Source: Microbacterium sp. AZCO (lineage in GTDB: Bacteria > Actinomycetota > Actinomycetes > Actinomycetales > Microbacteriaceae). From it: a DNA stretch of 64,000 bases. This document shows positions 1-64,000 of the stretch, one piece after another. The notes beneath the pieces are model-generated. The model was not told the DNA's origin, ran no database searches, and worked only from the letters and a program-made list of their open reading frames with translations. The stretch covers positions 1,364,001 through 1,428,000 of the forward strand of contig NZ_CP154857.1 in assembly GCF_039614715.1 (NCBI RefSeq), read 5' to 3'. A program made the translations under genes and the position numbers. Numbering within the stretch: the first letter of the stretch is position 1; the number at the start of each line of letters is the position of its first letter.

Positions 1-269
1 TCCAGCTTGCCCAGGTTGCGGATGGTGCTCGCGAGCTGGATGACTGCCTGCACGCGGCGGTCCTCGTCGAGCCCCGCCTCGAGTGCCCGGCGGTAGAGCG
101 GCTCCGCCTCCTCCTCGAGCCCAGCGGAGTCGCGGGCGCCGGCGCGCTCGAACAGCGCCGCCGCATCGTCCTCGGGTCGCTCGGCGGCGACGGCGTCGAT
201 GAGCGCGATCCGCTCTTCGTCGGTGACATCGGCCGACCAGGCGTCGGCGATGCGTTCTTCCCAGGTCAT
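1..269 (-). CDS. TPR-repeat protein, 3' end outside window
   Basis: Only the first 89 codons are inside the window; the gene continues past the left edge. The protein starts MTWEERIADAW, is rich in Glu, Ala and Arg, and contains helix pairs of the kind seen in tetratricopeptide repeats (for example LYRRALEAGLDEDRR). It resembles the short actinobacterial TPR group-5 family, which has no defined biochemical role. The start is set by a GAGGAG motif a few bases upstream of the ATG. A strong palindromic terminator separates it from the trigger factor gene, so it has its own transcript. The TPR call is by eye and moderate in certainty. Confidence 0.7.
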   Translation of the reverse strand, partial: MTWEERIADAWSADVTDEERIALIDAVAAERPEDDAAALFERAGARDSAGLEEEAEPLYRRALEAGLDEDRRVQAVIQLASTIRNLGKL

Positions 270-288
270 GGCCTCTCCTCAGACGAAG

Positions 289-320
289 GAGGGGGTGGAT
301 GCCGCGGCATCCACCCCCTC
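289..320. terminator. Bidirectional-looking 32-bp palindromic terminator
   Basis: A perfect inverted repeat (arms gagggggtggatgc and gcatccaccccctc around a CGCG centre) lies between the stop of trigger factor and the start of the TPR gene. It should end the leftward trigger-factor transcript. Confidence 0.75.
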
Positions 321-338
321 GTCATCACGCGAGCGCGA

Positions 339-1772
339 TCACTCCTTGTCGGCCGCAGCCTTCTTCTTGGCGGGAGCCTTCTTCTTGGGCTTCTCCTCGG
401 CCTCTTCGGCCTCGATGATCTCGTCGGCCTCGGCGGCGGCATCCACCAGCTCCTCGGCCTCCTCGACGACCTCGGCCTCGGCCTCGGTCTCGTCGTCGGT
501 GGCGACGAAGCCGGTCAGGTCGACGGGAGCGCCGTTGGTGTCGACGACCGACACCTTGCCGAGAGCGAGGGCGAGCGCCTTGTTGCGGGCGACCTCGCCG
601 ACGATGGCCGGGAGCTGGTTCTGCTCCTGGATCGCGTTGACGAAGTCCTGGGGCGCCATGCCGTACTGGGCAGCCGACTGGATGAGGTACTGCGTGAGCT
701 CGTCCTGCGAGACCTGCACGTCGAGCTTCTCGGCGATCGCGTCGAGCAGCATCTGCGTGCGGAACTGCTTCTCGCTCGCCTCGGTCACCTCGGCGCGGTG
801 CACGTCGTCCTCCAGGCGACCCTCACCCTCGAGGTGGTTGTGCACCTCGTCCTCGACGAGCTGCGCGGGCACGGGGATCTCGACCTGCTCGAGCAGCTGC
901 TCGATGAGCTTGTCGCGCGCGGCGGCGCCCTGCGTGAATGCCGACTGCTGACCGACGCGCTCCTTGAGGCTGTCGCGCAGCTCGGCGATCGTGTCGAACT
1001 CACTCGCCATCTGGGCGAAGTCGTCGTCGGCCTCGGGCAGCTCGCGCTCCTTGACGGCGGTGACGGTGACCGAGACCTCGGCCTCCTCACCCGCGTGGTC
1101 GCCGCCGATGAGGGTCGAGCGGAACGTCGTGTCCTCGCCCGCGGTCAGCGAGTCGATCGCCTCGTCGATGCCCTCGAGCAGCTCGCCCGAGCCGACCTCG
1201 TAGGACACGCCCTCGGCGCGGTCGATCTCGTTGCCGTCGATCGTGGCGACGAGGTCGAGCTCGACGAAGTCACCCTTCGCGGCGGGGCGGTCGACCGTCA
1301 CGAGCGTGCCGAAGCGGGCACGCAGACGCTCGAGCTCCTCGTCGATCGCGGCCTCGTCGACCTCGGCGGCGTCGACCGTGACGGTCGTGCCCTCGAACGC
1401 GGGAAGCTCGAACTCGGGACGGACGTCGACCTCGACCTCGACCTGCAGGTCGCCCGAGAAGTCCTTGTCGTTCGGCCACTCGGTGACCTCGGCCGAGGGA
1501 CGGCCGAGGACGCGCAGCTCGTTCGCCGCGACGGCCTCGCGGTAGAAGGTGTCCAGTCCTTCGCTCACGGCGTGCTCGAGCACGGCCGTGCGGCCGATGC
1601 GCTGGTCGATGATGGGTGCGGGCACCTTGCCCTTGCGGAAGCCGGGGATCTGGACGTCCTGCGCGATGTGCTCGTATGCGTGCGCGATGCTCGGCTTGAG
1701 CTCGTCCGGAGTGACCGTGATGTGCAGCTTCACCCGCGTGGGGCCGAGCTTCTCGACGGTGCTGTTGACCAT
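339..1772 (-). CDS. tig: Trigger factor (ribosome-associated chaperone)
   Basis: Trigger factor binds the ribosomal exit tunnel and shields nascent chains; it also has peptidyl-prolyl isomerase activity. The 477-residue protein has the three expected parts: an N-terminal ribosome-binding domain with the signature GFRKGKVP at about residues 44-51, an FKBP-like domain at about 150-240, and a helical C-terminal chaperone domain. The last 50 residues are an acidic stretch followed by a Lys/Ala tail ([11 protein letters not shown]), a common actinobacterial extension. The start at MVNSTVEKL is chosen because it matches the family N-terminus and has AGGAGAA upstream; the longer open frame to 1838 adds unrelated residues. 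It is followed by a palindromic terminator and preceded by tRNA-Pro on the same strand. Confidence 0.97.
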
Positions 1773-1850
1773 GCCTGTTGTTCTCCTCGTCTGGACCGCG
1801 CGAGCGCACGGCTGCTGAAGGTCTGGGTCTGAGTTCACGGGGCCGTGATG

Positions 1851-1924
1851 TCGGGGCGACAGGATTTGAACCTGCGGCCTCCCGCTCCCAAAGCGGGCGC
1901 TCTACCAAGCTGAGCTACGCCCCG
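1851..1924 (-). tRNA. tRNA-Pro (anticodon TGG)
   Basis: The reverse strand folds as a cloverleaf: acceptor CGGGGCG/CGCCCCG, D arm starting TAGCTCAG, anticodon stem CCCGC/GCGGG enclosing TTTGGGA, and T arm GCAGGTTCAAATCCTGT. The anticodon reads TGG. No CCA is encoded. Confidence 0.95.
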
Positions 1925-2049
1925 GGTGGGTGCGCACGCGCGCGTACGCCGAACGGCCCCGAGAAGTCTAGCCGACGCGCGCGTGCGGCGACTGTCCGGG
2001 CCCTGATGGGGACCGGTATTGTTCAGGCGAGAAACCTCGGGGGAAGGGA

Positions 2050-2964
2050 ATGACCATGGCCACAGGCGACGGCGCAGGTCCCGATTACCACCACCGCAGG
2101 CGGATGCATCCGCGCCGCCCGCAGACGACGCTCGCCGAGCGCTGGACGCTCGTCGACGGGATCGACGTCTTCTATCGCGAGTCGGTGAACCCGCCGGACG
2201 CCCCGGTCATGATGCACGTGCACGGCTTCGGTCTGTCGGGTCGCTATCTTCTTCCCACGGCCGAGAAGCTGTCGGACGAGTTCCACACCCTTGTGCCGGA
2301 TCTGCCCGGCTTCGGGCGCAGCGGCAAGGCCAAGAACGCTCTCGACGTGCCCGACCTGGCGCACGCCGCGGCCCGTTTCCTCGACGAGAAGGGCATCGAG
2401 AAGGCGACGCTCGTCGGCAATTCGATGGGATGCCCCGTCATCTGCGAGTTCGCCTACCACTATCCCGAGCGCATCGAGCGCGCAGTGCTCGTGTCGCCGG
2501 CCGGCGGCCTCTACAACCAGCCGCTCACCCGCGCGATCACTCAGTTGAGCAAGGACGGCGGGCGCGAGCCCGTCAAGATGATCGGGGTCGCGACGCCGGA
2601 CTACGTGCGGTTCGGCGTCCCGAGCACGTTCCGGATGTTCAAGGCGCTCACCCAGTACCCGTCGCTCGACCGGCTGCTCGCGCTGCACGTGCCGACGCTC
2701 GTGGTGCTCGGCGAGCGCGACCCGCTCCTTCCCCACTCCTCCCGCGTTCAGGAGGTCGCCGGACTCACCGACAACAACGTCCTCGTCGTGCAGATGGAGG
2801 GCGCCGCGCACGCCATCAACTTCAGCCACCCGGACGAGCTCGCCCACGTGATCCGGCTGTTCATGGACGACCGGCCGATGGTCGACCACTCCGACGGGAT
2901 GCGGCACACGACGATCTACGAAGTGCACCGGGGGACGAACCATCCGGCCGCGAAGACCGACTGA
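2050..2964 (+). CDS. Alpha/beta hydrolase
   Basis: A 304-residue alpha/beta-hydrolase fold protein. Visible hallmarks are the oxyanion-hole motif HVHGFG after the third strand, the partner motif DLPGFGRS, and the nucleophile elbow GNSMG with the catalytic Ser. A late acidic residue lies in LGERDPLLP and the catalytic His is probably in GAAHAINFSHP. There is no signal peptide, so it is cytoplasmic. The sequence resembles meta-cleavage-product or proline-iminopeptidase-like hydrolases, but the substrate cannot be read from sequence. The start is ATG at 2050 with GGGAAGGGA upstream; a second ATG two codons later is possible. It stands alone between tRNA-Pro and tRNA-Gly. Confidence 0.9.
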   Translation: MTMATGDGAGPDYHHRRRMHPRRPQTTLAERWTLVDGIDVFYRESVNPPDAPVMMHVHGFGLSGRYLLPTAEKLSDEFHTLVPDLPGFGRSGKAKNALDVPDLAHAAARFLDEKGIEKATLVGNSMGCPVICEFAYHYPERIERAVLVSPAGGLYNQPLTRAITQLSKDGGREPVKMIGVATPDYVRFGVPSTFRMFKALTQYPSLDRLLALHVPTLVVLGERDPLLPHSSRVQEVAGLTDNNVLVVQMEGAAHAINFSHPDELAHVIRLFMDDRPMVDHSDGMRHTTIYEVHRGTNHPAAKTD

Positions 2965-3022
2965 GCGTGCCGGGAGGCGTCCCGCCCGTGTATTAGACTC
3001 GACCGGTGCGCTTCGCGCGCTC

Positions 3023-3093
3023 GGGGATGTAGCTCAATGGTAGAGCCTCAGTCTTCCAAACTGATGGTGCGGGTTCGATTCCCGTCATCCCCT
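3023..3093 (+). tRNA. tRNA-Gly (anticodon TCC), element attachment site
   Basis: The cloverleaf has acceptor GGGGATG/CATCCCC, D arm TAGCTCAATGGTAGAGC, anticodon stem TCAGT/ACTGA with loop CTTCCAA (anticodon TCC), and T arm GCGGGTTCGATTCCCGT. The gene is intact. Its 3' part from position 3053 onwards is duplicated at 12578-12619, marking it as the integration target of the element that follows. Confidence 0.95.
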
Positions 3094-3094
3094 C
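3053..3094 (+). repeat. attL: 42-bp direct repeat, left copy
   Basis: Starts at CTTCCAAACTGATGG inside the tRNA-Gly anticodon loop and ends one base past the tRNA. It is identical to 12578-12619 over 42 bp; flanking bases differ on both sides. Confidence 0.95.
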
Positions 3095-3170
3095 GAAGTG
3101 GAAAAGTCCAGATCAGAACGGATTCTTTACCCTCCGTGAACATGTGGGTTCAGACCCTTTCACGGCCACC

Positions 3171-3193
3171 ATGCGCACTCATGCGCACTCATG
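3171..3193 (+). repeat. Left arm-type repeat: tandem atgcgcactc
   Basis: Two tandem copies of the 10-mer atgcgcactc followed by atg. The same 23 bp occurs in the same orientation at 12436-12458 near the other end. Ten-base spacing puts both units on one helix face, as in integrase arm sites. The repeat also overlaps the integrase upstream region, so integrase could regulate itself here (inference). Confidence 0.65.
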
Positions 3194-3214
3194 GCCCCGA
3201 AAGGACCCACCCGC

Positions 3215-4591
3215 ATGACTCCCTCGACGCCGTCCCGACGCGCTCAGAAGACGCCCTCCGGACGCCCGCACCCGAATATTCTCGGCACCGTCCGCCGCGA
3301 GAAGAGCGGACGTTTCCGCGCCTCCTACCGCATCGACGGGCGCACGTTCAGCGCGCCGAAGACGTTCGACACCGAGCGCGACGCGCAGGCGTGGCTCGCC
3401 ACCGAGCACGGCGCACGCAAGGCCGGAACATGGATCGACCCGCACCTGGGGCGCGTGACGCTCAGCGCCTACGCCCGCACGTGGCTCGCCGCACGCGTCG
3501 AGCTGGCCCCGCGCACCCGGGACATGTACGAGGATCTGCAGGGCCGCTGGGTCGACGTCCGCGTCGGCGACCAGCGCGGCGCGGGCCTCGTGCTCGGCGA
3601 CTACGAAGTGGGCGCGATCAGCACCGCCGTCGTGCGCGCCTGGTACGGCTACGTGCTCGGCACCGCCCGCGACAACGCGCTCGCCAAGCACAGCCGCGCC
3701 AAAGCCCGACAGCCCCACCCCGCCCGCGTCTGGGGCGCCGCCAACGGCCACACCACAGCGGCATCCGGACGGATGAGCCCGGCCGTGCTGGCGGCGTGGA
3801 CGGCGGCAGGCTCCCCCACACCGCCGCCGCCGCCCGTGAAAGACGAGCTGCGACAGCACGCCGGAACCACCAGCGCCGCCCGCGCGTACCAGCTCCTGCG
3901 CACCCTCATGAATTCCGCCGTCGACGACGGGCTGATCGCCGCGAACCCGTGCAAGCTGAAAGGCGCGGGCAGCACCGAGCACCCCGAGCGGCCCGTGCTC
4001 ACCGCCGCCGAAGTCGACCAGCTCGCCGCGCAGTTCCCGGAGCGCCTGCGCGCCGCCGTCCTCGTCGCGGCGTGGTCGAGCCTGCGCTACGGCGAGCTGT
4101 TCGCCCTCGCCCGCCGCCACGTCGACCTCGACGCGGGCACCCTCCGCGTCGAGCGCGCCCTCATCGAGCGCGTCGGGCACCCGGTCGGCTTCGGTCCCAC
4201 CAAGACGACCAGATCCCGCCGCGTCGTGCACCTGCCCGGATTCGTCGTCGACGCGCTCCGCGACCACCTCGCCGCGCACGTCGACGCGGACGACGACGCA
4301 CTGCTGTTCACCCGCACGTCCGGTGCTGTCATGACCAACGCCACCGTGTCCGCGCAGATGCGACGCCACCGCCGCGCCATCGGACGCGACGACGTGCACT
4401 GGCACGACCTTCGCCACACCGGCGCGACCCTCGCCTACCGCGTCGGCGCGTCACAGCGCGACGTGATGAACCGCCTCGGGCACACCACCACCCGCGCCGC
4501 CGCCATCTACGCGCACGCCGCCGACGACAGCGACCAGTACCTCGCCACCCGCCTGGACGCCGCCTACCGCGGTACCGGACGCGCCGCATGA
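3215..4591 (+). CDS. Tyrosine-type site-specific integrase
   Basis: This enzyme should recombine the tRNA-Gly attachment site with the element. The C-terminal catalytic domain shows the family residues: Arg in SSLRYGELF, a Lys/Arg-rich beta hairpin, the box HDLRHTG, the LGH motif and the nucleophile Tyr in YAHA close to the end. The N-terminal half holds an AP2-like arm-binding segment (GRFRASYRIDGRTFSAPKTF) and a SAM-like core-binding segment, which is interrupted by an Ala/Pro-rich insert near residues 175-215. The start at 3215 is preferred because AAAGGA lies upstream; an in-frame ATG at 3191 would add eight residues but overlaps the arm repeat. It lies 120 bp from attL and points into the element, the usual layout for tRNA-integrating elements. 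Confidence 0.95.
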   Translation: MTPSTPSRRAQKTPSGRPHPNILGTVRREKSGRFRASYRIDGRTFSAPKTFDTERDAQAWLATEHGARKAGTWIDPHLGRVTLSAYARTWLAARVELAPRTRDMYEDLQGRWVDVRVGDQRGAGLVLGDYEVGAISTAVVRAWYGYVLGTARDNALAKHSRAKARQPHPARVWGAANGHTTAASGRMSPAVLAAWTAAGSPTPPPPPVKDELRQHAGTTSAARAYQLLRTLMNSAVDDGLIAANPCKLKGAGSTEHPERPVLTAAEVDQLAAQFPERLRAAVLVAAWSSLRYGELFALARRHVDLDAGTLRVERALIERVGHPVGFGPTKTTRSRRVVHLPGFVVDALRDHLAAHVDADDDALLFTRTSGAVMTNATVSAQMRRHRRAIGRDDVHWHDLRHTGATLAYRVGASQRDVMNRLGHTTTRAAAIYAHAADDSDQYLATRLDAAYRGTGRAA

Positions 4592-4642
4592 GCATGGGCC
4601 GCGCAGATGACAGTCGCTCACCTTCGGCGACCCCGTGCGGCC

Positions 4643-4672
4643 CCCGTTTGCTCCCGTTTGCTCCCTTGTGCT
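4643..4672 (+). repeat. Three 10-bp iterons between integrase and next gene
   Basis: cccgtttgct occurs twice in tandem, followed by the degenerate cccttgtgct. The repeats lie in the 111-bp gap after the integrase and just upstream of the next start. They could bind a regulator or the excisionase; nothing in the sequence identifies the partner. Confidence 0.5.
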
Positions 4673-4702
4673 CTGTTCTGACCGACTGCTAAGACAGGGA
4701 CC

Positions 4703-5092
4703 ATGCGCAGAACAACGTCGAGCATTGCACGCAAACGTGCACTCCGACGTGAGCGCGTGTCCGCTCGCCGCACCCGGTTGAGCAGGCTGCACAACTACTT
4801 TCGCGCCTACCCCAGCACCGGACGCTGGGAGCGAGTGGTGCATGCGCCGAGCGCGCACGGGCTGACGGTGGCGGATCAGATCCACATCGATGGCGTCATG
4901 ATCCGTCGCGCCATGGACGCCGAAGCGCTCGCGGCTCTGTCGCTGGAGATGCTTGACAGCCGAGGCCATGAGCTGGCCGCGCTGGTCGCGCGTGTCGCAT
5001 CGCTCACGGCGGCGGACGCAACCTGCGCGCCGCCGCCGCCGACACCGTATCGCGCCACACCTCGCGCGCCTCGCGCGCCCGCCGCGGCATAG
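4703..5092 (+). CDS. Hypothetical protein of the element
   Basis: A 129-residue protein not recognised. The first 30 residues are strongly basic (MRRTTSSIARKRALRRERVSARR), suggesting nucleic-acid contact. The middle is a plausible folded helical segment (GLTVADQIHIDGVMIRRAMDAEALAALSLEML), and the end is a low-complexity Ala/Pro/Arg tail. AGGGACC precedes the ATG at 4703. It lies between the integrase and the excisionase-like gene on the same strand, behind three 10-bp iterons, so it may belong to the control region of the element. Reading frames on the opposite strand overlap it, but they lack ribosome sites and show inverted codon bias. Confidence 0.55.
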   Translation: MRRTTSSIARKRALRRERVSARRTRLSRLHNYFRAYPSTGRWERVVHAPSAHGLTVADQIHIDGVMIRRAMDAEALAALSLEMLDSRGHELAALVARVASLTAADATCAPPPPTPYRATPRAPRAPAAA

Positions 5093-5220
5093 CCGCGGCA
5101 CGCCCCAGCAGCGCCGCCCGTCCTGACACGGGCTGACCACCCGCGCCTCGACGACGTCGCGCGTGCCCGGCACGACCCCTCTGAGCAAGCATTCAGCGGT
5201 CGTGACCGAAGGACACACGC

Positions 5221-5463
5221 ATGACCCCGCGCAACCCCGACATCGTCGGAAGCGAACAGCCCGCGCCCGTCCCGCCCGTCGGACTCCAGCCCGACGGCGG
5301 GCCGTGGCTGAACATCGTCAGCTCTGCCAACTACGCCAACGTCTCGCCAAGGACGATCCGTCGCGCCATCCAGGACGGGCGACTGCGCGCCAGCCGCCCG
5401 GCACGCATGTGGCGAATCCTTCGCGCCGACCTGGACGCATTCATGAAGGCGGCGGAGCGGTGA
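5221..5463 (+). CDS. Excisionase-like helix-turn-helix protein
   Basis: An 80-residue protein whose C-terminal half matches the MerR-like/excisionase HTH fold: residues YANVSPRTIRRAIQDGRL form the helix-turn-helix, and WRILRADLDAFM is the typical closing strand and helix in which the wing contacts DNA. Such proteins direct the integrase towards excision or act as small regulators. The N-terminal 30 residues are Pro-rich and probably disordered. AAGGA upstream supports the start at 5221. The stop overlaps the GTG of the next gene (GTGA), so it is translationally coupled to the replication operon; expression of excision and replication functions together is expected for an element that is induced and then replicates. 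Confidence 0.85.
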   Translation: MTPRNPDIVGSEQPAPVPPVGLQPDGGPWLNIVSSANYANVSPRTIRRAIQDGRLRASRPARMWRILRADLDAFMKAAER

Positions 5464-5648
5464 GCGTCGACGACGAGCTGCGCGCCGCTCTCGCCTCCCT
5501 CCCAGCGGCGACCAGCGGCAATCCCGGTTCGCGCGCGGTTCGCCGCGCGGTGATGCAGCTCTGCCCGGAGGCCGCGCGTGTCCCCCGCCGGCACGTCGCC
5601 GCACTGTGCCGCGACATCACGACGGGCGGCGCACCGTGGGAGCAGTGA
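5460..5648 (+). CDS. Small hypothetical protein, coupled to excisionase
   Basis: A 62-residue protein beginning MSVDDELRAALASL from a GTG that overlaps the stop of the excisionase-like gene by 4 bp and ending GGAPWEQ. A longer open frame extends upstream to 5163 but lies out of frame over the excisionase gene, so the GTG at 5460 is the sensible start. The sequence is helical with two Cys residues (VMQLCPEAARV and AALCRDI). It is not recognised. Overlap at both ends (GTGA at 5460 and 5645) makes it a link in a chain of coupled genes, and supports that it is really translated. Confidence 0.65.
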   Translation: MSVDDELRAALASLPAATSGNPGSRAVRRAVMQLCPEAARVPRRHVAALCRDITTGGAPWEQ

Positions 5649-5983
5649 CCCTGAACCGCGCGACCCGCCGCTGGGCGGGCGCAGGCGCGCCCGCGGGTGC
5701 GCTTCTGCTGGTGCGCTTCCTCGCCACGCTCGCCGACGACGCGCAGGTGCCGCCCCACGCGCCACTGACCTACCTCGGCGGCGCGCGCCCCCTTCGCGAA
5801 CGCCTGGGCCATCACACGCCCGTCGACGACGCCGCCGAAGCGCGGTGGCGGGTGCTGTCGCGCCATCTCGGTGACGCCCGCGCGGCGGGCATGCTCGTCA
5901 CCGTCCGCGCCGCGCAGCTGCACGTGCCGCGAGTGAGCATCATCCCGCTCGCCGACACGGCGACCCCGATGGGCGGTGCATGA
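5645..5983 (+). CDS. Hypothetical protein of the replication operon
   Basis: A 112-residue protein starting from GTG at 5645 (MTLNRATRRWAGAG), overlapping the previous stop by 4 bp; a GTG three codons earlier is also in frame. The body is Ala/Arg-rich and globular in character, with a segment ARWRVLSRHLGDARAAGM that could be helical. The end overlaps the ATG of the primase-polymerase gene (ATGA). No known domain is evident. Position immediately upstream of the primase suggests a replication accessory role, which is inference from context only. Confidence 0.65.
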   Translation: MTLNRATRRWAGAGAPAGALLLVRFLATLADDAQVPPHAPLTYLGGARPLRERLGHHTPVDDAAEARWRVLSRHLGDARAAGMLVTVRAAQLHVPRVSIIPLADTATPMGGA

Positions 5984-6807
5984 GCGTGCTCGACATCCAG
6001 ATGCGCGGTTCAGCCGACGGCTTCGTCATCGGGCTCGAGGAGCAGATCGCCGCGCGCCGCGCGATCCTGCCCGAGCTGCACCTGCACCCCACGCTCGGGA
6101 AAGTGCCCGCGGTCGACTGGGGCACGATGTCCAGCGCCGACCCCGCGCGCCGCGCCGACATGCGCCGCGTCCGTCACGACGGATGGGGTGCGGCGTGCAA
6201 GCTCTCGGGCGTGCTCGTCGTCGACCTCGACCAGCACAATCCTGCCGCAGACGGCTTCGCGCAATGGGTGCAGCTGCTCGGCGCCTGGCGCGGCCCGCAG
6301 GCGGGCATGGTCGGCGCGACGCCGGGCGGCGGACGTCACATCTGGTACACCAACCCGCACGGCTGGAAGGGCCACATCGGGATCATGCCCGGCGTCGACC
6401 TGCGCGGCGCGGGCGACGGCGCGGGCAGTCAGGTGGTCATCGCAGGACAGGGCCGCCTCCTGCGTGTGCTCGGGCCGCTCACCGACCCACCCGCACCGCT
6501 GGTCGCGCTGATGACAGCGAAGCTCGCCCCAGCTGCGCCGCCCCGGCCAGCTGTTCGCGCAGGCAGTGGCGGTCTCGGCGCTCGCGCCCGCGCGCTCTGC
6601 GAACAAGTCGCCCGGGCACCAGAGGGTGAGCGCAACGCCCGGCTGTACTGGGCCGCGTGCCGCGTCTCCGACGTCGTCGCCGACTCGGCGGTGTCCATGG
6701 TCGCGCTTCAAGAGGCGCTGATCGCCGCCGCCGTGGTCGCCGGGCTCGACGAAGACGAAGCGCGCACGACGGTCGGCAATGCCGGCAGATACTCGGTGGC
6801 ATCGTGA
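5980..6807 (+). CDS. Primase-polymerase (Prim-Pol) domain protein
   Basis: A 275-residue protein with the bifunctional DNA primase/polymerase N-terminal fold used by plasmids and phages to start replication. Visible signatures are the catalytic acidic pair in LVVDLDQHN (about D82 and D84), the GGGRHIWY segment carrying the conserved His near residue 120, and the later GVDLRGAG...SQVVIAG strand in which the third acidic residue lies. The C-terminal 90 residues are helical. Helicase activity is encoded separately by the next gene, which overlaps by 4 bp (GTGA), so the two probably work as a primase-helicase pair. Start is the ATG overlapping the upstream stop. Confidence 0.88.
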   Translation: MSVLDIQMRGSADGFVIGLEEQIAARRAILPELHLHPTLGKVPAVDWGTMSSADPARRADMRRVRHDGWGAACKLSGVLVVDLDQHNPAADGFAQWVQLLGAWRGPQAGMVGATPGGGRHIWYTNPHGWKGHIGIMPGVDLRGAGDGAGSQVVIAGQGRLLRVLGPLTDPPAPLVALMTAKLAPAAPPRPAVRAGSGGLGARARALCEQVARAPEGERNARLYWAACRVSDVVADSAVSMVALQEALIAAAVVAGLDEDEARTTVGNAGRYSVAS

Positions 6808-8216
6808 CCGCCGCCACTGACGACGAGCGCGAAGACGCCCGCGCCCGCATGGAAGGACTCCTGTCGGATCTGGAAGCACGCGCAGCTCCGGGCGCGGAGT
6901 GGTTCGGCGCGACGCCGCTCCTGCGCCACATCCGGGAGTGGGCTCGCTCGCTGGACGTCAACCCGTTCGCCGCGCTCGGCGTCGTCATGGCCCGGCTGTC
7001 CGGAGACATCCCGCCGTGGGTGGTGCTTCCCCCGCTGGCAGGCAGTGCGCCCGGCACGCTGAATCTTTACGTGGTGCTCGCTGGCGGGTCAGGCATGGGC
7101 AAGTCCGACGTGCTCAGCTCCCATGACCAGCGGTTCCGCCCGCGGCCCGGCATCCACAACGACCCCGTGCGCGCGTTCGAACCCGCCACGGGCGAGGGCA
7201 TCATCACCCGCTACGTGCAGATGCAGAAGCTCGATGGACGCTACGTGCACACGATGGTGCACCATCAGGCGTTCGCCGACATCGACGAGATAGACGCGCT
7301 GGAAGCACAGGCATACCGCGGCGGAAGCACCATCGTGCCCGTGCTCAAGACGATGTGGTCGGGCAAAGCCATCGGCACCGCCACGGCCACCGAAGAGCGC
7401 GACCGCCACTTAGACGCGCACAGCTACCGCCTCGCGCTGGTCGCAGGGTGCCAGTACGGCGCGGGCGACGTACTGCTGGGCGCACGTGCCCAGCTCGGCG
7501 GGCTGACACAGCGGTTCCTGTTCGCCAACCTCCGCGACCCCGACCTCACCGCCGACAGTCCCGAGACAGACGCACCCGCACCCGTGCAGCTGCGCCTGCC
7601 CGACGGCATGCCGTTCCCCACCGCGCTCGGCGGAGAGGGTGCCGGGCGTCACGTCGGCGGGCGCTTCGTGGTGCGCGTCGACGCCGCCGTGCACAGCGAG
7701 ATGCGCCGCGCCCGCCGCCTCCAGCGCATGCACCAGCCCGGCGGCGTCGACGGCCACTGGCAGTACACGCGCCTGCGCGTGGCCGCACTGCTCGCCATCG
7801 CGCACGGCGACGCGACGGTGACGGTCGACTGGTGGCAGCTCGCCCACGGCGTCATGCTGCACAGCGACCGCACGCGCAACAGCATGCTCGAAGCGCTCAC
7901 CGTCCAGCGCGACCGTGAAGCATCCGGGCGCGGGCGAAGCGACGGCATCCGCGCCGACGCCGCCGACGCCGAGCTGATCGCCCGTGCCGCGACGACCTTC
8001 GTGCAGATCGCCGCCAAGCACGCCGCCACGAGACAGCACGCCGACGCCGGATGCACTCTGCGGTGCATGACCCAGGGCGCGCCCCGCCATCGCGACCGAG
8101 CAGAGGCCGCGCTCACCTGGGCCGTCGACCGCGGCATGCTCCTGCACGCCGAGCGGAAGAACCGTCGCGGACGGGACACGACACACTACAGCCCGCCGCC
8201 ACTGCTCACCGGTTGA
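6804..8216 (+). CDS. Replication ATPase, DUF3987/primase-helicase-like
   Basis: A 470-residue P-loop protein. Walker A is GGSGMGKSD near residue 95 and a Walker B-like segment is FADIDEID. The central region (AGCQYGAGDVLLGARAQLGGLTQRFLF) resembles DUF3987-type helicase-like proteins that accompany Prim-Pol primases on plasmids and phage elements, where they are thought to unwind DNA at the origin. The start is a GTG overlapping the primase stop; upstream ATG codons in the same frame fall inside the primase gene. The following 227-bp non-coding stretch has paired repeats and may be the origin it acts on. Family assignment is by motif and context, so moderate. Confidence 0.8.
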   Translation: MTAATDDEREDARARMEGLLSDLEARAAPGAEWFGATPLLRHIREWARSLDVNPFAALGVVMARLSGDIPPWVVLPPLAGSAPGTLNLYVVLAGGSGMGKSDVLSSHDQRFRPRPGIHNDPVRAFEPATGEGIITRYVQMQKLDGRYVHTMVHHQAFADIDEIDALEAQAYRGGSTIVPVLKTMWSGKAIGTATATEERDRHLDAHSYRLALVAGCQYGAGDVLLGARAQLGGLTQRFLFANLRDPDLTADSPETDAPAPVQLRLPDGMPFPTALGGEGAGRHVGGRFVVRVDAAVHSEMRRARRLQRMHQPGGVDGHWQYTRLRVAALLAIAHGDATVTVDWWQLAHGVMLHSDRTRNSMLEALTVQRDREASGRGRSDGIRADAADAELIARAATTFVQIAAKHAATRQHADAGCTLRCMTQGAPRHRDRAEAALTWAVDRGMLLHAERKNRRGRDTTHYSPPPLLTG

Positions 8217-8242
8217 GCACGGCATCCACGCCGCGGTGACAC

Positions 8243-8406
8243 GTTGACACGTTGACCACGATGCCGCACACACCAGACACGCCACCCCCGAAGGAACAGC
8301 CCGCGCCCCTACGAGGAAGCAGAAACACACACCACACCGCGCTACCAACACGACCGGCCACACCCGCGGCCAACGGGGCACCGCGTCACCGGGTCAACGT
8401 GTCAAC
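8243..8406. other. Candidate replication origin of the element
   Basis: The non-coding interval 8217-8443 holds tandem copies of tgacacgt (8237-8252) and a perfect 15-bp inverted pair, gttgacacgttgacc at 8243-8257 and ggtcaacgtgtcaac at 8392-8406. The 130 bp between them is markedly C/A-rich and poor in T on the + strand. Iteron-like repeats directly after a primase/helicase pair are typical of an origin. This is inference; no replication data can be seen. Confidence 0.5.
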
Positions 8407-8443
8407 CCGTCCGCGGCGCGCACACCCATCACCGACGAGAGGA

Positions 8444-8722
8444 ATGACCATGACCGCCGACGAGCCACACTGGTTCGCGCCCATCGACGCGTACGTGCTC
8501 GACGAGCCGTGCCCGAGATGCCACGCCCAGCCCGGCGCACTGTGCACCGGACGCCGCCCGCTCGGGCGGTACCACGCCCCACGATGCGACCGAGCCATCG
8601 CACATTACGACCGCGACGTCGTCACCGCGCCATGGCTGGAGGACCGCAGGCCCGGCGTCAGCTACTCCACATTGCTGACTCCGAAGCCCACCATCGACGG
8701 CGTGCGCGCGTCGCCGCTGTGA
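8444..8722 (+). CDS. Small zinc-finger protein, phage type
   Basis: A 92-residue protein with the motif CPRCHAQPGALC followed by basic residues and HAPRCDRA. This Cys-x2-Cys...Cys arrangement matches the short zinc-binding module common in actinobacteriophage and plasmid proteins, thought to bind DNA. The chosen start (MTMTADEPHWF, 8444) has GAGAGG upstream; a longer open frame to 8252 would read through the inverted repeats and gives low-complexity Thr/Pro sequence, so it is rejected. Single gene after the candidate origin; a role in replication control or transcription is possible but unproven. Confidence 0.7.
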   Translation: MTMTADEPHWFAPIDAYVLDEPCPRCHAQPGALCTGRRPLGRYHAPRCDRAIAHYDRDVVTAPWLEDRRPGVSYSTLLTPKPTIDGVRASPL

Positions 8723-8898
8723 GATTCACAGCGACGACGACGTGTCTCGCATCCAAGAACGGCGGAAGTTTCGCGCGCGGTTTTCTGACGACGCCCCGGG
8801 TGCCGGGACACCATGCGCCTTGTCCGTCTTTTCTCTAGTTCGCGCAAAGAAAAGCCCGGTAAGAACGAAGAATCTGAACGACGATGAATAAGACTGGA

Positions 8899-9078
8899 TC
8901 AGCGCCCGAAGCGGTCGAGCGTGTAGCCGTATCGGCAGGGTGCACAGTACGCGCGACGTCGTCGGCCCGTCTTCGGGTAGTTGTACTCGTAGACGCGCGT
9001 GGGCTGACTGCCGCATCGCGGGCATGGCCGTGCTCGGTCGAGCGCGAGCTGCGATTGGTCGGCGGACATGCCACCCAT
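8899..9078 (-). CDS. Small zinc-ribbon protein on the opposite strand
   Basis: A 59-residue protein (MGGMSADQSQLALD...) with two Cys-x2-Cys knuckles, CPRCG near residue 19 and CAPC near residue 45, separated by a Tyr/Arg-rich loop (RVYEYNYPKTGRR). This is the layout of a zinc ribbon. AGGAG stands 6 bases before the ATG, better than most genes in the element. It is the only well-supported leftward gene within the left two thirds of the element, and it diverges from the gene at 9102. The + strand frame over the same bases has no ribosome site and no recognisable features. Function unknown; such ribbons bind nucleic acid or protein. Confidence 0.6.
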   Translation of the reverse strand: MGGMSADQSQLALDRARPCPRCGSQPTRVYEYNYPKTGRRRRAYCAPCRYGYTLDRFGR

Positions 9079-9101
9079 GATGCTCCTGCGAGAGCCCGCC
9101 C

Positions 9102-9590
9102 GTGAGCGACGAGCGCGCCGACCTCCGCGCGCGCCTGATCGTGGATGGACGCCGGGTCTGGGGCGGCAATTTCATGTCGACGAGCGACCTCATCGCGAAG
9201 CTCGTCGAGCTGCGCCCCGAGCTGTGGGGAACGATCAGCCACGGCCAGCAGCTCACGCCGCAGAAGCTCGAAGGCATCCTGCGCGGCGGGATCTACCCGA
9301 CGTCGGCGCACAGCGTGCGTGCGGGCCGTGGCCCGAAGGGTCGCTGGCTGAGTCAGTGGCAACTGCTCGTCGATACCGTGCCGACGCCCGTGGGCGTCGA
9401 GCTGGAGTCTGAGCATGTCAGCGGCGATGCGGGCGTGGTTGTGCAGTTCGACGCGGGCGCGGTCGAGCGGCTTGCGGCGGGTGAGGCGTGCATGGTCGTG
9501 CCGATCGTGCGCATATCGCAGTGGGATCGTGCGCCCAGACGCGTCTACCTGGTGACGGTGCCGCCCGGCGTCGAGACACTAGGCGCATGA
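9102..9590 (+). CDS. Hypothetical protein with DUF3631-like segment
   Basis: A 162-residue protein. Residues 27-80 (STSDLIAKLVELRPELWG...LTPQKLEGILRG...SAHSVRAGRGPKGR) resemble the C-terminal winged-helix segment of DUF3631 proteins, which follows a helicase-like ATPase in many actinobacterial plasmid and phage proteins. Here it stands alone, about 900 bp downstream of the ATPase gene, so the two parts may act together in trans. The second half is not recognised. The start is uncertain: GTG at 9102 has a weak ribosome site and an in-frame ATG at 9174 begins right at the domain. The stop overlaps the next ATG (ATGA). Confidence 0.6.
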   Translation: MSDERADLRARLIVDGRRVWGGNFMSTSDLIAKLVELRPELWGTISHGQQLTPQKLEGILRGGIYPTSAHSVRAGRGPKGRWLSQWQLLVDTVPTPVGVELESEHVSGDAGVVVQFDAGAVERLAAGEACMVVPIVRISQWDRAPRRVYLVTVPPGVETLGA

Positions 9591-10061
9591 CCACGAAAAC
9601 CACCAGCACCCCCCGCCGTCGCGCCGCCGAAAGACTACCCACGCGCCGACTGGGCGACGCCGGATGATCCCGACTTCTACGTGCCCGACGAGCTGCGCGG
9701 CTACTACGCCGAAGTCACGCCGACGCCCACGGAGGAAGCCGGGTACTGGCGTGCCGGCACGACCGTGCAGGAGACCTTCCCGCACGACGCGGCGGTCGCC
9801 CGCGCCGTCGCGGCGGGCCGCGATGAAAGCACGTTCAGCCGCATCGAGGACTTCCTGCGCGTCCAGCCCGGTGACTTCATCCAGCAGTACGGCCCGGCGT
9901 CGGACACCACGGGCGACCAGCAGCGCTACGTCGTCCGCTCGACATACCGGCTGTCGGGCCGCGATGACTTCGCGGCATGGCTTCACCTGTACCGACTGGA
10001 ATGGGCGCGCAAACGTCACGAGCGCGCCCAGCACTTGGCACCGAAGGAGAACGCGTCATGA
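9587..10061 (+). CDS. Hypothetical protein split by a C6 frameshift
   Basis: Coding sequence is clear from about 9630 to 10061 in one frame (KDYPRADWATPDDPDFYVPDE and onwards), but that frame has no start before a GTG at 9681 that lacks a ribosome site. The natural start is the ATG at 9587, which overlaps the previous stop, but it is in another frame and stops after 26 codons. Removing one base from the six-C tract at 9609-9614 joins them into one protein starting MTTKTTSTPAVAPPKDYPR. So the gene is either frameshifted, read by slippage at the C tract, or carries a sequencing error. The roughly 157-residue product is not recognised; it precedes the prohead protease and could be virion-related. 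Confidence 0.6.
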
Positions 10062-10387
10062 TCCCGGCCAACCACTTCCCGCCCCCCGCAGAAGAGCCGC
10101 CACTGCCGCGCGGACAGCTGCACTCGATGCGCACGCCCGCCGAATCGCTCGCCGACCGCAACCGCCAGATCCAGGCCCGCCTCGCGAGCTTCGGCACGAA
10201 CCCGCAGACGTCGTCGTCATCGTCGCACAGCCCGCGCCGCGTCGGCGACCCGGCCAGCGCCGCACTCACGGTCGACACCGCGTCGACACTGGACGACGAC
10301 GGCGGCGTGCTGATCGATGTCGACGGACGCCCCATGCTCATCGACTCGGGCACCGGCGCGGCACTGCACTACATGCTCAACGGCTGA
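10058..10387 (+). CDS. Hypothetical protein before prohead protease
   Basis: A 109-residue protein starting at ATG 10058, which overlaps the previous stop by 4 bp and has GAAGGAGA upstream. The N-terminal half is Pro-rich and contains a short helical segment (AESLADRNRQIQARLASFG); the middle is Ser-rich linker; the end folds as strands (GVLIDVDGRPMLIDSGTGAALHYML). No family is recognised. It is followed 5 bp later by the prohead protease gene, so the two are co-transcribed and may act in the same process. Confidence 0.6.
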   Translation: MIPANHFPPPAEEPPLPRGQLHSMRTPAESLADRNRQIQARLASFGTNPQTSSSSSHSPRRVGDPASAALTVDTASTLDDDGGVLIDVDGRPMLIDSGTGAALHYMLNG

Positions 10388-10392
10388 CGACA

Positions 10393-10971
10393 ATGCCCGA
10401 GCTGCTGGTCACCCGGTCGCTGGACGCGACATCACTTCACCCCATCGGTGACGGGTGGACACTGCACGGCCTCGCGGTGCCCTACGACCGCGACCAGTTG
10501 GTGACCGACGACGGCCAGACGTACTACGTCGAGCGGTTCGCCCCGCACGCGTTCGCACGCGACAGCGTCAAGGGCGGCAGATGGGTCAATCTGTACGTCG
10601 GGCACCGCGGCGACGACGGCGAGCGCTACCTGGGCCGATGCGTCGGCATGCGCGACGCGCACGACGGCCTCTACATCGACTTCCGAATCAACCGCGCACA
10701 CCCGCAAGCCGAAGACGCCCGCTCAGGCGAGCTGAGCGGCTGGTCCGTCTCCGCGAAAGTCTGGCGCACCCGCATCGACCACATCGACGGCAAAGAGCGC
10801 CGCACGCGAGAGCGCGCCGGGCTCAACCACGTCGCCGCGACCGCCGTGCCGCAGTACCCGGGCGCGGGCGTGCTCGTCGCCCGCGGCGCACGCTTCGAGC
10901 TGAACGCCCGCCACCGCATCGACGCACTCCGCCACGACGTCGCCCGCACACTCCAGGACGTCAGACGCTGA
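10393..10971 (+). CDS. HK97-family prohead protease
   Basis: A 192-residue protein matching phage HK97-type prohead proteases, which cleave scaffold or the major capsid protein during head assembly. Shared features are the opening strand pattern ELLVTRSLDA...GLAVPYD, the YVERFAPHAF segment, the catalytic His in YVGHRGD, and the catalytic Ser in LSGWSVSAKVW followed by RAGLNHVAATAVP. Length fits the family. No capsid protein, portal or terminase gene is near, so its substrate must come from elsewhere, plausibly a helper phage. It is the last gene of the rightward operon and is followed by a strong terminator at 11009-11034. Start is ATG 10393, with only a weak ribosome site. Confidence 0.88.
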   Translation: MPELLVTRSLDATSLHPIGDGWTLHGLAVPYDRDQLVTDDGQTYYVERFAPHAFARDSVKGGRWVNLYVGHRGDDGERYLGRCVGMRDAHDGLYIDFRINRAHPQAEDARSGELSGWSVSAKVWRTRIDHIDGKERRTRERAGLNHVAATAVPQYPGAGVLVARGARFELNARHRIDALRHDVARTLQDVRR

Positions 10972-11008
10972 GCCCGTCTCGACATGCGCCCGCCGTGCCG
11001 CCCGGAAG

Positions 11009-11034
11009 CCTGGCCCCGAGGAGCCGGGGCCAGG
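11009..11034. terminator. Terminator after the element's main operon
   Basis: Ten-bp perfect stem cctggccccg/cggggccagg with a 6-base loop, 38 bp after the prohead protease stop. Confidence 0.7.
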
Positions 11035-11041
11035 TCGCCGG

Positions 11042-11182
11042 TTATGCACGTGACATCATCACGATGATGTCGAGGATGACCGCCAGGATGACCGCGACAT
11101 CCACGCGGACCACAACCCGGACGATGCAGCGGATGCCGCGTGTCGGTCGCTTCCTGCCCTTGCTCTTACCTTTTAGACTCAT
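11042..11182 (-). CDS. Possible small single-span membrane peptide
   Basis: A 46-codon frame with a basic N-terminus (MSLKGKSKGRKRPTR) followed by a hydrophobic stretch (VVVRVDVAVILAVILDIIVMM) that could span the membrane. GAGAG lies 12-13 bases upstream, slightly far. The terminator at 11009-11034 would serve it as well. The hydrophobic run contains Arg and Asp, so it may be a peripheral or non-functional helix. Weakly supported: size alone makes chance possible. The rest of the 465-bp gap 10972-11436 holds two hairpins and a 12-bp palindrome (11288-11299). Confidence 0.25.
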   Translation of the reverse strand: MSLKGKSKGRKRPTRGIRCIVRVVVRVDVAVILAVILDIIVMMSRA

Positions 11183-11227
11183 AGCAATCGCGCACTCTCT
11201 GTTTAGTCACTGCGAGGCGAAGATTCC

Positions 11228-11256
11228 GACCCGTCCTGTTACTAGCAGGGCGGGTC
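11228..11256. terminator. Hairpin in the element's right intergenic region
   Basis: Arms gacccgtcctg and cagggcgggtc (one G-T pair) around loop ttactag, followed by the T-rich acttcgttgttc on the + strand. Looks like a rho-independent terminator. Confidence 0.5.
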
Positions 11257-11436
11257 ACTTCGTTGTTCAATCGTGCGCCGCTGTCATGTCGCATGCGACT
11301 AGACACGCTGGCCCAGGATTACGACCGTGTGACTTTCCGGTGGAACACATCGCTTGTCACGCCGTCCTGAGTGGTCGCGCCCACGGCGGTACGCTGGTCG
11401 CCTCGGTGGCCGGGCTGAGCCGCGAGAGGACATGCC

Positions 11437-11679
11437 ATGCCGCGCCGCCCAACCCGAGACATCGACGCGCGCGCGTTCGACTTCCTCGACCGCAACGTCA
11501 ACGAGCACGCCGAACTGACCTACCTACGTGCGGGCTCTGACCCCGACTGGGAGCGCCCACACCGCAACGGCGTCGACATCACCGACAAGCCTGAGCTGCA
11601 AACCCCCTACCAGCGAGCGCGCCGTCGATCATTCGAAGCGAGAGTGGACGACTACCGCCGCCGCGGACTCATCGCTTAG
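11437..11679 (+). CDS. Small hypothetical protein
   Basis: An 80-residue charged protein (MPRRPTRDIDARAFDFLDRNV...), rich in Arg and Asp, with the end FEARVDDYRRRGLIA predicted helical. GAGAGGA upstream supports ATG 11437; an ATG 5 bases earlier is out of frame. No family is recognised and no membrane segment is seen. It is a single gene behind the AT-richer promoter-like stretch 11160-11400 and converges with the membrane-protein gene to its right. Such right-end positions in integrated elements often hold accessory genes. Confidence 0.55.
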   Translation: MPRRPTRDIDARAFDFLDRNVNEHAELTYLRAGSDPDWERPHRNGVDITDKPELQTPYQRARRRSFEARVDDYRRRGLIA

Positions 11680-11719
11680 CCGACGCTCGCCACTCATGGC
11701 TTCTGGCGCGGATCCCTTG

Positions 11720-12370
11720 TCACGTCTGTCGTGGGTCGGACTGAAGGTGTAGCCCGCGCAGGACGTCGAACGCGTCAGCGATCTTCTCCTTGCAACCATT
11801 GCGAGAGTAATCGGATGCGGTCGCCCAGTACGCCTCGATGAGGTTCATCAGGCTGCTCCGCAGAACGATGTCGGAGACTGCTTGAATGTCGCTCGTCCGA
11901 TAGCCGACGGCGGCCATGTTCTCAAGGTCATACTGGGTGTCCCGCAATTCGCGCGACAGCTCCTGCATCCGTTGACGGCGGGTGAGTGGCGGGTACAGGG
12001 TTTCGTCGAGGTCGGCAGTGCTGAGCTTCAGCTCAGGCAATGTTCGAATGTCCCCAGCCTTTGTCAGTAGGTCGCCACGGACGTCTTCTGCCAAGACAAC
12101 ACCGGCGAGCTGAATGAACAGTCGTTGCTGAGCGATGAGGCGGTGGTCAATCATCGCGTGGACCGGCGCCATCCGTTTGCGCGACTCTGCTTCACGTCTC
12201 GCGGTATCGCGGAGCGCTACCGCGTCCACAAGCCCGGCTGTCAGGAACGATAACGCCACGCCAATCCACACCTGGAGCCATGTCGGGTCAGACCGGTACG
12301 CGTACGTCAGCCACCCGGCAACGACCGCCACGACGATGAACACGGTCGGAAGCAGCCAGCGGAGACGCAC
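11720..12370 (-). CDS. Two-helix membrane protein, likely element cargo
   Basis: A 216-residue protein with two N-terminal membrane helices (LLPTVFIVVAVVAGWLTYAY and VWIGVALSFLTAGLVDAVAL) and a 160-residue, mostly helical, charged cytoplasmic region (RREAESRKRMAPVHAM...). No enzyme motif is visible and no family is recognised. It is transcribed leftward from next to the right attachment arm, against the main operon. Single cargo genes in this position in satellites and prophages often alter phage infection (superinfection exclusion or abortive infection), but this is inference. Base composition is somewhat less GC-rich than in neighbouring genes. Start ATG 12370; no strong ribosome site. Confidence 0.65.
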   Translation of the reverse strand: MRLRWLLPTVFIVVAVVAGWLTYAYRSDPTWLQVWIGVALSFLTAGLVDAVALRDTARREAESRKRMAPVHAMIDHRLIAQQRLFIQLAGVVLAEDVRGDLLTKAGDIRTLPELKLSTADLDETLYPPLTRRQRMQELSRELRDTQYDLENMAAVGYRTSDIQAVSDIVLRSSLMNLIEAYWATASDYSRNGCKEKIADAFDVLRGLHLQSDPRQT

Positions 12371-12435
12371 GCCGCCGACGCTACAGGCAGTGACGCGGTC
12401 GGTCGCGTGTCACACTCCGTCCCGACTGCCGGTCG

Positions 12436-12458
12436 ATGCGCACTCATGCGCACTCATG
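12436..12458 (+). repeat. Right arm-type repeat: tandem atgcgcactc
   Basis: Identical over 23 bp to 3171-3193 and in the same orientation, 120 bp inside the right attachment repeat. It is followed by the related cluster at 12464-12491. Confidence 0.65.
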
Positions 12459-12463
12459 AGGGA

Positions 12464-12491
12464 CCAAATGGGACCATTTGGGGCCATTTGG
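12464..12491. repeat. Clustered ccaaatgg/ccatttgg sites by attR
   Basis: ccaaatgg (12464-12471) forms an inverted repeat with ccatttgg (12474-12481), and a second ccatttgg follows at 12484-12491, exactly 10 bp on. Helical phasing suggests binding of integrase, excisionase or a bending protein. Confidence 0.5.
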
Positions 12492-12577
12492 GGCCACCTC
12501 AGTGCTACGCTAAAAACGCCGATGAAAGGCATAAACCCGCGGAATTTCGCGGATCGTGGAACCGCCTCTGAGCGTGG

Positions 12578-12619
12578 CTTCCAAACTGATGGTGCGGGTT
12601 CGATTCCCGTCATCCCCTC
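12578..12619 (+). repeat. attR: 42-bp direct repeat, right copy
   Basis: Perfect copy of the tRNA-Gly 3' segment at 3053-3094. The 5' half of a tRNA is absent here, so this is not a functional tRNA gene but the right junction. Confidence 0.95.
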
Positions 12620-12621
12620 CG

Positions 12622-12660
12622 ATGCCCAGACGTGCCGACGAAGTCGGTGCGGCTGGGCAT
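12622..12660 (+). terminator. Chromosomal terminator displaced from tRNA-Gly
   Basis: Outer arms atgcccag/ctgggcat and inner arms gtgccgac/gtcggtgc form a long hairpin ending in ATTCGTGTG. It begins 2 bp after attR, so before integration it would have followed tRNA-Gly directly. Confidence 0.6.
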
Positions 12661-12699
12661 TCGTGTGGATGCGTGGGAACCCCTTTCGCGGCCCGGCGG

Positions 12700-12990
12700 T
12701 CAGTTCAGGTCGGTCTTGAACATCGCGCGCAGCTCGTCGGTCACCGTCCGCCCGCCTGTCGCATAGTGCACGTGCAGCTTCTGCGCGAGCACGAGCACGA
12801 GCGTGGCCAGGGTGAGCGCGAGCGGGATGAGGATCGCGAGGGAGACGCCCCAGCTCTTGCTCAGCGCATCACCCCACATCAGGGCGGCGAAGACGAACAC
12901 GACGGCTGTGACGAAGGCGGCGACGCTCACTGCGATCATCGCAACGGCCTGGCCGATGCGACGGGCCGGCTTTCGGGATTGACGGGGCAT
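12700..12990 (-). CDS. Small two-helix membrane protein
   Basis: A 96-residue protein with a basic start (MPRQSRKPARRIGQ) and two hydrophobic helices, about residues 13-40 (AVAMIAVSVAAFVTAVVFVF) and 49-70 (VSLAILIPLALTLATLVLVL). The short C-terminus GGRTVTDELRAMFKTDLN is polar. It looks like the small conserved membrane proteins of Microbacteriaceae with no assigned role. The start at 12990 is chosen because AGGAAGGGGG precedes it; the upstream frame to 13026 has no ribosome site. First chromosomal gene right of the element. Confidence 0.65.
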   Translation of the reverse strand: MPRQSRKPARRIGQAVAMIAVSVAAFVTAVVFVFAALMWGDALSKSWGVSLAILIPLALTLATLVLVLAQKLHVHYATGGRTVTDELRAMFKTDLN

Positions 12991-13074
12991 CCGGGGCCCC
13001 CTTCCTGCGAGGGCGTGGGCGAGCAACGCTAATCCCGCCCGGGTCGCCCGCGTCAGGGCTTGCGGAATCGGCGC

Positions 13075-13446
13075 CTATGCGCTTCCCGAGGCATCCAGCA
13101 CGGCGACGAACGACTCAGGCAGCACCACATTGGCCGGCGCTCCCCGGAAGAATCCGGCCACCTGCTCGGGCCGGTACCCCGCGATGCCGCAGCCGACCTC
13201 GGTCACGAGGAACCGCAGGTCGGGGTGGGATGCGGCGAACGCGAGGAAGCGCGCCGCCTGCTCCTCGAAGACGCGGAGCCCCGACATCGTGTCGATGCCG
13301 TAGGACTGACCCTGCAATCCCTCGGACTGGCCCCACACCGCGCCGAAGCGGTCGTAGGCGAAGCGCGCCGCTCCGCCGCCGTGCGCGCCGGAGGCGTTCG
13401 ACCCGAAGACGAAGACCTCGCCCGGCCGCAGGGAATCGATGCGCAT
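13075..13446 (-). CDS. A1S_2505-type phage non-structural protein homologue
   Basis: A 123-residue protein opening LRPGEVFVFGSNASGAHGGG, with AARFAYDRFGAVWG, QGQSYGIDT and FLVTEVGCGIAGYRP. This pattern matches the small family annotated from the A1S_2505 phage protein, a compact macro-domain-like fold found in phages and many bacterial chromosomes; the biochemical role is not established. The start at 13446 lies one base after the stop of the gamma-carbonic-anhydrase-like gene, so the two are translationally coupled. The longer frame to 13509 overlaps that gene and is rejected. Confidence 0.8.
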   Translation of the reverse strand: MRIDSLRPGEVFVFGSNASGAHGGGAARFAYDRFGAVWGQSEGLQGQSYGIDTMSGLRVFEEQAARFLAFAASHPDLRFLVTEVGCGIAGYRPEQVAGFFRGAPANVVLPESFVAVLDASGSA

Positions 13447-13447
13447 G

Positions 13448-13990
13448 TCAGGCCCCCAGCGGTGTGGCGCCCTCGTGCGTCGAGAGGTGCGCGCGGTAGG
13501 TCTGAGCATTGCGCAGGATGCCGGCCCTCTCCTCGTCGGTGAGCTCGCGGCGCACTTTGGCGGGCACGCCCGCGACGAGCGAGCCGGGCGGGATCACGGC
13601 CCCCTCGAGGACCACGGCCCCGCCGGCGACGAGGCATCCCTCTCCGATGACCGCCCCCGAGAGCACGACGCTTCCCATGCCGATCAGGGAGCCGTCGCCG
13701 ATCGTGCACCCGTGGACCACGGCGTTGTGGCCGACCGACACGTCACGTCCGATGACGGTCGGGTGACCGGCATCCACGTGCACCGAGACGTTGTCCTGCA
13801 GGTTGCTGCCGGCGCCGACCGTGATCGAGTCGCTGTCGCCCCGGAGGACCGCGTTGTACCAGAGGCTCGAGCCTTCTTCGAGCGTGACCGCGCCGACGAC
13901 GCGCGCACCCGCCGCGATGAAGGCCGACGGATCGACGGCGGGCGACTTGCCCGGCAGAGCGAGGACGGAAGCACCTTCGGCGATGGTCAT
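13448..13990 (-). CDS. Gamma-carbonic anhydrase-like hexapeptide protein
   Basis: A 180-residue left-handed beta-helix protein built from hexapeptide repeats (for example GARVVGAVTLEEG, VVLSGAVIGEG, VVLEGAVIPPG). The family trimerises and binds a metal with three His; candidates are the His in VSVHVDAG and the two in VGHNAVVHG. The C-terminal helix (LTDEERAGILRNAQTYRAHL) is standard. Members range from true carbonic anhydrases to proteins of unknown substrate, so activity is not certain. Start MTIAEGASVLAL at 13990. It heads a two-gene leftward unit with the A1S_2505-type gene and is divergent from dps. Confidence 0.9.
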   Translation of the reverse strand: MTIAEGASVLALPGKSPAVDPSAFIAAGARVVGAVTLEEGSSLWYNAVLRGDSDSITVGAGSNLQDNVSVHVDAGHPTVIGRDVSVGHNAVVHGCTIGDGSLIGMGSVVLSGAVIGEGCLVAGGAVVLEGAVIPPGSLVAGVPAKVRRELTDEERAGILRNAQTYRAHLSTHEGATPLGA

Positions 13991-14112
13991 GACCCGAGAT
14001 TACGGGAGCCGTCGGACACGAGGTGAGCCCAGCCTTCGCTTGCTTGCGGAATGAATGGCGCTGAGTAGCGTTGGTGCCGACGACAGGAAACGTCACAACG
14101 GAGGCGAGCGAT

Positions 14113-14598
14113 ATGACGAACACTCAGACCACCCCGGCCACCGCCGCAGACCCCTCGGTCGCAGCGGGCACCGCCCAGTTCCTCACGCCGGTCGCGCTCG
14201 GGCTGCAGGCCCTCGCCGTCAACGGCAAGCAGGCGCACTGGAACGTCCGTGGCGCGAACTTCATCGCGATCCATGAGCTCCTCGACACGATCGTCACGCA
14301 CGCTCAGGACGGCGCCGACGCGGCCGCCGAGCGCATCGTGGCCCTCGGTCTCCCGATCGACGCCCGCCTCGGCACGATCGCCGAGAAGACCAAGGCGACT
14401 GCCGTCCCCGCCGGCTTCACGCAGTGGCAGGACGAGATCCGCGCCGTGATCAGCGACATGGACGTCGTCATCGCCGACGTGCAGGCGGCGATCGACGGCC
14501 TCGACGAGGTCGACCTCGCGAGCCAGGACATCGCCCTGGCCATCAAGGAGAGCCTCGAGAAGGACCGCTGGTTCCTCTTCGCCCACCTTGCGGAGTGA
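14113..14598 (+). CDS. dps: Dps ferritin-like DNA-protection protein
   Basis: Dps dodecamers oxidise and store iron and can coat DNA under stress. The 161-residue protein has the signature KQAHWNVRGANFIAIHELLD in the first helices, with the His and acidic residues that form the ferroxidase site at the subunit interface, and the later HAQDGADAAAERIVALG helix. The basic N-terminal tail seen in DNA-binding Dps is short and neutral here (MTNTQTTPATAADPS), so DNA binding may be weak. GGAGGCGAGCG precedes the ATG at 14113; longer upstream frames lack support. The gene is followed by a degenerate tandem repeat and a strong terminator. Confidence 0.95.
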   Translation: MTNTQTTPATAADPSVAAGTAQFLTPVALGLQALAVNGKQAHWNVRGANFIAIHELLDTIVTHAQDGADAAAERIVALGLPIDARLGTIAEKTKATAVPAGFTQWQDEIRAVISDMDVVIADVQAAIDGLDEVDLASQDIALAIKESLEKDRWFLFAHLAE

Positions 14599-14757
14599 CG
14601 TTCGCTCCTACGTGGGTAGAGCCGGCTCCTGACTAGGCCGTCCGCGGCCGTATCGAAGGGCGCCCACCTTGCGGAGTGAGATTCGCGCCGGGGCCCGTCG
14701 CGCCGGTCGCTGAGTAAGCCGCCGCCTCGACGGGTGCCCACCTCGCGAATCGAGGAT
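14580..14757. repeat. Degenerate tandem repeat of about 80 bp after dps
   Basis: The 19-mer cgcccaccttgcggagtga, which includes the last codons of dps, recurs at 14661-14679. The stretches that follow also align (ccggctcctgactaggccg with ccggtcgctgagtaagccg), and a third partial unit starts near 14731 (gtgcccacctcgcgaatcga). So about 2.3 diverged copies, each with hairpin potential, extend the dps 3' region. Confidence 0.6.
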
Positions 14758-14762
14758 CAGGA

Positions 14763-14796
14763 TGCTGAAGGCCCGGAGTCCGCTCCGGGCCTTCAG
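14763..14796. terminator. Terminator between dps and the convergent regulator
   Basis: A 14-bp perfect stem gctgaaggcccgga/tccgggccttcagc with a 6-base loop between convergent genes; should act on both strands. Confidence 0.75.
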
Positions 14797-14821
14797 CGTT
14801 GCCGCCGAGGGGGACCGAGGG

Positions 14822-15367
14822 TCAGCGCTGGAGGAACGCGAGCACCGCGAGCACCCGGCGATGCTCCGTCGCGGAGTCTTCGAGCCCGAGCTTGGCGAAG
14901 ATTCCGCTGATGTTCTTCTCCACCGCCCCGACCCCGATGAACAGCCGCTGCGCGATCGCTGCGTTGCTGCGCCCCTCGGCCATGAGCGCGAGCACGTCGC
15001 GTTCGCGCGGAGTGAGCGCCATGAGCGGATCCGGGCGTGACGCGAGGAGCCCGCGGACGACGAGCGGGTCGAGCACGGTGCCTCCATCGCGGACGCGCTC
15101 GACGGCATCCGTGAACTCCTCGAGCGAGGTCACGCGGTCCTTCAGCAGATAGCCGATGCCGCCCTCTCCGTCGGCGAGCAGCTCGCGGGCGTACACCGCC
15201 TCGACATACTGGCTCAGCACCAGGATGCCGAGCCGCGGCAGCGCGCGCCGCAATGCGATCGCCGCACGGATGCCCTCGTCGCGGAAGCCGGGTGGCAGCC
15301 GCACATCGAGCACCGCGACGTCGGCCGCGGCATCCTGAACCCGTGCGACGATGTCTTCGGCATCGCC
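14822..15367 (-). pseudogene. LuxR/NarL response regulator, 5' end deleted
   Basis: The surviving part encodes the second half of a receiver domain (GDAEDIVARVQDAAADVAVLD, then VRLPPGFRDEG with the phosphoacceptor Asp just before) and a complete LuxR-type HTH (LTPRERDVLALMAEGRSNAAIA...AVEKNISGIFAKLG). The first 35-40 residues of the receiver, including the acidic pocket, are missing: at about 15367 the frame runs straight into histidine-kinase sequence in another frame. A GTG at 15313 could restart translation of a 163-residue fragment with an intact DNA-binding domain but no working receiver. See the adjacent kinase remnant. Confidence 0.8.
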
Positions 15368-16425
15368 CCACGCGCGGGGTCGAGCTCGGCCCGCACCGGC
15401 ACCGCGCTCGCGATCGAGAGCGCCTCGAGTGCCGCCGTGAGGCCGCGATCCTGCAGGAGCGGTGGCGCGACGCCCGTCGACAGCGCGCGCAGCTCGTCCA
15501 GGGCGGCAGCGGCGTGTCCGCGGGCTTCGCGGGCGAGCTGCGCCGCGGCATCCGTGTCGCCCGCGGCGGCCCGCCGCTCGAGCGAAGCGAGGTCGAGTTG
15601 GAGCCGGACGAGGCGCTGCTGAGGGCCGTCGTGGATGTCGCGCTCGAGCCGGCGCAGTGCCATGTCCTCGGCCTGCACGGCAGACGCTCGCGCCGACGCC
15701 TCCGCGTGGACCTCAGCGGCGAGATCGTCGGACTCCCATCGCCCGAGCATGCCGCGCGCGATGCCGTGGTGGGCGAGCGCGAGGCCGGCGAGCGCCCACG
15801 GCAGCGTGAAGGCGAACAGGATGCCGGCGAGGAGGTAGAGGACGACTTCGACGGCCCACGACGACCAGCCGCCGAAGAGCCACGGAAGGGCGTCCGACAC
15901 GTACTGCCCCCACTCGCTCCCCCCGTCGCGCGGGAGGAAGGCTCCCCAGAACCAGTAGGTGAGACCGCCGAGGCTGAGGCTCAGCCACACCACTGTGAGG
16001 GCGAACGTGATCGTGCTGAGGATCGGGCTCACGATCATGCCGTGCAGCAGGTACACCCAGTAGTGGCCGTCGCGGAGCGGGCGCGAGAAGGCGGACCAGA
16101 ACCCCAGGTGTCCAGTGGTGCCGCGATGCCACTCCGGTTCGGATACGGCGGGCAGACCGGTCAGTCGCAGCAGGTACCGGTCGGCGACGCCGAACCCTCG
16201 TGCGACGAACAGGGTTCCGACGACGATCGGAAGGCCGATGACGAGGATCAGCAGACCGATGCCGAGGCCGAGAAGAGTCGCGAGCACGCACAGCGACGCG
16301 ATGGCGAGCCCGAACACGACGAGCAGGTAGACGGCGCTGCCGGGGACGCGCTTCCACAGCTCGCCGTAGGTGCGCCAGAAGGACGGGGCCTCGATGTCGG
16401 AGGCGGGGGTGACGATCGTGCTCAT
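15368..16425 (-). pseudogene. Sensor histidine kinase, ATPase domain deleted
   Basis: The frame from ATG 16425 (GAGAGGACC upstream) encodes a membrane sensor domain with about four hydrophobic helices and then the HisKA_3 dimerisation box with the phospho-acceptor His (LERDIHDGPQQRLV) and the usual follow-up DELRALSTGVAPPLLQDRGL. After AVPVRAELDPARG the sequence should enter the HATPase domain, but instead it joins response-regulator sequence out of frame; translation would continue as nonsense to 15214. Without the ATPase domain it cannot autophosphorylate. The family normally sits directly upstream of its LuxR regulator, so one deletion removed the end of the kinase and the start of the regulator. 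Confidence 0.8.
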
Positions 16426-16500
16426 GGGTCCTCTCCAGGTCGTCCCCTCAGCCTCGCGGGGTCCGCGGCGGCGCGGCATCCGATCCCCTCCCCGACCCAT

Positions 16501-16518
16501 ACGGGGGCCAGCCCCCGT
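16501..16518 (-). terminator. Short hairpin after the amidohydrolase
   Basis: acgggggc/gcccccgt stem with a 2-base loop, touching the stop codon of the amidohydrolase gene. Confidence 0.4.
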
Positions 16519-18017
16519 CAGGCCAGGTGGGTCAGGCGCCCGCCGAGCAGCGTGGCGGCGACCGTCATCGATCGCAGCTCCGGCTCGGTTGCCGTCAGGG
16601 GGTTCGTCGCGCACAGCGCCAGGTCGGCCCGCGCTCCGGGAGCGATGACGTCGGCATTCCGGGATCCGCCGTGCGTCGATGCGGCGAGGGTCGTCGCCGC
16701 GTCGAGAGCCTCGGTGGGCTGCCAGGGCTCACGTCCGTCGCGCGTGCGGTAGACGGCCGCCGCGAACGCCGCCCACGGATCCAGCGGCGAGACCGGCGCG
16801 TCTGAGCCGAAGAGCAGGTTCGCCCCCGTCGCCGCGAGCGCGGCGAGCGGATACGCCTGCGCCGTCTGGCCCGCCCACACCGTGTCGGTGAGGTCGCGGT
16901 CGTCCACGGCATGCTCCGGCTGCACGCTCGCGCCGACACCGAGACGGCCGAAGCGCGGGATGTCCGCGTGCGCGACGAGCTGGGCGTGCTCGATGGTCCC
17001 CGTCGCCCCCGTCACGGCGAAGGCGTCGAGCGCGTGCGAGTTGGCCAGGTCGCCGATGGCGTGGATCGCGCACGAGAGGCCCCCGCCCGTCGCATCCGTC
17101 ATGAGCTCGACGAGTGTCGCGGGATCGACGGTCAGCAGGCCGTGGTTCTGCGGGTCACCCGGATAGGAGTGCGAGCAGGCGGCCGTGCGCGTGCCGAGCG
17201 AGCCGTCGGTGATCACCTTGAGAGAACCGACACGGGCGAGATCGGATGCCGCGCCCCGCGCGACGTCGCCGGACTGCAGGCCGTCGGCCAGGGCGCGGGC
17301 GAGATGCTCCGGATAGATCCCGAACTCGACGCGGAGGGTGTCGAAACCCGCCCGCGTGCGGCGCGACCAGGCATCCTCGTTCCACGCCATGTCGAGGTCG
17401 ACGAGCCCGACGACGCCGCGGGAGGCGGCATCCCGGGCCATCTGCTGGACGAGCTGGTCGCCCGTCACGGGATCGACGAGGTTGAGGCGTCGTGAGATCT
17501 CGAACGCCGGCTCTTCGCGCAGGATGCCGGTGCCGTCGGGGTCGAACCCCTCGCGGCGCAGGGCCGCGGTGTTCAGCCACACGCTGTGCACGTCGGCGTT
17601 GATGAGATAGGTCGGCGTCTCGCCGGTGGCCGCGTCGAGCAGCGCCAGCGTGGGCTCGTCGGGCCAGAAGGCGTGCCGGAAGCCCGTGCCGACGCGACGT
17701 CCGTCGAGCAGGGGGGCTTCGGCCATGAGCGCCGCGGCGTGCGCGGCCGATGTCGCATGACCGAGAGGGGCGCGCTGCGAGACGAGGGCCCACTGCATGA
17801 CGTGGACGTGGTGGTCCCAGAGGCCCGGGATGAGCCATGTGCCCGTGCCCTCGAGCACGGCGCCCGTCGCGCGGATCGCGCCTGCCGGCGCGATGTCGGC
17901 GATCGTTCCGCCGTCGAGGAAGACGTCGAAAGGGCCCTCGTCGGGAAGCAGCTCGCTTCCGGGGCCGACGATGCGGACGCCCGCGATGGTGTCGATCTGC
18001 GCGCCGATCCCCGTCAT
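16518..18017 (-). CDS. Amidohydrolase family protein (Amidohydro_3)
   Basis: A 499-residue metal-dependent hydrolase of the urease/amidohydrolase superfamily. The N-terminal beta-sandwich strand is followed by the metal-binding HHVHV motif (LIPGLWDHHVHVM); further ligands are expected at the His in SCAIHAIGD and IEHAQLV and at the Asp in LFGSDAPVSPLDPW, all present. The sequence is closest in style to the YtcJ/AepA-like subgroup, whose substrates are mostly unknown cyclic amides or N-acyl compounds. The start ATG overlaps the stop of the upstream FMN-binding gene by 4 bp, so the two form a coupled pair. Confidence 0.88.
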   Translation of the reverse strand: MTGIGAQIDTIAGVRIVGPGSELLPDEGPFDVFLDGGTIADIAPAGAIRATGAVLEGTGTWLIPGLWDHHVHVMQWALVSQRAPLGHATSAAHAAALMAEAPLLDGRRVGTGFRHAFWPDEPTLALLDAATGETPTYLINADVHSVWLNTAALRREGFDPDGTGILREEPAFEISRRLNLVDPVTGDQLVQQMARDAASRGVVGLVDLDMAWNEDAWSRRTRAGFDTLRVEFGIYPEHLARALADGLQSGDVARGAASDLARVGSLKVITDGSLGTRTAACSHSYPGDPQNHGLLTVDPATLVELMTDATGGGLSCAIHAIGDLANSHALDAFAVTGATGTIEHAQLVAHADIPRFGRLGVGASVQPEHAVDDRDLTDTVWAGQTAQAYPLAALAATGANLLFGSDAPVSPLDPWAAFAAAVYRTRDGREPWQPTEALDAATTLAASTHGGSRNADVIAPGARADLALCATNPLTATEPELRSMTVAATLLGGRLTHLA

Positions 18018-18652
18018 CGAGCGCCCCTCAGCGCCTCGTGCGCGCGGCGCATCTCATCCGCGAGCGGCGCGTTGGCGTAGGCGCCGTCGCCGCTCAGCTC
18101 GGCGATGATCGTGTCGACGACGTCGTCCGTCTTGTTCTGGCTCAGCTTGCGCTTCGCCACGACCCGGGTCGGCGTGAGGCGGAACCCGACGGTGCCCTTC
18201 TCGAGTCGCTCGACATACGTGGGATCGTTGGGCGGCTCCCACAGCAGCCGGGGCTGCGGCATCCGGTTCTCGAAGCGCGCAACGAGGCGATCGAGCACAC
18301 GAAGGTTCTCCTCCGTGCTGAGCAACTCGGGCACTCCGGACAGGTGCGCCGAGACGAAATTCCACGTCGGCACCTGGGTGCCGTCGCCGTACCAGCCGGG
18401 AGAGATGTACCCGTGCGGGCCCTGCACGACGAGAAGCAGCTCGCGCTCCCCCAGCCCGTGGATGAGGTCGTCGGGACGCCCCACGTGACCGACGACCGTG
18501 AGGTCGTCGCGATCCTCGTCGAGGAGGACCGCATAGTGCGATGCGACGAGTCCGTCGTCGGTCTGGCTGACGAGGGTCATCCAGGGATTGCGGTCGATGA
18601 GGCGGCGAAGCTCAGCGACGTCGGTCATCGCGAAGCTCGGGTTCTGACGCAT
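18014..18652 (-). CDS. PaiB-like FMN-binding protein
   Basis: A 212-residue protein of the PaiB/FMN-binding split-barrel family. Family features include the start MRQNPSFAMTDVAELRRLI, the segment GLVASHYAVLLDE, the strand PHGYISPGWY, the motif VPTWNFVSAH, and the C-terminal KLSQNKTDDVV. PaiB was named as a negative regulator of sporulation genes in Bacillus, but most members have no shown regulatory role and probably bind flavin. It is translated first in a two-gene leftward unit with the overlapping amidohydrolase. Start ATG 18652. Confidence 0.9.
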   Translation of the reverse strand: MRQNPSFAMTDVAELRRLIDRNPWMTLVSQTDDGLVASHYAVLLDEDRDDLTVVGHVGRPDDLIHGLGERELLLVVQGPHGYISPGWYGDGTQVPTWNFVSAHLSGVPELLSTEENLRVLDRLVARFENRMPQPRLLWEPPNDPTYVERLEKGTVGFRLTPTRVVAKRKLSQNKTDDVVDTIIAELSGDGAYANAPLADEMRRAHEALRGAR

Positions 18653-18684
18653 GTGTCCAGCCTAGAAGCGGGCGGCCCCTGCGA

Positions 18685-19686
18685 TCACCTCTGGCAGAAC
18701 GGGCACCAGTACAGCTTCCGCGCGCCCATCTCCTCGAGCAGGATCTCGGTTCCGCAGGTGCGGCACGGCAGCCCCGCGCGACGGTACACCCAGTGCCGGT
18801 CGTCGCGATTGGCCATGGCCGCCCGCCACTGGTCGGGGTCGAGGTCGTCCATCGTCATCATCTGGCCGGTCTCGACGCCGATGGCGAGCAGCTTCACCCA
18901 GTCGCGCCAGAGCTCGCGCACGAGCTCCTCGGGCACGTCGCGCCCCGGCGTATGCGGATCGAGGCGCGCCCGGTAGAGCAGCTCGGCCCGGTAGACATTG
19001 CCGATGCCGCTGACCACGGCCTGATCCATGAGGAGCAGCCCGATGGGTGTGGGCTTGCGCCGCACGACCGAGGTGAACCGCTCCTCGCCCTGCTCGACGT
19101 CGTCGACGAGGGGATCGGGACCGAGCTTGGCGATCGTGGCGACGACCTCGTCGGGCGTCTGCAGCTGACACGCGGTCGGACCGCGCAGATCGGCGCACGT
19201 CACGTCGGTGAGCAGGCGGAGCCGCACCTGGCCCACGACGGGCGGCGGCCACTCGCCGTCCTCCTCGGGCAGGCCCGTCGTCTGCTCGGACATGCGCACG
19301 TGCACGCGGGCCTTGCGCGGAGCGCCGATCGAGGTGAGTGAGTTCTCTCCCGCGGCATCCAGGATCGCCTCGTCCTCGAAGAAGGTGCCGCGCTGGTTCG
19401 TCTGGCCGAGTCGGCCGTTGGCCGACGCGATCGTGGGATCGGCGACGATCTCGCCGGCGAAATCCCACGCGCCGTACATGCCGAGGTGCACCCGCAGCCA
19501 CGTGTCGCCCTCGAAGCCGAGGAACATCTGCTTTCCGACGGCACGCACGCCCTCGGCGATGCGGCCGTCGAGCACCTCAGCGCCCTCCGCGAAGCGCCCC
19601 TGCGGGCTCGATGCGCGGACGGCACGGCCGACGACGTTGCGGTCGAACTGCCGCGCGATGCGATGGACGGAATGGCCCTCGGGCAT
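18685..19686 (-). CDS. Fpg/Nei-family DNA glycosylase
   Basis: Removes oxidised bases and cleaves the abasic site. The 333-residue protein begins MPEGHSVHR, giving the catalytic Pro and Glu after Met removal; the Lys in AVGKQMFLGF fits the conserved beta-hairpin Lys. A helix-two-turn-helix follows (SGIGNVYRAELL), and a C-terminal zinc finger is complete (CRTCGTEIL...WCPFCQR). The MPEGHS opening is typical of actinobacterial Nei-type (endonuclease VIII-like) enzymes rather than Fpg (MPELPE). The ATG overlaps the rpiB stop (TGATG), so the two genes are coupled, a pairing often seen in Actinobacteria. Confidence 0.92.
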   Translation of the reverse strand: MPEGHSVHRIARQFDRNVVGRAVRASSPQGRFAEGAEVLDGRIAEGVRAVGKQMFLGFEGDTWLRVHLGMYGAWDFAGEIVADPTIASANGRLGQTNQRGTFFEDEAILDAAGENSLTSIGAPRKARVHVRMSEQTTGLPEEDGEWPPPVVGQVRLRLLTDVTCADLRGPTACQLQTPDEVVATIAKLGPDPLVDDVEQGEERFTSVVRRKPTPIGLLLMDQAVVSGIGNVYRAELLYRARLDPHTPGRDVPEELVRELWRDWVKLLAIGVETGQMMTMDDLDPDQWRAAMANRDDRHWVYRRAGLPCRTCGTEILLEEMGARKLYWCPFCQR

Positions 19687-20231
19687 CAGCCTGCTTCGGG
19701 GTCCATCGCATCGGCGGACTCGCCGCCGGTCGGCGATTCCAGCCGGCTCACGCGGGGGTCGGGCTCGAGGCGTCCGTCTGTCTCGTACGCGGCGATCTGG
19801 CCGATGCGCCGCTCGTGCCGCTCCTCGTTCGAGAACGGCGTCGCGATGAAGCGGTCGATGAAGGATGCCGCCTCTTCGAAGGTGTGCTGCCGGGCGCCGA
19901 TCGAGATGACGTTCGCGTCGTTGTGCTCGCGGGCGAGCTCAGCCGTGGGGATGTTCCAGACGAGTGCCGCGCGGACGCCGCGCACCTTGTTCGCCGCGAT
20001 CTGCTCGCCGTTGCCCGAGCCGCCGAAGACGACGCCGAGCGACTCGATGCCCGCCTCCTGGTCGCGCACGACCGCCTGGGCGGCGCGAATGCAGAACGAG
20101 GGGTAGTCGTCGAGGGGCTCGTAGTCGAGCGGGCCGTGATCGACGACGTCGTGCCCCTGCTCGGCGAGATGGTGCTGCAGCTGCGTCGAGAACTCGAGGC
20201 CGGCGTGGTCGGTCGCGATGTGGATGCGCAT
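19686..20231 (-). CDS. rpiB: Ribose-5-phosphate isomerase B
   Basis: Interconverts ribose 5-phosphate and ribulose 5-phosphate in the pentose phosphate pathway. The 181-residue protein starts MRIHIATDHAGLEF, with the substrate-binding Asp-His pair, and has FGGSGNGEQIAANKVRGVRA, the actinobacterial version of the phosphate-binding loop, followed by AREHNDANVISIGARQ. In this subgroup the catalytic base is a Glu (in NGEQ) rather than the Cys of the E. coli enzyme. The C-terminus is about 20 residues longer than the minimum (DGRLEPDPRVSRLES). Coupled to the downstream glycosylase gene. Confidence 0.95.
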   Translation of the reverse strand: MRIHIATDHAGLEFSTQLQHHLAEQGHDVVDHGPLDYEPLDDYPSFCIRAAQAVVRDQEAGIESLGVVFGGSGNGEQIAANKVRGVRAALVWNIPTAELAREHNDANVISIGARQHTFEEAASFIDRFIATPFSNEERHERRIGQIAAYETDGRLEPDPRVSRLESPTGGESADAMDPEAG

Positions 20232-20275
20232 GGCTCAATCCTAGGGAGCGGTGGAGGGGCGGGATGCGGCGGCGC

Positions 20276-21490
20276 TCAGGGCGCGATGCCGGCCGCGGCG
20301 GGCTTGAAGCCGGCGCGCACGTTCTCGCAGCAGCCGGGGCGGCACACGTCGAACCAGGGTCCGAGCGAGGTCTCGTGCGGGCGCTCCGCGGCTGGGGTGC
20401 CGGCGACGCGCTCGAGCACGAGGTCGACGAGACCCGAGACGTAGGCCGGGTCGACGCCGGGGGTCGGCGTGCGCACGGCGCGGATGCCGGCCTCCTGCGC
20501 GGCCTCCATCGCCTCGGTGTCGAGATCCCACAGCACTTCCATGTGGTCGCTCACGAAGCCGAGCGGCACGATCGCGATCGCGCGGATGCCGGCATCGGGA
20601 AGGGTCTCGATGACGTCGTTGATGTCGGGCTCGAGCCAGGGCTGGGACGCGGGGCCCGAACGCGACTGGAAGACCAGCTCCCAGCCCACCTCGCCGACCG
20701 CGGCGTCGTCGTCGGCGAGGGCCGACATGATGCGCTCGGCGACGGCGCGATGCTGCGCGGCATACGCGCCGCCCTTTCCCCAGTCGACGTCGCGGGGGCC
20801 GGAGCGGTCCGCGTCGGCCGTCGGAACGCTGTGCGTCGAGAAGAGGACGCGGATCTCGGCCGGGGCGATCCCCTCGGCGCGGAACGCCGAGACGGCCTCG
20901 CGCACGCCCGCTTCGAACGGTGCGACGAAGCCGGGGTGGTCGAAGAACTGTCTCACCTTGTCGATCGTGACCGTGCCGGCCAGCCCGGTGTCGAGGAGCA
21001 CGCGGGCGAAGTCCTCGCGGTACTGTCGGCAGCTCGAGAACGAGCTGTAGGCGCTGGTCGCGATGGCGATGAGCTTCGTGTCGCCGGCGGCCGCGGCATC
21101 CCGAACCGCCTCATCGAGGTAGGGAGCCCAGTTGCGGTTGCCCCAGTACACCGGGAGGTCGACGCCCCGCCGGGCCAGATCGTCTTCGAGGGCGGCTTTC
21201 AGCGCGCGGTTCTGTTCGTTGATCGGGCTGATGCCGCCGAAGTGGCGGTAGTGGTGCGCGACCTCCTCGAGCCGTTCGTCGGGGATGCCGCGGCCCCGCG
21301 TGACGTTGCGGAGGAACGGGATGACGTCGTCCTGCCCCTCAGGGCCGCCGAAGCTGGCGAGGAGGATGCCGTCGTACGCGACGGGAACCTCGACGTGCGG
21401 GGCGCCCGACGACGCCTCGGGTGAGGCGAAGGGGACGACACCCTCCGCGCTCGTCGTGTCACCGGCTGAGTTCTCGTGCGCTTCGACCAC
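20276..21490 (-). CDS. hemH: Coproporphyrin-type ferrochelatase
   Basis: Inserts iron into the porphyrin late in haem synthesis; Actinobacteria use the coproporphyrin-dependent route, so CpfC is the functional name. Features: the opening strand YDGILLASFGGPEGQDDVIPFL, VTRGRGIPDERL, the GGISPIN loop, the metal-site His in LFSTHSVP, and FVSDHMEVLWDLD. Near the C-terminus GPWFDVCRPGCCENV supplies Cys residues that, in actinobacterial ferrochelatases, often bind an iron-sulfur cluster. The start is a GTG at 21490 with GGAAGG upstream; the longer frame to 21559 runs into the divergent promoter of pepN. 404 residues. Confidence 0.93.
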   Translation of the reverse strand: MVEAHENSAGDTTSAEGVVPFASPEASSGAPHVEVPVAYDGILLASFGGPEGQDDVIPFLRNVTRGRGIPDERLEEVAHHYRHFGGISPINEQNRALKAALEDDLARRGVDLPVYWGNRNWAPYLDEAVRDAAAAGDTKLIAIATSAYSSFSSCRQYREDFARVLLDTGLAGTVTIDKVRQFFDHPGFVAPFEAGVREAVSAFRAEGIAPAEIRVLFSTHSVPTADADRSGPRDVDWGKGGAYAAQHRAVAERIMSALADDDAAVGEVGWELVFQSRSGPASQPWLEPDINDVIETLPDAGIRAIAIVPLGFVSDHMEVLWDLDTEAMEAAQEAGIRAVRTPTPGVDPAYVSGLVDLVLERVAGTPAAERPHETSLGPWFDVCRPGCCENVRAGFKPAAAGIAP

Positions 21491-21670
21491 GCGACCATCC
21501 TTCCACCGCCCGCCGACACCGGTGTTCACATGCCTCGGCGCCGAGACACCGCCGGGCATAGGCTGGAGCGGTTGTCGCCGGGGCCATCCTCGTTCGGCGA
21601 CCGTCCTCTCGAGCAGCGGCCCAGCCGCATCGAGATCACTTCAACCCATCACAAACGGGAGCAGAGCCAA

Positions 21671-24217
21671 GTGCCTGGAGAGAACCTCACCCGCGCCGAG
21701 GCGCAGGAGCGCCGCGGGGTCGTCGACACCCATTCGTACGAGATCAGCCTCGATCTGACGCAGGGCGCGGAGGTCTTCGGATCCCGCTCGGTCGTGCGCT
21801 TCTCCGCGACGCCCGGCGCGTTGACGTTCATCGACCTCATCGCGCGCGACGTGCGCGAGATCACGCTCAATGGACGGTCCATCGACCCCGCGTCGGCCTT
21901 CGCCGACTCGCGCATCGCGCTCGACGGCCTCGAGGCCGACAACGAGCTCGTCATCGAAGCCGACGCCCTCTACACGAACACCGGCGAGGGGCTGCACCGC
22001 TTCGTCGACCCGGTCGACGACGAGGTCTACCTCTACTCGCAGTTCGAGGTGCCGGACTCGCGCCGCGTCTTCGCGGTGTTCGAGCAGCCCGACCTGAAGG
22101 CGACCTTCCAGTTCACGGTGACCGCTCCCGAGCCGTGGAAGGTCGTGTCGAACTCGCCGACCCCGGAGCCCAAGAAGCACGGCGACGGCACGGCGACGTG
22201 GACCTTCGAGGCCACCCCCCGGATCTCGTCGTACATCACGGCGCTCGTCGCCGGTCCGTACGAGGTCACGACCTCCGAGCTCACGAGCGCGTCCGGTCGT
22301 GTCATCCCGCTCGGCGTGTACGCGCGCAAGAGCCTGTGGCAGCACCTCGACGCCGACTACGTCTTCGACATCACGCGCAAGGGCTTCGCGTACTTCGAGG
22401 AGAAGTTCGACTACGCCTACCCGTTCGCGAAGTACGACCAGCTCTTCGTGCCCGAGTTCAACGCCGGCGCGATGGAGAACGCGGGAGCCGTCACCTTCAC
22501 CGAGACCTACGTCTTCCGCTCGAAGGTGACCGACGCCGTCAAGGAGCGTCGCGTCGTGACGATCCTCCACGAGCTCGCGCACATGTGGTTCGGCGACCTC
22601 GTCACCATGAAGTGGTGGAACGACCTGTGGCTCAACGAGTCGTTCGCCGAGTGGGCGTCGACGATTGCCACGGCGGAGGCCACGGAGTGGACGGAGGCGT
22701 GGACGACCTTCAACGCCATGGAGAAGACCTGGGCCTACCGCCAGGACCAGCTCCCCTCGACGCACCCGGTCGTCGCGACGATCAACGATCTCGAGGACGT
22801 GCAGGTCAACTTCGACGGCATCACGTACGCCAAGGGCGGCTCGGTGCTCAAGCAACTCGCCGCGTGGGTCGGCGTCGAGGCCTTCTTCGGGGGCGTCGCG
22901 GCGTACTTCAAGAAGCACCAGTTCTCGAACACCGAGCTGAGCGATCTTCTCGCGGAGCTGGAGAAGACGAGCGGACGCGAGCTCGGCACGTGGTCGAAGA
23001 AGTGGCTCGAGACGGCGGGCGTCAACACGCTCTCCCCCGAGATCACGACCGACGCCGACGGCGTCATCACGCGCTTCGCGATCGTGCAGACCGCGCCGGC
23101 GGACTACCCCACGATCCGCCCGCATCGCCTCGGCGTGGGCTTCTACAGCCTGCGCGGCGAGGCGCTCGTGCGCGTGCACCGCGTCGAGCTCGACGTCGAC
23201 GGCGACCTCACGGTCGTGCCCGAGCTGAAGGGCCTCTCGCGACCCGACCTCGTGCTGCTCAACGACGAAGACCTCGCGTACGCCAAGATCCGCCTCGACG
23301 AGCGATCGCTCGGGACGGCGATCGCGCACCTCGCGAAGATCAGCGACCCGCTCGCGCGTTCCCTCGTCTGGGGGGCGGCGTGGGATCAGACACGGGATGC
23401 CGAGTCCTCGCCGAGCGACTACATCGACCTCGTCCTGCGCAACATCGGGTCGGAGACCGAGTCGACGACGTTCCGCACCACTCTCGGCCAGCTGCAGCTC
23501 GCCGCCAACTCGTACGTCGCGCCCGAGAAGCGCGCCGCCTCTCGCGAGAAGGTCGCCGACGCGCTGTGGCAGCTCGCGCACGGGGCGGAGGCCGGCAGCG
23601 ACAGCCAGCTGCAGCTCGTGACCTCGTTCGCGACCGCCGCCTCGACGCCGTCGCAGTGGGACAAGGTGCGCCAGGTGCGCGACGGCGAGGTGACGTTCGA
23701 CGGTCTCGAGATCGACACCGACCTGTCGTGGCAGCTGCTCGTGTCGCTCGCCGCCGGCGGCGTCGTGGGCGCCGACGAGATCGACGCCGCGCTGGCCGCC
23801 GACAACACGGCCAAGGGCGGCGAGTTCGCCGCTCAGGCGCGCGCGGCGCTGCCGACGCACGAGGCCAAGCAGGCCGCGTGGTCCTCGCTCATCGACAGCG
23901 ACGACCTCCCGAACACGATCGTCCGCTCGGCGGCGCTCGGCTTCACGCATCCCGCGGGTCGCGGTCTGCTCGGCGCGTTCGTGCAGCCGTACTTCGACAT
24001 GCTGCTTCCCGTGTGGGAATCCCGCAGCTACCAGATCGCGCAGTACCTCATCGTGGGCCTGTACCCCGCGGCGCTGGCGAACCGTGATCTGCGCGACGCG
24101 ACGCGCGCCTGGCTCGCTGCCAACGGCGACGCGGCCCCGGCGCTGCGCCGTCTCGTGAACGAGAACCTCGCGGGCGTCGAGCGCGCCCTCGCGGTGCAGG
24201 AGCGCGACGCACAGTAG
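21671..24217 (+). CDS. pepN: Aminopeptidase N (M1 metallopeptidase)
   Basis: Removes N-terminal residues from peptides in the cytoplasm. The 848-residue protein has the exopeptidase motif GAMENAG near residue 265, the zinc-binding HELAH at about 300-304, and the third ligand Glu in LWLNESFAEW. The N-terminal beta domain and the C-terminal helical ERAP1-like domain are complete, and the length fits actinobacterial PepN. The start GTG (VPGENLTRAEAQERRG) at 21671 has GGAGCAGAG upstream and matches the family N-terminus; the open frame back to 21476 crosses the divergent promoter and is rejected. A strong terminator follows. Confidence 0.96.
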   Translation: MPGENLTRAEAQERRGVVDTHSYEISLDLTQGAEVFGSRSVVRFSATPGALTFIDLIARDVREITLNGRSIDPASAFADSRIALDGLEADNELVIEADALYTNTGEGLHRFVDPVDDEVYLYSQFEVPDSRRVFAVFEQPDLKATFQFTVTAPEPWKVVSNSPTPEPKKHGDGTATWTFEATPRISSYITALVAGPYEVTTSELTSASGRVIPLGVYARKSLWQHLDADYVFDITRKGFAYFEEKFDYAYPFAKYDQLFVPEFNAGAMENAGAVTFTETYVFRSKVTDAVKERRVVTILHELAHMWFGDLVTMKWWNDLWLNESFAEWASTIATAEATEWTEAWTTFNAMEKTWAYRQDQLPSTHPVVATINDLEDVQVNFDGITYAKGGSVLKQLAAWVGVEAFFGGVAAYFKKHQFSNTELSDLLAELEKTSGRELGTWSKKWLETAGVNTLSPEITTDADGVITRFAIVQTAPADYPTIRPHRLGVGFYSLRGEALVRVHRVELDVDGDLTVVPELKGLSRPDLVLLNDEDLAYAKIRLDERSLGTAIAHLAKISDPLARSLVWGAAWDQTRDAESSPSDYIDLVLRNIGSETESTTFRTTLGQLQLAANSYVAPEKRAASREKVADALWQLAHGAEAGSDSQLQLVTSFATAASTPSQWDKVRQVRDGEVTFDGLEIDTDLSWQLLVSLAAGGVVGADEIDAALAADNTAKGGEFAAQARAALPTHEAKQAAWSSLIDSDDLPNTIVRSAALGFTHPAGRGLLGAFVQPYFDMLLPVWESRSYQIAQYLIVGLYPAALANRDLRDATRAWLAANGDAAPALRRLVNENLAGVERALAVQERDAQ

Positions 24218-24228
24218 TCCACAGCCAT

Positions 24229-24259
24229 GGATGCCCCGCCCAGGTTGGGCGGGGCATCC
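24229..24259. terminator. Terminator after pepN
   Basis: A 13-bp perfect stem (ggatgccccgccc/gggcggggcatcc), loop aggtt, followed by GTCGTTA. Confidence 0.75.
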
Positions 24260-24274
24260 GTCGTTAGGATCGGG

Positions 24275-25375
24275 ATGATGCGACTGGAGAACGCGGACGG
24301 TACGAGCACAGTGGACTGGGCGCAGATCGGACAGGATGCCTGGGGATTCCTGATCCTCGTGGGCACCAAGATCTTCTGGATCCTCGTGATCATCGCCGTC
24401 GCGATGGTCCTGGTGTGGATCATGCGGCGCGTCATCGCCCGCGTCGTGAACCGCATCGTCTCGGGAGCCAAGAACAAGGCGAACGTCGACGACACGCAGG
24501 CGCTCGAGCGCGCTCCGCTCGCGCAGGTGCGGCTCGTGCAGCGGACGCGCACGCTCGGATCGATCCTGACGAACATCGTCAACGTCACGATCGTGATCGT
24601 CGCCGTGATCCTGATCGTCTACACGCTGAGCCCCGGCATCATCGGCTCGTTCACACTGCTCACGGCCGCCATCGGCGCGGGCCTCGGCTTCGGCGCGCAG
24701 AACATCGTGAAGGACGTGCTGAACGGCATCTTCATCGTCGCGGAGGATCAGGTGGGCATCGGCGACGTCGTCGACCTGGGACTCGCGACGGGAGTCGTCG
24801 AGTACGTGAGCGTCCGTGTGACCCACGTGCGCGACGTCAACGGCACGCTCTGGTACGTGCGCAACGGCGAGATCCTGCGCATCGGCAATATGTCGATGGG
24901 CTGGTCGCGCGTCATCATCGACCTCGCGGTCCCGGCCGACGCGCAGATCGACGAGGTCGAGAGCGCGCTCCTGGCCGCCGCGAAGAGCCTCCGCACCGAC
25001 CCGAAGTGGCGCACCCGCATCATCGAGAACCCCGAGGTGTGGGGTCTCGAGTCGGTGTCGGGGGACGCGCTCGTCATCCGCCTCGTCATGAAGACGCGCG
25101 CCAACGCCAAGGACGACGTGGCCCGCGAGCTCCGGATGCGCCTCAAGCACGCGATCGACGAGCTCGGGCTGCAGCTGCCGCAGCTCACCTCGATCACGCT
25201 GTCGGGCCTCGAGGGCGCCCAGCGCGTGCGGGGTGCCAACCCGCCCAAGACCAAGCCCACCCCCGTCACGCCGCTGCCCGAGAAGCCCGTGTGGAAGCCC
25301 AAGCGCCTGTCGAAGCGCCGCTCCGGCACGGCCGACGACACCGGTGATCGACCCGACGGAGAGCCCACGCCATGA
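24275..25375 (+). CDS. MscS-family mechanosensitive ion channel
   Basis: A 366-residue membrane protein. Two N-terminal helices (GFLILVGTKIFWILVIIAVAMVLVWIM and a second around SILTNIVNVTIVIVAVILIVYTL) precede the pore-lining third helix, here TAAIGAGLGFGAQNIVKDVLNGIFI, with the Gly/Ala spacing typical of MscS. The beta domain follows (QVGIGDVVDLG...VEYVSVRVTHVRD), then an alpha/beta C-terminal cap and a basic Pro-rich tail. It should open under membrane tension and release solutes during osmotic downshock. Two consecutive ATGs (24275, 24278) are both possible starts. The stop overlaps the haemoglobin gene (ATGA). Confidence 0.92.
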   Translation: MMRLENADGTSTVDWAQIGQDAWGFLILVGTKIFWILVIIAVAMVLVWIMRRVIARVVNRIVSGAKNKANVDDTQALERAPLAQVRLVQRTRTLGSILTNIVNVTIVIVAVILIVYTLSPGIIGSFTLLTAAIGAGLGFGAQNIVKDVLNGIFIVAEDQVGIGDVVDLGLATGVVEYVSVRVTHVRDVNGTLWYVRNGEILRIGNMSMGWSRVIIDLAVPADAQIDEVESALLAAAKSLRTDPKWRTRIIENPEVWGLESVSGDALVIRLVMKTRANAKDDVARELRMRLKHAIDELGLQLPQLTSITLSGLEGAQRVRGANPPKTKPTPVTPLPEKPVWKPKRLSKRRSGTADDTGDRPDGEPTP

Positions 25376-25854
25376 CAGACGGAACGGATGCCTCGCCCCT
25401 GACCTTCTACGAGGAGGTCGGCGGTCACGGCACGTTCGTGCGGCTCGTCGACGCGTTCTACCGGGGCGTCGCCGACGACGAGGTGCTGCGTCCCATGTAT
25501 CCCGAAGAGGATCTCACCGGTGCGCGGCACCGCCTCACGATGTTCTTGGAGCAGTACTGGGGCGGGCCGACGACGTACGGCGAAGAGCGCGGGCACCCCC
25601 GCCTGCGCATGCGGCACGCGCCCTTCCACGTGAATCCGGATGCCCGCGACCGCTGGCTCCGCCACATGCGCGACGCCGTCGACGAGCTCGAGCTCTCGCC
25701 GCTCCACGAGGCGACTCTGTGGGACTACCTGCAGCGCGCCGCCTACGCCATGGTCAACACGTTCGAGCCGGCCGGGATCGGCCCCTCGGCCGCCGGCCGC
25801 GACACGGCCGGCATCCCCCTGACGGCGTCGGCGCCCGACGACGCCACCTCCTGA
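25372..25854 (+). CDS. Group II truncated haemoglobin (GlbO-like)
   Basis: A 160-residue globin with the 2-on-2 fold. Marks are TFYEEVGGHGTFVRLVDAFYRGV, the MYPEEDL turn, FLEQYWGGPTTYGE, and RMRHAPFHVNPDARDRWL, in which the proximal His ligates haem. The WGGP motif and the Tyr residues place it in group II (GlbO), as found throughout Actinobacteria, where it is linked to oxygen or peroxide chemistry. It overlaps the MscS gene by 4 bp, so it is probably translated with it. The last 25 residues (GIGPSAAGRDTAG...) are a disordered extension. Confidence 0.92.
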   Translation: MTDGTDASPLTFYEEVGGHGTFVRLVDAFYRGVADDEVLRPMYPEEDLTGARHRLTMFLEQYWGGPTTYGEERGHPRLRMRHAPFHVNPDARDRWLRHMRDAVDELELSPLHEATLWDYLQRAAYAMVNTFEPAGIGPSAAGRDTAGIPLTASAPDDATS

Positions 25855-25893
25855 ACCAGCTCCACCCCGCACCCCGACGACGAAGGAGTCGCC

Positions 25894-27561
25894 ATGCCCC
25901 CCGCACCCACCCTCGCCACCGACGTTCTCGTGATCGGCTGGGGCCTGTCCGGCCTCGTCGCCGCCGGTGAAGCCGCCGCGGCGGGCAAGAAGGTCGTGAT
26001 CGTCGACCAGGAGCCCCGCTCGAACCTCGGCGGCCAGGCGTGGTGGTCGTTCGGCGGGCTGTTCTTCGTCGACTCGCCCGAGCAGCGCCGCATGGGCATC
26101 AAGGACTCCCTCGACCTCGCCCGTCAGGACTGGTTCGGGAACGCCGCCTTCGACCGCGACGAGGATGCCTGGCCGAAGCGCTGGGCAGAGGCGTACCTGC
26201 AGTTCGCCGCCGGCGAGAAGCGCACCTGGCTGCGCGAGAAGGGCGTCGGGTTCTTCCCGGTCGTCGGGTGGGCCGAGCGCGGCGGCTACGGCGCCACCGG
26301 CCCCGGCAACTCCGTGCCGCGGTTCCACATCACGTGGGGCACGGGCCCCGGCATCGTCGCGCCCTTCCAGGCCGCCGTCGAGAAGGCCGAGGCGGCCGGA
26401 CGCATCACGATCCTTCCGCGCCATCGGGTGACCTCGCTCCTCGCGAGCGACGGCGCTGTGACCGGTGCGGCGGGTGACGTCCTCGCCCCGTCGGGCGCGG
26501 TGCGCGGCGCGGCGAGCTCGCGCGAGGTCGTCGGCGCGTTCGAGATCACGGCGGGTGCGACCATCGTCACGTCGGGCGGAATCGGCGGCAACCATGACCT
26601 CGTGCGGGCGATGTGGCCCGAGCGCCTCGGCACGGCGCCCGCGACGATGGTCACGGGCGTCCCGGCCTACGTCGACGGCTCGATGCTTCCCGTCGCCGAG
26701 ACGGCCGGGGCTCGGGTGATCAACGGCGACCGCATGTGGCACTACGTCGAGGGACTGCAGAACTGGGATCCGGTCTGGCCGGACCACGGCATCCGGATCC
26801 TCCCCGGTCCGTCGTCGCTGTGGCTCGACGCCACCGGCCATCGGCTCCCGGTGCCGCTGTATCCCGGGTTCGACACCCTCGGCACGCTCGCGCACCTGCG
26901 TGCGACCGGGCACGACCACTCGTGGTTCGTCCTGTCGCACAAGATCATCGAGAAGGAGTTCACCCTCTCGGGCAGCGAGCAGAACCCCGACCTGACCGGC
27001 AAGGACGTGCCCCTCCTGGTGAAGTCGCGGCTCGGCAAGGGCGCGGCGGCACCCGTCAAGGCGTTCATGGACCACGGCGCGGACTTCGTCGTGCGCGACA
27101 ACCTCGATGACCTCATCGCGGGGATGAAGGCGCTCCCCGGCGGCGACGTGCTCGACGGCGACCGGGTGCGGATCGAGCTCGAGGCGCGCGACCGCGAGGT
27201 CGAGAACGACTTCACGAAGGATGCGCAGATCGCGATGCTCCGCTCCGCTCGCGCCTACCGCGGAGACAAGCTCATCCGCACCGCTCCCCCGCACCGCATC
27301 CTCGACCCGGAGGCGGGCCCGCTCATCGCCGTCAAGCTGCACGTGCTCACGCGCAAGTCGCTGGGCGGCATCGAGACCGACCTGTCGGCGCGCGCTCTCG
27401 GCGCGTCGGGCGACCCGATCCCAGGCCTGTATTCCGCGGGCGAGGCGAGCGGGTTCGGCGGCGGCGGCGTGCACGGCTACCGCGCACTGGAGGGGACGTT
27501 CGTGGGTGGATGCCTCTTCTCAGGCCGCATCGCGGGCCGGGCCGCGGCATCCGCCGTCTGA
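25894..27561 (+). CDS. FAD-binding dehydrogenase, KstD/flavocytochrome-like
   Basis: A 555-residue flavoprotein. The dinucleotide-binding fold is at the start (DVLVIGWGLSGLVAAGEAA...VVIVDQE) and the second FAD contact near the end (GLYSAGEASGFGGGGVHGYRALEG...GGCLFSGRIAG). Between lie segments shared with the FAD_binding_2 family of fumarate reductases and 3-ketosteroid dehydrogenases (GGQAWWSFGGLFFVDSPEQ). Members with this exact layout are annotated only as FAD-binding dehydrogenase; the substrate is not known, and steroid activity should not be assumed. AAGGAG precedes the ATG at 25894. Convergent with corA. Confidence 0.9.
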   Translation: MPPAPTLATDVLVIGWGLSGLVAAGEAAAAGKKVVIVDQEPRSNLGGQAWWSFGGLFFVDSPEQRRMGIKDSLDLARQDWFGNAAFDRDEDAWPKRWAEAYLQFAAGEKRTWLREKGVGFFPVVGWAERGGYGATGPGNSVPRFHITWGTGPGIVAPFQAAVEKAEAAGRITILPRHRVTSLLASDGAVTGAAGDVLAPSGAVRGAASSREVVGAFEITAGATIVTSGGIGGNHDLVRAMWPERLGTAPATMVTGVPAYVDGSMLPVAETAGARVINGDRMWHYVEGLQNWDPVWPDHGIRILPGPSSLWLDATGHRLPVPLYPGFDTLGTLAHLRATGHDHSWFVLSHKIIEKEFTLSGSEQNPDLTGKDVPLLVKSRLGKGAAAPVKAFMDHGADFVVRDNLDDLIAGMKALPGGDVLDGDRVRIELEARDREVENDFTKDAQIAMLRSARAYRGDKLIRTAPPHRILDPEAGPLIAVKLHVLTRKSLGGIETDLSARALGASGDPIPGLYSAGEASGFGGGGVHGYRALEGTFVGGCLFSGRIAGRAAASAV

Positions 27562-27565
27562 CCGG

Positions 27566-28603
27566 CTACAGCCAGTTGCGCGACTTGAACACGCGATACA
27601 GCCCGAACGCGAACGCCACCATCGTCAGGAGTGCGAGCGGGTAGCCGAGCGGCCAGGCGAGCTCGGGCATGTGGACGAAGTTCATCCCGTAGATGCCGGT
27701 GATGAGCGACGGCGCGAACAGGATCGCGGCCCAGCTCGAGATGCGCTTGGTCTGCTCGGACTGCGCCAGGCTCGTCTCGTTCTGACGCTGCGCGACGAGC
27801 GTCGCGTGGACCGTGAGGGCGTTCTGCAGCGTCTGGCGGAACTCCTCGATCTTCTCGACCATCTGGATGACGTGGTCCTGGATGTCGCGGAACGAACGCC
27901 GCAGCTCGAGGATGTCCGGATCCTTGCCGTACGAGTTCTCGAGATCGTCGCGCAGGCTCGCGATCATGGCGTTGAGAGGGCGCACGGCGCGCAGGAACTC
28001 CATCACCTCACCCGAGAGGTCGTAGATGCGCTTCGTGACGGTCGGGTCGCCTGTGAAGAGCTGCACCTCGATCTCGTCGATGTCGTTCTCGAGACCGACG
28101 ACCACCGGCTCGTAGTCGTCCACGATGCGGTCGAGGATCGCGTACAGCACGGCGAGCGGGCCCCGCGTGAGCAGTTCGGGCGCGCTCTCCAGACGGTGCC
28201 GGACGAGCGCGAGGTTCGGCGCCTCGGCGTGGCGGATGGCGATGACGAAGTCGGCTCCGGTGAACACCTCGACCTCGCCGAACTCGACGGTCTCGACCGA
28301 GTCGACGTAGCGAGCGGGACGCAGCACGAGGAACCGGGTATCGCCGTAGCGCTCGAGTTTCGCGCGCTGATGGCCGAGGAGCGCGTCCTCGATCGCGAGC
28401 GGGTGAAGGTCGAATTCGGCCGCGATGATATTGAGCTGCACCGGTTCGGGGCGGTACAGGCCGATCCAGGCGAAGCCGCCGTGCTCCGCGAGCGCCTCCG
28501 AGGTGCGCGCAAGGGTCTGCGGGGACGCGACGCGGCGTCCGTCCACGTAGATCGCGTTGTCGATCACTGCCACCGGCACAGTCTGACAGCACCGGCGTGT
28601 CAT
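27566..28603 (-). CDS. corA: CorA-family magnesium/cobalt transporter
   Basis: A 345-residue channel-type transporter for Mg2+ and related ions. The C-terminus has the two membrane helices with the invariant GMN motif between them (ITGIYGMNFVHMPELAWPLGYP), preceded by a long charged cytoplasmic funnel (LRRSFRDIQDHVIQMVEKIEEF). The N-terminal domain matches the actinobacterial CorA-like pattern (FAWIGLYRPEPVQLNIIAAEFDLHPLAIEDAL). The ATG at 28603 begins one base after the stop of the upstream gene; in-frame GTG codons around 28579 are alternatives. The much longer open frame to 29062 overlaps that gene and is rejected. Confidence 0.92.
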   Translation of the reverse strand: MTRRCCQTVPVAVIDNAIYVDGRRVASPQTLARTSEALAEHGGFAWIGLYRPEPVQLNIIAAEFDLHPLAIEDALLGHQRAKLERYGDTRFLVLRPARYVDSVETVEFGEVEVFTGADFVIAIRHAEAPNLALVRHRLESAPELLTRGPLAVLYAILDRIVDDYEPVVVGLENDIDEIEVQLFTGDPTVTKRIYDLSGEVMEFLRAVRPLNAMIASLRDDLENSYGKDPDILELRRSFRDIQDHVIQMVEKIEEFRQTLQNALTVHATLVAQRQNETSLAQSEQTKRISSWAAILFAPSLITGIYGMNFVHMPELAWPLGYPLALLTMVAFAFGLYRVFKSRNWL

Positions 28604-28604
28604 A

Positions 28605-29279
28605 TCAGCCTGATGACCCCGTCCGGCGGACAGCGGTGAGGCCGGTGCGCACGGGGCCGCGGACGAGCACGTGGCCGCGATCCAGGGTGACGCGGGTCCA
28701 GGGCCCGGAGGCCAGCACGCGCGCTTCCTCCTCGCCGACGATGAACCCCAGTGCGAACGCCGCGAAAGCCGTGCCGAGCGGAAGGCCGTGAAGCAGCTCG
28801 TCGGGCGCGCCCCATACGGTCCCGCGAACGGCGCGGACGACGTCTTCACCCGGATCAGCGGGCATCGATTCGGCGACGGCCGCGATGCCGTACTGCGCCC
28901 TGGACGCGAGATCGGCGGCGGGTATCGAGCCGACCGCCTCCCACCCGCTCCGCGGCGGAGCGATGCCCGCCCACGCCGGCGAGAGGCCGACATCGGGCAG
29001 CTCGACGGCGCGCGGGTCGTCGTCGGACTTCGCGAGGGCGGATGCCTCGACGACGATGTCACAGACGAGCTCGGGGTCGATCGGGAGGGCGCGCAGGGCG
29101 AGCACCGTCGGACTGGCGTCGAGGAGCCCGCGCGGAGCGAGCGGGGCCGAGGTCATGGCGAGGGTGCCGCCGGCGGCCTGGAGCCTCACCCCGCCGTCGC
29201 CGAGCGGAGTCGTCCGCCCCGCGAAGGTCAGCGCGTCGGCGGCGGCATCGGCATCGGGGAAGAGAAGGCGCTGCGACAT
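28605..29279 (-). CDS. Hypothetical protein upstream of corA
   Basis: A 224-residue protein (MSQRLLFPDADAAADALTF...) with no recognised domain. It is Ala/Leu-rich and globular, with a strand-helix pattern in the first part (GDGGVRLQAAGGTLAMTSAPL) and a conserved-looking segment PAWAGIAPPRSGWEAVGSIPA. No signal peptide and no membrane helix. It is translationally coupled to corA and divergent from the acyl-CoA thioesterase gene, 56 bp away. Similar uncharacterised proteins appear in Microbacteriaceae, though I cannot name a family. Start ATG 29279; upstream frame to 29549 crosses the divergent gene. Confidence 0.7.
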   Translation of the reverse strand: MSQRLLFPDADAAADALTFAGRTTPLGDGGVRLQAAGGTLAMTSAPLAPRGLLDASPTVLALRALPIDPELVCDIVVEASALAKSDDDPRAVELPDVGLSPAWAGIAPPRSGWEAVGSIPAADLASRAQYGIAAVAESMPADPGEDVVRAVRGTVWGAPDELLHGLPLGTAFAAFALGFIVGEEEARVLASGPWTRVTLDRGHVLVRGPVRTGLTAVRRTGSSG

Positions 29280-29334
29280 CCGCCCTAAACTACCAAGCGT
29301 TGCGGGACCGCCTCCCGCCTTCAGGGAGGATGCC

Positions 29335-30234
29335 GTGACCGACGCCGCGCAGTCCCTCGAGGAGCCGCTCGACCGAGACCCGGTCGCTGCGCTGCTCGCG
29401 GTGCTCGACCTCGCGGACTCGAGCGCCCGCACGACGGAGGACATCTTCACGGGGGTGTCCCAGCCGATGCCCCTCGGACGCGTGTACGGCGGGCAGGTGC
29501 TCGCGCAGTCGATCGTCGCCGCGGAGCGGACGACCGCGGAGGGCCGCATCCCGCACTCGATGCACGGCTACTTCCTCCGTCCCGGCGACTCGTCGAAGGG
29601 CATCACCTTCGCCGTGGACCGCATCCACGACGGGCGGTCCTTCTCGACCCGGCGCACGCAGGCGTTCCAGGAGGGCGTCCCGATCTTCTCGATGATCTCG
29701 TCCTTCCAGGATGAGGACCCCGGCATCGAGCATCAGCAGCCGGCACCCGACGGCATCCCGGGCCCGGAGGATCTCCCCGATCTCGAGGACCACCTCTCGG
29801 GACTCCACCCCGTATCGAAGCGGCTGTTCCTCGACCGCCCCGTCGATCTTCGCCACGTGCCGTCGCCGATCTACGTCACGGTGGAGGGCGAGCGCGTTCC
29901 GCGTCAGGCGGTGTGGATGCGCTCCTGCAGCCCCCTGCCCGACGACCCGGCCGTGCACCGGGCTGCTCTCGCGTACGTGAGCGACCTGACGATCCAGGAG
30001 TCGATCCTCCGAGCGCACGGAGTGCCGTGGGCGACACCGGGGCTCAAGGTCGCGAGCCTCGACCACGCGATGTGGTGGCATCGGCCGGGACGCATCGACG
30101 ACTGGCTGCTCTACGTGCAGGAGTCGCCCAGCGCCCGCGGCGGGCGCGGCCTCGCGACGGGGCGCATCTACTCGCGCGACGGCGCCCTTGTGGCGAGCGT
30201 CGCGCAGGAGATCATGGTGCGCATCCCCGCCTGA
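29335..30234 (+). CDS. tesB: Acyl-CoA thioesterase II
   Basis: Hydrolyses acyl-CoA to free acid and CoA. The 299-residue protein is a double hotdog fold: the first half has GRVYGGQVLAQSIVAAERT and HSMHGYFLRPGDSSKGI, the second has SLDHAMWWHRPGRIDDWLLYVQ and GRGLATGRIYSRDG, both diagnostic for TesB. The expected catalytic Asp is in SLDHAMWWH. Start is a GTG at 29335 with a perfect AGGGAGGA; the longer frame from 28885 runs antisense through the upstream gene. Convergent with a second, unrelated thioesterase gene only 18 bp away. Confidence 0.95.
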   Translation: MTDAAQSLEEPLDRDPVAALLAVLDLADSSARTTEDIFTGVSQPMPLGRVYGGQVLAQSIVAAERTTAEGRIPHSMHGYFLRPGDSSKGITFAVDRIHDGRSFSTRRTQAFQEGVPIFSMISSFQDEDPGIEHQQPAPDGIPGPEDLPDLEDHLSGLHPVSKRLFLDRPVDLRHVPSPIYVTVEGERVPRQAVWMRSCSPLPDDPAVHRAALAYVSDLTIQESILRAHGVPWATPGLKVASLDHAMWWHRPGRIDDWLLYVQESPSARGGRGLATGRIYSRDGALVASVAQEIMVRIPA

Positions 30235-30251
30235 ATCGGGGTCCCGCGGCG

Positions 30252-30776
30252 TCAGCGGCGGTGGGTGTAGACGATCGGGTCGCCCTGGTAGGGACTCCAG
30301 GCGGCGCGCTCCTCGGTGGTGAGTCGCAGGGGGCGCCCGGTGGCGGCATCCACTTTCACGACGACTGTCGTCGCGCGCGCGTACGTCACCTGCCGGCCGG
30401 CGTCGGCTGTCTCGAGAGGGCTGCAGACCTCGTAGCAGACCTCGATGCTCGATCCCCCGAGCTTTCCGAACCACATCTGCACGTCGAGCGGGAACCGCTG
30501 GTACGGCACCGGCGCGAGGTACTCGATCTCCTGACGGGCGATGAGGGTGAGGATGCCGCTGTGCAGGCCCGAGTCGAGCACAGCCGTGGGGGGCGCGACT
30601 TCACCGCGCTCGGGCTGCCAGAACGCGCGGACGCGCGCCTCCTCGAGCAGCTTGAGCATGGAGGTGTTGTTGACGTGGTTGAACGCGTCGAGGTCGCCCC
30701 AGCGAAGTGGGATCGGGATGTGGAGGCGACGGCCCTGGGGCGTCGCCTCCACGGTCGCGATCGGCTCGTCACTCAC
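30252..30776 (-). CDS. Acyl-CoA thioesterase, 4HBT-type hotdog
   Basis: A 174-residue single hotdog protein. The N-terminal motif RWGDLDAFNHVNNTSMLKLLEEAR contains the Asp and His-Val-Asn of the 4-hydroxybenzoyl-CoA thioesterase family, in which Asp is catalytic. LIARQEIEYLAPVPYQRFPLDV is the usual second strand block. Substrate unknown; such YbgC/FcbC-like enzymes act on short or aromatic acyl-CoA. It lies 9 bp after the EttA gene on the same strand, so it is probably co-transcribed. The start follows the family N-terminus after a short polar leader. Confidence 0.92.
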   Translation of the reverse strand: MSDEPIATVEATPQGRRLHIPIPLRWGDLDAFNHVNNTSMLKLLEEARVRAFWQPERGEVAPPTAVLDSGLHSGILTLIARQEIEYLAPVPYQRFPLDVQMWFGKLGGSSIEVCYEVCSPLETADAGRQVTYARATTVVVKVDAATGRPLRLTTEERAAWSPYQGDPIVYTHRR

Positions 30777-30785
30777 GAGTCGAGG

Positions 30786-32465
30786 TCAATCGCGCGTCAG
30801 CTTGCGGTACGCGGTGCGGTGCGGGCGCGCCGCCTCCACGCCGAGGCGCTGGATCTTGTTCTCCTCGTACGCCTCGAAGTTGCCCTCGAACCAGTACCAC
30901 TTGTCGGGGTCTTCATCGGTGCCCTCGTAGGCGAGGATGTGCGTTGCGATGCGGTCGAGGAACCACCGGTCGTGCGTGATGACGACGGCGCAGCCGGGGA
31001 ACTCCAGCAGAGCGTTCTCGAGCGACTGAAGCGTCTCGACGTCGAGGTCGTTGGTCGGCTCGTCGAGGAGGAGCAGGTTGCCGCCCTCCTTGAGCGTCAG
31101 TGCGAGGTTGAGGCGGTTGCGCTCACCACCCGACAGCACTCCGGCCTTCTTCTGCTGGTCGGGGCCCTTGAAGCCGAACTTGGAGACGTAGGCACGCGAC
31201 GGGATCTCGACCTTGCCGACCTGGATGAAGTCGAGTCCGTCGGAGACGACCTCCCAGAGGGTCTTGCTGGGATCGATGTTCGCCCGCGACTGATCGACAT
31301 AGCTGATCTTGACCGTCTCGCCGATCTTCAGATCTCCGCCGTCGAGCGGCTCGAGGCCGACGATCGTCTTGAAGAGCGTCGTCTTGCCCACGCCATTGGG
31401 ACCGATGACCCCGACGATGCCGTTGGGGGGAAGGCTGAAGCTCAGGCCATCGATGAGCGAGCGGCCGACGAAGCCCTTCTGAAGCTTCTTGGCATCGATG
31501 ACGATGCTTCCCAGGCGCGGCCCCGGCGGGATCTGGATCTCCTCGAAGTCCAGCTTCCGTGTGCGGTCGGCCTCGGCCGCCATCTCTTCGTATCGCGCGA
31601 GACGTGCCTTGGACTTGGCCTGACGGCCCTTCTGGTTCGAACGCACCCACTCGAGCTCCTCGGCGAGCCGCTTGGCCAGCTTGGCGTCCTTCTTGCCCTG
31701 CACGGCGAGTCGTTCGGCCTTCTTCTGGAGGTAGGTCGAGTAATTGCCCTCGTACGGGATGAGGCGGCCACGATCGACTTCTGCGATCCACTCGGCGACA
31801 TTGTCGAGGAAGTACCGGTCGTGCGTGATCGCGATGACGGCGCCGGGGTACTTCTGGAGGTGCTGCTCGAGCCAGAGCACGCTCTCCGCGTCGAGGTGGT
31901 TGGTCGGCTCGTCGAGGAGCAGCAGGTCGGGCTTCTGCAGCAGGAGCTTCGCGAGGGCCACGCGCCGGCGCTCACCACCGGAGAGGTTCGCGACGGATGC
32001 GTCGCCGGGCGGCGTGCGCAGCGCATCCATCGCCTGGTCGAGCTGGGAGTCGATATCCCACGCGTCGGCCGCGTCGATCTCCTCCTGCAGCACACCCATC
32101 TCGGCGAGCAGCGCGTCGAAGTCGGCGTCGGGATCGGCCATGAGAGCCGAGATCTCGTTGAACCTGTCGAGCTTCGCCTTGATCGCGACGCCGTCCTGGA
32201 TGTTCTTCAGGACGGTCTTCGAATCGTCGAGCTCGGGCTCCTGCATGAGGATGCCGACGCTGAAGCCGGGAGAGAGCTTCGCCTCGCCGTTGGAGGGCGT
32301 GTCGAGCCCGGCCATGATCTTGATGATCGTCGACTTGCCGGCGCCGTTCGGGCCGACCATGCCGATCTTGGCCCCGGGGAGGAACGACATCGTGACGTCG
32401 TCGAGGATGAGCTTTTCTCCGACCGCCTTGCGGGCGCGGACCATCGAGTAGATGTATTCAGCCAT
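30786..32465 (-). CDS. ettA: EttA, translational throttle ABC-F ATPase
   Basis: EttA binds the ribosomal E site and gates entry into elongation according to ATP/ADP. The 559-residue protein has two ABC domains without membrane helices: Walker A GPNGAGKSTI and signature LSGGERRRVALAK in the first, GPNGVGKTTLF and LSGGERNRLNLAL in the second. The charged linker between them (KKAERLAVQGKKDAKLAKRL) and the arm insert in domain 1 are characteristic. It starts MAEYIYSMVRARKAVG, as in other EttA proteins. Downstream, the 4HBT thioesterase gene lies in the same direction. Confidence 0.96.
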   Translation of the reverse strand: MAEYIYSMVRARKAVGEKLILDDVTMSFLPGAKIGMVGPNGAGKSTIIKIMAGLDTPSNGEAKLSPGFSVGILMQEPELDDSKTVLKNIQDGVAIKAKLDRFNEISALMADPDADFDALLAEMGVLQEEIDAADAWDIDSQLDQAMDALRTPPGDASVANLSGGERRRVALAKLLLQKPDLLLLDEPTNHLDAESVLWLEQHLQKYPGAVIAITHDRYFLDNVAEWIAEVDRGRLIPYEGNYSTYLQKKAERLAVQGKKDAKLAKRLAEELEWVRSNQKGRQAKSKARLARYEEMAAEADRTRKLDFEEIQIPPGPRLGSIVIDAKKLQKGFVGRSLIDGLSFSLPPNGIVGVIGPNGVGKTTLFKTIVGLEPLDGGDLKIGETVKISYVDQSRANIDPSKTLWEVVSDGLDFIQVGKVEIPSRAYVSKFGFKGPDQQKKAGVLSGGERNRLNLALTLKEGGNLLLLDEPTNDLDVETLQSLENALLEFPGCAVVITHDRWFLDRIATHILAYEGTDEDPDKWYWFEGNFEAYEENKIQRLGVEAARPHRTAYRKLTRD

Positions 32466-32525
32466 AGCGGCTCCAGTCTACGGGCGGACGCCGCGGCGGC
32501 CGCGTCCCGGGCGGCTGGTGGAGGG

Positions 32526-33062
32526 CTACCAGTCGATGGGACGGGTCTGCCCGATGAGACACGCGCCGTCGCCGACGACGGGGAGGACCACGCTCACGGG
32601 ATCGCCCGTCGCCGGACCCACCTGCCCCACAAGACACTCCCCCGCCCAGAGGACCGAGAACTGGATGCTCTCGGCGCGATTGCCCACGGTGGATTCGTCG
32701 TTCGTCACCTGCATCGCGCTCTTGTCGAACCCGGCGGCGACGAGCGCGTCGATGTACGCGCGACCCGACGCCTGGTCGGGGCCCGCCCAGACACTCGCCA
32801 CGATCGACGCGAAATACGGCAGGTTGTCGGAGGCTGAGCCGCCGGGTACCAGAACCGGAGCCGCCGAAGGGGTCGTGCTGGGCGTCTCGGTCGTGCCCGA
32901 CGGGAGGGACGTCTGGGTCGATGTGTCTGTGGACGGCGCGCTGCCGGGGCTCGGAACCGAGCAGGCCGCCAGAACCATCGCGGCGATCAGCAGCGCTCCC
33001 CCGGCGCCCGCGATCCTGCGTCTCGTCGCGGTGGGTCGGGCGGGCTCGAGGCGGCGGGACAC
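32526..33062 (-). CDS. DUF6993-type lipoprotein
   Basis: A 178-residue exported lipoprotein. A basic N-terminus and hydrophobic stretch (IAGAGGALLIAAMVLAACS) end in the lipobox LAAC, so the Cys should be lipidated and the protein anchored outside the membrane. A Ser/Thr/Pro-rich linker of about 40 residues follows, then a small folded domain (NLPYFASIVASVWAGPDQASGRAYIDALVAAGFDKSAMQ...) with two Cys that may form a disulfide (AGECLVGQVG, GDGACLIGQ). That domain matches the actinobacterial DUF6993 pattern; function unknown. Confidence 0.85.
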   Translation of the reverse strand: MSRRLEPARPTATRRRIAGAGGALLIAAMVLAACSVPSPGSAPSTDTSTQTSLPSGTTETPSTTPSAAPVLVPGGSASDNLPYFASIVASVWAGPDQASGRAYIDALVAAGFDKSAMQVTNDESTVGNRAESIQFSVLWAGECLVGQVGPATGDPVSVVLPVVGDGACLIGQTRPIDW

Positions 33063-33106
33063 GCCAGTGAGTCTAGGGTGCCGCCCCGAGCGCGCGCCGT
33101 GAGCCC

Positions 33107-33649
33107 TCAGAAGGGCGTGTCCGCGTCGTCCCGTCCGGACGCGGCGGAGTCGCCGGCGATCGCAGCGCCGACGAGCGCCGGCTCATCTGCGGGGTGGGCC
33201 TCCGGTGCCGCCCAGGCGTCGGTGATCGTCGCGACGGTCCACTCCGTCGCGCCCGGGTGCTCGGGTGCCCCGTCCTCGCTGGACGTCGACGCGGCCGCGT
33301 CCTTCTCGAACCGCGACACGCCGAACCGGAGATCGTGGCCGATCGCATCGGCGTCGATGTCGGCGCTGACGCCCTTCTTCGTGTCGGTCTCCCACTGGCG
33401 GAGCTTGAGCTTGCCCGTGAGGATGACCCGGTCGCCCTTGCGCAGCGAGTGGAAGGCGTGCTCGGCGAGGCCGCGGAAGGTCGAGACCGAGAACCAGTTG
33501 GTGCCGGCGTCGACCCAGCTGTTCGTCGTCCGGTCGTAACGGCGCTGGCCGCTGGCGACGCGGAAGGTCGTGATCGGCACGCCGCCGGGAGTGCGCTTGT
33601 GCTCCGGCTCCGTGGCGACGTTCCCCGTGATCGTGATGGTGTCGGTCAT
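33107..33649 (-). CDS. ssb: Single-stranded DNA-binding protein
   Basis: A 180-residue SSB with an OB fold (MTDTITITGNVATEPEHKRTPGGVPITTFRVAS, then GTNWFSVSTFRGLAEHAFHSLRKGDRVILTGKLKLRQW). The C-terminal tip GRDDADTPF is an acidic tail ending in Pro-Phe, which docks replication and repair partners; so this is a working SSB rather than a degenerate one. The linker is Ala/Glu-rich. It may be the second of two SSBs usual in Actinobacteria, since the main ssb normally lies with rpsF and rpsR, absent here. Start ATG 33649 has GAGAGGAA upstream; the frame to 33853 adds nonsense through a hairpin region. Confidence 0.92.
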   Translation of the reverse strand: MTDTITITGNVATEPEHKRTPGGVPITTFRVASGQRRYDRTTNSWVDAGTNWFSVSTFRGLAEHAFHSLRKGDRVILTGKLKLRQWETDTKKGVSADIDADAIGHDLRFGVSRFEKDAAASTSSEDGAPEHPGATEWTVATITDAWAAPEAHPADEPALVGAAIAGDSAASGRDDADTPF

Positions 33650-33687
33650 TTCGATTCCTCTCTCTTCACCCGGGCCCTTCCCGGGCG

Positions 33688-33722
33688 GCGCCGGCGCTCG
33701 AGTGCCCATCGAGCGCCGGCGC
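33688..33722. repeat. Strong 13-bp hairpin upstream of ssb
   Basis: Perfect arms gcgccggcgctcg and cgagcgccggcgc around a 9-base loop, with a second smaller hairpin (cccggg...cccggg) beside it. It lies 39 bp upstream of the ssb ATG, in its probable leader. No U tract, so a terminator role is unlikely. Confidence 0.55.
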
Positions 33723-33814
33723 ACTCCCAGAGTGAGCGCGATGGCGAGTCGGGCGCCGTCGGAACGCTCGACCTGGGGAGAGGCGAGGTGGAGAGGTCGT
33801 CTGTGGAGGAGCCG

Positions 33815-34144
33815 ATGGGAGCTGCGCCGGTGTCGATGTCGGAGGTCGTACATATCTTCGAATCATCGATCGGAGGATTCGTGTCGACACTCATCGGGCA
33901 ACTCCCCCTTCAGCCGCCGTCACTGCGCGCAGGAACTCCCGTGCGCCTCACCCGAGCGGCTTCGGGTCTGTGGCGCGTCATCGACGCGCGCGGACGCATC
34001 ATCGGCCATCTCGAGGCTCACCTCGACCGCGACGGCGTCGCCTACCGGGCTCGGCGATTCCACGCGGCGTCGCACGCCTTCCGCGACCTGGGCGAGTTCT
34101 GGTCGGCCGACGATGCCATCGACTGCCTTCGGTTCGCCCGATGA
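33815..34144 (+). CDS. Hypothetical protein divergent from ssb
   Basis: A 109-residue protein starting at ATG 33815 with a GGAGGAG ribosome site 5 bases upstream. It reads MGAAPVSMSEVVHIFESSIGG and later SGLWRVIDARGRIIGHLEAHLDRDGVAYRARRFH, which looks like a short mixed alpha/beta domain (strand-turn-strand then helices ending in FWSADDAIDCLRFAR). No family name can be given with certainty; similar short proteins next to ssb or DNA-repair genes exist in Actinobacteria. It converges with the MocR-type regulator gene 11 bp away. Confidence 0.65.
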   Translation: MGAAPVSMSEVVHIFESSIGGFVSTLIGQLPLQPPSLRAGTPVRLTRAASGLWRVIDARGRIIGHLEAHLDRDGVAYRARRFHAASHAFRDLGEFWSADDAIDCLRFAR

Positions 34145-34154
34145 GCCCAGGCGG

Positions 34155-35576
34155 TCACACCACAGCTTCGAGCTGTTCCGTCGCGGTGACGGGGGCTCCG
34201 CTGCGCACGCGCGGCCAGCTTTCGGCGAGGATCGAGATGGCTCGCTCGAGGTCGTCCACCGGGGACGTGAAGGGAAGCCGCAGATGGCGATCATGACCCC
34301 CGTCGACCGAGAAGCGTGCGCCGGCCGAGAGGAGCAGACCGCGCGCCCGAGCATCCATCACGAGCGCGGAGCTGAGTGGCGCGTCGAGCTCGATCCACAG
34401 CGACACTCCCCCTGGGGGATGCGGCACCCCCCACTCGGGAAGCGCCCGGCGGAGTGCGCTCACCGCGGCGTCGCGACCCGTCCGGAGCAGGTGCGACCGC
34501 TGTTCGGCGATTTCGGCGAAGTTCGGGAGGAGGGCGGCGGCGACGGCCTGCTCGAACTCCGGCGTGCCGAGGTCCTGGGTCGAACGCGCGGCGACGAGCC
34601 GGCGGATGAGATCGGAGGTGCCTCTCAGCCAGCCCACTCGCAGGCCGCCCCACACCGTCTTTCCCAGCGATCCGATGCGGACGACGGTGTTCGGCTCCCC
34701 ATCGTCGAAGCCCGGCTCCACAGGTCCTCTGTCGATGTCGAGATCGGCGGTCGTCTCATCGAGGATGACGAGGGTTCCCGCGCGCTCGGCTGCGGCGAGA
34801 ATCGCCGACCTCTCCTGCGCGGTCATCGATCTCCCGGTCGGATTCTGGAAGTCGGGCATCAGATAAGCCGCGATGGGAAGCGTTCGGGCGAATGCCTGCT
34901 CCGCTCGATCGAGGTCCCAGCCGTCGGTCGTCACCGGGAGTCCCACAAGGCGTGCCCCGGCGCGTCGGAACGCATCCGCGGCGTGTGGGTAGGTGGGCGT
35001 CTCGATGAGCACTCGGTCTCCTCGACCGACCAGCACCGAGGCGAGGAGATGAATCGCCGATTGGGCGCCCGTCGTGACGATGACCTCGCCGGCCTCGGTC
35101 GGGATCCCTCGCCGCCGGTAATGGTCCGCGATGGCCTCCCGCAGCTCGGCCCGCCCGAAGATGTCGTAGCCCACCCGCGAGACGAGCGCCGCCGACTGGG
35201 CGGCGACCTCGCTGATGACGCCGGCGAGACCGGGCCACGCGGGCGGGCTCGCCTGCTGAAGATCGATCGCTCCTTCGGGCGACAGTGCCCTTCCCGGGTC
35301 GCGGCGGCCCAGCGGGAGGGTGACGCTGCCGGAGCCGCGGACGCTCGCGATGTGCCCGCTGTCACGGAGGCTCCCATACGCGGCAGCCACGGTGCTCCTG
35401 CTGACGTGCAGGGCGACAGCCAACTCGCGTTCAGCGGGCAGGGCGGTCCTCGGCGCGATCCGGTTGTCGAGGCAGAGCAGGCGGATCCCGTCGGCGAGTG
35501 CCTCGTACGCCGGCTCTCGCGTGCGCCATCCTCCGAGGGCCGCGGTCAGAGCGCGGGCCGAGATCCGGGAATCCAT
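34155..35576 (-). CDS. YczR-type MocR regulator (GntR-aminotransferase)
   Basis: A 473-residue fusion: an N-terminal GntR winged helix (residues about 20-85, TALPAERELAVALHVSRSTVAAAYGSLRD) and a C-terminal fold-type I aminotransferase-like domain that binds PLP through the Lys in GSLGKTVWGGLRVGW. Also visible are VIVTTGAQSAIHLLA and FQNPTGRSM, both PLP-contact regions. MocR proteins use PLP or amino compounds as effectors. It is divergent from a YczE-family membrane protein gene with a 25-bp palindrome between, the arrangement for which the YczR subgroup is named. The start MDSRISARAL is chosen; an ATG four codons upstream is possible. Confidence 0.9.
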   Translation of the reverse strand: MDSRISARALTAALGGWRTREPAYEALADGIRLLCLDNRIAPRTALPAERELAVALHVSRSTVAAAYGSLRDSGHIASVRGSGSVTLPLGRRDPGRALSPEGAIDLQQASPPAWPGLAGVISEVAAQSAALVSRVGYDIFGRAELREAIADHYRRRGIPTEAGEVIVTTGAQSAIHLLASVLVGRGDRVLIETPTYPHAADAFRRAGARLVGLPVTTDGWDLDRAEQAFARTLPIAAYLMPDFQNPTGRSMTAQERSAILAAAERAGTLVILDETTADLDIDRGPVEPGFDDGEPNTVVRIGSLGKTVWGGLRVGWLRGTSDLIRRLVAARSTQDLGTPEFEQAVAAALLPNFAEIAEQRSHLLRTGRDAAVSALRRALPEWGVPHPPGGVSLWIELDAPLSSALVMDARARGLLLSAGARFSVDGGHDRHLRLPFTSPVDDLERAISILAESWPRVRSGAPVTATEQLEAVV

Positions 35577-35594
35577 AGAGGCCAGCATAGCTCG

Positions 35595-35619
35595 ATTGGA
35601 CTGCAGTCAGCAGTCCAAT
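35595..35619. promoter_or_regulatory. Palindromic operator for the YczR-type regulator
   Basis: attggactgc-agtca-gcagtccaat is a perfect 10-bp inverted repeat centred between the divergent starts; a further half-site, gattgga, follows at 35625-35631. Its position against both start codons fits autoregulation plus control of the membrane protein. Confidence 0.75.
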
Positions 35620-35638
35620 CATGCGATTGGATTACGAC

Positions 35639-36259
35639 ATGGCACGTCGCATCATCCAGCTCCTCGTCGGGCTCGTCCTCTACGGAACGGGCTGCGCCCT
35701 CACGATCGAGGCAGGCTTCGGGGTCGATCCGTGGACAGTCTTCGCGCAGGGCATCTCCGTCCACACCGGCATCGGGATCGGGTGGGTCACCAATGTCGTC
35801 GGGTTCCTCGTGCTGCTGCTCTGGATCCCGCTCCGCCAGAAGCCAGGCGTCGGCACGATCGCCAACATCCTCCTGGTGGGCACATCGATCCAGCTCGCGC
35901 TGGCCGTCATTCCGCCGGTGTCGGGGATCGTCGCGCAGGTCGCCGTGCTCCTCGCGGGCATCCTGGTCGTCGCGATAGCTTCAGGCCTGTACATCGGCGC
36001 GCACTTCGGACCTGGACCGCGGGACGGTCTCATGACCGGCATGCACAGTCGCCTGGGATGGCCCATCTTCGCGTGCCGCGCCATCGTCGAGGTATCGGTG
36101 CTCGTCATCGGCTGGCTGCTCGGCGGAACAGTCGGCATCGGCACGGTGCTCTTCGCGGTCCTCATCGGACCGCTCGTCCACATCGCCTTGCCGCTGCTCG
36201 ACACTCGGCGGGCATCGCCGACTCCGAGGGCGGAGGTCCTCACCACGGCCGCCGACTGA
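35639..36259 (+). CDS. YczE/YyaS/YitT-family membrane protein
   Basis: A 206-residue protein with about five to six hydrophobic helices: MARRIIQLLVGLVLYGTGCALTIEAGFGVDPWTVF, WVTNVVGFLVLLLW, IANILLVGTSIQLALAVI, VAVLLAGILVVAIASGLYIGAHF and a C-terminal pair. The pattern GFGVDPWTVFAQGIS and FGPGPRDGLMTGMH mark the YczE family, whose transported substrate is unknown. An in-frame ATG at 35621 sits at the edge of the operator; 35639 matches the family N-terminus better. Neither has a ribosome site, so the mRNA may be leaderless. Controlled by the divergent MocR-type regulator (inference from context). Confidence 0.9.
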   Translation: MARRIIQLLVGLVLYGTGCALTIEAGFGVDPWTVFAQGISVHTGIGIGWVTNVVGFLVLLLWIPLRQKPGVGTIANILLVGTSIQLALAVIPPVSGIVAQVAVLLAGILVVAIASGLYIGAHFGPGPRDGLMTGMHSRLGWPIFACRAIVEVSVLVIGWLLGGTVGIGTVLFAVLIGPLVHIALPLLDTRRASPTPRAEVLTTAAD

Positions 36260-36276
36260 CGGCGGCCGCGGTGAGG
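36238..36276. terminator. Terminator overlapping the yczE-like stop codon
   Basis: Arms cctcaccacggccgccg and cggcggccgcggtgagg (one mismatch) enclose the TGA stop. It lies between convergent genes and could serve both. Confidence 0.6.
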
Positions 36277-36281
36277 GATGC

Positions 36282-36494
36282 TCAGTGTTCCCGGAACTCC
36301 GGCCAGTCCGAGCCCGGCTTGAGGTGCGAGAACAGCGCGTTCTTCGCCACCTCCATGGACGGATACGTGCCGACTGCGGCGTCGGCGCCGACCATCTTCA
36401 CCGAGTACGACTCGTCCGTCCCCTTCTCGATCGTTCCGACGGCACCGGACGGACCGTAGGCCACCCAGAGGCGGCGCGTCTGCGTGTCACTCAT
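36282..36494 (-). CDS. Small conserved hypothetical protein
   Basis: A 70-residue protein (MSDTQTRRLWVAYGPSGAVGTIEKGTDESY...) made of strands then a helix (SMEVAKNALFSHLKPG) and ending DWPEFREH. It resembles a short protein common in Microbacteriaceae that is sometimes mislabelled as a methyltransferase; nothing here supports enzyme activity. GGAAGG stands 13 bases upstream of the ATG at 36494. Single gene convergent with the YczE-like gene. Confidence 0.7.
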   Translation of the reverse strand: MSDTQTRRLWVAYGPSGAVGTIEKGTDESYSVKMVGADAAVGTYPSMEVAKNALFSHLKPGSDWPEFREH

Positions 36495-36646
36495 GCTGCC
36501 AACCCTTCCGCTCGCTCGAAGTGATCCCGACGCTACGCCTGCGGCGGGCGCTCTTCCAGCGATTGACAGGCGGTTCCCGGAATCGGGCTGCCCGCGCCGC
36601 CGGATTCCGACCGATCGGCTGCGACCGGTAGCCTGATACCACCCAT

Positions 36647-36719
36647 CCCTCCGTAGCTCAGGGGACAGAGCGAGCGGTTTCTACCCGCCAGGTCGGGGGT
36701 TCGAATCCTCCCGGAGGGG
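36647..36719 (+). tRNA. tRNA-Arg (anticodon TCT)
   Basis: Acceptor CCCTCCG/CGGAGGG, D arm GCTCAGGGGACAGAGC, anticodon loop TTTCTAC (TCT) and T arm GGGGGTTCGAATCCTCC. One A-C mismatch tops the anticodon stem. No CCA encoded. Confidence 0.9.
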
Positions 36720-36760
36720 CTTTCCGACTCAGCGTCGGCGCCCATCATTAGGATGGCCTC

Positions 36761-37387
36761 ATGGTGGGCGCCTCCGAGAACGACCGGCTCGTCTGGATCG
36801 ACTGCGAAATGACGGGCCTCGATCTCGAGATCGACGAACTCGTCGAGATCGCCGTCGTCGTCACCGACTTCGAGCTGAGACCGCTCGATCCCGGGTTCCA
36901 GATCGTCATCAAACCCGACGATTCCGCCATGCAGCACATGAGCGACTTCGTGCGCGCGATGCACGAGCACTCGGGCCTGATCAACGAGATCCCGCACGGG
37001 GTGAGCACGGCGGACGCCGAGTTCCAGGCGCTGGAATACATCCAGCGGTTCGTGCCGCAAGAGGGCAAGGCGCCGCTGGCCGGCAACACGATCGGCACCG
37101 ACCGCATGTTCCTCGCCAAGTACATGCCGCGCATCGACCGGTGGCTGCACTACCGCAACGTCGATGTCTCGAGCATCAAAGAGCTCTCGCGCCGCTGGTA
37201 TCCGCGGGCGTACATCCACGCCCCCACGAAGGGCGGCGGGCATCGGGCTCTCGCCGACATCCGCGAGTCGATCCGCGAGCTCGCGTACTACCGCCAGGCG
37301 GTCTTCGTGCCCGAGCCCGGACCGACGAGCGACGGCGCGCGCGCGGCCGCGGCATCCGTCGTGTCAACGTTCGCTCCCGGGGTGTGA
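36761..37387 (+). CDS. orn: Oligoribonuclease
   Basis: Degrades 2-5 nt RNA fragments and cyclic-dinucleotide breakdown products to monomers; essential in many bacteria. The 208-residue protein shows the DEDDh exonuclease residues: Asp and Glu in VWIDCEMTGLD, Asp in GNTIGTDRMFLAKYMP, and His and Asp in GGGHRALADIRESI. The motif YRNVDVSSIKELSRRWYP is specific to Orn. It lies between tRNA-Arg and tRNA-His on the same strand, a common actinobacterial arrangement for the latter. Start ATG 36761. Confidence 0.96.
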   Translation: MVGASENDRLVWIDCEMTGLDLEIDELVEIAVVVTDFELRPLDPGFQIVIKPDDSAMQHMSDFVRAMHEHSGLINEIPHGVSTADAEFQALEYIQRFVPQEGKAPLAGNTIGTDRMFLAKYMPRIDRWLHYRNVDVSSIKELSRRWYPRAYIHAPTKGGGHRALADIRESIRELAYYRQAVFVPEPGPTSDGARAAAASVVSTFAPGV

Positions 37388-37423
37388 GAGAATCTTCTGG
37401 TTGCCCGCTTTCGCGGGAGACAT

Positions 37424-37497
37424 GGTGGGTATAGCTCAGTTGGTAGAGCACCTGGTTGTGGTCCAGGGGGTCGCGGGTTCAAGTCCCGTTACTCACC
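37424..37497 (+). tRNA. tRNA-His (anticodon GTG)
   Basis: Acceptor GTGGGTA/TACTCAC with the tRNA-His-specific extra 5' G at 37424 opposite C73, D arm GCTCAGTTGGTAGAGC, anticodon loop TTGTGGT and T arm CGGGTTCAAGTCCCG. The genomic bases after C73 happen to read CCA. Confidence 0.95.
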
Positions 37498-37519
37498 CCA
37501 AGTCAGTGCACGCACGTCG

Positions 37520-37885
37520 ATGGATGTACTCGTGACAGTCGAGATGGACGTCGAGTCGTTCGAGGCGCTCGTCGTGGACGAACTCGATCTCCTTCCCGAC
37601 GACATGATCGAAGGCCTCGACAACGTGGTGTTCGTCGTCGAGGACCGCCCGGAGGACGGCAGCCTCGATCTGCTCGGACTCTACGACGGATGGGCTCTGA
37701 CCGAGCGGGATCGCTACGGCGTCGGCGAGCTGCCCGACCGGATCATAGTCTACCGCGAGCCGCATCTCGCCGCCTGCGAGACGGAGGAGGAGCTCCGCGA
37801 CGAGGTCCACACGACGCTCGTTCACGAGATCGCGCACTTCTACGGCATCGACGATGACCGCCTCCACGAACTCGGATGGGCCTGA
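37520..37885 (+). CDS. Zincin-like metallopeptidase family protein
   Basis: A 121-residue protein with the C-terminal zinc motif HEIAHFYGIDDDRLHELGW, an HExxH plus a later acidic/His region typical of the small minimal-gluzincin-like family (PF06262 type). The N-terminal half folds as DVESFEALVVDELDLLPDD...NVVFVVEDRPED. Peptidase activity has not been clearly shown for the family. It leads a three-gene unit with clpS and a DUF2017 gene, a cluster conserved in Actinobacteria. Start uncertain: 37520 lacks a ribosome site, and an in-frame ATG at 37544 (MDVESFEAL) also fits. Confidence 0.85.
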   Translation: MDVLVTVEMDVESFEALVVDELDLLPDDMIEGLDNVVFVVEDRPEDGSLDLLGLYDGWALTERDRYGVGELPDRIIVYREPHLAACETEEELRDEVHTTLVHEIAHFYGIDDDRLHELGWA

Positions 37886-38186
37886 GGTGACCGCCGCCAT
37901 CGCACCCGACACGCGTGAGGACATCCGCGTCGACGAGACGGTCGATCCGACCCGCCCGTGGCAGACGGTCGTCTGGAACGACCCGGTCAATCTCATGAGC
38001 TACGTCGTGCACGTCTTCCGCGAGTACTTCGGGTTCGCCCGTCCGGAGGCCGAGCGGCTCATGCTCGCCGTGCACAACGAGGGACACGCCGTCGTCGCCG
38101 AAGGGGCGCGCGAGCAGATGGAGCTGCACGTCCGGGCGATGCACGACTACGGCCTCTGGGCGACGGTCAGGAAGGCCCCGCAATGA
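37854..38186 (+). CDS. clpS: ClpS adaptor for the Clp protease
   Basis: ClpS delivers N-end-rule substrates to ClpAP/ClpCP. The 110-residue protein has the core PWQTVVWNDPVNLMSYVVHVFREYFGF and the later HNEGHAVVAEGAREQMELHV, which form the degron-binding pocket and the ClpA contact; the Asn-Asp-Pro and the His residues are conserved. The N-terminal tail is variable, so either ATG 37854 (overlapping the metallopeptidase gene by 32 bp) or GTG 37887 could start it. The stop overlaps the next ATG by 4 bp. Confidence 0.94.
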   Translation: MTASTNSDGPEVTAAIAPDTREDIRVDETVDPTRPWQTVVWNDPVNLMSYVVHVFREYFGFARPEAERLMLAVHNEGHAVVAEGAREQMELHVRAMHDYGLWATVRKAPQ

Positions 38187-38683
38187 CTCCTCGAACTGTC
38201 GTGCTCGAGCTCTCCCGGCTCGAGGCGATGCATCTGGCCGGGCTGATCACCCAGTTCGCCGATCTCCTCGAGGAGTCGAGCGGCGAGCCGCGCCCGACCG
38301 ACCCCGCGGTCGATCGACTGGTTCCGAACGCCTATCCCGACGACGAGGAGGCGGCCGACGAGTTCCGCTCGCTGACACAGCACGAACTCCTCGAACGCCG
38401 GTCGACGGATGCCGCGACCGTCCTCGCCGACCTTCACGAGGTGGCCGGTCTCGACTCCGATGACGAGCGGCCTGAGGCGCTCCAGGAGATGGGCGTCATC
38501 CGGCTCGACCAGGACGAACTGCAGGCGTGGCTGCGGACCCTCGCGGCCGTCCGGCTCGTACTCGCCTCACGACTCGGCATCGTCGACGAGAACGACCACG
38601 ACGACGACGACCCGCGCTTCGGGATCTACGACTGGCTGGGCTATCGGCTGGAGGGACTCGTCCGCGCCGCCGACGGCGGGTGA
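38183..38683 (+). CDS. DUF2017-family protein
   Basis: A 166-residue helical protein (MTPRTVVLELSRLEAMHLAGLITQFADLLEES) with PTDPAVDRLVPNAYPDDEEAADEFRSLTQ and the closing block LRTLAAVRLVLASRLGI...DPRFGIYDWLGYRLEGLV. This is the DUF2017 pattern, an actinobacterial family that nearly always follows clpS; the role is unknown but a link to Clp proteolysis is likely from context. Start is the ATG overlapping the clpS stop. The last codons lie within a 32-bp tandem duplication. Confidence 0.92.
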   Translation: MTPRTVVLELSRLEAMHLAGLITQFADLLEESSGEPRPTDPAVDRLVPNAYPDDEEAADEFRSLTQHELLERRSTDAATVLADLHEVAGLDSDDERPEALQEMGVIRLDQDELQAWLRTLAAVRLVLASRLGIVDENDHDDDDPRFGIYDWLGYRLEGLVRAADGG

Positions 38684-38734
38684 CGGGCGCTTAGGGCACG
38701 ACCGACGGCGGGTGACGGGCGCCTAGGGCACGAC
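38671..38734. repeat. 32-bp tandem duplication at two gene ends
   Basis: cgacggcgggtgacgggcgc plus 12 bp is repeated head to tail (38671-38702 and 38703-38734) with one mismatch. Copy 1 carries the DUF2017 stop; copy 2 carries the last codons and stop of the convergent kinase gene. Confidence 0.85.
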
Positions 38735-39235
38735 GAACTGGTGGGTCGCGAAGCGACGAGGATCGTCTCGCGCGAGGTGGCGCTCCTCCTGCTCGGCCCA
38801 GCGGTCCCAGTGCGGCCGGTACGTCTCGCCGTCTCGCTGCAGGGCGCGTCGCTTGCGCGACACGACGGGTGATTCCAGCCAGACCCTCACGTCTCCGAGC
38901 CGTTCCGTCGACGGCGTCAGGAGTCCGACACCCTCGACGATGAGCGGAAGAGCGGGATCCACCGCGTGCGCCTCGGCGTAGTCCTCGGCATCCCAGTCCC
39001 ACCGCTGCCACACCCCGATGAGCCCGCGCCCGTGGGGCACCAGGATGAGCGTGCGCGCGGTCTCGACGCCGTCGGCGAGGCCGTCCCACCCCGGATACAG
39101 CTGATCGAGGGCGACGAGCTGCACGGGACCCCGCAACGGCCAGCGAGCGACGAGCTCGCGCGCGAGGCTCGTCTTGCCGGCGCCGCTGCGACCGTCGATG
39201 AGGACGACGGGGTTGCTGACCCCGAGCTCCGTCAC
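38723..39235 (-). CDS. P-loop nucleoside/uridine kinase-like protein
   Basis: A 170-residue P-loop protein with Walker A in IDGRSGAGKTSLA and an acidic strand later (LPLIVEGVGLLTP), in the style of the uridine kinase-like family of actinobacteria. The lid region is RKRRALQRDGETYRPHWDRW. The phosphate acceptor is unknown. The start is doubtful: the GTG at 39235 has no ribosome site, and the coding frame continues upstream (VDPVSAALDVAAARVVGAV) with no start codon before the neighbouring stop at 39291. It is the last gene of the leftward gatCAB-dinB string. Confidence 0.75.
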   Translation of the reverse strand: MTELGVSNPVVLIDGRSGAGKTSLARELVARWPLRGPVQLVALDQLYPGWDGLADGVETARTLILVPHGRGLIGVWQRWDWDAEDYAEAHAVDPALPLIVEGVGLLTPSTERLGDVRVWLESPVVSRKRRALQRDGETYRPHWDRWAEQEERHLARDDPRRFATHQFVVP

Positions 39236-39290
39236 GGCGCCGACGACTCGTGCGGCGGCGACGTCGAGCGCTGCCGAGACCGGGTCGACG

Positions 39291-39611
39291 CTACTTCTTG
39301 AGGGCGCGGATGACACGGCTGAGCGCGCGGCCGGCGACCCACACGAACGGGATGCCGACCGCGAGGAGCGACACGATGTTCGGCTCGAACCGCACATCGC
39401 CGCCGCGACGGATGTAGGAGCCGAGCGGCACCGACCATCCTCCGCCTCCCCCGCCGCCGTTTCCGGCCTCGTCGGAGCCCCCGCCGAACCCCGTCCAGCT
39501 GAACGCCACCGGGATGACCTGGATGCCTCCCACGTCGCGCTGCTCGCCATAGGCGCTGTTGACGCCGAGTGATGCGGACTGCTTGCCGAGCTCCAGTGCG
39601 ATGTTGGGCAT
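39291..39611 (-). CDS. GerW/YtfJ-family protein
   Basis: A 106-residue protein with the GerW pattern: SAYGEQRDVGGIQVIPVAFSWTGFGGG, a Gly-rich stretch (GNGGGGGGGW), SVPLGSYIRRGGDVRFEP and a C-terminal hydrophobic helix (NIVSLLAVGIPFVWVAGRAL). In Bacillus the family includes spore germination protein YtfJ; non-sporulating Actinobacteria also carry copies of unknown role. The end of the gene runs directly into the kinase reading frame, which implies coupling. Confidence 0.8.
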   Translation of the reverse strand: MPNIALELGKQSASLGVNSAYGEQRDVGGIQVIPVAFSWTGFGGGSDEAGNGGGGGGGWSVPLGSYIRRGGDVRFEPNIVSLLAVGIPFVWVAGRALSRVIRALKK

Positions 39612-39663
39612 GCCCCCACGCTACCGGCCCGCTCCCGCGTTGCCCAGGGCGAACCGGCGTGTC

Positions 39664-40923
39664 TCAGTCGCGCGGCGGAGCCTGGGGATGCGAGGGCAGT
39701 GCCACGCCGCCGCGCGGCACGCCGAGGGAGGTGGCCCGGGTCACGGCGCCTCGCCCGAAACGGGCGTGGGCGTCGTCGAGCGCGCTCTCGACGCTGCGCC
39801 ACTCGGCGTCGTCGTCCCAGAGGGTCGGCAAGCCGTGCGCGACCGGATGGAGCTTCTCGCCTCGCACGCCGAGGAGGCGGACGGGCAGAGGGCGGTCGAC
39901 CGCGTCGAAGAGCTCGATCGCGGCATCCCCGATGCGCTGGCCGACCGACGTCGGCTCGGGCAGGGTCTGCGACCGGCTGATCGTCGTGAAGTCGGCGAAC
40001 CTGATCTTCACCGCGATCGTGGATGCCTCCCAGCCGTTCGTCCGGAGGCGGCGTCCCACCCGGTCGGCGAGGCCGCGGAGCTCCGACCGCAGCACCGCCG
40101 GGTCGTCGATGTCGTGGTGGAACGTCTCCTCGTGGCCCACGCTCTTCTCCACGCGCTGCGTGTCGACGCGTCGCGCGTCGAGCCCTCTCGAGAGATGCCA
40201 GACGCGCTCGCCCATGGCGGGGCCGAGGGCGCGGTCGAGCACGGGCCGCGGGGTCTGGAGGATGTCGGCGACCGTGTGGATGCCACGGGACTCGAGCGCC
40301 TCCGCGGCTTTCGGCCCGACGCCCCAGAGCGCGCGCACGGACTGCGCTGCGAGGAAGGCCGCCGTATCGGGCTCCGCGACGATGAGCAGCCCGTCGGGTT
40401 TGCTCAAGGTGGAGGCCATCTTGGCGACGTGCTTGGTCGCGGCGACGCCGATGCTGCACGTGAGCCCGGTCTCCTCCAGCACCCGGCGGCGGAGCATGAC
40501 GGCGATCTCGCCGGGGCTCCCCCACAGCCGACGCGCGCCCCGCACGTCGAGGAACGCCTCATCGATCGACAGCGGCTCGACGAGCGGGGTGAAGTCTTCG
40601 AAGATCCCCATGACTGTCTTGGACAGCTCGACGTAGCGGTCGAAGGTCGGCTGCACGACGATGGCGGTCGGACACAGCCGGAGCGCCTGCGCCGTGCCCA
40701 TCGCCGAGCGCACGCCGAACCGGCGGGCCTCGTACGACGCGCTCGAGACGACCCCGCGCCCTTCGCTACCGCCGACGATGACGGGCCTGCCCTTCAGCGA
40801 AGGATCGTCGAGGATCGCCACCGACGCGTAGAACGCGTCCATGTCGACGTGCAGGATCCCGGTGCCGGTGTCATCCGCACCCGCCGGCGAGACGAGCCGG
40901 CCCGATCCGTCACCGCGCCCCAT
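39664..40923 (-). CDS. dinB: DNA polymerase IV (Y-family)
   Basis: Translesion polymerase. The 419-residue protein has the catalytic LHVDMDAFYASV, the second acidic motif PLSIDEAFLDV, the substrate-stacking YEARRFGVRSAM, the helix-hairpin-helix GVGPKAAEALESRGIHT, and a little-finger domain (HHDIDDPAVLRSELRGL). The C-terminus (PPRD) lacks an obvious beta-clamp QxxLF box. Start MGRGDGSGRLV at 40923 gives an N-terminal extension of about 20 residues before the first strand. It follows gatB by 40 bp on the same strand. Confidence 0.95.
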   Translation of the reverse strand: MGRGDGSGRLVSPAGADDTGTGILHVDMDAFYASVAILDDPSLKGRPVIVGGSEGRGVVSSASYEARRFGVRSAMGTAQALRLCPTAIVVQPTFDRYVELSKTVMGIFEDFTPLVEPLSIDEAFLDVRGARRLWGSPGEIAVMLRRRVLEETGLTCSIGVAATKHVAKMASTLSKPDGLLIVAEPDTAAFLAAQSVRALWGVGPKAAEALESRGIHTVADILQTPRPVLDRALGPAMGERVWHLSRGLDARRVDTQRVEKSVGHEETFHHDIDDPAVLRSELRGLADRVGRRLRTNGWEASTIAVKIRFADFTTISRSQTLPEPTSVGQRIGDAAIELFDAVDRPLPVRLLGVRGEKLHPVAHGLPTLWDDDAEWRSVESALDDAHARFGRGAVTRATSLGVPRGGVALPSHPQAPPRD

Positions 40924-40963
40924 GGTCCCATTCTTCCCGCGACCGCCGACATACGGCGGGTCG

Positions 40964-42493
40964 CTACTGGGCGGCGCGCTCCAGGATCAGCTCGCGGACG
41001 CGCGCGGCATCCGCCTGTCCCTTCATCGCCTTCATGACCGCGCCGATGATCGCTCCGGCGGCCTGGACCTTGCCGTCGCGGATCTTCTCGAGCACGTCGG
41101 GCTGCGAGGCCAGGGCGTCGTCGATCGCCGCGATGAGCGGACCGTCGTCGGACACGACCGCCAGACCCCGCGCATCGACGACCTCCTGAGGGGTGCCCTC
41201 GCCGGCGATGACGCCCTCGAGCACCTGACGCGCGAGCTTGTCGGTGAGCGTGCCGGCGTCGACGAGCTGCTGGAGGGCGGCGACGTCGGCCGGCGACACG
41301 AGCTCGGTGGCGTCACGGCCCTCCGCGTTCGCGATGCGGCTGATCTCGCTCATCCACCACTTCCGGGCGGCGGCGGGCGTCGCACCGGCGGCGATCGTGG
41401 CCTCGACCTCGGCGAGAAGCCCCGCGTTGACGACACCCTGGAACTCGATGTCGCCGAAGCCCCACTCCGCCTTGAGCCGACGGCGATGCGTCGCCGGCGC
41501 TTCCGGCAGGGCCGCACGCAGCTGTTCGATCAGCTCCGTCGACGGCGCGACGGGGAGCAGGTCGGGCTCGGGGAAGTACCGGTAGTCGTCGGCGTCGGAC
41601 TTGGGGCGACCGGGAGAGGTCGTGCCGGTGTCCTCGTGCCAGTGCCGGGTCTCCTGCGTGATCGAGCCGCCGTTCGACAGGATGGCGGCCTGGCGCTGGA
41701 TCTCGTAGCGCACGGCCCGTTCCACGGAGCGCATCGAGTTCACGTTCTTGGTCTCGGTGCGGGTGCCGAGCGGTGCGGCAGGCTCGCCCGCCGGTACCCG
41801 GGGGCGGAGGGAGACGTTCGCATCGCAGCGAAGGTTGCCGCGCTCCATGCGCGCCTCCGAGATGCCGAGGGCGATCACGATGTCGCGGATCGTGCGGACG
41901 TACGCGGCGGCCAGCTCGGGAGCGGAGTGCTCGGCGCCGATGATCGGCTTCGTCACGATCTCGACGAGCGGAACGCCCGCGCGGTTGTAGTCGACGAGGG
42001 AGTACTCGGCGCCCTGGATGCGACCGGTCGAGCCGCCGACGTGCGTGAGCTTGCCGGCATCCTCTTCCATGTGGGCGCGCTCGATCGGCACCTGCACGAG
42101 CGTGCCGTCGCTGAGCTCGACCTCGACGTGGCCCTCGAATGCGATGGGCTCGTCGTACTGCGAGATCTGGTAGTTCTTGCCGAGGTCGGGATAGAAGTAG
42201 TTCTTCCGCGCGAAGCGGCTCGAGGGCGCGATCGAGCACCCGAGCGCGAGGCCGAGGCTGATCGAGGAGCGCACAGCCTCTTCGTTGACGACGGGCAGTG
42301 CGCCGGGCAGCCCCATATCGACGGGCGCGACGAGCGTGTTGGGCTCGGCGCCGTGGTGCTCGTCGTGCGCGGGGTTCGGCGCGGCCGAGAACATCTTGGT
42401 CTTCGTGTTGAGCTCGACGTGCACCTCGAAGCCGAGCACCGGCTCGAACAGCTCGAGGGCCTTCTCGAAGTCCATCAGGGCGTCCTTCGCCAT
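40964..42493 (-). CDS. gatB: Asp/Glu-tRNA amidotransferase subunit B
   Basis: With GatA and GatC, converts misacylated Glu-tRNA(Gln) and Asp-tRNA(Asn) to the amide form. The 509-residue protein has the kinase-like core [51 protein letters not shown], and a YqeY-like C-terminal tail ([24 protein letters not shown]) that binds the tRNA. GGGAGGAAT precedes ATG 42493, which overlaps the gatA stop by one base. Third gene of the gatCAB operon. Confidence 0.97.
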
Positions 42494-44034
42494 CAGCGGA
42501 TTCCTCCCATCGATCCCTGAGCCCGTCGAAGGGCGGGCGCCTTGTCGAGGAGCGGTCCGCCCCACGAGTCTTCGAGCACGGCTTCCAGCGCCGCGCCGAC
42601 GCGATAGAGCCGTGCGTCCTCGCGAGCGGGAGCGAGGAACTGGATGCCGACGGGCAGGCCGTCCTCGGCAGCCAGGCCCGACGGGATCGAGATCCCCGGG
42701 ACGCCGGCGAGGTTCGCGGGGATCGTCGTGACGTCGTTGAGGTACATCTGCAGCGGGTCGTCGATCTTCTCGCCGAGCTTGAAGGCGGTGGTCGGAGCCG
42801 ACGGCGTGGCGATCACGTCGACCTGCGTGAAGGCGGTGTCGAAGTCGCGCTGGATGAGCGTGCGCACCTTCTGAGCGGAGCCGTAGTACGCGTCGTAGTA
42901 GCCCGCCGAGAGCGCGTAGGTGCCGAGGATGATGCGGCGCTTCACCTCGTCGCCGAAGCCCGCTTCGCGCGTCGCCGCCATGACGTCTTCGACCGTCGAG
43001 TTCGCGTGCGGTGTGACACGGAGGCCGAACCGCACGGAGTCGAACTTGGCGAGGTTGCTCGACGCCTCGGCCGGAAGCACGAGGTAGTACGCGGCCACGC
43101 CGTACTCGAAGTGAGGAGCGCTGATCTCCACGATCTCGGCGCCGTGCGCCTCCATCGCGGCGAGGGCCTCGCGGAACGAGGCCGACACGCCGGCCTGGAA
43201 GCCGCTGTCGGGAAGCTCGGAGATGACGCCGACCTTGAGGCCCTTCAGGACATCGCCGCGCGCGCCCTCACGAGCCGCGTCGGCGAACGACGGCCACGCG
43301 TCGGTGAGCGACGTCGAATCGTTCGGGTCGTGGCCGCCGATCACGTCGTGGAGCAGGCCGGCGTCGAGCACGGCGCGCGTGACGGGTCCGACCTGGTCGA
43401 GGCTCGAGGCGAGGGCGATCGCGCCGTAGCGGCTCACACCGCCGTACGTCGGCTTGATGCCGACGGTGCCCGTCACGTGCGCGGGCTGGCGGATCGAGCC
43501 GCCCGTGTCGGAGCCGAGGGCCAGCGGGGCCTCGAAGGCCGCGACGGCGGCCGCGGAGCCACCGCCCGAGCCGCCGGGGATGCGGTCCAGATCCCACGGG
43601 TTGTGCGTCGGGCCGTACGCCGAGTGCTCGGTGGAGGACCCCATTGCGAACTCGTCCATGTTCGTCTTGCCGAGCGGCACGAGCCCTGCCGCGCGCGAGC
43701 GGGCGACGACGGTCGCGTCGAACGGCGACAGGTAGCCCTCGAGGATCTTCGAGCCGCTCGTCGACGGCATGTCCGTCGTGACCAGCACGTCCTTGATGGC
43801 GAGCGGGACGCCCGCGAGGGCGCCGAGGGACTCCCCCGCACCGCGGCGGCGGTCGATGTCGGCGGCGACGTCGAGCGCATGGTCGCTCACGTGGAGGAAG
43901 GCGTGGACGTCCGCGTCGACCTCGGCGATGCGGTCCAGGTGGGCCTGCGTGGCCTCGACGCTCGAGACCTCGCCGGAGGCGAGCTTGTCTGCGAGCGCGG
44001 CGGCGCTCAGACGGATGAGATCGGTCATCGTCAC
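42493..44034 (-). CDS. gatA: Asp/Glu-tRNA amidotransferase subunit A
   Basis: Glutaminase subunit; releases ammonia for GatB. The 513-residue amidase-signature protein shows the catalytic Lys in [10 protein letters not shown] and the Ser/cis-Ser pair in [16 protein letters not shown] and [12 protein letters not shown]. Length and the ending ([26 protein letters not shown]) are standard. The last residues ([11 protein letters not shown]) run through a short repeated motif (42517-42530) that occurs again in inverted form at 49945-49958. It overlaps gatC by 4 bp (ATGA) and gatB by one base. Confidence 0.97.
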
Positions 44035-44333
44035 TGCTCCTCGCCCAGGATCGCAGTGACCCGGAAGCGGCCGTCGGCGGCATCCGGTGCATTCTGCAGC
44101 GCCTGCTCGATCGTCAGCGGCCGGCCGACCTCGTCGGCGCGGAAGACGTTCTCCATCAGGATCGGATGGCTCGTCGCGACGACGTCGGGAGTCGCGACCT
44201 CCGACACCTTGGCGATGTTGTCGACGATCACGTCGAGCTGGCCGGTGAGGCGCTCGACCTCTTCGTCGCTCAGCTGGATCCTGGCGAGCACACCGAGATG
44301 GCGCACGAGATCGGGGGTGATTTCAGACACCAC
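44031..44333 (-). CDS. gatC: Asp/Glu-tRNA amidotransferase subunit C
   Basis: A 100-residue stabilising subunit of the GatCAB complex. The helical N-terminus ([32 protein letters not shown]), the [12 protein letters not shown] segment that wraps GatA, and the end [19 protein letters not shown] are typical. First gene of the operon, divergent from the acyl-CoA ligase gene, with the shared promoter within 44334-44386. Confidence 0.95.
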
Positions 44334-44386
44334 GACAGTCTAATCGGGCCGTGTGGGGCGCCCCGGCCGGGCGTAGTCTGAGCCGC

Positions 44387-46090
44387 GTGACGACGACGTA
44401 TGACCCGCCTCGCCCGTGGATCGCCAGTTACGCCGCGGGTGTGCCAGAAGACCTCGACCCGGTGTCCGGCTCGCTCGTCGACATCGTGGAGGCGTCGGCC
44501 CGGGACTACCCCGACGCGCCCGCTCTCCAGTTCTTCGGGCGGGTCACGACGTATCGCCGGCTCCATGAGGCGATCGATCGCGCGGCGGCAGGCCTCAAGC
44601 AGCGCGGCGTCGGCCCCGGCGACCCCGTTGCCATCGTGCTGCCCAACTGCCCGCAGCACATCGTGGCCTTCTACGCGATCCTGCGGCTCGGGGCGGTGGT
44701 GGTCGAGCACAACCCCCTCTACACCCCGCGAGAGCTGCGGAAGCAGTTCGAGGACCACGGCGCGAAGCACGCCATCGTGTGGAGCAAGGTCGTCGGCACC
44801 GTCCAGGACTTCCCCGACGACCTGCGGGTGCCGAACCTCATCACGGTCGACGTGACGAAGGCGATGCCGTTCTTCACGCGCCTCGCGCTCCGGCTGCCGA
44901 TCGCGAAGGCACGCGAGTCGCAGGCGGCGCTTCACGAGCGCACCTCCGGCGCCACGTCGTGGGAGGACGTCGTGGGCGCCGACCGGCTCCCGTCGACGCA
45001 TCCGAAGCCCGCGACCGACGACCTCGCGATCATCCAGTACACGAGCGGCACGACGGGAACTCCGAAGGGCGCCGCGCTGACACATCGCAATCTGCTCGCG
45101 AACGCGGCCCAGGCGCGAGCGTGGGTTCCCTCGATCGTGCGGGGGGATGGATGCGTCGTGTACGCCGTGCTTCCGATGTTCCACGCGTACGGCCTCACCC
45201 TGTGCCTGACCTTCGCGATGTCGATGGGCGCAAGACTCGTGCTCTTCCCCCGGTTCGACCCGGACATGGTGCTGGACGTGACGAAGAAGCATCCCGCCAC
45301 CTTCCTTCCGCTCGTGCCGCCCATCGCCGATCGCCTCCTGAAGGCGTCGAAGGAGAAGGGGGTGCCGATCGCGGGAACCGAAGTCGCGATCTCGGGAGCC
45401 ATGGCGCTTCCCCACGAGCTCGTCGTGCCCTTCGAAGCCGCGAGCGGCGGATACCTCGTGGAGGGGTACGGACTCTCGGAGTGCTCTCCCGTGCTCATGG
45501 CGAACCCCGTGGCCGACAACCGCGTCCCGGGCACCGTGGGTCTCCCCCTCCCCGGCACCGAGTGCCGCGTGGTCGACCCCGACGACCCGTCCACCGACGT
45601 CGAGCCCGGCGGGCGTGGCGAGCTCGTGGTGCGGGGGCCGCAGGTGTTCCAGGGCTACTACGGCAAGCCCGAGGAGACCGAGGCGGTGTTCGTCGACGGC
45701 TGGTTCCGCACGGGCGACATCGTGACGATCGATGAGGCCGGCTTCGTGAGGATCGTCGACCGCATCAAGGAGCTCATCATCACGGGTGGCTTCAACGTCG
45801 CCCCCACCGAGGTCGAGAACGCGCTGCGACAGCACCCGGACGTCGAGGATGCCGCTGTCGTGGGACTGCCGAGCGTCCATTCGGGCGAAGAGGTCGTGGC
45901 GGCGATCGTCGTCGAGAGCGGCAAGGACGTGGACGTCGAGGCGATCCGCGAGTTCGCCCGCGGCATCCTGACCCCGTACAAGGTGCCGCGGCGCATCTTC
46001 GTGGTGGACGAGCTGCCCAAGTCCCTCATCGGCAAGGTGCTCCGGCGTCAGGTTCGCGAGTCGCTGCTCACACTCACGACGGGGTCGTAG
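44387..46090 (+). CDS. Long-chain acyl-CoA ligase (FadD-type)
   Basis: Activates fatty acids to acyl-CoA through an acyl-AMP. The 567-residue ANL-superfamily enzyme has the P-loop-like AMP motif YTSGTTGTPKGAALTH, the GYGLSECSPV adenine contact, the hinge/DRIKELIITGGFNVAP block and the catalytic Lys in PKSLIGKVLRR. No exported signal. The start is GTG 44387; the frame to 44351 lacks a site. Single-gene transcript divergent from gatC and convergent with the YciI-like gene. Exact chain-length preference is unknown. Confidence 0.92.
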   Translation: MTTTYDPPRPWIASYAAGVPEDLDPVSGSLVDIVEASARDYPDAPALQFFGRVTTYRRLHEAIDRAAAGLKQRGVGPGDPVAIVLPNCPQHIVAFYAILRLGAVVVEHNPLYTPRELRKQFEDHGAKHAIVWSKVVGTVQDFPDDLRVPNLITVDVTKAMPFFTRLALRLPIAKARESQAALHERTSGATSWEDVVGADRLPSTHPKPATDDLAIIQYTSGTTGTPKGAALTHRNLLANAAQARAWVPSIVRGDGCVVYAVLPMFHAYGLTLCLTFAMSMGARLVLFPRFDPDMVLDVTKKHPATFLPLVPPIADRLLKASKEKGVPIAGTEVAISGAMALPHELVVPFEAASGGYLVEGYGLSECSPVLMANPVADNRVPGTVGLPLPGTECRVVDPDDPSTDVEPGGRGELVVRGPQVFQGYYGKPEETEAVFVDGWFRTGDIVTIDEAGFVRIVDRIKELIITGGFNVAPTEVENALRQHPDVEDAAVVGLPSVHSGEEVVAAIVVESGKDVDVEAIREFARGILTPYKVPRRIFVVDELPKSLIGKVLRRQVRESLLTLTTGS

Positions 46091-46117
46091 CCGCGCCGCG
46101 CGCGCGGATCGACCGAG

Positions 46118-46426
46118 TCACTCGACGAGGCCGTCTCGCGCGACGGCGACCGTGTAGGGATGCAGCGTCGCGATGAAGAGTCCTCCGGCGACGCCGGGAT
46201 CGGCATCCATGATTCGTAGGGCTTCGGCGCGGTCGGACGCCTCGAAGATCGTGATCCCGAACGTGTCGTCCTCCTGCGTCCGGCCGGCGAGGATCAGGAT
46301 GCCGCGATCGCGGAGCGACACGAGATACTCGAAGTGCGCCGCGGTCAGCGCCCGCTCCTCGTCGGTGGGGCCCTGCGGCATGCCGGGCCGAGCCGGAACG
46401 ATCCGGTACAGCCACTGACCCGTCAC
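46118..46426 (-). CDS. YciI-like (dimeric ferredoxin-fold) protein
   Basis: A 102-residue protein of the YciI family, a small alpha/beta barrel dimer. Seen are WLYRIVPARPGMPQGPTDEE, AAHFEYLVSLRDRGILILAGRTQEDDTFGITIFEASDRAEALRIMDADPGV and the ending LHPYTVAVARDGL. The His-Asp pair of the family active site (His in AAHFEYL) is present; the reaction is unknown. GTG 46426 starts 7 bp after the ligA stop with GAAGAG upstream, so it is the last gene of the cysteine desulfurase-mnmA-ligA unit. Confidence 0.85.
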   Translation of the reverse strand: MTGQWLYRIVPARPGMPQGPTDEERALTAAHFEYLVSLRDRGILILAGRTQEDDTFGITIFEASDRAEALRIMDADPGVAGGLFIATLHPYTVAVARDGLVE

Positions 46427-46433
46427 GGCCGCG

Positions 46434-48773
<2,340 letters not shown>

Positions 48774-48817
48774 TTAGAAGGGGGGTCCGACACCGGCCAT
48801 CGGCGGATCAACCCGCC

Positions 48818-49915
48818 TCAGACCTCGGCGGGCACGGCCGACACGGTGCGGTCGATCGTGAACTGCCCGATGACCCGTGTGCCGTCGTAGAGCACCGCCG
48901 TCTGCCCCGGTGCGACGCCGTCGAAGTGCGACTCGGGCCGCACGGTGAGCACGCCGTCGCACAGGGTCGCGAGCGCCGGCACGGGGTCGGCGTGGGCGCG
49001 GATCTGGACGTCGCAGGCGAACGACGACGTCTCGGGCGCGCGACCGGACCACGTGTACCGCTCCCCCGCGATCTCGGCTGTCGCGAGCGCCTCCTTCGGC
49101 CCGACGACGACGGTGTTCGACACGGGACGCACCTCGAGCACGAACCTCGGCTTGCCGTCGGGCGCCGGGATGCCGAGCGAAAGGCCGCGACGCTGGCCGA
49201 CCGTGTACGCGTGCGCTCCCTCGTGGGAGCCGACGACGGCGCCGGAGCGGTCGACGATGTCGCCGGAGGCCGTGCCCACCTTCTCGGCGAGCCAGCCGCG
49301 CGTGTCGCCGTCGGGGATGAAGCAGATGTCGTGGCTGTCGGGCTTCTGCGCGACAGTGAGGCCGCGCTCGGCGGCCTCGGCGCGGACCAGCGCCTTCGAC
49401 GGGGTCGAACCGAGCGGGAAGTACGTGTGTGCGAGCTGCTCCGCCGTCAGCACCCCGAGCACGTACGACTGGTCCTTGGCGCCGTCCGACGCGCGGTGCA
49501 GCTCGAGACCGTCGGCGCCCTCGACGAGCGTCGCGTAGTGGCCGGTGCAGACGGCGTCGAACCCGAGCTCGAGCGCGCGCTCCAGGAGCGCCGCGAACTT
49601 GATCTTCTCGTTGCAGCGCATGCACGGGTTCGGCGTGCGGCCCGCCTGGTACTCCGAGATGAAGTCGTCGATGACGTCGTCGCGGAACCGCTCCGAGAAG
49701 TCCCACACGTAGAAGGGGATGCCCAGCCGATCCGCCGCCCGCCGGGCGTCCATCGCGTCCTCGATCGTGCAGCAGCCGCGGCTGCCGGTGCGCAGCGTTC
49801 CGCCCGCCCGCGACAGCGCGAGGTGCACGCCGACGACGTCGTGTCCGGCTTCCACGGCGCGCGCGGCGGCGACGGCGGAGTCGACTCCGCCCGACATGGC
49901 CGCCAGGATGCGCAT
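48818..49915 (-). CDS. mnmA: tRNA 2-thiouridylase MnmA
   Basis: Thiolates U34 of tRNA Lys, Glu and Gln using ATP and sulfur from cysteine desulfurase. The 365-residue protein begins [17 protein letters not shown] (PP-loop SGGVDS), has the catalytic Cys in [13 protein letters not shown], the tRNA-binding GHYATLVEG and the second Cys in [15 protein letters not shown]. The C-terminal beta-barrel is complete. The sulfur donor gene lies directly upstream on the same strand (stop 40 bp away), so the operon provides both steps of s2U formation. Confidence 0.97.
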
Positions 49916-49954
49916 CGGTCCAGTCTACGAGCGGCGGCTGAGGGTTCGACGGGC

Positions 49955-51124
49955 TCAGCGCGCCGCGGATGCCCGCGCGCGCTCGACGGCGGCGGGGAGC
50001 ACGGCCAGCACCCGCTCGACGTCGGCATCGGTCGAGGTGCGCCCGAGGGTGAATCGCAGCACCTGCCGGGCCTCGGCATCCGTCCTCCCGAGAGCCAGCA
50101 CGACGTGCGACGGCTCGGGGACGCCCGCCTGACACGCCGAGCCCGTCGAGACGGCGACGTCGGCCTGGTCGAGCAAAAACAGCAGCGTCTCCCCCGTCGC
50201 ACCCGGGAACAGCACGTGCGCGTTGCCGGGCAGGCGCGCGGAGGGGTGACCGAGCAGCTCGGAATCCGGAACGGACGACAGGATGCCGGCCACCAGCCGA
50301 TCGCGCAGTGCCGTCAGCCGCTGCCCCTCCGCCACGAGCTCGGCGACGGCCATCTCGGCCGCCGTCGCGAAGGCGCTCGCCCCCGCGACATCCTGGGTGC
50401 CCGGGCGGAGCCCGCGCTGCTGCCCTCCGCCGTGGAGCATCGGCGTCAGGGCGGCGTGCCGCGACACGACGAGCGCCCCGACACCGACGGGTCCGCCGAT
50501 CTTGTGCGCCGAGACGCTGAGGGCGGCCAGCCCGGCCGGTCCCCCGGCATCCCCCCTCCACGAGGCGAACTCCACGGGAACGTGGCCGAACGCCGAGACG
50601 GCGTCGAGGTGCAGCGGGACTCCCGCCGCCGCGGCGGCCGACGACAGCCCGACGGCGTCGTTGAGGGTGCCCACCTCGTTGTTGGCGACGAGCGCCGTTG
50701 CGAGGGCACCGCCGTCGAGCGCAGCCGCGAAGGTGTCGGTCGGGATGCGTCCGAGCGCATCGAGCGCGACCGGCCGCACCGCAGCGGCCTCGTGCGCGAC
50801 GAGCCAGTCGACGGCGTCGAGCGTCGCGTGGTGCTCCCCGTCGGGCAGCACGACAGCGTCCGACTCGGGGCGTCGCGCCCACCAGAGTCCCTTGACGGCG
50901 AGGTTCACCGACTCGGTCCCGCCCGAGGTCAGGACGACCTCGATGGGGTCGCACCCGAGCACCGCCGCGAGTCGCTCGCGGGAATCCTCGAGGAGGCGGC
51001 GCGCCGCCTGACCCGCGCCGTGGATCGAGGATGCGTTGCCGAGAGACTCCGTCGCACGGATCCAGGATTCCCGTGCCTCGGGCCGCAGCGGGGTGGTCGC
51101 GGCGTGATCGAGATAGACACCCAT
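49955..51124 (-). CDS. Cysteine desulfurase (IscS/NifS-type)
   Basis: A 389-residue PLP enzyme that takes sulfur from cysteine. It begins MGVYLDHAATTPLRPEA, contains the PLP Lys in SVSAHKIGGPVGVG, and the catalytic Cys loop VSTGSACQAGVPEPSHV. The role in tRNA thiolation is suggested by direct linkage to mnmA; it may also supply iron-sulfur assembly. Ribosome site GGAGGAGGGG precedes ATG 51124; the longer frame to 51163 adds a Gly/Ser leader without support. First gene of the leftward unit with mnmA, ligA and the YciI gene, divergent from glgX. Confidence 0.93.
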   Translation of the reverse strand: MGVYLDHAATTPLRPEARESWIRATESLGNASSIHGAGQAARRLLEDSRERLAAVLGCDPIEVVLTSGGTESVNLAVKGLWWARRPESDAVVLPDGEHHATLDAVDWLVAHEAAAVRPVALDALGRIPTDTFAAALDGGALATALVANNEVGTLNDAVGLSSAAAAAGVPLHLDAVSAFGHVPVEFASWRGDAGGPAGLAALSVSAHKIGGPVGVGALVVSRHAALTPMLHGGGQQRGLRPGTQDVAGASAFATAAEMAVAELVAEGQRLTALRDRLVAGILSSVPDSELLGHPSARLPGNAHVLFPGATGETLLFLLDQADVAVSTGSACQAGVPEPSHVVLALGRTDAEARQVLRFTLGRTSTDADVERVLAVLPAAVERARASAAR

Positions 51125-51184
51125 ACCGGACACTCCCCTCCTCCCGTGACCCGTGGGACTCATGTCGTCATTACTGTAGAACGC

Positions 51185-53269
51185 ATGTCCCGCACGGACT
51201 CCCTCGCAACCATCGCCTCATCCGGCCTTCTGAGCCCCGATCTCGACGGGCTCGGCGTCACTCTCGCGCCCGACGGCGGCACCCTCCGCGTCTGGTCGGG
51301 GCATGCCGACGGGGTGGAGCTCGTCGTCTTCGACGACACGGACCTCGACTGGATCATCGACGCCGTCCCCCTCGAGCCCGTGGGCGGCGGCGTGTGGGAG
51401 GTGTCGAGCCCCCACCTGCGGGCCGGCGTGCGCTACGCCATCCGCGTGCAGGGACCGCAGGGCGGCGGGAACACCTTCAATTCCCGGACACTCCTCGTCG
51501 AGCCGTACTCCAGAGGTCTCGTCGCTGGCGGGTTCGGCGACTGGCGGTCGGTCGCGATCGATGGATCCTTCGACTGGGGCGGCGTCGACAAGCCGCGCGT
51601 GTCACTCGATCGGACCGTCATCTACGAGGGTCATCTGAAGGGCCTCTCCAAGCGGCATCCCCTCGTCCCGCCTGCCCTGCACGGAACGTACGCGGGTCTC
51701 GCGCACCCCGCGATGATCGACCACTTCCACTCGCTCGGCATCACGAGCATCGAGCTGCTGCCCGTGCACGCGTTCGCGACGGAGCCGCGCCTCCTCCAGC
51801 ACGGGCTGGCGAACTACTGGGGCTACAACACGCTGAACTTCTTCACGCCGCACGCCGCGTATGCGACGGAGGCCAACCGGGCGCAGGGGCCCGAGGCGAT
51901 CCTGCGGGAGTTCAAGGGCATGGTGAAGCTCCTGCACGCGGCCGGGCTGGAGGTCATCCTCGACGTCGTCTACAACCACACGGCGGAAGAGGCCATCGGC
52001 GGCCCGCGGACGAGCCTGCGCGGCATCGACAACCGCTCGTACTACCGGCAGACGGACGAGGGCGCGTACATCGACGTGACGGGCTGCGGCAACTCGGTCG
52101 ACACCTCGACGGATGCCGCCTCCCGGCTCGTGCTCGACTCGCTGCGGTACTGGGCGAACGAGGTGCAGGTCGACGGGTTCCGCTTCGATCTCGCGGCGAC
52201 GCTGGGGAGGGATGCCGCGCACACCTTCACGCCGGACCACCCGCTGCTGCGTGCGATCGTCGAGGACCCGCTCCTCGCGGACGTCAAGAAGATCGCGGAG
52301 CCGTGGGACGTCGGCATGGGCGGCTGGCAGACGGGCAACTTCGGCGACGGCTGGCTCGAGTGGAACGACCGCTACCGCGACCGTGTGCGCAACTTCTGGC
52401 TGAGCGACGTCGACTACGCCCGCCGGGCCTCGACGGCACCCGTCGGCATCGGCGGTTTCGCCACGCGCCTTGCGGGGTCCTCCAACACGTTCAGCACCGA
52501 GCGCGGGCCCCTCGCGAGCATCAACTTCGTCACGGCGCACGACGGGTTCACGCTGCGCGATCTCGTGTCGTACGACGTCAAGCACAACATGGGCAACGGC
52601 GAGCAGAACCGCGACGGCGCCGATACGAACCGCTCGTTCAACCACGGCACGGAGGGGCCGACCGAGGACGTGGGCATCCTCGCCATCCGCCGGAAGGCCA
52701 TGCGCAACCTCCTCGGCACGCTCCTCCTCTCCGCCGGCATCCCGATGATCACCGCCGGCGACGAGTTCGGCCGCACGCAGCGCGGCAACAACAACGCGTA
52801 CTGCCACGATTCGCCGCTCACCTGGCTGTCGTGGGAGCACGCGCCGTGGCAGGAGGACCTGTTCGCGCACGTGCAGCGACTCCTGGCGCTGCGCGCGGAC
52901 AACCCCGCGCTGCGGCCCAGCCGGTTCGCGCGGCTCGATCAGCGCACGCCGTCCGCCTCGGTCATGGAGTGGTACGACGAGCACGGCGAGACGATGTCGA
53001 TCGACCGATGGACCAATCCCGCCCACCGCACGCTGCAGTACGTGGCCGCCTCGACGCCCGAGAACGAGGACTTCAACCGCATCCTGCTCATCGTCCACGG
53101 CAACGAGCGGCCCATCGAGGTGACGCTCCCCGTGGTGGAGGGCGTCGAGCGATTCGTCTCGCTCTGGTCGAGCGCGGACGAGCGTCCGTCCCACGTCGAG
53201 CGACTCCTGCTGCCGGGCGACATCGTGCCGGTCGAGGGGACGTCGATGCATCTGTTCCGGGCGGAATGA
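51185..53269 (+). CDS. glgX: Glycogen debranching enzyme GlgX
   Basis: Hydrolyses alpha-1,6 branch points of glycogen. The 694-residue GH13 enzyme has a carbohydrate-binding N-terminal domain, the conserved regions VILDVVYNHTAEE, DGFRFDLAATLG with the nucleophile Asp, KKIAEPWDVGMGGWQ with the acid Glu, and FVTAHDGFTLRDLVSYD. These match GlgX/TreX. Start ATG 51185 gives the family N-terminus; the ribosome site is weak. The open frame extends far upstream (to 48749) but that part is antisense to mnmA and cysteine desulfurase and is not coding. 66 bp before glgE. Confidence 0.93.
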   Translation: MSRTDSLATIASSGLLSPDLDGLGVTLAPDGGTLRVWSGHADGVELVVFDDTDLDWIIDAVPLEPVGGGVWEVSSPHLRAGVRYAIRVQGPQGGGNTFNSRTLLVEPYSRGLVAGGFGDWRSVAIDGSFDWGGVDKPRVSLDRTVIYEGHLKGLSKRHPLVPPALHGTYAGLAHPAMIDHFHSLGITSIELLPVHAFATEPRLLQHGLANYWGYNTLNFFTPHAAYATEANRAQGPEAILREFKGMVKLLHAAGLEVILDVVYNHTAEEAIGGPRTSLRGIDNRSYYRQTDEGAYIDVTGCGNSVDTSTDAASRLVLDSLRYWANEVQVDGFRFDLAATLGRDAAHTFTPDHPLLRAIVEDPLLADVKKIAEPWDVGMGGWQTGNFGDGWLEWNDRYRDRVRNFWLSDVDYARRASTAPVGIGGFATRLAGSSNTFSTERGPLASINFVTAHDGFTLRDLVSYDVKHNMGNGEQNRDGADTNRSFNHGTEGPTEDVGILAIRRKAMRNLLGTLLLSAGIPMITAGDEFGRTQRGNNNAYCHDSPLTWLSWEHAPWQEDLFAHVQRLLALRADNPALRPSRFARLDQRTPSASVMEWYDEHGETMSIDRWTNPAHRTLQYVAASTPENEDFNRILLIVHGNERPIEVTLPVVEGVERFVSLWSSADERPSHVERLLLPGDIVPVEGTSMHLFRAE

Positions 53270-53335
53270 TACGCCGGATGCCTCACCTGGCGCGGCTCCC
53301 TGTCCTGCCATCGGGGGTCGCGGTAGGTTCGGAGC

Positions 53336-55420
53336 GTGGTCACCCCGAAGCGCGCCGCGCAGCCCCGCCCCTGGCGTAGTGCCTCCGCCCTTCCGCTCCG
53401 TGCGGCGACGGCATGGCAGTCCGAACATGAGACCGAGACCGGACGCATCCCGCTCGCTCTCCCCTCCCCGTCAACGCCCGGCGGTCGCTTCCGGCCGAAG
53501 GCGTTCGCCGGCGAGGTCGTGCCGTTCCGCACGACGGCATTCCGCGAAGGGCATGACCGCATCGGCGTGCATGTGCGGCTCTTCTCGCCGTCGGGCGACG
53601 AATCGCTGCACCGCCTGACGGCTCTCGGCGACGGCTTCGACCGGTGGGCCACCCTCGTGGCGCCGCTCGAGCAGGGCGTGTGGTCGTTCCGCTACGAGGG
53701 TTTCGCGGACGACTTCGCGACCTGGGAGCACGCGGCCGACCTCAAGATCGCGGCCGGGGTCGATTCGCAGCTCATGCGCGAGATGGGCGCCCGCCTGTTC
53801 GATCGGGCTCGCGTCGAGAAGGACCGCCCCGCGGCCGAGCGGCGCGTCCTCAAGAACGCCGCGGATCGGCTGCGGGATGCCTCGGTGGAGGACGTCACGG
53901 CGCTCGAGATCGTTCGCGACCCCGCGATCGCCGCGTTCTTCGCCGATCGCCCGCTGACGTCCCTCCTGACCATCGGCGAGACGCACGAGCTGCTGGTCGA
54001 GCGCGAGCGCGCCGGAGTGGGCGCATGGTACGAGTTCTTCCCCCGCTCCGAGGGCGCCAAGCGCCAGAAGAACGGGACGATCAAGAGCGGCACCTTCCGC
54101 ACCGCGGCCAAGCGCCTTCCCGCCGTCGCGGCGATGGGCTTCGAGGTGCTCTACCTCCCCCCGATCCACCCGATCGGCCGCCTCAACCGCAAGGGCCGCA
54201 ACAACACCCTCGAGACCGAGGCCGGCGATCCCGGCTCCCCGTGGGCGATCGGTGCGGAAGAGGGCGGTCACGACACGGTGCACCCCGACCTCGGCACGCT
54301 CGCCGACTTCCGCGCGTTCGTGCGAGCCGCCAAGGCCGAGGGGGTCGAGGTCGCACTCGACCTCGCCCTGCAGGCCGCGCCCGACCACCCGTGGGTCAGG
54401 GAGCATCCCGAATGGTTCACGACGCTTCCGGACGGCTCGATCGCGTACGCCGAGAACCCGCCGAAGAAGTATCAGGACATCTATCCGATCAACTTCGACA
54501 ACGACCCCGAAGGCATCAAGACCGAGGTCCTCCGCGTCGTCCGGCACTGGATCGCACAGGGCGTCAAGATCTTCCGCGTCGACAACCCGCACACGAAGCC
54601 GCTGCAGTTCTGGGAGTGGCTCATCGCGACCGTGAACGCCGAGGACCCCGACGTGATCTTCCTCGCCGAGGCCTTCACGCGTCCCGCGCCCATGCAGGGG
54701 CTCGCGATGGCCGGGTTCCAGCAGAGCTACTCGTACTTCACCTGGCGGAACACGAAGGAGGAGCTTGAGGAGTTCCTCGGCGCCGTCTCGAGCGAGACGT
54801 CCGACTTCATGCGGCCGAACCTCTTCGTGAACACGCCCGACATCCTCACGGAGTACCTGCAGTTCGGCGGCCGGCCGGGCTACAAGATCCGTGCCGCGAT
54901 CGCGGCGACGGCGGCTCCCCTCTACGGCGTCTACGCGGGATACGAGCTCTACGAGAACGTCGCCCGGCCCGGGTCCGAAGAGAATCTCGACAACGAGAAG
55001 TACGAGTACAAGCTCCGGGACTGGGCGGCTGCGGAGGCATCCGGCGATTCGCTCGCGCCGTACCTCACGAAGCTGAACGAGATCCGGCGAGACCATCCCG
55101 CACTGCGGCAGCTGCGCAACTTCAGCGCGCACTGGAGCGACGACGACGCGATCCTCGTCTACTCCAAGCACCTCGACGCCGAGCTCTCGCCGACGGGGCG
55201 CAGCGACACCATCATCGTCGTCGCGAACGTCGACCCGCACTCCGTGCGGCAGACCATGATCCACCTCGACACCCGCATCTGGGGCGTGGAGCCCGGTGAG
55301 GCGTTCGAGGTCGAAGAGCTCCTGACGGGCCAGACGTGGACGTGGTCGGATCACGACTACGTCCGACTGGATGCCTTCTACGAGCCCGTACACATCCTGC
55401 ACGTGAAGGAGTCCCGATGA
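53336..55420 (+). CDS. glgE: Maltosyltransferase GlgE
   Basis: Transfers maltose from maltose 1-phosphate to alpha-1,4-glucan chains, the actinobacterial GlgE route from trehalose to glucan. The 694-residue GH13_3 protein has the N-terminal domain (GEVVPFRTTAFREGHDRIGVHV), the helical bundle insert, and catalytic motifs EVLYLPPIHPIGRLNRKG, VKIFRVDNPHTKPLQFW (nucleophile Asp) and DVIFLAEAFTRPAPM (acid Glu). Substrate supply needs TreS and Pep2, which are not in this window. The start GTG 53336 gives a basic leader; a later start is possible. It overlaps glgB by 4 bp. Confidence 0.94.
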   Translation: MVTPKRAAQPRPWRSASALPLRAATAWQSEHETETGRIPLALPSPSTPGGRFRPKAFAGEVVPFRTTAFREGHDRIGVHVRLFSPSGDESLHRLTALGDGFDRWATLVAPLEQGVWSFRYEGFADDFATWEHAADLKIAAGVDSQLMREMGARLFDRARVEKDRPAAERRVLKNAADRLRDASVEDVTALEIVRDPAIAAFFADRPLTSLLTIGETHELLVERERAGVGAWYEFFPRSEGAKRQKNGTIKSGTFRTAAKRLPAVAAMGFEVLYLPPIHPIGRLNRKGRNNTLETEAGDPGSPWAIGAEEGGHDTVHPDLGTLADFRAFVRAAKAEGVEVALDLALQAAPDHPWVREHPEWFTTLPDGSIAYAENPPKKYQDIYPINFDNDPEGIKTEVLRVVRHWIAQGVKIFRVDNPHTKPLQFWEWLIATVNAEDPDVIFLAEAFTRPAPMQGLAMAGFQQSYSYFTWRNTKEELEEFLGAVSSETSDFMRPNLFVNTPDILTEYLQFGGRPGYKIRAAIAATAAPLYGVYAGYELYENVARPGSEENLDNEKYEYKLRDWAAAEASGDSLAPYLTKLNEIRRDHPALRQLRNFSAHWSDDDAILVYSKHLDAELSPTGRSDTIIVVANVDPHSVRQTMIHLDTRIWGVEPGEAFEVEELLTGQTWTWSDHDYVRLDAFYEPVHILHVKESR

Positions 55421-57597
55421 GCCCTCTCGACGACCAGCTGCTCGACAACGTCGCCGCGGGCGCGTACCACGACCCGCACTCGGTGCTGGGCCTGCATCCC
55501 GACACCGACGCGCAGGGAGAGACGACCTGGACGGTCCGCGCCCGCCGCCCCCTCGCGCACAGTGTGACGGCCGTCTTCGCAGACGGGACGGAGGTTCCCC
55601 TCGAACACGTGCGCAGCGGCATCTGGGAGGGCTCGCGCGCCGGCGACCCCGGCTCGTACCACCTCGTCACGACGTACGCGGACGCGCCCGACTACATCGC
55701 CGACGACCCGTATCGTCATCGCCCCGTGCTCGGCGAGCTCGACATGCACCTCATCCGCGAGGGACGCCATGAGCAGCTGTGGAAGGTGCTCGGCGCGCAC
55801 GTGCGCGAGCACGACGGCGCGTGGGGCACCTCCTTCGCCGTGTGGGCTCCGAACGCCCGTGCCGTGCGCGTCGTCGGGGACTTCAACAACTGGGACGGCC
55901 AGGGGCACGCGATGCGCTCCATGGGCTCGAGCGGCGTGTGGGAGCTCTTCGTCCCCGCCCTGAGCGCCGGCACCACATACAAGTTCCAGCTGCAGACCCG
56001 CCGCGGCGACTGGGTCATCAAGGCCGATCCCATGGCGCGCTGGGCAGAGGTTCCGCCCGCGACGGCATCCGTCGTCGTCGACTCCGCCTACGCGTGGACG
56101 GACGACGAGTGGATGACCCGCCGGGCCCGCACCGAGGCCCTGTCGCAGCCGATGTCGATCTACGAGCTGCACCTCGGGTCATGGCGCCCTGGGTTGTCCT
56201 ACCGTGACGCGGCAGACCAGATCGTCGACTACGTCACGGCCCAGGGCTTCACCCACGTCGAGTTCCTGCCGCTCGCCGAGCACCCGTTCGGCGGCTCATG
56301 GGGCTACCAGGTCACGGGCTACTACGCCCCGACGAGCCGCTTCGGCCACCCGGACGACCTCAAGTACCTCATCGACCGCCTGCACCAGGCGGACCTCGGC
56401 GTCATCATGGACTGGGTTCCGGGGCACTTCCCGAAGGATGCCTTCGCGCTCGCCCGCTTCGACGGCGAGTCGCTCTACGAGCACCCCGACCCGCGCCGTG
56501 GCGAGCACAAGGACTGGGGCACCTACATCTTCGACTACGGCCGTCGCGAAGTGCGCAACTTCCTCGTCGCGAACGCGCTGTACTGGCTCGAGGAGTTCCA
56601 CGTCGACGGCCTGCGCGTCGACGCCGTCGCCTCCATGCTCTACCTCGACTACTCGCGCGAAGAGGGCGAGTGGGTGCCGAACGTCCACGGTGGGCGCGAG
56701 AACCTCGAGGCGATCTCCTTCCTGCAGGAGGTCAACGCGACCGCCTACAAGCGCTACCCCGGCATCGCGATGATCGCGGAGGAGTCCACCAGCTTCCCCG
56801 GGGTCACCGCGCCCACCAACCGCGCCGGACTCGGGTTCGGGTTCAAGTGGAACATGGGCTGGATGAACGACTCCCTGCAGTACATCAAGCGCGACCCGAT
56901 GTACCGCTCGCACCACGAGGGCGAGATGTCGTTCTCGTTCGTGTACGCGTTCAGCGAGAACTTCATCCTGCCGATCAGCCACGACGAGGTCGTGCACGGC
57001 AAGGGCAGCCTGTTCGCGCGCATGCCCGGCGACCACTGGCAGAAGCTCGCCAACATGCGGGCGTACCTCGCCTACATGTGGGGGCATCCCGGCAAGCAGC
57101 TGCTGTTCATGGGCCAGGAGTTCGGGCAGATGTCCGAGTGGTCGGAGGGCCGTGGCCTCGACTGGTGGATGCTGGACCAGCCGTCCCACGCCCAGCTGCA
57201 GGGCTTCGTCGGCACCCTCAATCGCGTGTACCGCGAGCATTCGGCGCTGTGGGCGCGCGACAGCGACGGGGCGGCCTTCTCGCGCCTCGGCGCGCCGTCG
57301 TGGAACCCCAACGTCATCGCGTTCGCCCGCCGGGACTGGCACGGCAACACGATCGTCGTCGTGGCGAACTTCTCCGGCGTCCCCGTCTACGACTACGAGC
57401 TCGACCTGCCGGAGAGCGGGGTGTGGCACGAAGTGCTCAACACCGACGTGCAGGAGTACGGCGGCTCGGGTGTCGGCAACCTCGGAGTCGTCGCAGCGAA
57501 CGACCAGGGACGCGCGACCATGATCCTGCCCCCGCTCGGCGTGCTGTGGCTGCGGCACGACCCGCAGGCGCACATCCCGTCGCCGACGCGAGGCTGA
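55417..57597 (+). CDS. glgB: 1,4-alpha-glucan branching enzyme GlgB
   Basis: Creates alpha-1,6 branches on the linear glucan made by GlgE. The 726-residue protein carries an N-terminal CBM48 (FAVWAPNARAVRVVGDFNNWDG) and GH13_9 motifs: DGLRVDAVASMLYLDYSR (nucleophile Asp), MIAEESTSFPGVT (acid Glu) and ILPISHDEVVHGKGSL. ATG 55417 overlaps the glgE stop, so the two are translated together, matching their consecutive biochemical steps. A long terminator at 57603-57639 closes the operon. Confidence 0.97.
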   Translation: MSPLDDQLLDNVAAGAYHDPHSVLGLHPDTDAQGETTWTVRARRPLAHSVTAVFADGTEVPLEHVRSGIWEGSRAGDPGSYHLVTTYADAPDYIADDPYRHRPVLGELDMHLIREGRHEQLWKVLGAHVREHDGAWGTSFAVWAPNARAVRVVGDFNNWDGQGHAMRSMGSSGVWELFVPALSAGTTYKFQLQTRRGDWVIKADPMARWAEVPPATASVVVDSAYAWTDDEWMTRRARTEALSQPMSIYELHLGSWRPGLSYRDAADQIVDYVTAQGFTHVEFLPLAEHPFGGSWGYQVTGYYAPTSRFGHPDDLKYLIDRLHQADLGVIMDWVPGHFPKDAFALARFDGESLYEHPDPRRGEHKDWGTYIFDYGRREVRNFLVANALYWLEEFHVDGLRVDAVASMLYLDYSREEGEWVPNVHGGRENLEAISFLQEVNATAYKRYPGIAMIAEESTSFPGVTAPTNRAGLGFGFKWNMGWMNDSLQYIKRDPMYRSHHEGEMSFSFVYAFSENFILPISHDEVVHGKGSLFARMPGDHWQKLANMRAYLAYMWGHPGKQLLFMGQEFGQMSEWSEGRGLDWWMLDQPSHAQLQGFVGTLNRVYREHSALWARDSDGAAFSRLGAPSWNPNVIAFARRDWHGNTIVVVANFSGVPVYDYELDLPESGVWHEVLNTDVQEYGGSGVGNLGVVAANDQGRATMILPPLGVLWLRHDPQAHIPSPTRG

Positions 57598-57602
57598 GAC
57601 GA

Positions 57603-57639
57603 GGAAGGGACCCGCTGCTCGGAGCAGCGGGTCCCTTCC
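57603..57639. terminator. Terminator of the glgX-glgE-glgB operon
   Basis: An 18-bp perfect stem (ggaagggacccgctgctc and its complement) with a short loop, 6 bp after the glgB stop; also 26 bp from the convergent thioredoxin-like gene, so possibly bidirectional. Confidence 0.85.
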
Positions 57640-57664
57640 GTCGTCTGAGGCCGATCGTCCCGTG

Positions 57665-58603
57665 TCAGAACAGCAGAGAGGCGAGGCGGCCGCGGGCGGC
57701 CACGACGCGAGGATCGGCGTCGCCCACGACGCCGAAGAGCTCGAGCAGGCGCTCCCGGACGGGACCGCGCTCGTCGGAGGGCAGAGCCGCGAAGAGATCG
57801 AGCAGCCGGCCGAAGGCGTCCTCGACGTGACCGCCGGCCACATCGAGGTCGGCGACGGCGAACTGCGCCTCGATGCCGGTCGGATCGGCGGCTGCCGCAG
57901 CGCGCGCGGCCTGCAGGTCGGCGCCCTGGATGCGGTCCAGCAGCCGCACCTGGCCGAGGCCGGCGCGGGCGTCGGCGTCGCGGGGGTTCTCGACGAGAGC
58001 CTTCTCGTACGCGGCGATGGCCCGAGGGTAGTCGCCGGCTTCGATGGCGTCATACGCCTCGGCGTGCAGCGGCGGAAGCGGCGGCTCGCCGGCCTCCTCG
58101 GCCGACTCATCTCCGCCCGCGACCTCGAGACGCCCGCTCACGCCGTTCTGCGACGCGACCTGGAGGAGCTGGGCGAAGACCTCGCGGACCTGCTGCTCGG
58201 GAACCGCGCCGGTGAAGAGCGGGACGGGCTGGCCGGCGATGAGGGCGACCACCATCGGGATCGACTGGGCCCGGAAGGCCTGCGACAGCTGAGGGTTGGC
58301 GTCGACGTCGACCTTCGCCAGCACGACGCGGCCCTCGAGTTCGAGCACGACCTTCTCGAGGATGGGGCTCAGCTGCTTGCAGGGCCCGCACCACTCGGCC
58401 CACAGGTCGACGACGACGGGCACGGTGCGCGAGAGCTCGAGCGCCTGCGGGAACGTCGCATCCGTGACGTCCATCACGAGCGAGGCGACGGCGCCCGCCG
58501 GCTCGCCCGCGTCCGGGGCCGCGGCGGGAGAAGCGGGTCGGTTGCGGAGGGCGGAGAGGTCCACCGCGCCGCGCATGACGGCGCCGGGAGCCGGATCGGT
58601 CAC
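57665..58603 (-). CDS. Thioredoxin-TPR co-chaperone (YbbN/CnoX-like)
   Basis: A 312-residue protein with an N-terminal thioredoxin domain (VVDLWAEWCGPCKQLSPILEKVV, redox motif CGPC) and C-terminal tetratricopeptide-like helices (EAYDAIEAGDYPRAIAAYEKALVENP). That fusion defines the YbbN/CnoX-like group, holdase-type chaperones in E. coli; here the intact CGPC suggests redox activity too. Start GTG 58603 overlaps the stop of the upstream membrane-protein gene (GTGA); a downstream ATG at 58576 also fits. Second gene of a two-gene leftward unit. Confidence 0.88.
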   Translation of the reverse strand: MTDPAPGAVMRGAVDLSALRNRPASPAAAPDAGEPAGAVASLVMDVTDATFPQALELSRTVPVVVDLWAEWCGPCKQLSPILEKVVLELEGRVVLAKVDVDANPQLSQAFRAQSIPMVVALIAGQPVPLFTGAVPEQQVREVFAQLLQVASQNGVSGRLEVAGGDESAEEAGEPPLPPLHAEAYDAIEAGDYPRAIAAYEKALVENPRDADARAGLGQVRLLDRIQGADLQAARAAAAADPTGIEAQFAVADLDVAGGHVEDAFGRLLDLFAALPSDERGPVRERLLELFGVVGDADPRVVAARGRLASLLF

Positions 58604-60492
58604 TTGATCACCTTCGCGTCGAGGATGTCGGAGGCGTAGCCGAGCAGCCGGATCTTCTCGGTCGAGCCCTGGCTCGGCACGTAGAAGAACAGCTGGTCGC
58701 CCCACGTCGTCGTGAACCCTGTCGAGGACTGATCCACCCCGGCCAGCGTCTTGACGGTCGGGTTGTCGCCGACCTTGATGACCGCGTCGCCCGTGGTGGG
58801 CTTGACGGTGTCGGTCTCGGTGAGGTTCACGGCGACGATCGCGCCGCTCTCCAGCGTAGCGAGCGCCAGGGGTGCTGCGGCGCCGGCGGCCGACTCGAAG
58901 GTGAGCGTCCCCGTCTGGGCGCCCGTCGCGTTGAACTCATCGAGACGCTTCTGGCGATCCGCCGCGATGCTCGTGCGGAACTTGTCGCCGGTGGCGTCGA
59001 ACATCGCGGCGTACTTGCTGTCGTCGCCGTTGTTGATGACGTCCGCGTAGGCTGCCGCAAGCTCGTCGGGCTGCATCACGAGGAACGGGGAGTCGGGAGC
59101 GACGAGCGGCGCGCCGATGTAGTGCGGCGCGAGATCGGGCAGCGTCGTCTCGGCTTCGAGGCCCGACATGTAGGACAGCTTGTAGTCGCTCCAGGCATCC
59201 TGCTGCGTCATGAGCATGATGTTGGCGGTCTTCTTGTCCTCATCGGCGACGACGGCCATGACGGTGCGGGGCCAGCCGTCGTTCGCCTCGGGAAGGAGCG
59301 GGAAGACCGGCTTCGTCGGAATGGCCGGGGGCGCCTTGTAGTCGGGGATCGCGGCGCGCAGCGTGTAGTTCGTCTGGCGCTCGGCGAGCATCGGGCCGTC
59401 GAGGCGCGAGGCGGCAAGGCCCGCGTCGAGCTTGCTGTCGGCGTCCGCGACCGTCGCGGAGATCCGCGCGAGGATGCGCTCGGCCTGCGACTCCGTCACA
59501 GCGGGGTCGTTCTGGCCTTCCTGCGTCACGACGGTCTGCGTCGGCGAGGGCGTCGGCGATCCGGCGAGGTTCGGCCACGCATCCGCCGAGCAGCCGGTGA
59601 ACAGCAGCGCCGACGCGGCGACCGCCGGGATCACGATGAGCGAGCGGCGGCCTCCCCCGGCAAGGGCGCGACGGGTGGGTCGGCCGGCGCTGATGACGCC
59701 CTTGTCGGCCCCCTCGACCGCGAGGTCGATCGGCTCCGTGACGGGCAGCGGCAGACCCTTTCGACGCGGTCCGCGCGAACGGCGCACGTGCCGGATGCCG
59801 AGGATGTACAGCACGATCCCGAGGGCCATCAGGATGCCGCCCCCGACGATGAGCGGACCCGCCCAGGGCGTCGAGTTGGCGACGGGCCACGTGACGGAGA
59901 GGTCGGTGGGAGCCGGCGCGGTGCCGTCGGCGGCCACGAGCACGCTCATGGTCGCGGGGATCGAGAGCGGGGCGATGAGGAGGTCGTCCTGCTGGAACTC
60001 CTCGAGCCACAGATCGGAGCCGGCCGGATTGCGACCGGTGGCCTCGTCGGCGGCTGCCTCGCCGTCGGCGGCCGCCTCGCCGTCTGTCGGCGCGGCGCCC
60101 TCCGCGGGCGCTGCCGCGTCGGTCGGGGCGGGGGTGGCGCCATCCGTCCCCTCCGACGCGGTCGCGGAGTCGGGCTGGACGAGGGCGGTCTTGATCTTGC
60201 CCGCGCGGTTCATCGTCACCGACTCGTAGTCGGCATCGGCAAGCCACGCCTTCATGTCCGCGGTGCGGCCGTAGGCGGCGAAGACGGGTCCGTCCCCCGC
60301 GGCGCGGAACGTGGGCGTGCCGCCCATCGTGTTGAGGACGGCGCCGTCGATGAGGATGTACGGGGTGTCGTCGTGGACGGCGATCGCGGTCGCGACGGTC
60401 TTCGGTCCTTGGAAGACGGTCCGCTGGGCGATACCCGCCCCGATCATCACGGCCGCGAGCACGAATGCCGCGACGGCCCACACGAAACGCAC
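58600..60492 (-). CDS. Large membrane protein of unknown function
   Basis: A 630-residue protein. An N-terminal helix (FVWAVAAFVLAAVMIGAGI) leads to an extracytoplasmic domain of about 200 residues with a low-complexity Ala/Asp/Thr/Glu linker, then a second helix (GPLIVGGGILMALGIVLYILGI), a short basic cytoplasmic loop (RHVRRSRGPRRKG), a third helix (SLIVIPAVAASALLFTGC, with a lipobox-like Cys) and a second outer domain of about 300 residues (TESQAERILARISATVADADSKLD...). No enzyme motif is seen. Start GTG 60492 has GAGGAAGG upstream. It is coupled to the thioredoxin-like gene. Confidence 0.8.
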   Translation of the reverse strand: MRFVWAVAAFVLAAVMIGAGIAQRTVFQGPKTVATAIAVHDDTPYILIDGAVLNTMGGTPTFRAAGDGPVFAAYGRTADMKAWLADADYESVTMNRAGKIKTALVQPDSATASEGTDGATPAPTDAAAPAEGAAPTDGEAAADGEAAADEATGRNPAGSDLWLEEFQQDDLLIAPLSIPATMSVLVAADGTAPAPTDLSVTWPVANSTPWAGPLIVGGGILMALGIVLYILGIRHVRRSRGPRRKGLPLPVTEPIDLAVEGADKGVISAGRPTRRALAGGGRRSLIVIPAVAASALLFTGCSADAWPNLAGSPTPSPTQTVVTQEGQNDPAVTESQAERILARISATVADADSKLDAGLAASRLDGPMLAERQTNYTLRAAIPDYKAPPAIPTKPVFPLLPEANDGWPRTVMAVVADEDKKTANIMLMTQQDAWSDYKLSYMSGLEAETTLPDLAPHYIGAPLVAPDSPFLVMQPDELAAAYADVINNGDDSKYAAMFDATGDKFRTSIAADRQKRLDEFNATGAQTGTLTFESAAGAAAPLALATLESGAIVAVNLTETDTVKPTTGDAVIKVGDNPTVKTLAGVDQSSTGFTTTWGDQLFFYVPSQGSTEKIRLLGYASDILDAKVIK

Positions 60493-60658
60493 GAAACGAC
60501 ACCTTCCTCGGGTCCGCGACGGGGGCTGCGGACCGTTGATTCGACATTTCAGACTAGCGAAGAGCACCTGAAAGTCGCCCGAAAGGAGTCGTTCCCGGGT
60601 CTGGGCGCCTGCCCTGCGTATTCTGGCGGAACAGATTCCGCTCCTGTCAGGAGGCCAT

Positions 60659-61717
60659 GTGAAGGTTCACAATCCGTTCCGCGTCGCGTTCGTCGCGACC
60701 CTCGGCGTGGGACTCGGCCTCCTGCTGATCACCAGCATCCAGACCCTGTCGACGATCCTGCTCTATGTCGGAACGGCGCTGTTCCTCTCGCTCGGCCTCG
60801 ATCCGGTCGTCGGATGGCTCGAACGGCGCAAGCTCCCGCGCTGGGCCGCCGTGCTCATCACGATCCTCGGGGTGCTCGCCGTGTTCGCCGGCATCATCCT
60901 CATGGTGCTGCCGATCATCTTCGATCAGATGGGCCAGATCATCGCCGCCATCACCGAGGTGGTGAAGGGCGGGACCGCCGTCCAGGACCTCCAGGCCTGG
61001 CTGCAGGGGATCTTCCCCAACGTGAAGATGGACGAGGTGTTCACCGCGGTCCAGCAGTGGATCCAGGACAACCTCGCCAACATCGGCGGCTCGATCGGCC
61101 AGGGCGTCATAACGGTCGGCTTCACGATCCTCGCGGGGCTCACCGGCGCGTTCATCGTGCTGATCCTCACGATCTACTTCACGGCATCCACTCCCGCGCT
61201 CAAGAAGTCCGTCTACCAGCTGGTGCCGGCGTCGAAGCGTCCCCGTTTCATCGATCTCGCCGAGCAGATCACCGACTCGGTCGGCTACTACGTCATGGGC
61301 CAGCTGAGCCTGGGCGTCATCAACGGCGTGCTGAGCGCGATCTTCCTGTCGATCATCGGGGCGCCGTTCCCGGCCGTCCTCGCGGTCATCGCGTTCTTCT
61401 TCTCGATCATCCCGCTCGTCGGAACGCTCACGGGTTCGACGATCATCGTGCTCATCTGCCTGGGCCTGTCCGAGACGCCCACGACCGCGATCATCGCGGC
61501 GATCTACTACCTGATCTACATGCAGATCGAGGCGTACGTCATTTCGCCGCGCATCATGAACCGCGCGGTGTCGGTGCCCGGCGCCGTCGTCGTGATCGCG
61601 GCCCTCGCCGGCGGTGCGCTGCTCGGCCTGCTCGGGGCGCTCGTGGCGATCCCGGTGGCGGCGAGCATCCTCATCATCTATCGCCAGGTCGTCATCCCGC
61701 GCCAGAACGAGAGGTGA
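60659..61717 (+). CDS. AI-2E family transporter
   Basis: A 352-residue membrane protein with about eight helices, including VAFVATLGVGLGLLLITSI, AAVLITILGVLAVFAGIILMVL, VITVGFTILAGLTGAFIVLILTI and a C-terminal block ALAGGALLGLLGALVAIPVAASILI. The central amphipathic region (PALKKSVYQLVPASKRPRF...) and the GxLLGxxGALxAIP-like motif define the AI-2E/PerM/TqsA family, whose members export diverse small molecules or ions. AGGAGG sits 5 bases before the GTG at 60659. Divergent from the unknown membrane protein and convergent with a hydrolase gene. Confidence 0.9.
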   Translation: MKVHNPFRVAFVATLGVGLGLLLITSIQTLSTILLYVGTALFLSLGLDPVVGWLERRKLPRWAAVLITILGVLAVFAGIILMVLPIIFDQMGQIIAAITEVVKGGTAVQDLQAWLQGIFPNVKMDEVFTAVQQWIQDNLANIGGSIGQGVITVGFTILAGLTGAFIVLILTIYFTASTPALKKSVYQLVPASKRPRFIDLAEQITDSVGYYVMGQLSLGVINGVLSAIFLSIIGAPFPAVLAVIAFFFSIIPLVGTLTGSTIIVLICLGLSETPTTAIIAAIYYLIYMQIEAYVISPRIMNRAVSVPGAVVVIAALAGGALLGLLGALVAIPVAASILIIYRQVVIPRQNER

Positions 61718-61720
61718 CGC

Positions 61721-62443
61721 CTACTCGCCGACGGGTCCGTTCCACTCATCCGGGAGCGGCAAGGCGTCGGGGTTGACTGCCGCGACGATCTCGCGGAGCA
61801 CCCGGCGGGTCTGACTCTCCCCCACCCAGAGGTGCTTTCCGCCCTCGACGGGGATGAGCACGGCGTGCGGCACGGAGGCGAAGCGCTCGGCCGCGGCATC
61901 GGGACGCAGATAGTCGTCGAACTCCGGGACGACGGCGATGACCGGGCGAGGGTCGTGGGCCCAGGCCGCGACCTCCTCGTCGGTGGCGCGGTGCAGTGGC
62001 GGCGACAGCAGGATGACCCCCTCGACGCCGTGATCGCGGCCGTACTTCAGGGCGAGCTCGGTGCCGAACGACCACCCGACGAGCCAGGGACGCGGCAGGC
62101 GACGCTCCGTCACGAAGTCCATCGCGGCGGCGAGGTCGAAAGCCTCGGCACGCCCACCGTCGAACGCGCCTTCGCTCGTGCCGCGCGGCGAGGCGGTGCC
62201 GCGGGTGTTGAAGCGGAGCACCGCGAGGTCGGCGAGAGCGGGAAGGCGCGCGGCCGCCTTGCGCAGGATGTGCGAGTCCATGAACCCGCCCGCGGTGGGA
62301 AGGGGATGCAGCGTCACGAGCGTCGCGGCGGGCTCGCGCTCGAGCGGCTGGGCGAGCTCGCCGACGAGTGTCAGACCGTCGAGCGTCTCGAGGGTGATGT
62401 CCTCCCGGCGAGCGGGCAGCATGAGGGGTCCGCGGATCTCCAC
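61721..62443 (-). CDS. Alpha/beta hydrolase (dienelactone hydrolase-like)
   Basis: A 240-residue hydrolase with the oxyanion region LVTLHPLPTAGGFMDSHIL, the nucleophile elbow GWSFGTELAL (Ser), an acidic residue in VVPEFDDYLRPDAA and the late His in EGGKHLWVG. The layout is that of small esterases of the YdjP/YtmA type; the substrate is unknown. No signal peptide. It ends 4 bp before the AI-2E transporter stop (convergent) and lies one base after the zinc-ribbon gene, so it is last in a leftward operon. Confidence 0.88.
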   Translation of the reverse strand: MEIRGPLMLPARREDITLETLDGLTLVGELAQPLEREPAATLVTLHPLPTAGGFMDSHILRKAAARLPALADLAVLRFNTRGTASPRGTSEGAFDGGRAEAFDLAAAMDFVTERRLPRPWLVGWSFGTELALKYGRDHGVEGVILLSPPLHRATDEEVAAWAHDPRPVIAVVPEFDDYLRPDAAAERFASVPHAVLIPVEGGKHLWVGESQTRRVLREIVAAVNPDALPLPDEWNGPVGE

Positions 62444-62444
62444 G

Positions 62445-62726
62445 TCAGCCGATCCTCCAGCAGTGCGAGTGCCAATGTCTGCGTGCAGCGAGATCGGCCT
62501 GATCGCCGAGCACGCCGTCGGCGCGCCAGGTGACGACGTGGGCGACGCCGGGTTCGATGATCCGGCCGCACCCGGGACACGTGTACTCCTTGAGCGCCTG
62601 CGCGGCGCTCACGGGCTGGACGGTCCACTCGACGCCCCGACGCGTCTCGCTGCGCTTCCATCCTGCCAGGAGGCGCTCGAGGCCGTCGTCCGCAGGCTCG
62701 TTCCGCCGTCGGTTCGACCGCGGCAT
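62445..62726 (-). CDS. Small zinc-ribbon protein
   Basis: A 93-residue protein with a basic start (MPRSNRRRNEPADDGLERLLAG) and a zinc-binding region YTCPGCGRIIEPGVAHVV...RHWHSHCWRIG, giving Cys-x2-Cys and His/Cys ligands. Homologues in Actinobacteria are often labelled ATP/GTP-binding protein without evidence. ATG 62726 begins 4 bp after the stop of the transglycosylase-like gene and lacks its own ribosome site, which implies coupling. It resembles an HNH-like or ribbon fold but without a full nuclease motif. Confidence 0.75.
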   Translation of the reverse strand: MPRSNRRRNEPADDGLERLLAGWKRSETRRGVEWTVQPVSAAQALKEYTCPGCGRIIEPGVAHVVTWRADGVLGDQADLAARRHWHSHCWRIG

Positions 62727-62730
62727 CGGC

Positions 62731-63486
62731 TCAGTACCAGCCGGTGCTCTGCGAGTGGCCCCACGCGCCGCACGGCGTGCCGTAGCGTCCGCCGACGTAG
62801 TTGAGGCCCCACGTGATCTGCGTCGCCGGGTTGGTCTCCCAGTCGGCTCCGACCGAGCCCATCTTGCTGCCGGGGAGCGCCTGGGGGATGCCGTAGGCGC
62901 CGCTGCCCTTGTTGTAGGCGTTGACGCGCCAGCCGGACTCCTTGTTCCATAGCGCCACGAGGCACGCGAACTGGTCATCCCCCCAGCCGCGCGCGTGCAC
63001 CATGTCGTACGCAATGGCCTGTGCAGACCCGGGGTCGGGCGTGATGAAGGGCGGTGCCCACCCGGACGACGAGGACTTCACGGTGGGAGCGGCCGTCGGC
63101 GTCGGCTTGGGAGTCACGTAGACGGTGTAGCCGCCGCGGTCGAGCGCAGCGGGCTCGGCCTCGCCGTCGGAGGCGGCGAGCTCCAGGGTCTGCACGTCGC
63201 CGAGGCCTGTGGCATACAGCGTGACCGGCACAGCCTCCTCGGCCTTCGCCTCGGAGAGGGCGTTGCCCAGCGGACCGATGTACGCGGCCACGAAGCCCAG
63301 CGCAGCGACGGCCGCGAAGACCCCCACGACACCGCGGCGACGCGACCAGCGGGGCCGATCGGCGTGTGCACGCGGCGGCGCCGGACTGACGGACGAGGGC
63401 GCGACCGTGGCGGTCGCGCGTGAAGCCGCCTGCTGACGACGCATCCGCCGGGACGCCACGGGAATCATCTCGTTGCCGGAAGTCAC
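62731..63486 (-). CDS. Exported transglycosylase-like protein
   Basis: A 251-residue secreted or anchored protein. A long basic cytoplasmic tail precedes one membrane helix (GVVGVFAAVAALGFVAAYIGPL), then a linker with VTPKPTPTAAPTVK, and a C-terminal lytic-transglycosylase-like domain: DDQFACLVALWNKESGWRVNAYN (catalytic Glu in NKES), GAYGIPQALPGSKM and WGLNYVGGRYGTPCGAWGHSQSTGWY. It resembles the resuscitation/aggregation-promoting type domain of Actinobacteria. Probable action is on peptidoglycan. GTG 63486 with GGGGAACT upstream. Confidence 0.88.
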   Translation of the reverse strand: MTSGNEMIPVASRRMRRQQAASRATATVAPSSVSPAPPRAHADRPRWSRRRGVVGVFAAVAALGFVAAYIGPLGNALSEAKAEEAVPVTLYATGLGDVQTLELAASDGEAEPAALDRGGYTVYVTPKPTPTAAPTVKSSSSGWAPPFITPDPGSAQAIAYDMVHARGWGDDQFACLVALWNKESGWRVNAYNKGSGAYGIPQALPGSKMGSVGADWETNPATQITWGLNYVGGRYGTPCGAWGHSQSTGWY

Positions 63487-63553
63487 AGTTCCCCGAGTCT
63501 AGCGGCGACGTCCGAGGCGTGCCATCCGCGCGGCATCCCACCGTCGCTCCGCG

Positions 63554-64000
63554 TCATGCGACCGCGAGCATGACCTCGACGACGGCATCCAGGACCGCAT
63601 CCACCTGGGTTTCGCGGTAGCCGCCGCGCTGCATCCGGAAGGCGACAGCGCGCACCTGCTCGACCGTGACGGAGTCTCCCGTCTCGAGATAGCGCGAGAT
63701 CTTGTCGGCGACGAGATCCACCTCGTCGACGCGATACCCGTAGCGCAGGATGCTCACGCGATCGAAGCGCTGACCGCGCGGCCGCGTGATGCGATCGAGC
63801 ACGACCTGCGCGGTGTCCTTCGCGCGCGACACCCACTCGTTCGCGCCCTTCCGAGTGACGACCGACTGGCGCTCCCGCGCGGCGAAGGCGTCTTCGATGC
63901 GGCCGAGCGCCGCATCCACGGGAGCGATCGCGTACCCGTTCTTCACGAGCGGGAAGGCCACCTGCCGCACGTCGGTCGCGGTGAGGGACTCGCTCTCGGA
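63554..64000 (-). CDS. DivIVA-domain protein, 5' end outside window
   Basis: The C-terminal 148 residues of a protein whose frame continues through the right edge (SESESLTATDVRQVAFPLVKNGYAI...). It contains two DivIVA-type repeats: AFPLVKNGYAIAPVDAALGRIEDAF and ILRYGYRVDEVDLVADKISRYLETG, with a third, AFRMQRGGYRETQVDAVLDAVVEVM. DivIVA domains bind curved membranes and organise polar growth in Actinobacteria (Wag31), but this one lacks the long coiled coil and is a multi-repeat type of unknown role. No start is visible in the window. Confidence 0.85.
   Translation of the reverse strand, partial: SESESLTATDVRQVAFPLVKNGYAIAPVDAALGRIEDAFAARERQSVVTRKGANEWVSRAKDTAQVVLDRITRPRGQRFDRVSILRYGYRVDEVDLVADKISRYLETGDSVTVEQVRAVAFRMQRGGYRETQVDAVLDAVVEVMLAVA

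Follow-up and report, generated by a model that had tools for sequence, protein, structure and literature searches.

What kind of element would hold its own integration and replication genes together with a single recognised gene of a phage virion, that of the protease that matures the head? This question is raised by a locus in the genome of Microbacterium sp. AZCO (one contig of 4.23 Mb). The window, i.e., the whole stretch of DNA analysed, covers 64,000 nucleotides (C1:1364001-1428000). As argued below, with a probability of about 0.6 the locus is a helper-dependent integrative element, either a phage satellite or satellite-like, whose own protease would act on the procapsid of the helper.

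Borders and gene content of the element

The element (E1) measures 9,525 bp by its att-to-att spacing and is integrated in tRNA-Gly(TCC), with perfect 42-bp repeats as flanks. Its features, in positions of the window, are as follows:

3023–3094: tRNA-Gly(TCC), containing the first 42-bp repeat
3053–3094, plus strand: attL core, 42 bp, the 3' part of tRNA-Gly(TCC)
3171–3193: 23-bp repeat (a 10-bp unit twice) near attL, probable integrase/excisionase arm site
3191–4591, plus strand: tyrosine integrase, 466 aa (PF00589, 4.2e-21)
4703–5092, plus strand: ORF, 129 aa, no family in Pfam or PHROG
5221–5463, plus strand: HTH_17 excisionase/AlpA-type protein (PF12728, 1.7e-10)
5460–5648, plus strand: small overlapping ORF, 62 aa, no family
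5606–5983, plus strand: small ORF, 125 aa, no family in Pfam or PHROG
5980–6807, plus strand: Prim-Pol domain primase/polymerase (PF09250)
6804–8216, plus strand: P-loop ATPase/helicase-like protein, Walker A GGSGMGKS, corresponding to the C-terminal part of phage primase/polymerases
8217–8449: candidate replication origin with inverted GTTGACACGTTGAC iteron-like sites, 233 bp without a good gene, after the ATPase gene
8450–8722, plus strand: phage-type zinc-finger protein (Phage_zn_bind_8, PF24623)
9102–9590, plus strand: 162-aa protein, no family (DUF3631 match of 0.0019, below the cut-off)
9681–10061, plus strand: 126-aa protein, retrieving itself alone in a protein search
10058–10387, plus strand: 109-aa protein, no family
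10393–10971, plus strand: head maturation (prohead) protease, 192 aa
10972–11436: structured stretch without a good gene, 465 bp, directly after the protease (z -5.7)
11437–11679, plus strand: ORF, 80 aa
11720–12370, minus strand: membrane-like protein (by eye) adjoining attR, possible cargo, no family over the cut-off
12436–12458: second copy of the 23-bp repeat, near attR, putative arm site
12578–12619, plus strand: attR core, perfect copy of the attL core

The anatomy given in the preliminary description was confirmed. It had claimed perfect 42-bp att repeats in tRNA-Gly, and the first copy does lie inside tRNA-Gly(TCC), a tRNA being the sole match of an Rfam scan. The integrase, excisionase-like protein, Prim-Pol and ATPase that it listed were all found as open frames in Pfam and PHROG scans, and the operon that it called intact and overlapping consists of open, tightly packed frames, several of which overlap by 4 bp. 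The expected motifs are present in the integrase, the Prim-Pol protein (DLD) and the ATPase (Walker A), and are presumably those of the corresponding activities. Residues R299, H405, R408, H431 and Y440 of the integrase, which we take to be catalytic, are invariant across six relatives.

The pair of 23-bp repeats lies just inside both ends of the element, an arrangement of which 100 shuffles gave 0 expected. When the flanks are joined across the element, matches with no less than 80% identity that extend 45 nt or further past the junction are found in at least 14 of 149 genomes of the genus. The host's own second tRNA-Gly also spans the joined junction, at 77%, so that some of these matches may represent paralogous sites; the matches in the genus are consistent with an unoccupied site, without proving it.

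The candidate origin was likewise borne out as a cluster of sites after the ATPase gene. Between 8235 and 8406, the 14-bp motif GTTGACACGTTGAC occurs twice perfectly, as inverted copies, and twice as a near copy, with one further match at three mismatches elsewhere; these five compare with a chance mean of 4.54, a number not above chance, and the candidate therefore rests on the clustering of the motif. It is plausible, from this arrangement, that the stretch acts as a replication origin.

The protease had been described as the single virion-type gene, and no other was recognised. Neither capsid, portal, tail, relaxase nor FtsK/TraB genes were detected by Pfam in 16 element ORFs (one re-scanned in a shorter form), and PHROG scans of 17 ORFs detected no capsid, portal or tail gene. 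The sole mention of a terminase was a chance-level match of the HTH_17 protein to a small subunit (PHROG, E 0.092), and when the element was compared with phage proteins (terminase, portal, capsid and connector), nothing recognisable as a relic emerged (lowest E 0.042).

The hallmark of AICEs is an FtsK/TraB-type translocase, although integration in tRNA genes, Xis and Prim-Pol are also typical of them. As actinobacterial AICEs thus use the same integration and replication functions, E1 could be thought of as an AICE- or IME-type element, transferred by conjugation or mobilisation, that acquired a phage gene. However, the Pfam scans of 16 ORFs gave no relaxase, FtsK/TraB-type translocase or transfer protein, and a search of 72,556 plasmid records with the ATPase gave two matches, with identities of 27% and 31%; such an origin is very improbable.

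The ATPase matches phrog_28894 (6e-43) and resembles phage primase/polymerases in their C-terminal part; in phages, related ATPases are found as part of such proteins (28.9–29.0% identity in the 20 listed of 65). It has no Pfam match itself, while its relatives P0124, P0126, P0128 and P0130 carry PF13148 (DUF3987). Among 398 genomes of the family, it was found in three, host included, by single-sequence query and in four, one of them weak, by profile; in viral contigs, the same queries gave none and three matches, respectively. Two of these three contigs, L108 and L109 (the third being L110), look like phages by their ORFs and encode a fused primase-ATPase, that of L108 being 39% identical. 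Among the viral-contig matches listed for the integrase, none was close, the best reaching 43%.

Sibling elements in the family

Integrase matches at E values up to 1e-40 were obtained in seven of 247 same-genus genomes, including the host. Four of the other carriers hold bounded elements (E2–E5), while no att pair was found for the remaining two (L146 and L147). A further sibling, E6, comes from another genus of the family:

E2 (L131): 9.55 kb, tRNA-Gly TCC
E3 (L143): 8.05 kb, no tRNA called
E4 (L144): 9.51 kb, tRNA-Gly TCC
E5 (L145): 11.95 kb, tRNA-Ala GGC, with a less sure border because its right repeat overlaps a serine recombinase ORF
E6 (L095): 7.42 kb, tRNA-Gly CCC, 49-bp repeats

The integrases of E2–E6 are 44–55% identical to that of E1. 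E3 and E6 have Prim-Pol and ATPase in common with E1 (28–35% identity), E2 and E4 hold a DUF5906/D5-type primase-helicase (PF19263) in their place, and E5 holds an AAA_25 protein and a tape measure protein. As a profile search of the siblings detected no protease, this gene is not a hallmark of the group. The best reading of these sequences is that E1 and its siblings are small actinobacterial satellite-like elements with partly swapped replication modules.

A head protease outside its phage cassette

The 192-aa protein starts at 10393, within a longer ORF (9664–10971), and its match to phrog_80 (head maturation protease, 9e-8), together with fold matches, identifies it as a prohead protease of the Peptidase_S78 type. 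It also matches phrog_2263 (major head protein, 8.8e-5) over profile positions 40–180 of 551, the protease-like front of this profile, whereas true capsids align at 172–543. Residues H71, S118 and H146 are invariant in 26 sequences, and 57 of 59 invariant residues are kept. In view of the two that are altered and of the long branch (0.59) of the E1 copy in the protease tree, the gene may be subject to drift or to a change of function.

Matches to the protein were obtained in two of 398 family genomes, namely the host itself and G193 (60 residues, with a stop), and in one contig, from Microbacterium helvum, of a collection of 84,980 species. The protease profile matched no PDB sequence, and the INPHARED phage records gave no match to the protein. 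PF04586 does not match the protease of the element either, and a relative (P0002) barely passes its cut-off (21.2 versus 21). In viral contigs, the single-protein query retrieved nothing and an alignment query retrieved 99, of which 80 were kept; with the phage region of M. helvum (L089), they form a comparison set of 81 loci.

In these loci, a portal match accompanies the protease in all 65 that have more than 700 bp upstream of it, and a capsid match in 78 of the 80 with more than 700 bp downstream. The cassette-bearing uncultured phages are IMG/VR contigs of up to 23 kb. A head gene that stands alone in E1 and belongs to a portal-protease cassette in every relative with enough flank is the strongest single fact about this locus. 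The protease, 74% identical to that of L089, is by its sequence derived from a phage lineage with a TerL-portal-protease-capsid cassette. These phages differ from E1 in having the head and packaging cassette, and the other element proteins are unmatched in the stretches compared. The preliminary description had named the same gene block inside a full prophage as the finding that would speak against it: the protease does lie in phage head cassettes, but the other 13 element proteins have no match in the 81 loci, a result that is strong for the longer loci only, as many measure 4–6 kb.

The host genome holds no portal of the L089 type, and a resident helper of this kind was consequently rejected; the portal query of 247 same-genus genomes gave eight matches, the M. 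helvum genome at 100% and seven at 22–26%, the host once more not being among them. The M. helvum genome has distant integrase matches only (29–34%). Searches of the host with PF05065 (capsid) and PF04586 were empty; the former negative is weak because PF05065 misses even the L089 capsid, and PF04586 misses the element's own protease. Four short, weak matches were all that a comparison of E1 with the relative phages yielded in the way of a shared packaging signal.

The main rival explanation comes from mycobacteria, where small prophage-like elements such as phiRv1 (9.3 kb), phiRv2 (10.8 kb) and phiMmcs_2 resemble E1 in small size, short flanking repeats and, for several, insertion in tRNA genes, as far as PMC3986857 describes them. 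According to the gene list in that source, phiBN42_1, located at tRNA-Arg, holds an integrase, an excisionase, a primase, a prohead protease and a major capsid protein, in rising locus-tag order; the first four are shared with E1 by gene names alone, whereas no capsid protein is recognised in E1. The remark that no described family with this exact gene set was known must be narrowed: phiBN42_1 shares these four genes (PMC3986857), and E1 differs in having no recognised capsid gene. E1 might then be a reduced derivative of such an integrase-excisionase-primase-protease-capsid element or prophage, which lost its capsid gene by deletion and kept the protease as a remnant. The 465 bp without a good gene occupy the position of the capsid gene in the related phages, and the long protease branch would also fit. 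Nevertheless, no recognisable capsid relic lies there, nor any recognisable portal or terminase relic in the element (although a clean deletion would leave none), the strong similarity to the phage ends inside the protease gene, the protease frame is intact with its invariant residues nearly all kept, and siblings with related integrases have no detected protease. A leftover is unlikely; the protease was presumably taken by one element of the group from a phage lineage, to act on the procapsid of a helper.

Described satellites and the possible role of the protease

P4-like satellites are marked by Psu, Delta, Sid and the alpha primase, and none of these families appeared in the scans with the general Pfam and PHROG models. 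Sid and Psu of these satellites are treated in PMC10690885 and PMC11389934.

PICMI satellites of Vibrionaceae, as presented in PMC10803314, are similar to E1 in having an integrase, an AlpA/HTH_17-type regulator and few other genes, and probably in their DUF3987/DUF5906-type replication protein. Set against the SatelliteFinder model of that source, E1 has the integrase (PF00589, 4.2e-21; a serine recombinase would also be accepted) and the AlpA-type regulator (PF12728, 1.7e-10, the other family being PF05930). For the primase (PF13148 or PF19263), the ATPase of E1 has no Pfam match, four of its relatives carry PF13148, and E2 and E4 carry PF19263. However, PICMIs are placed at fis and described without a capsid-remodelling gene (PMC10803314), whereas E1 lies in an actinobacterial tRNA-Gly and holds Prim-Pol and a head protease.

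Phage head genes are carried, as here, by capsid-forming PICIs (cf-PICIs) and the Streptomyces satellites MulchRoom and MiniFlayer, but these are described in PMC10690885 with the full capsid and packaging set, in contrast to the one recognised head gene of E1, which holds the protease but not its own capsid, portal and terminase set. By the same account, MulchRoom and MiniFlayer are without known primases, unlike E1, which has a full replication set.

PMC12324425 names prohead proteases with the genes that typify tailed phages or known satellites, and the contributions reported for known satellites are scaffolds, subunits of the terminase or entire capsid sets (PMC10690885). Already on record are small actinobacterial integrative elements that combine a primase with some head genes of phages (PMC3986857), and the PICMIs, satellites that have an integrase together with AlpA/HTH_17 and DUF3987/DUF5906 proteins (PMC10803314). 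Among published elements, phiBN42_1 and the PICMIs come nearest to E1; an element with the protease alone was not found in the open-access literature searched.

A single capsid protease next to own integration and replication genes suggests that the element may exploit the particles of another phage. The satellite interpretation of the preliminary description is retained as a probable one: its anatomical part has held, with intact frames, no other recognised virion genes and a phage head gene separated from its usual neighbours, while the life cycle is proposed here in conditional terms. Int and the HTH_17 protein would excise the element from tRNA-Gly, and Prim-Pol and the ATPase would replicate it, with the iteron region that follows the ATPase gene as the probable starting point. 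No complete particle is encoded, and packaging would depend on a helper, which could be an infecting tailed phage of the lineage that the protease came from. The protease would then enter or attack the helper procapsid, so that head assembly would be shifted toward capsids serving the element, or helper heads would simply be spoiled. Both roles, remodelling of the helper head and premature cleavage blocking the helper, are workable. Several results speak against the satellite reading: the host genome has no L089-type portal, no protease was detected in the siblings and hardly any in the family genomes, the protease of E1 has a long branch and two changed residues, and the comparisons with phages gave neither a similar packaging site nor, among the matches listed, a close integrase.

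The second role leads to another explanation, in which E1 is an anti-phage island that spreads otherwise or rarely and whose protease cleaves the capsid or scaffold of infecting phages prematurely. A protein of sibling E6 matches the PADLOC candidate defence family PDC-M28C (4.5e-18), and proteins without found relatives adjoin the protease; those starting at 9102 and 9681 have no match among phage records. Against this, the full integration and replication set argues for active spread, and a defence-family scan of seven element ORFs gave no clear match (best E 0.032). We regard an anti-phage island as rather unlikely, and the helper-dependent element as the preferred reading.

More tentatively, E1 could belong to a class of "one-part hijackers", with own integration and replication genes plus a single phage virion component that redirects or poisons helper assembly at one step. 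Its examples would be the capsid protease of E1, the tape measure protein of E5 and a lone major capsid protein in viral contigs L160–L162, although such a class is a doubtful generalisation at present. An element with the protease alone would add the control of head assembly by proteolysis to the steps at which a helper can be hijacked or disturbed. E1 provides a concrete candidate satellite system in Microbacterium, together with a candidate source phage lineage as its possible helper.

Recombinases and candidate replication repeats of the sibling elements

The integrase of the window's element (3191-4591, plus strand) and that of E6, a sibling element in another genus of the family (L095:6228-7649), both hold in the middle of the protein a weak Lsr2-type DNA-binding match that falls under the cut-off (0.022 and 1e-5, respectively). 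The sibling elements E2, E3, and E4, from genomes of the same genus, carry a second tyrosine recombinase close to their right ends, whereas the window's element has no recognised counterpart.

L131:3188-4615, opposite strand, second tyrosine recombinase of E2
L143:9455-10879, opposite strand, second tyrosine recombinase of E3
L144:8730-10295, opposite strand, second tyrosine recombinase of E4

On the 3' side of the E4 primase gene, GGTGAAGCAC/GTGCTTCAC repeats are densely packed (L144:5426-5705), and this cluster is a likely iteron origin.

Virion-related proteins and small reading frames

Among the scanned reading frames of the sibling element E5, a tape measure protein (TIGR01760, 6.7e-27) is the sole recognised virion gene. 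E2 and E4 hold a pair of related proteins (30%), of which only the E4 member shows any tape-measure similarity, and this is very weak (TMP_3, 0.0076).

L145:8915-12127, minus strand, tape measure protein of E5, 1070 aa
L131:6028-7194, minus strand, E2 protein of the pair
L144:6976-8406, plus strand, E4 protein of the pair

The window's element itself bears two further small reading frames. The first, with a basic start and a hydrophobic tail, possibly encodes a small membrane peptide. The second weakly matches phrog_599 (E 0.014), which represents restriction alleviation proteins of the Lar-like type.

11042-11182, minus strand, 46-aa ORF inside the structured region downstream of the protease gene
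8899-9078, minus strand, divergent 59-aa ORF with two CxxC pairs

Related viral contigs and a second region in the host genome

Among the matches listed, a related integrase (40–43%) is found in the viral contigs L160 (8.0 kb), L161 (14.7 kb), and L162 (10.8 kb), all of which also encode a major capsid protein (58.7% and 68.8% for the other two versions against that of L162) and contain HTH-like ORFs, with no protease detectable in them. Weak replication-initiator matches occur in L160 and L162, and type I restriction-like ORFs, judged by eye, in L161.

Another element-like region lies in the same genome as the window (L094, G000:C1:2259500-2279400). Neither capsid nor portal was seen among the ORFs read along this 19.9-kb stretch, part of which were scanned. 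Its gene content comprises a serine recombinase, a fused Prim-Pol-ATPase (31% to the ATPase of the window's element), a C5 methyltransferase, an HNH protein, a Vsr-like ORF (judged by eye), and a terminase large subunit, possibly together with a small subunit.
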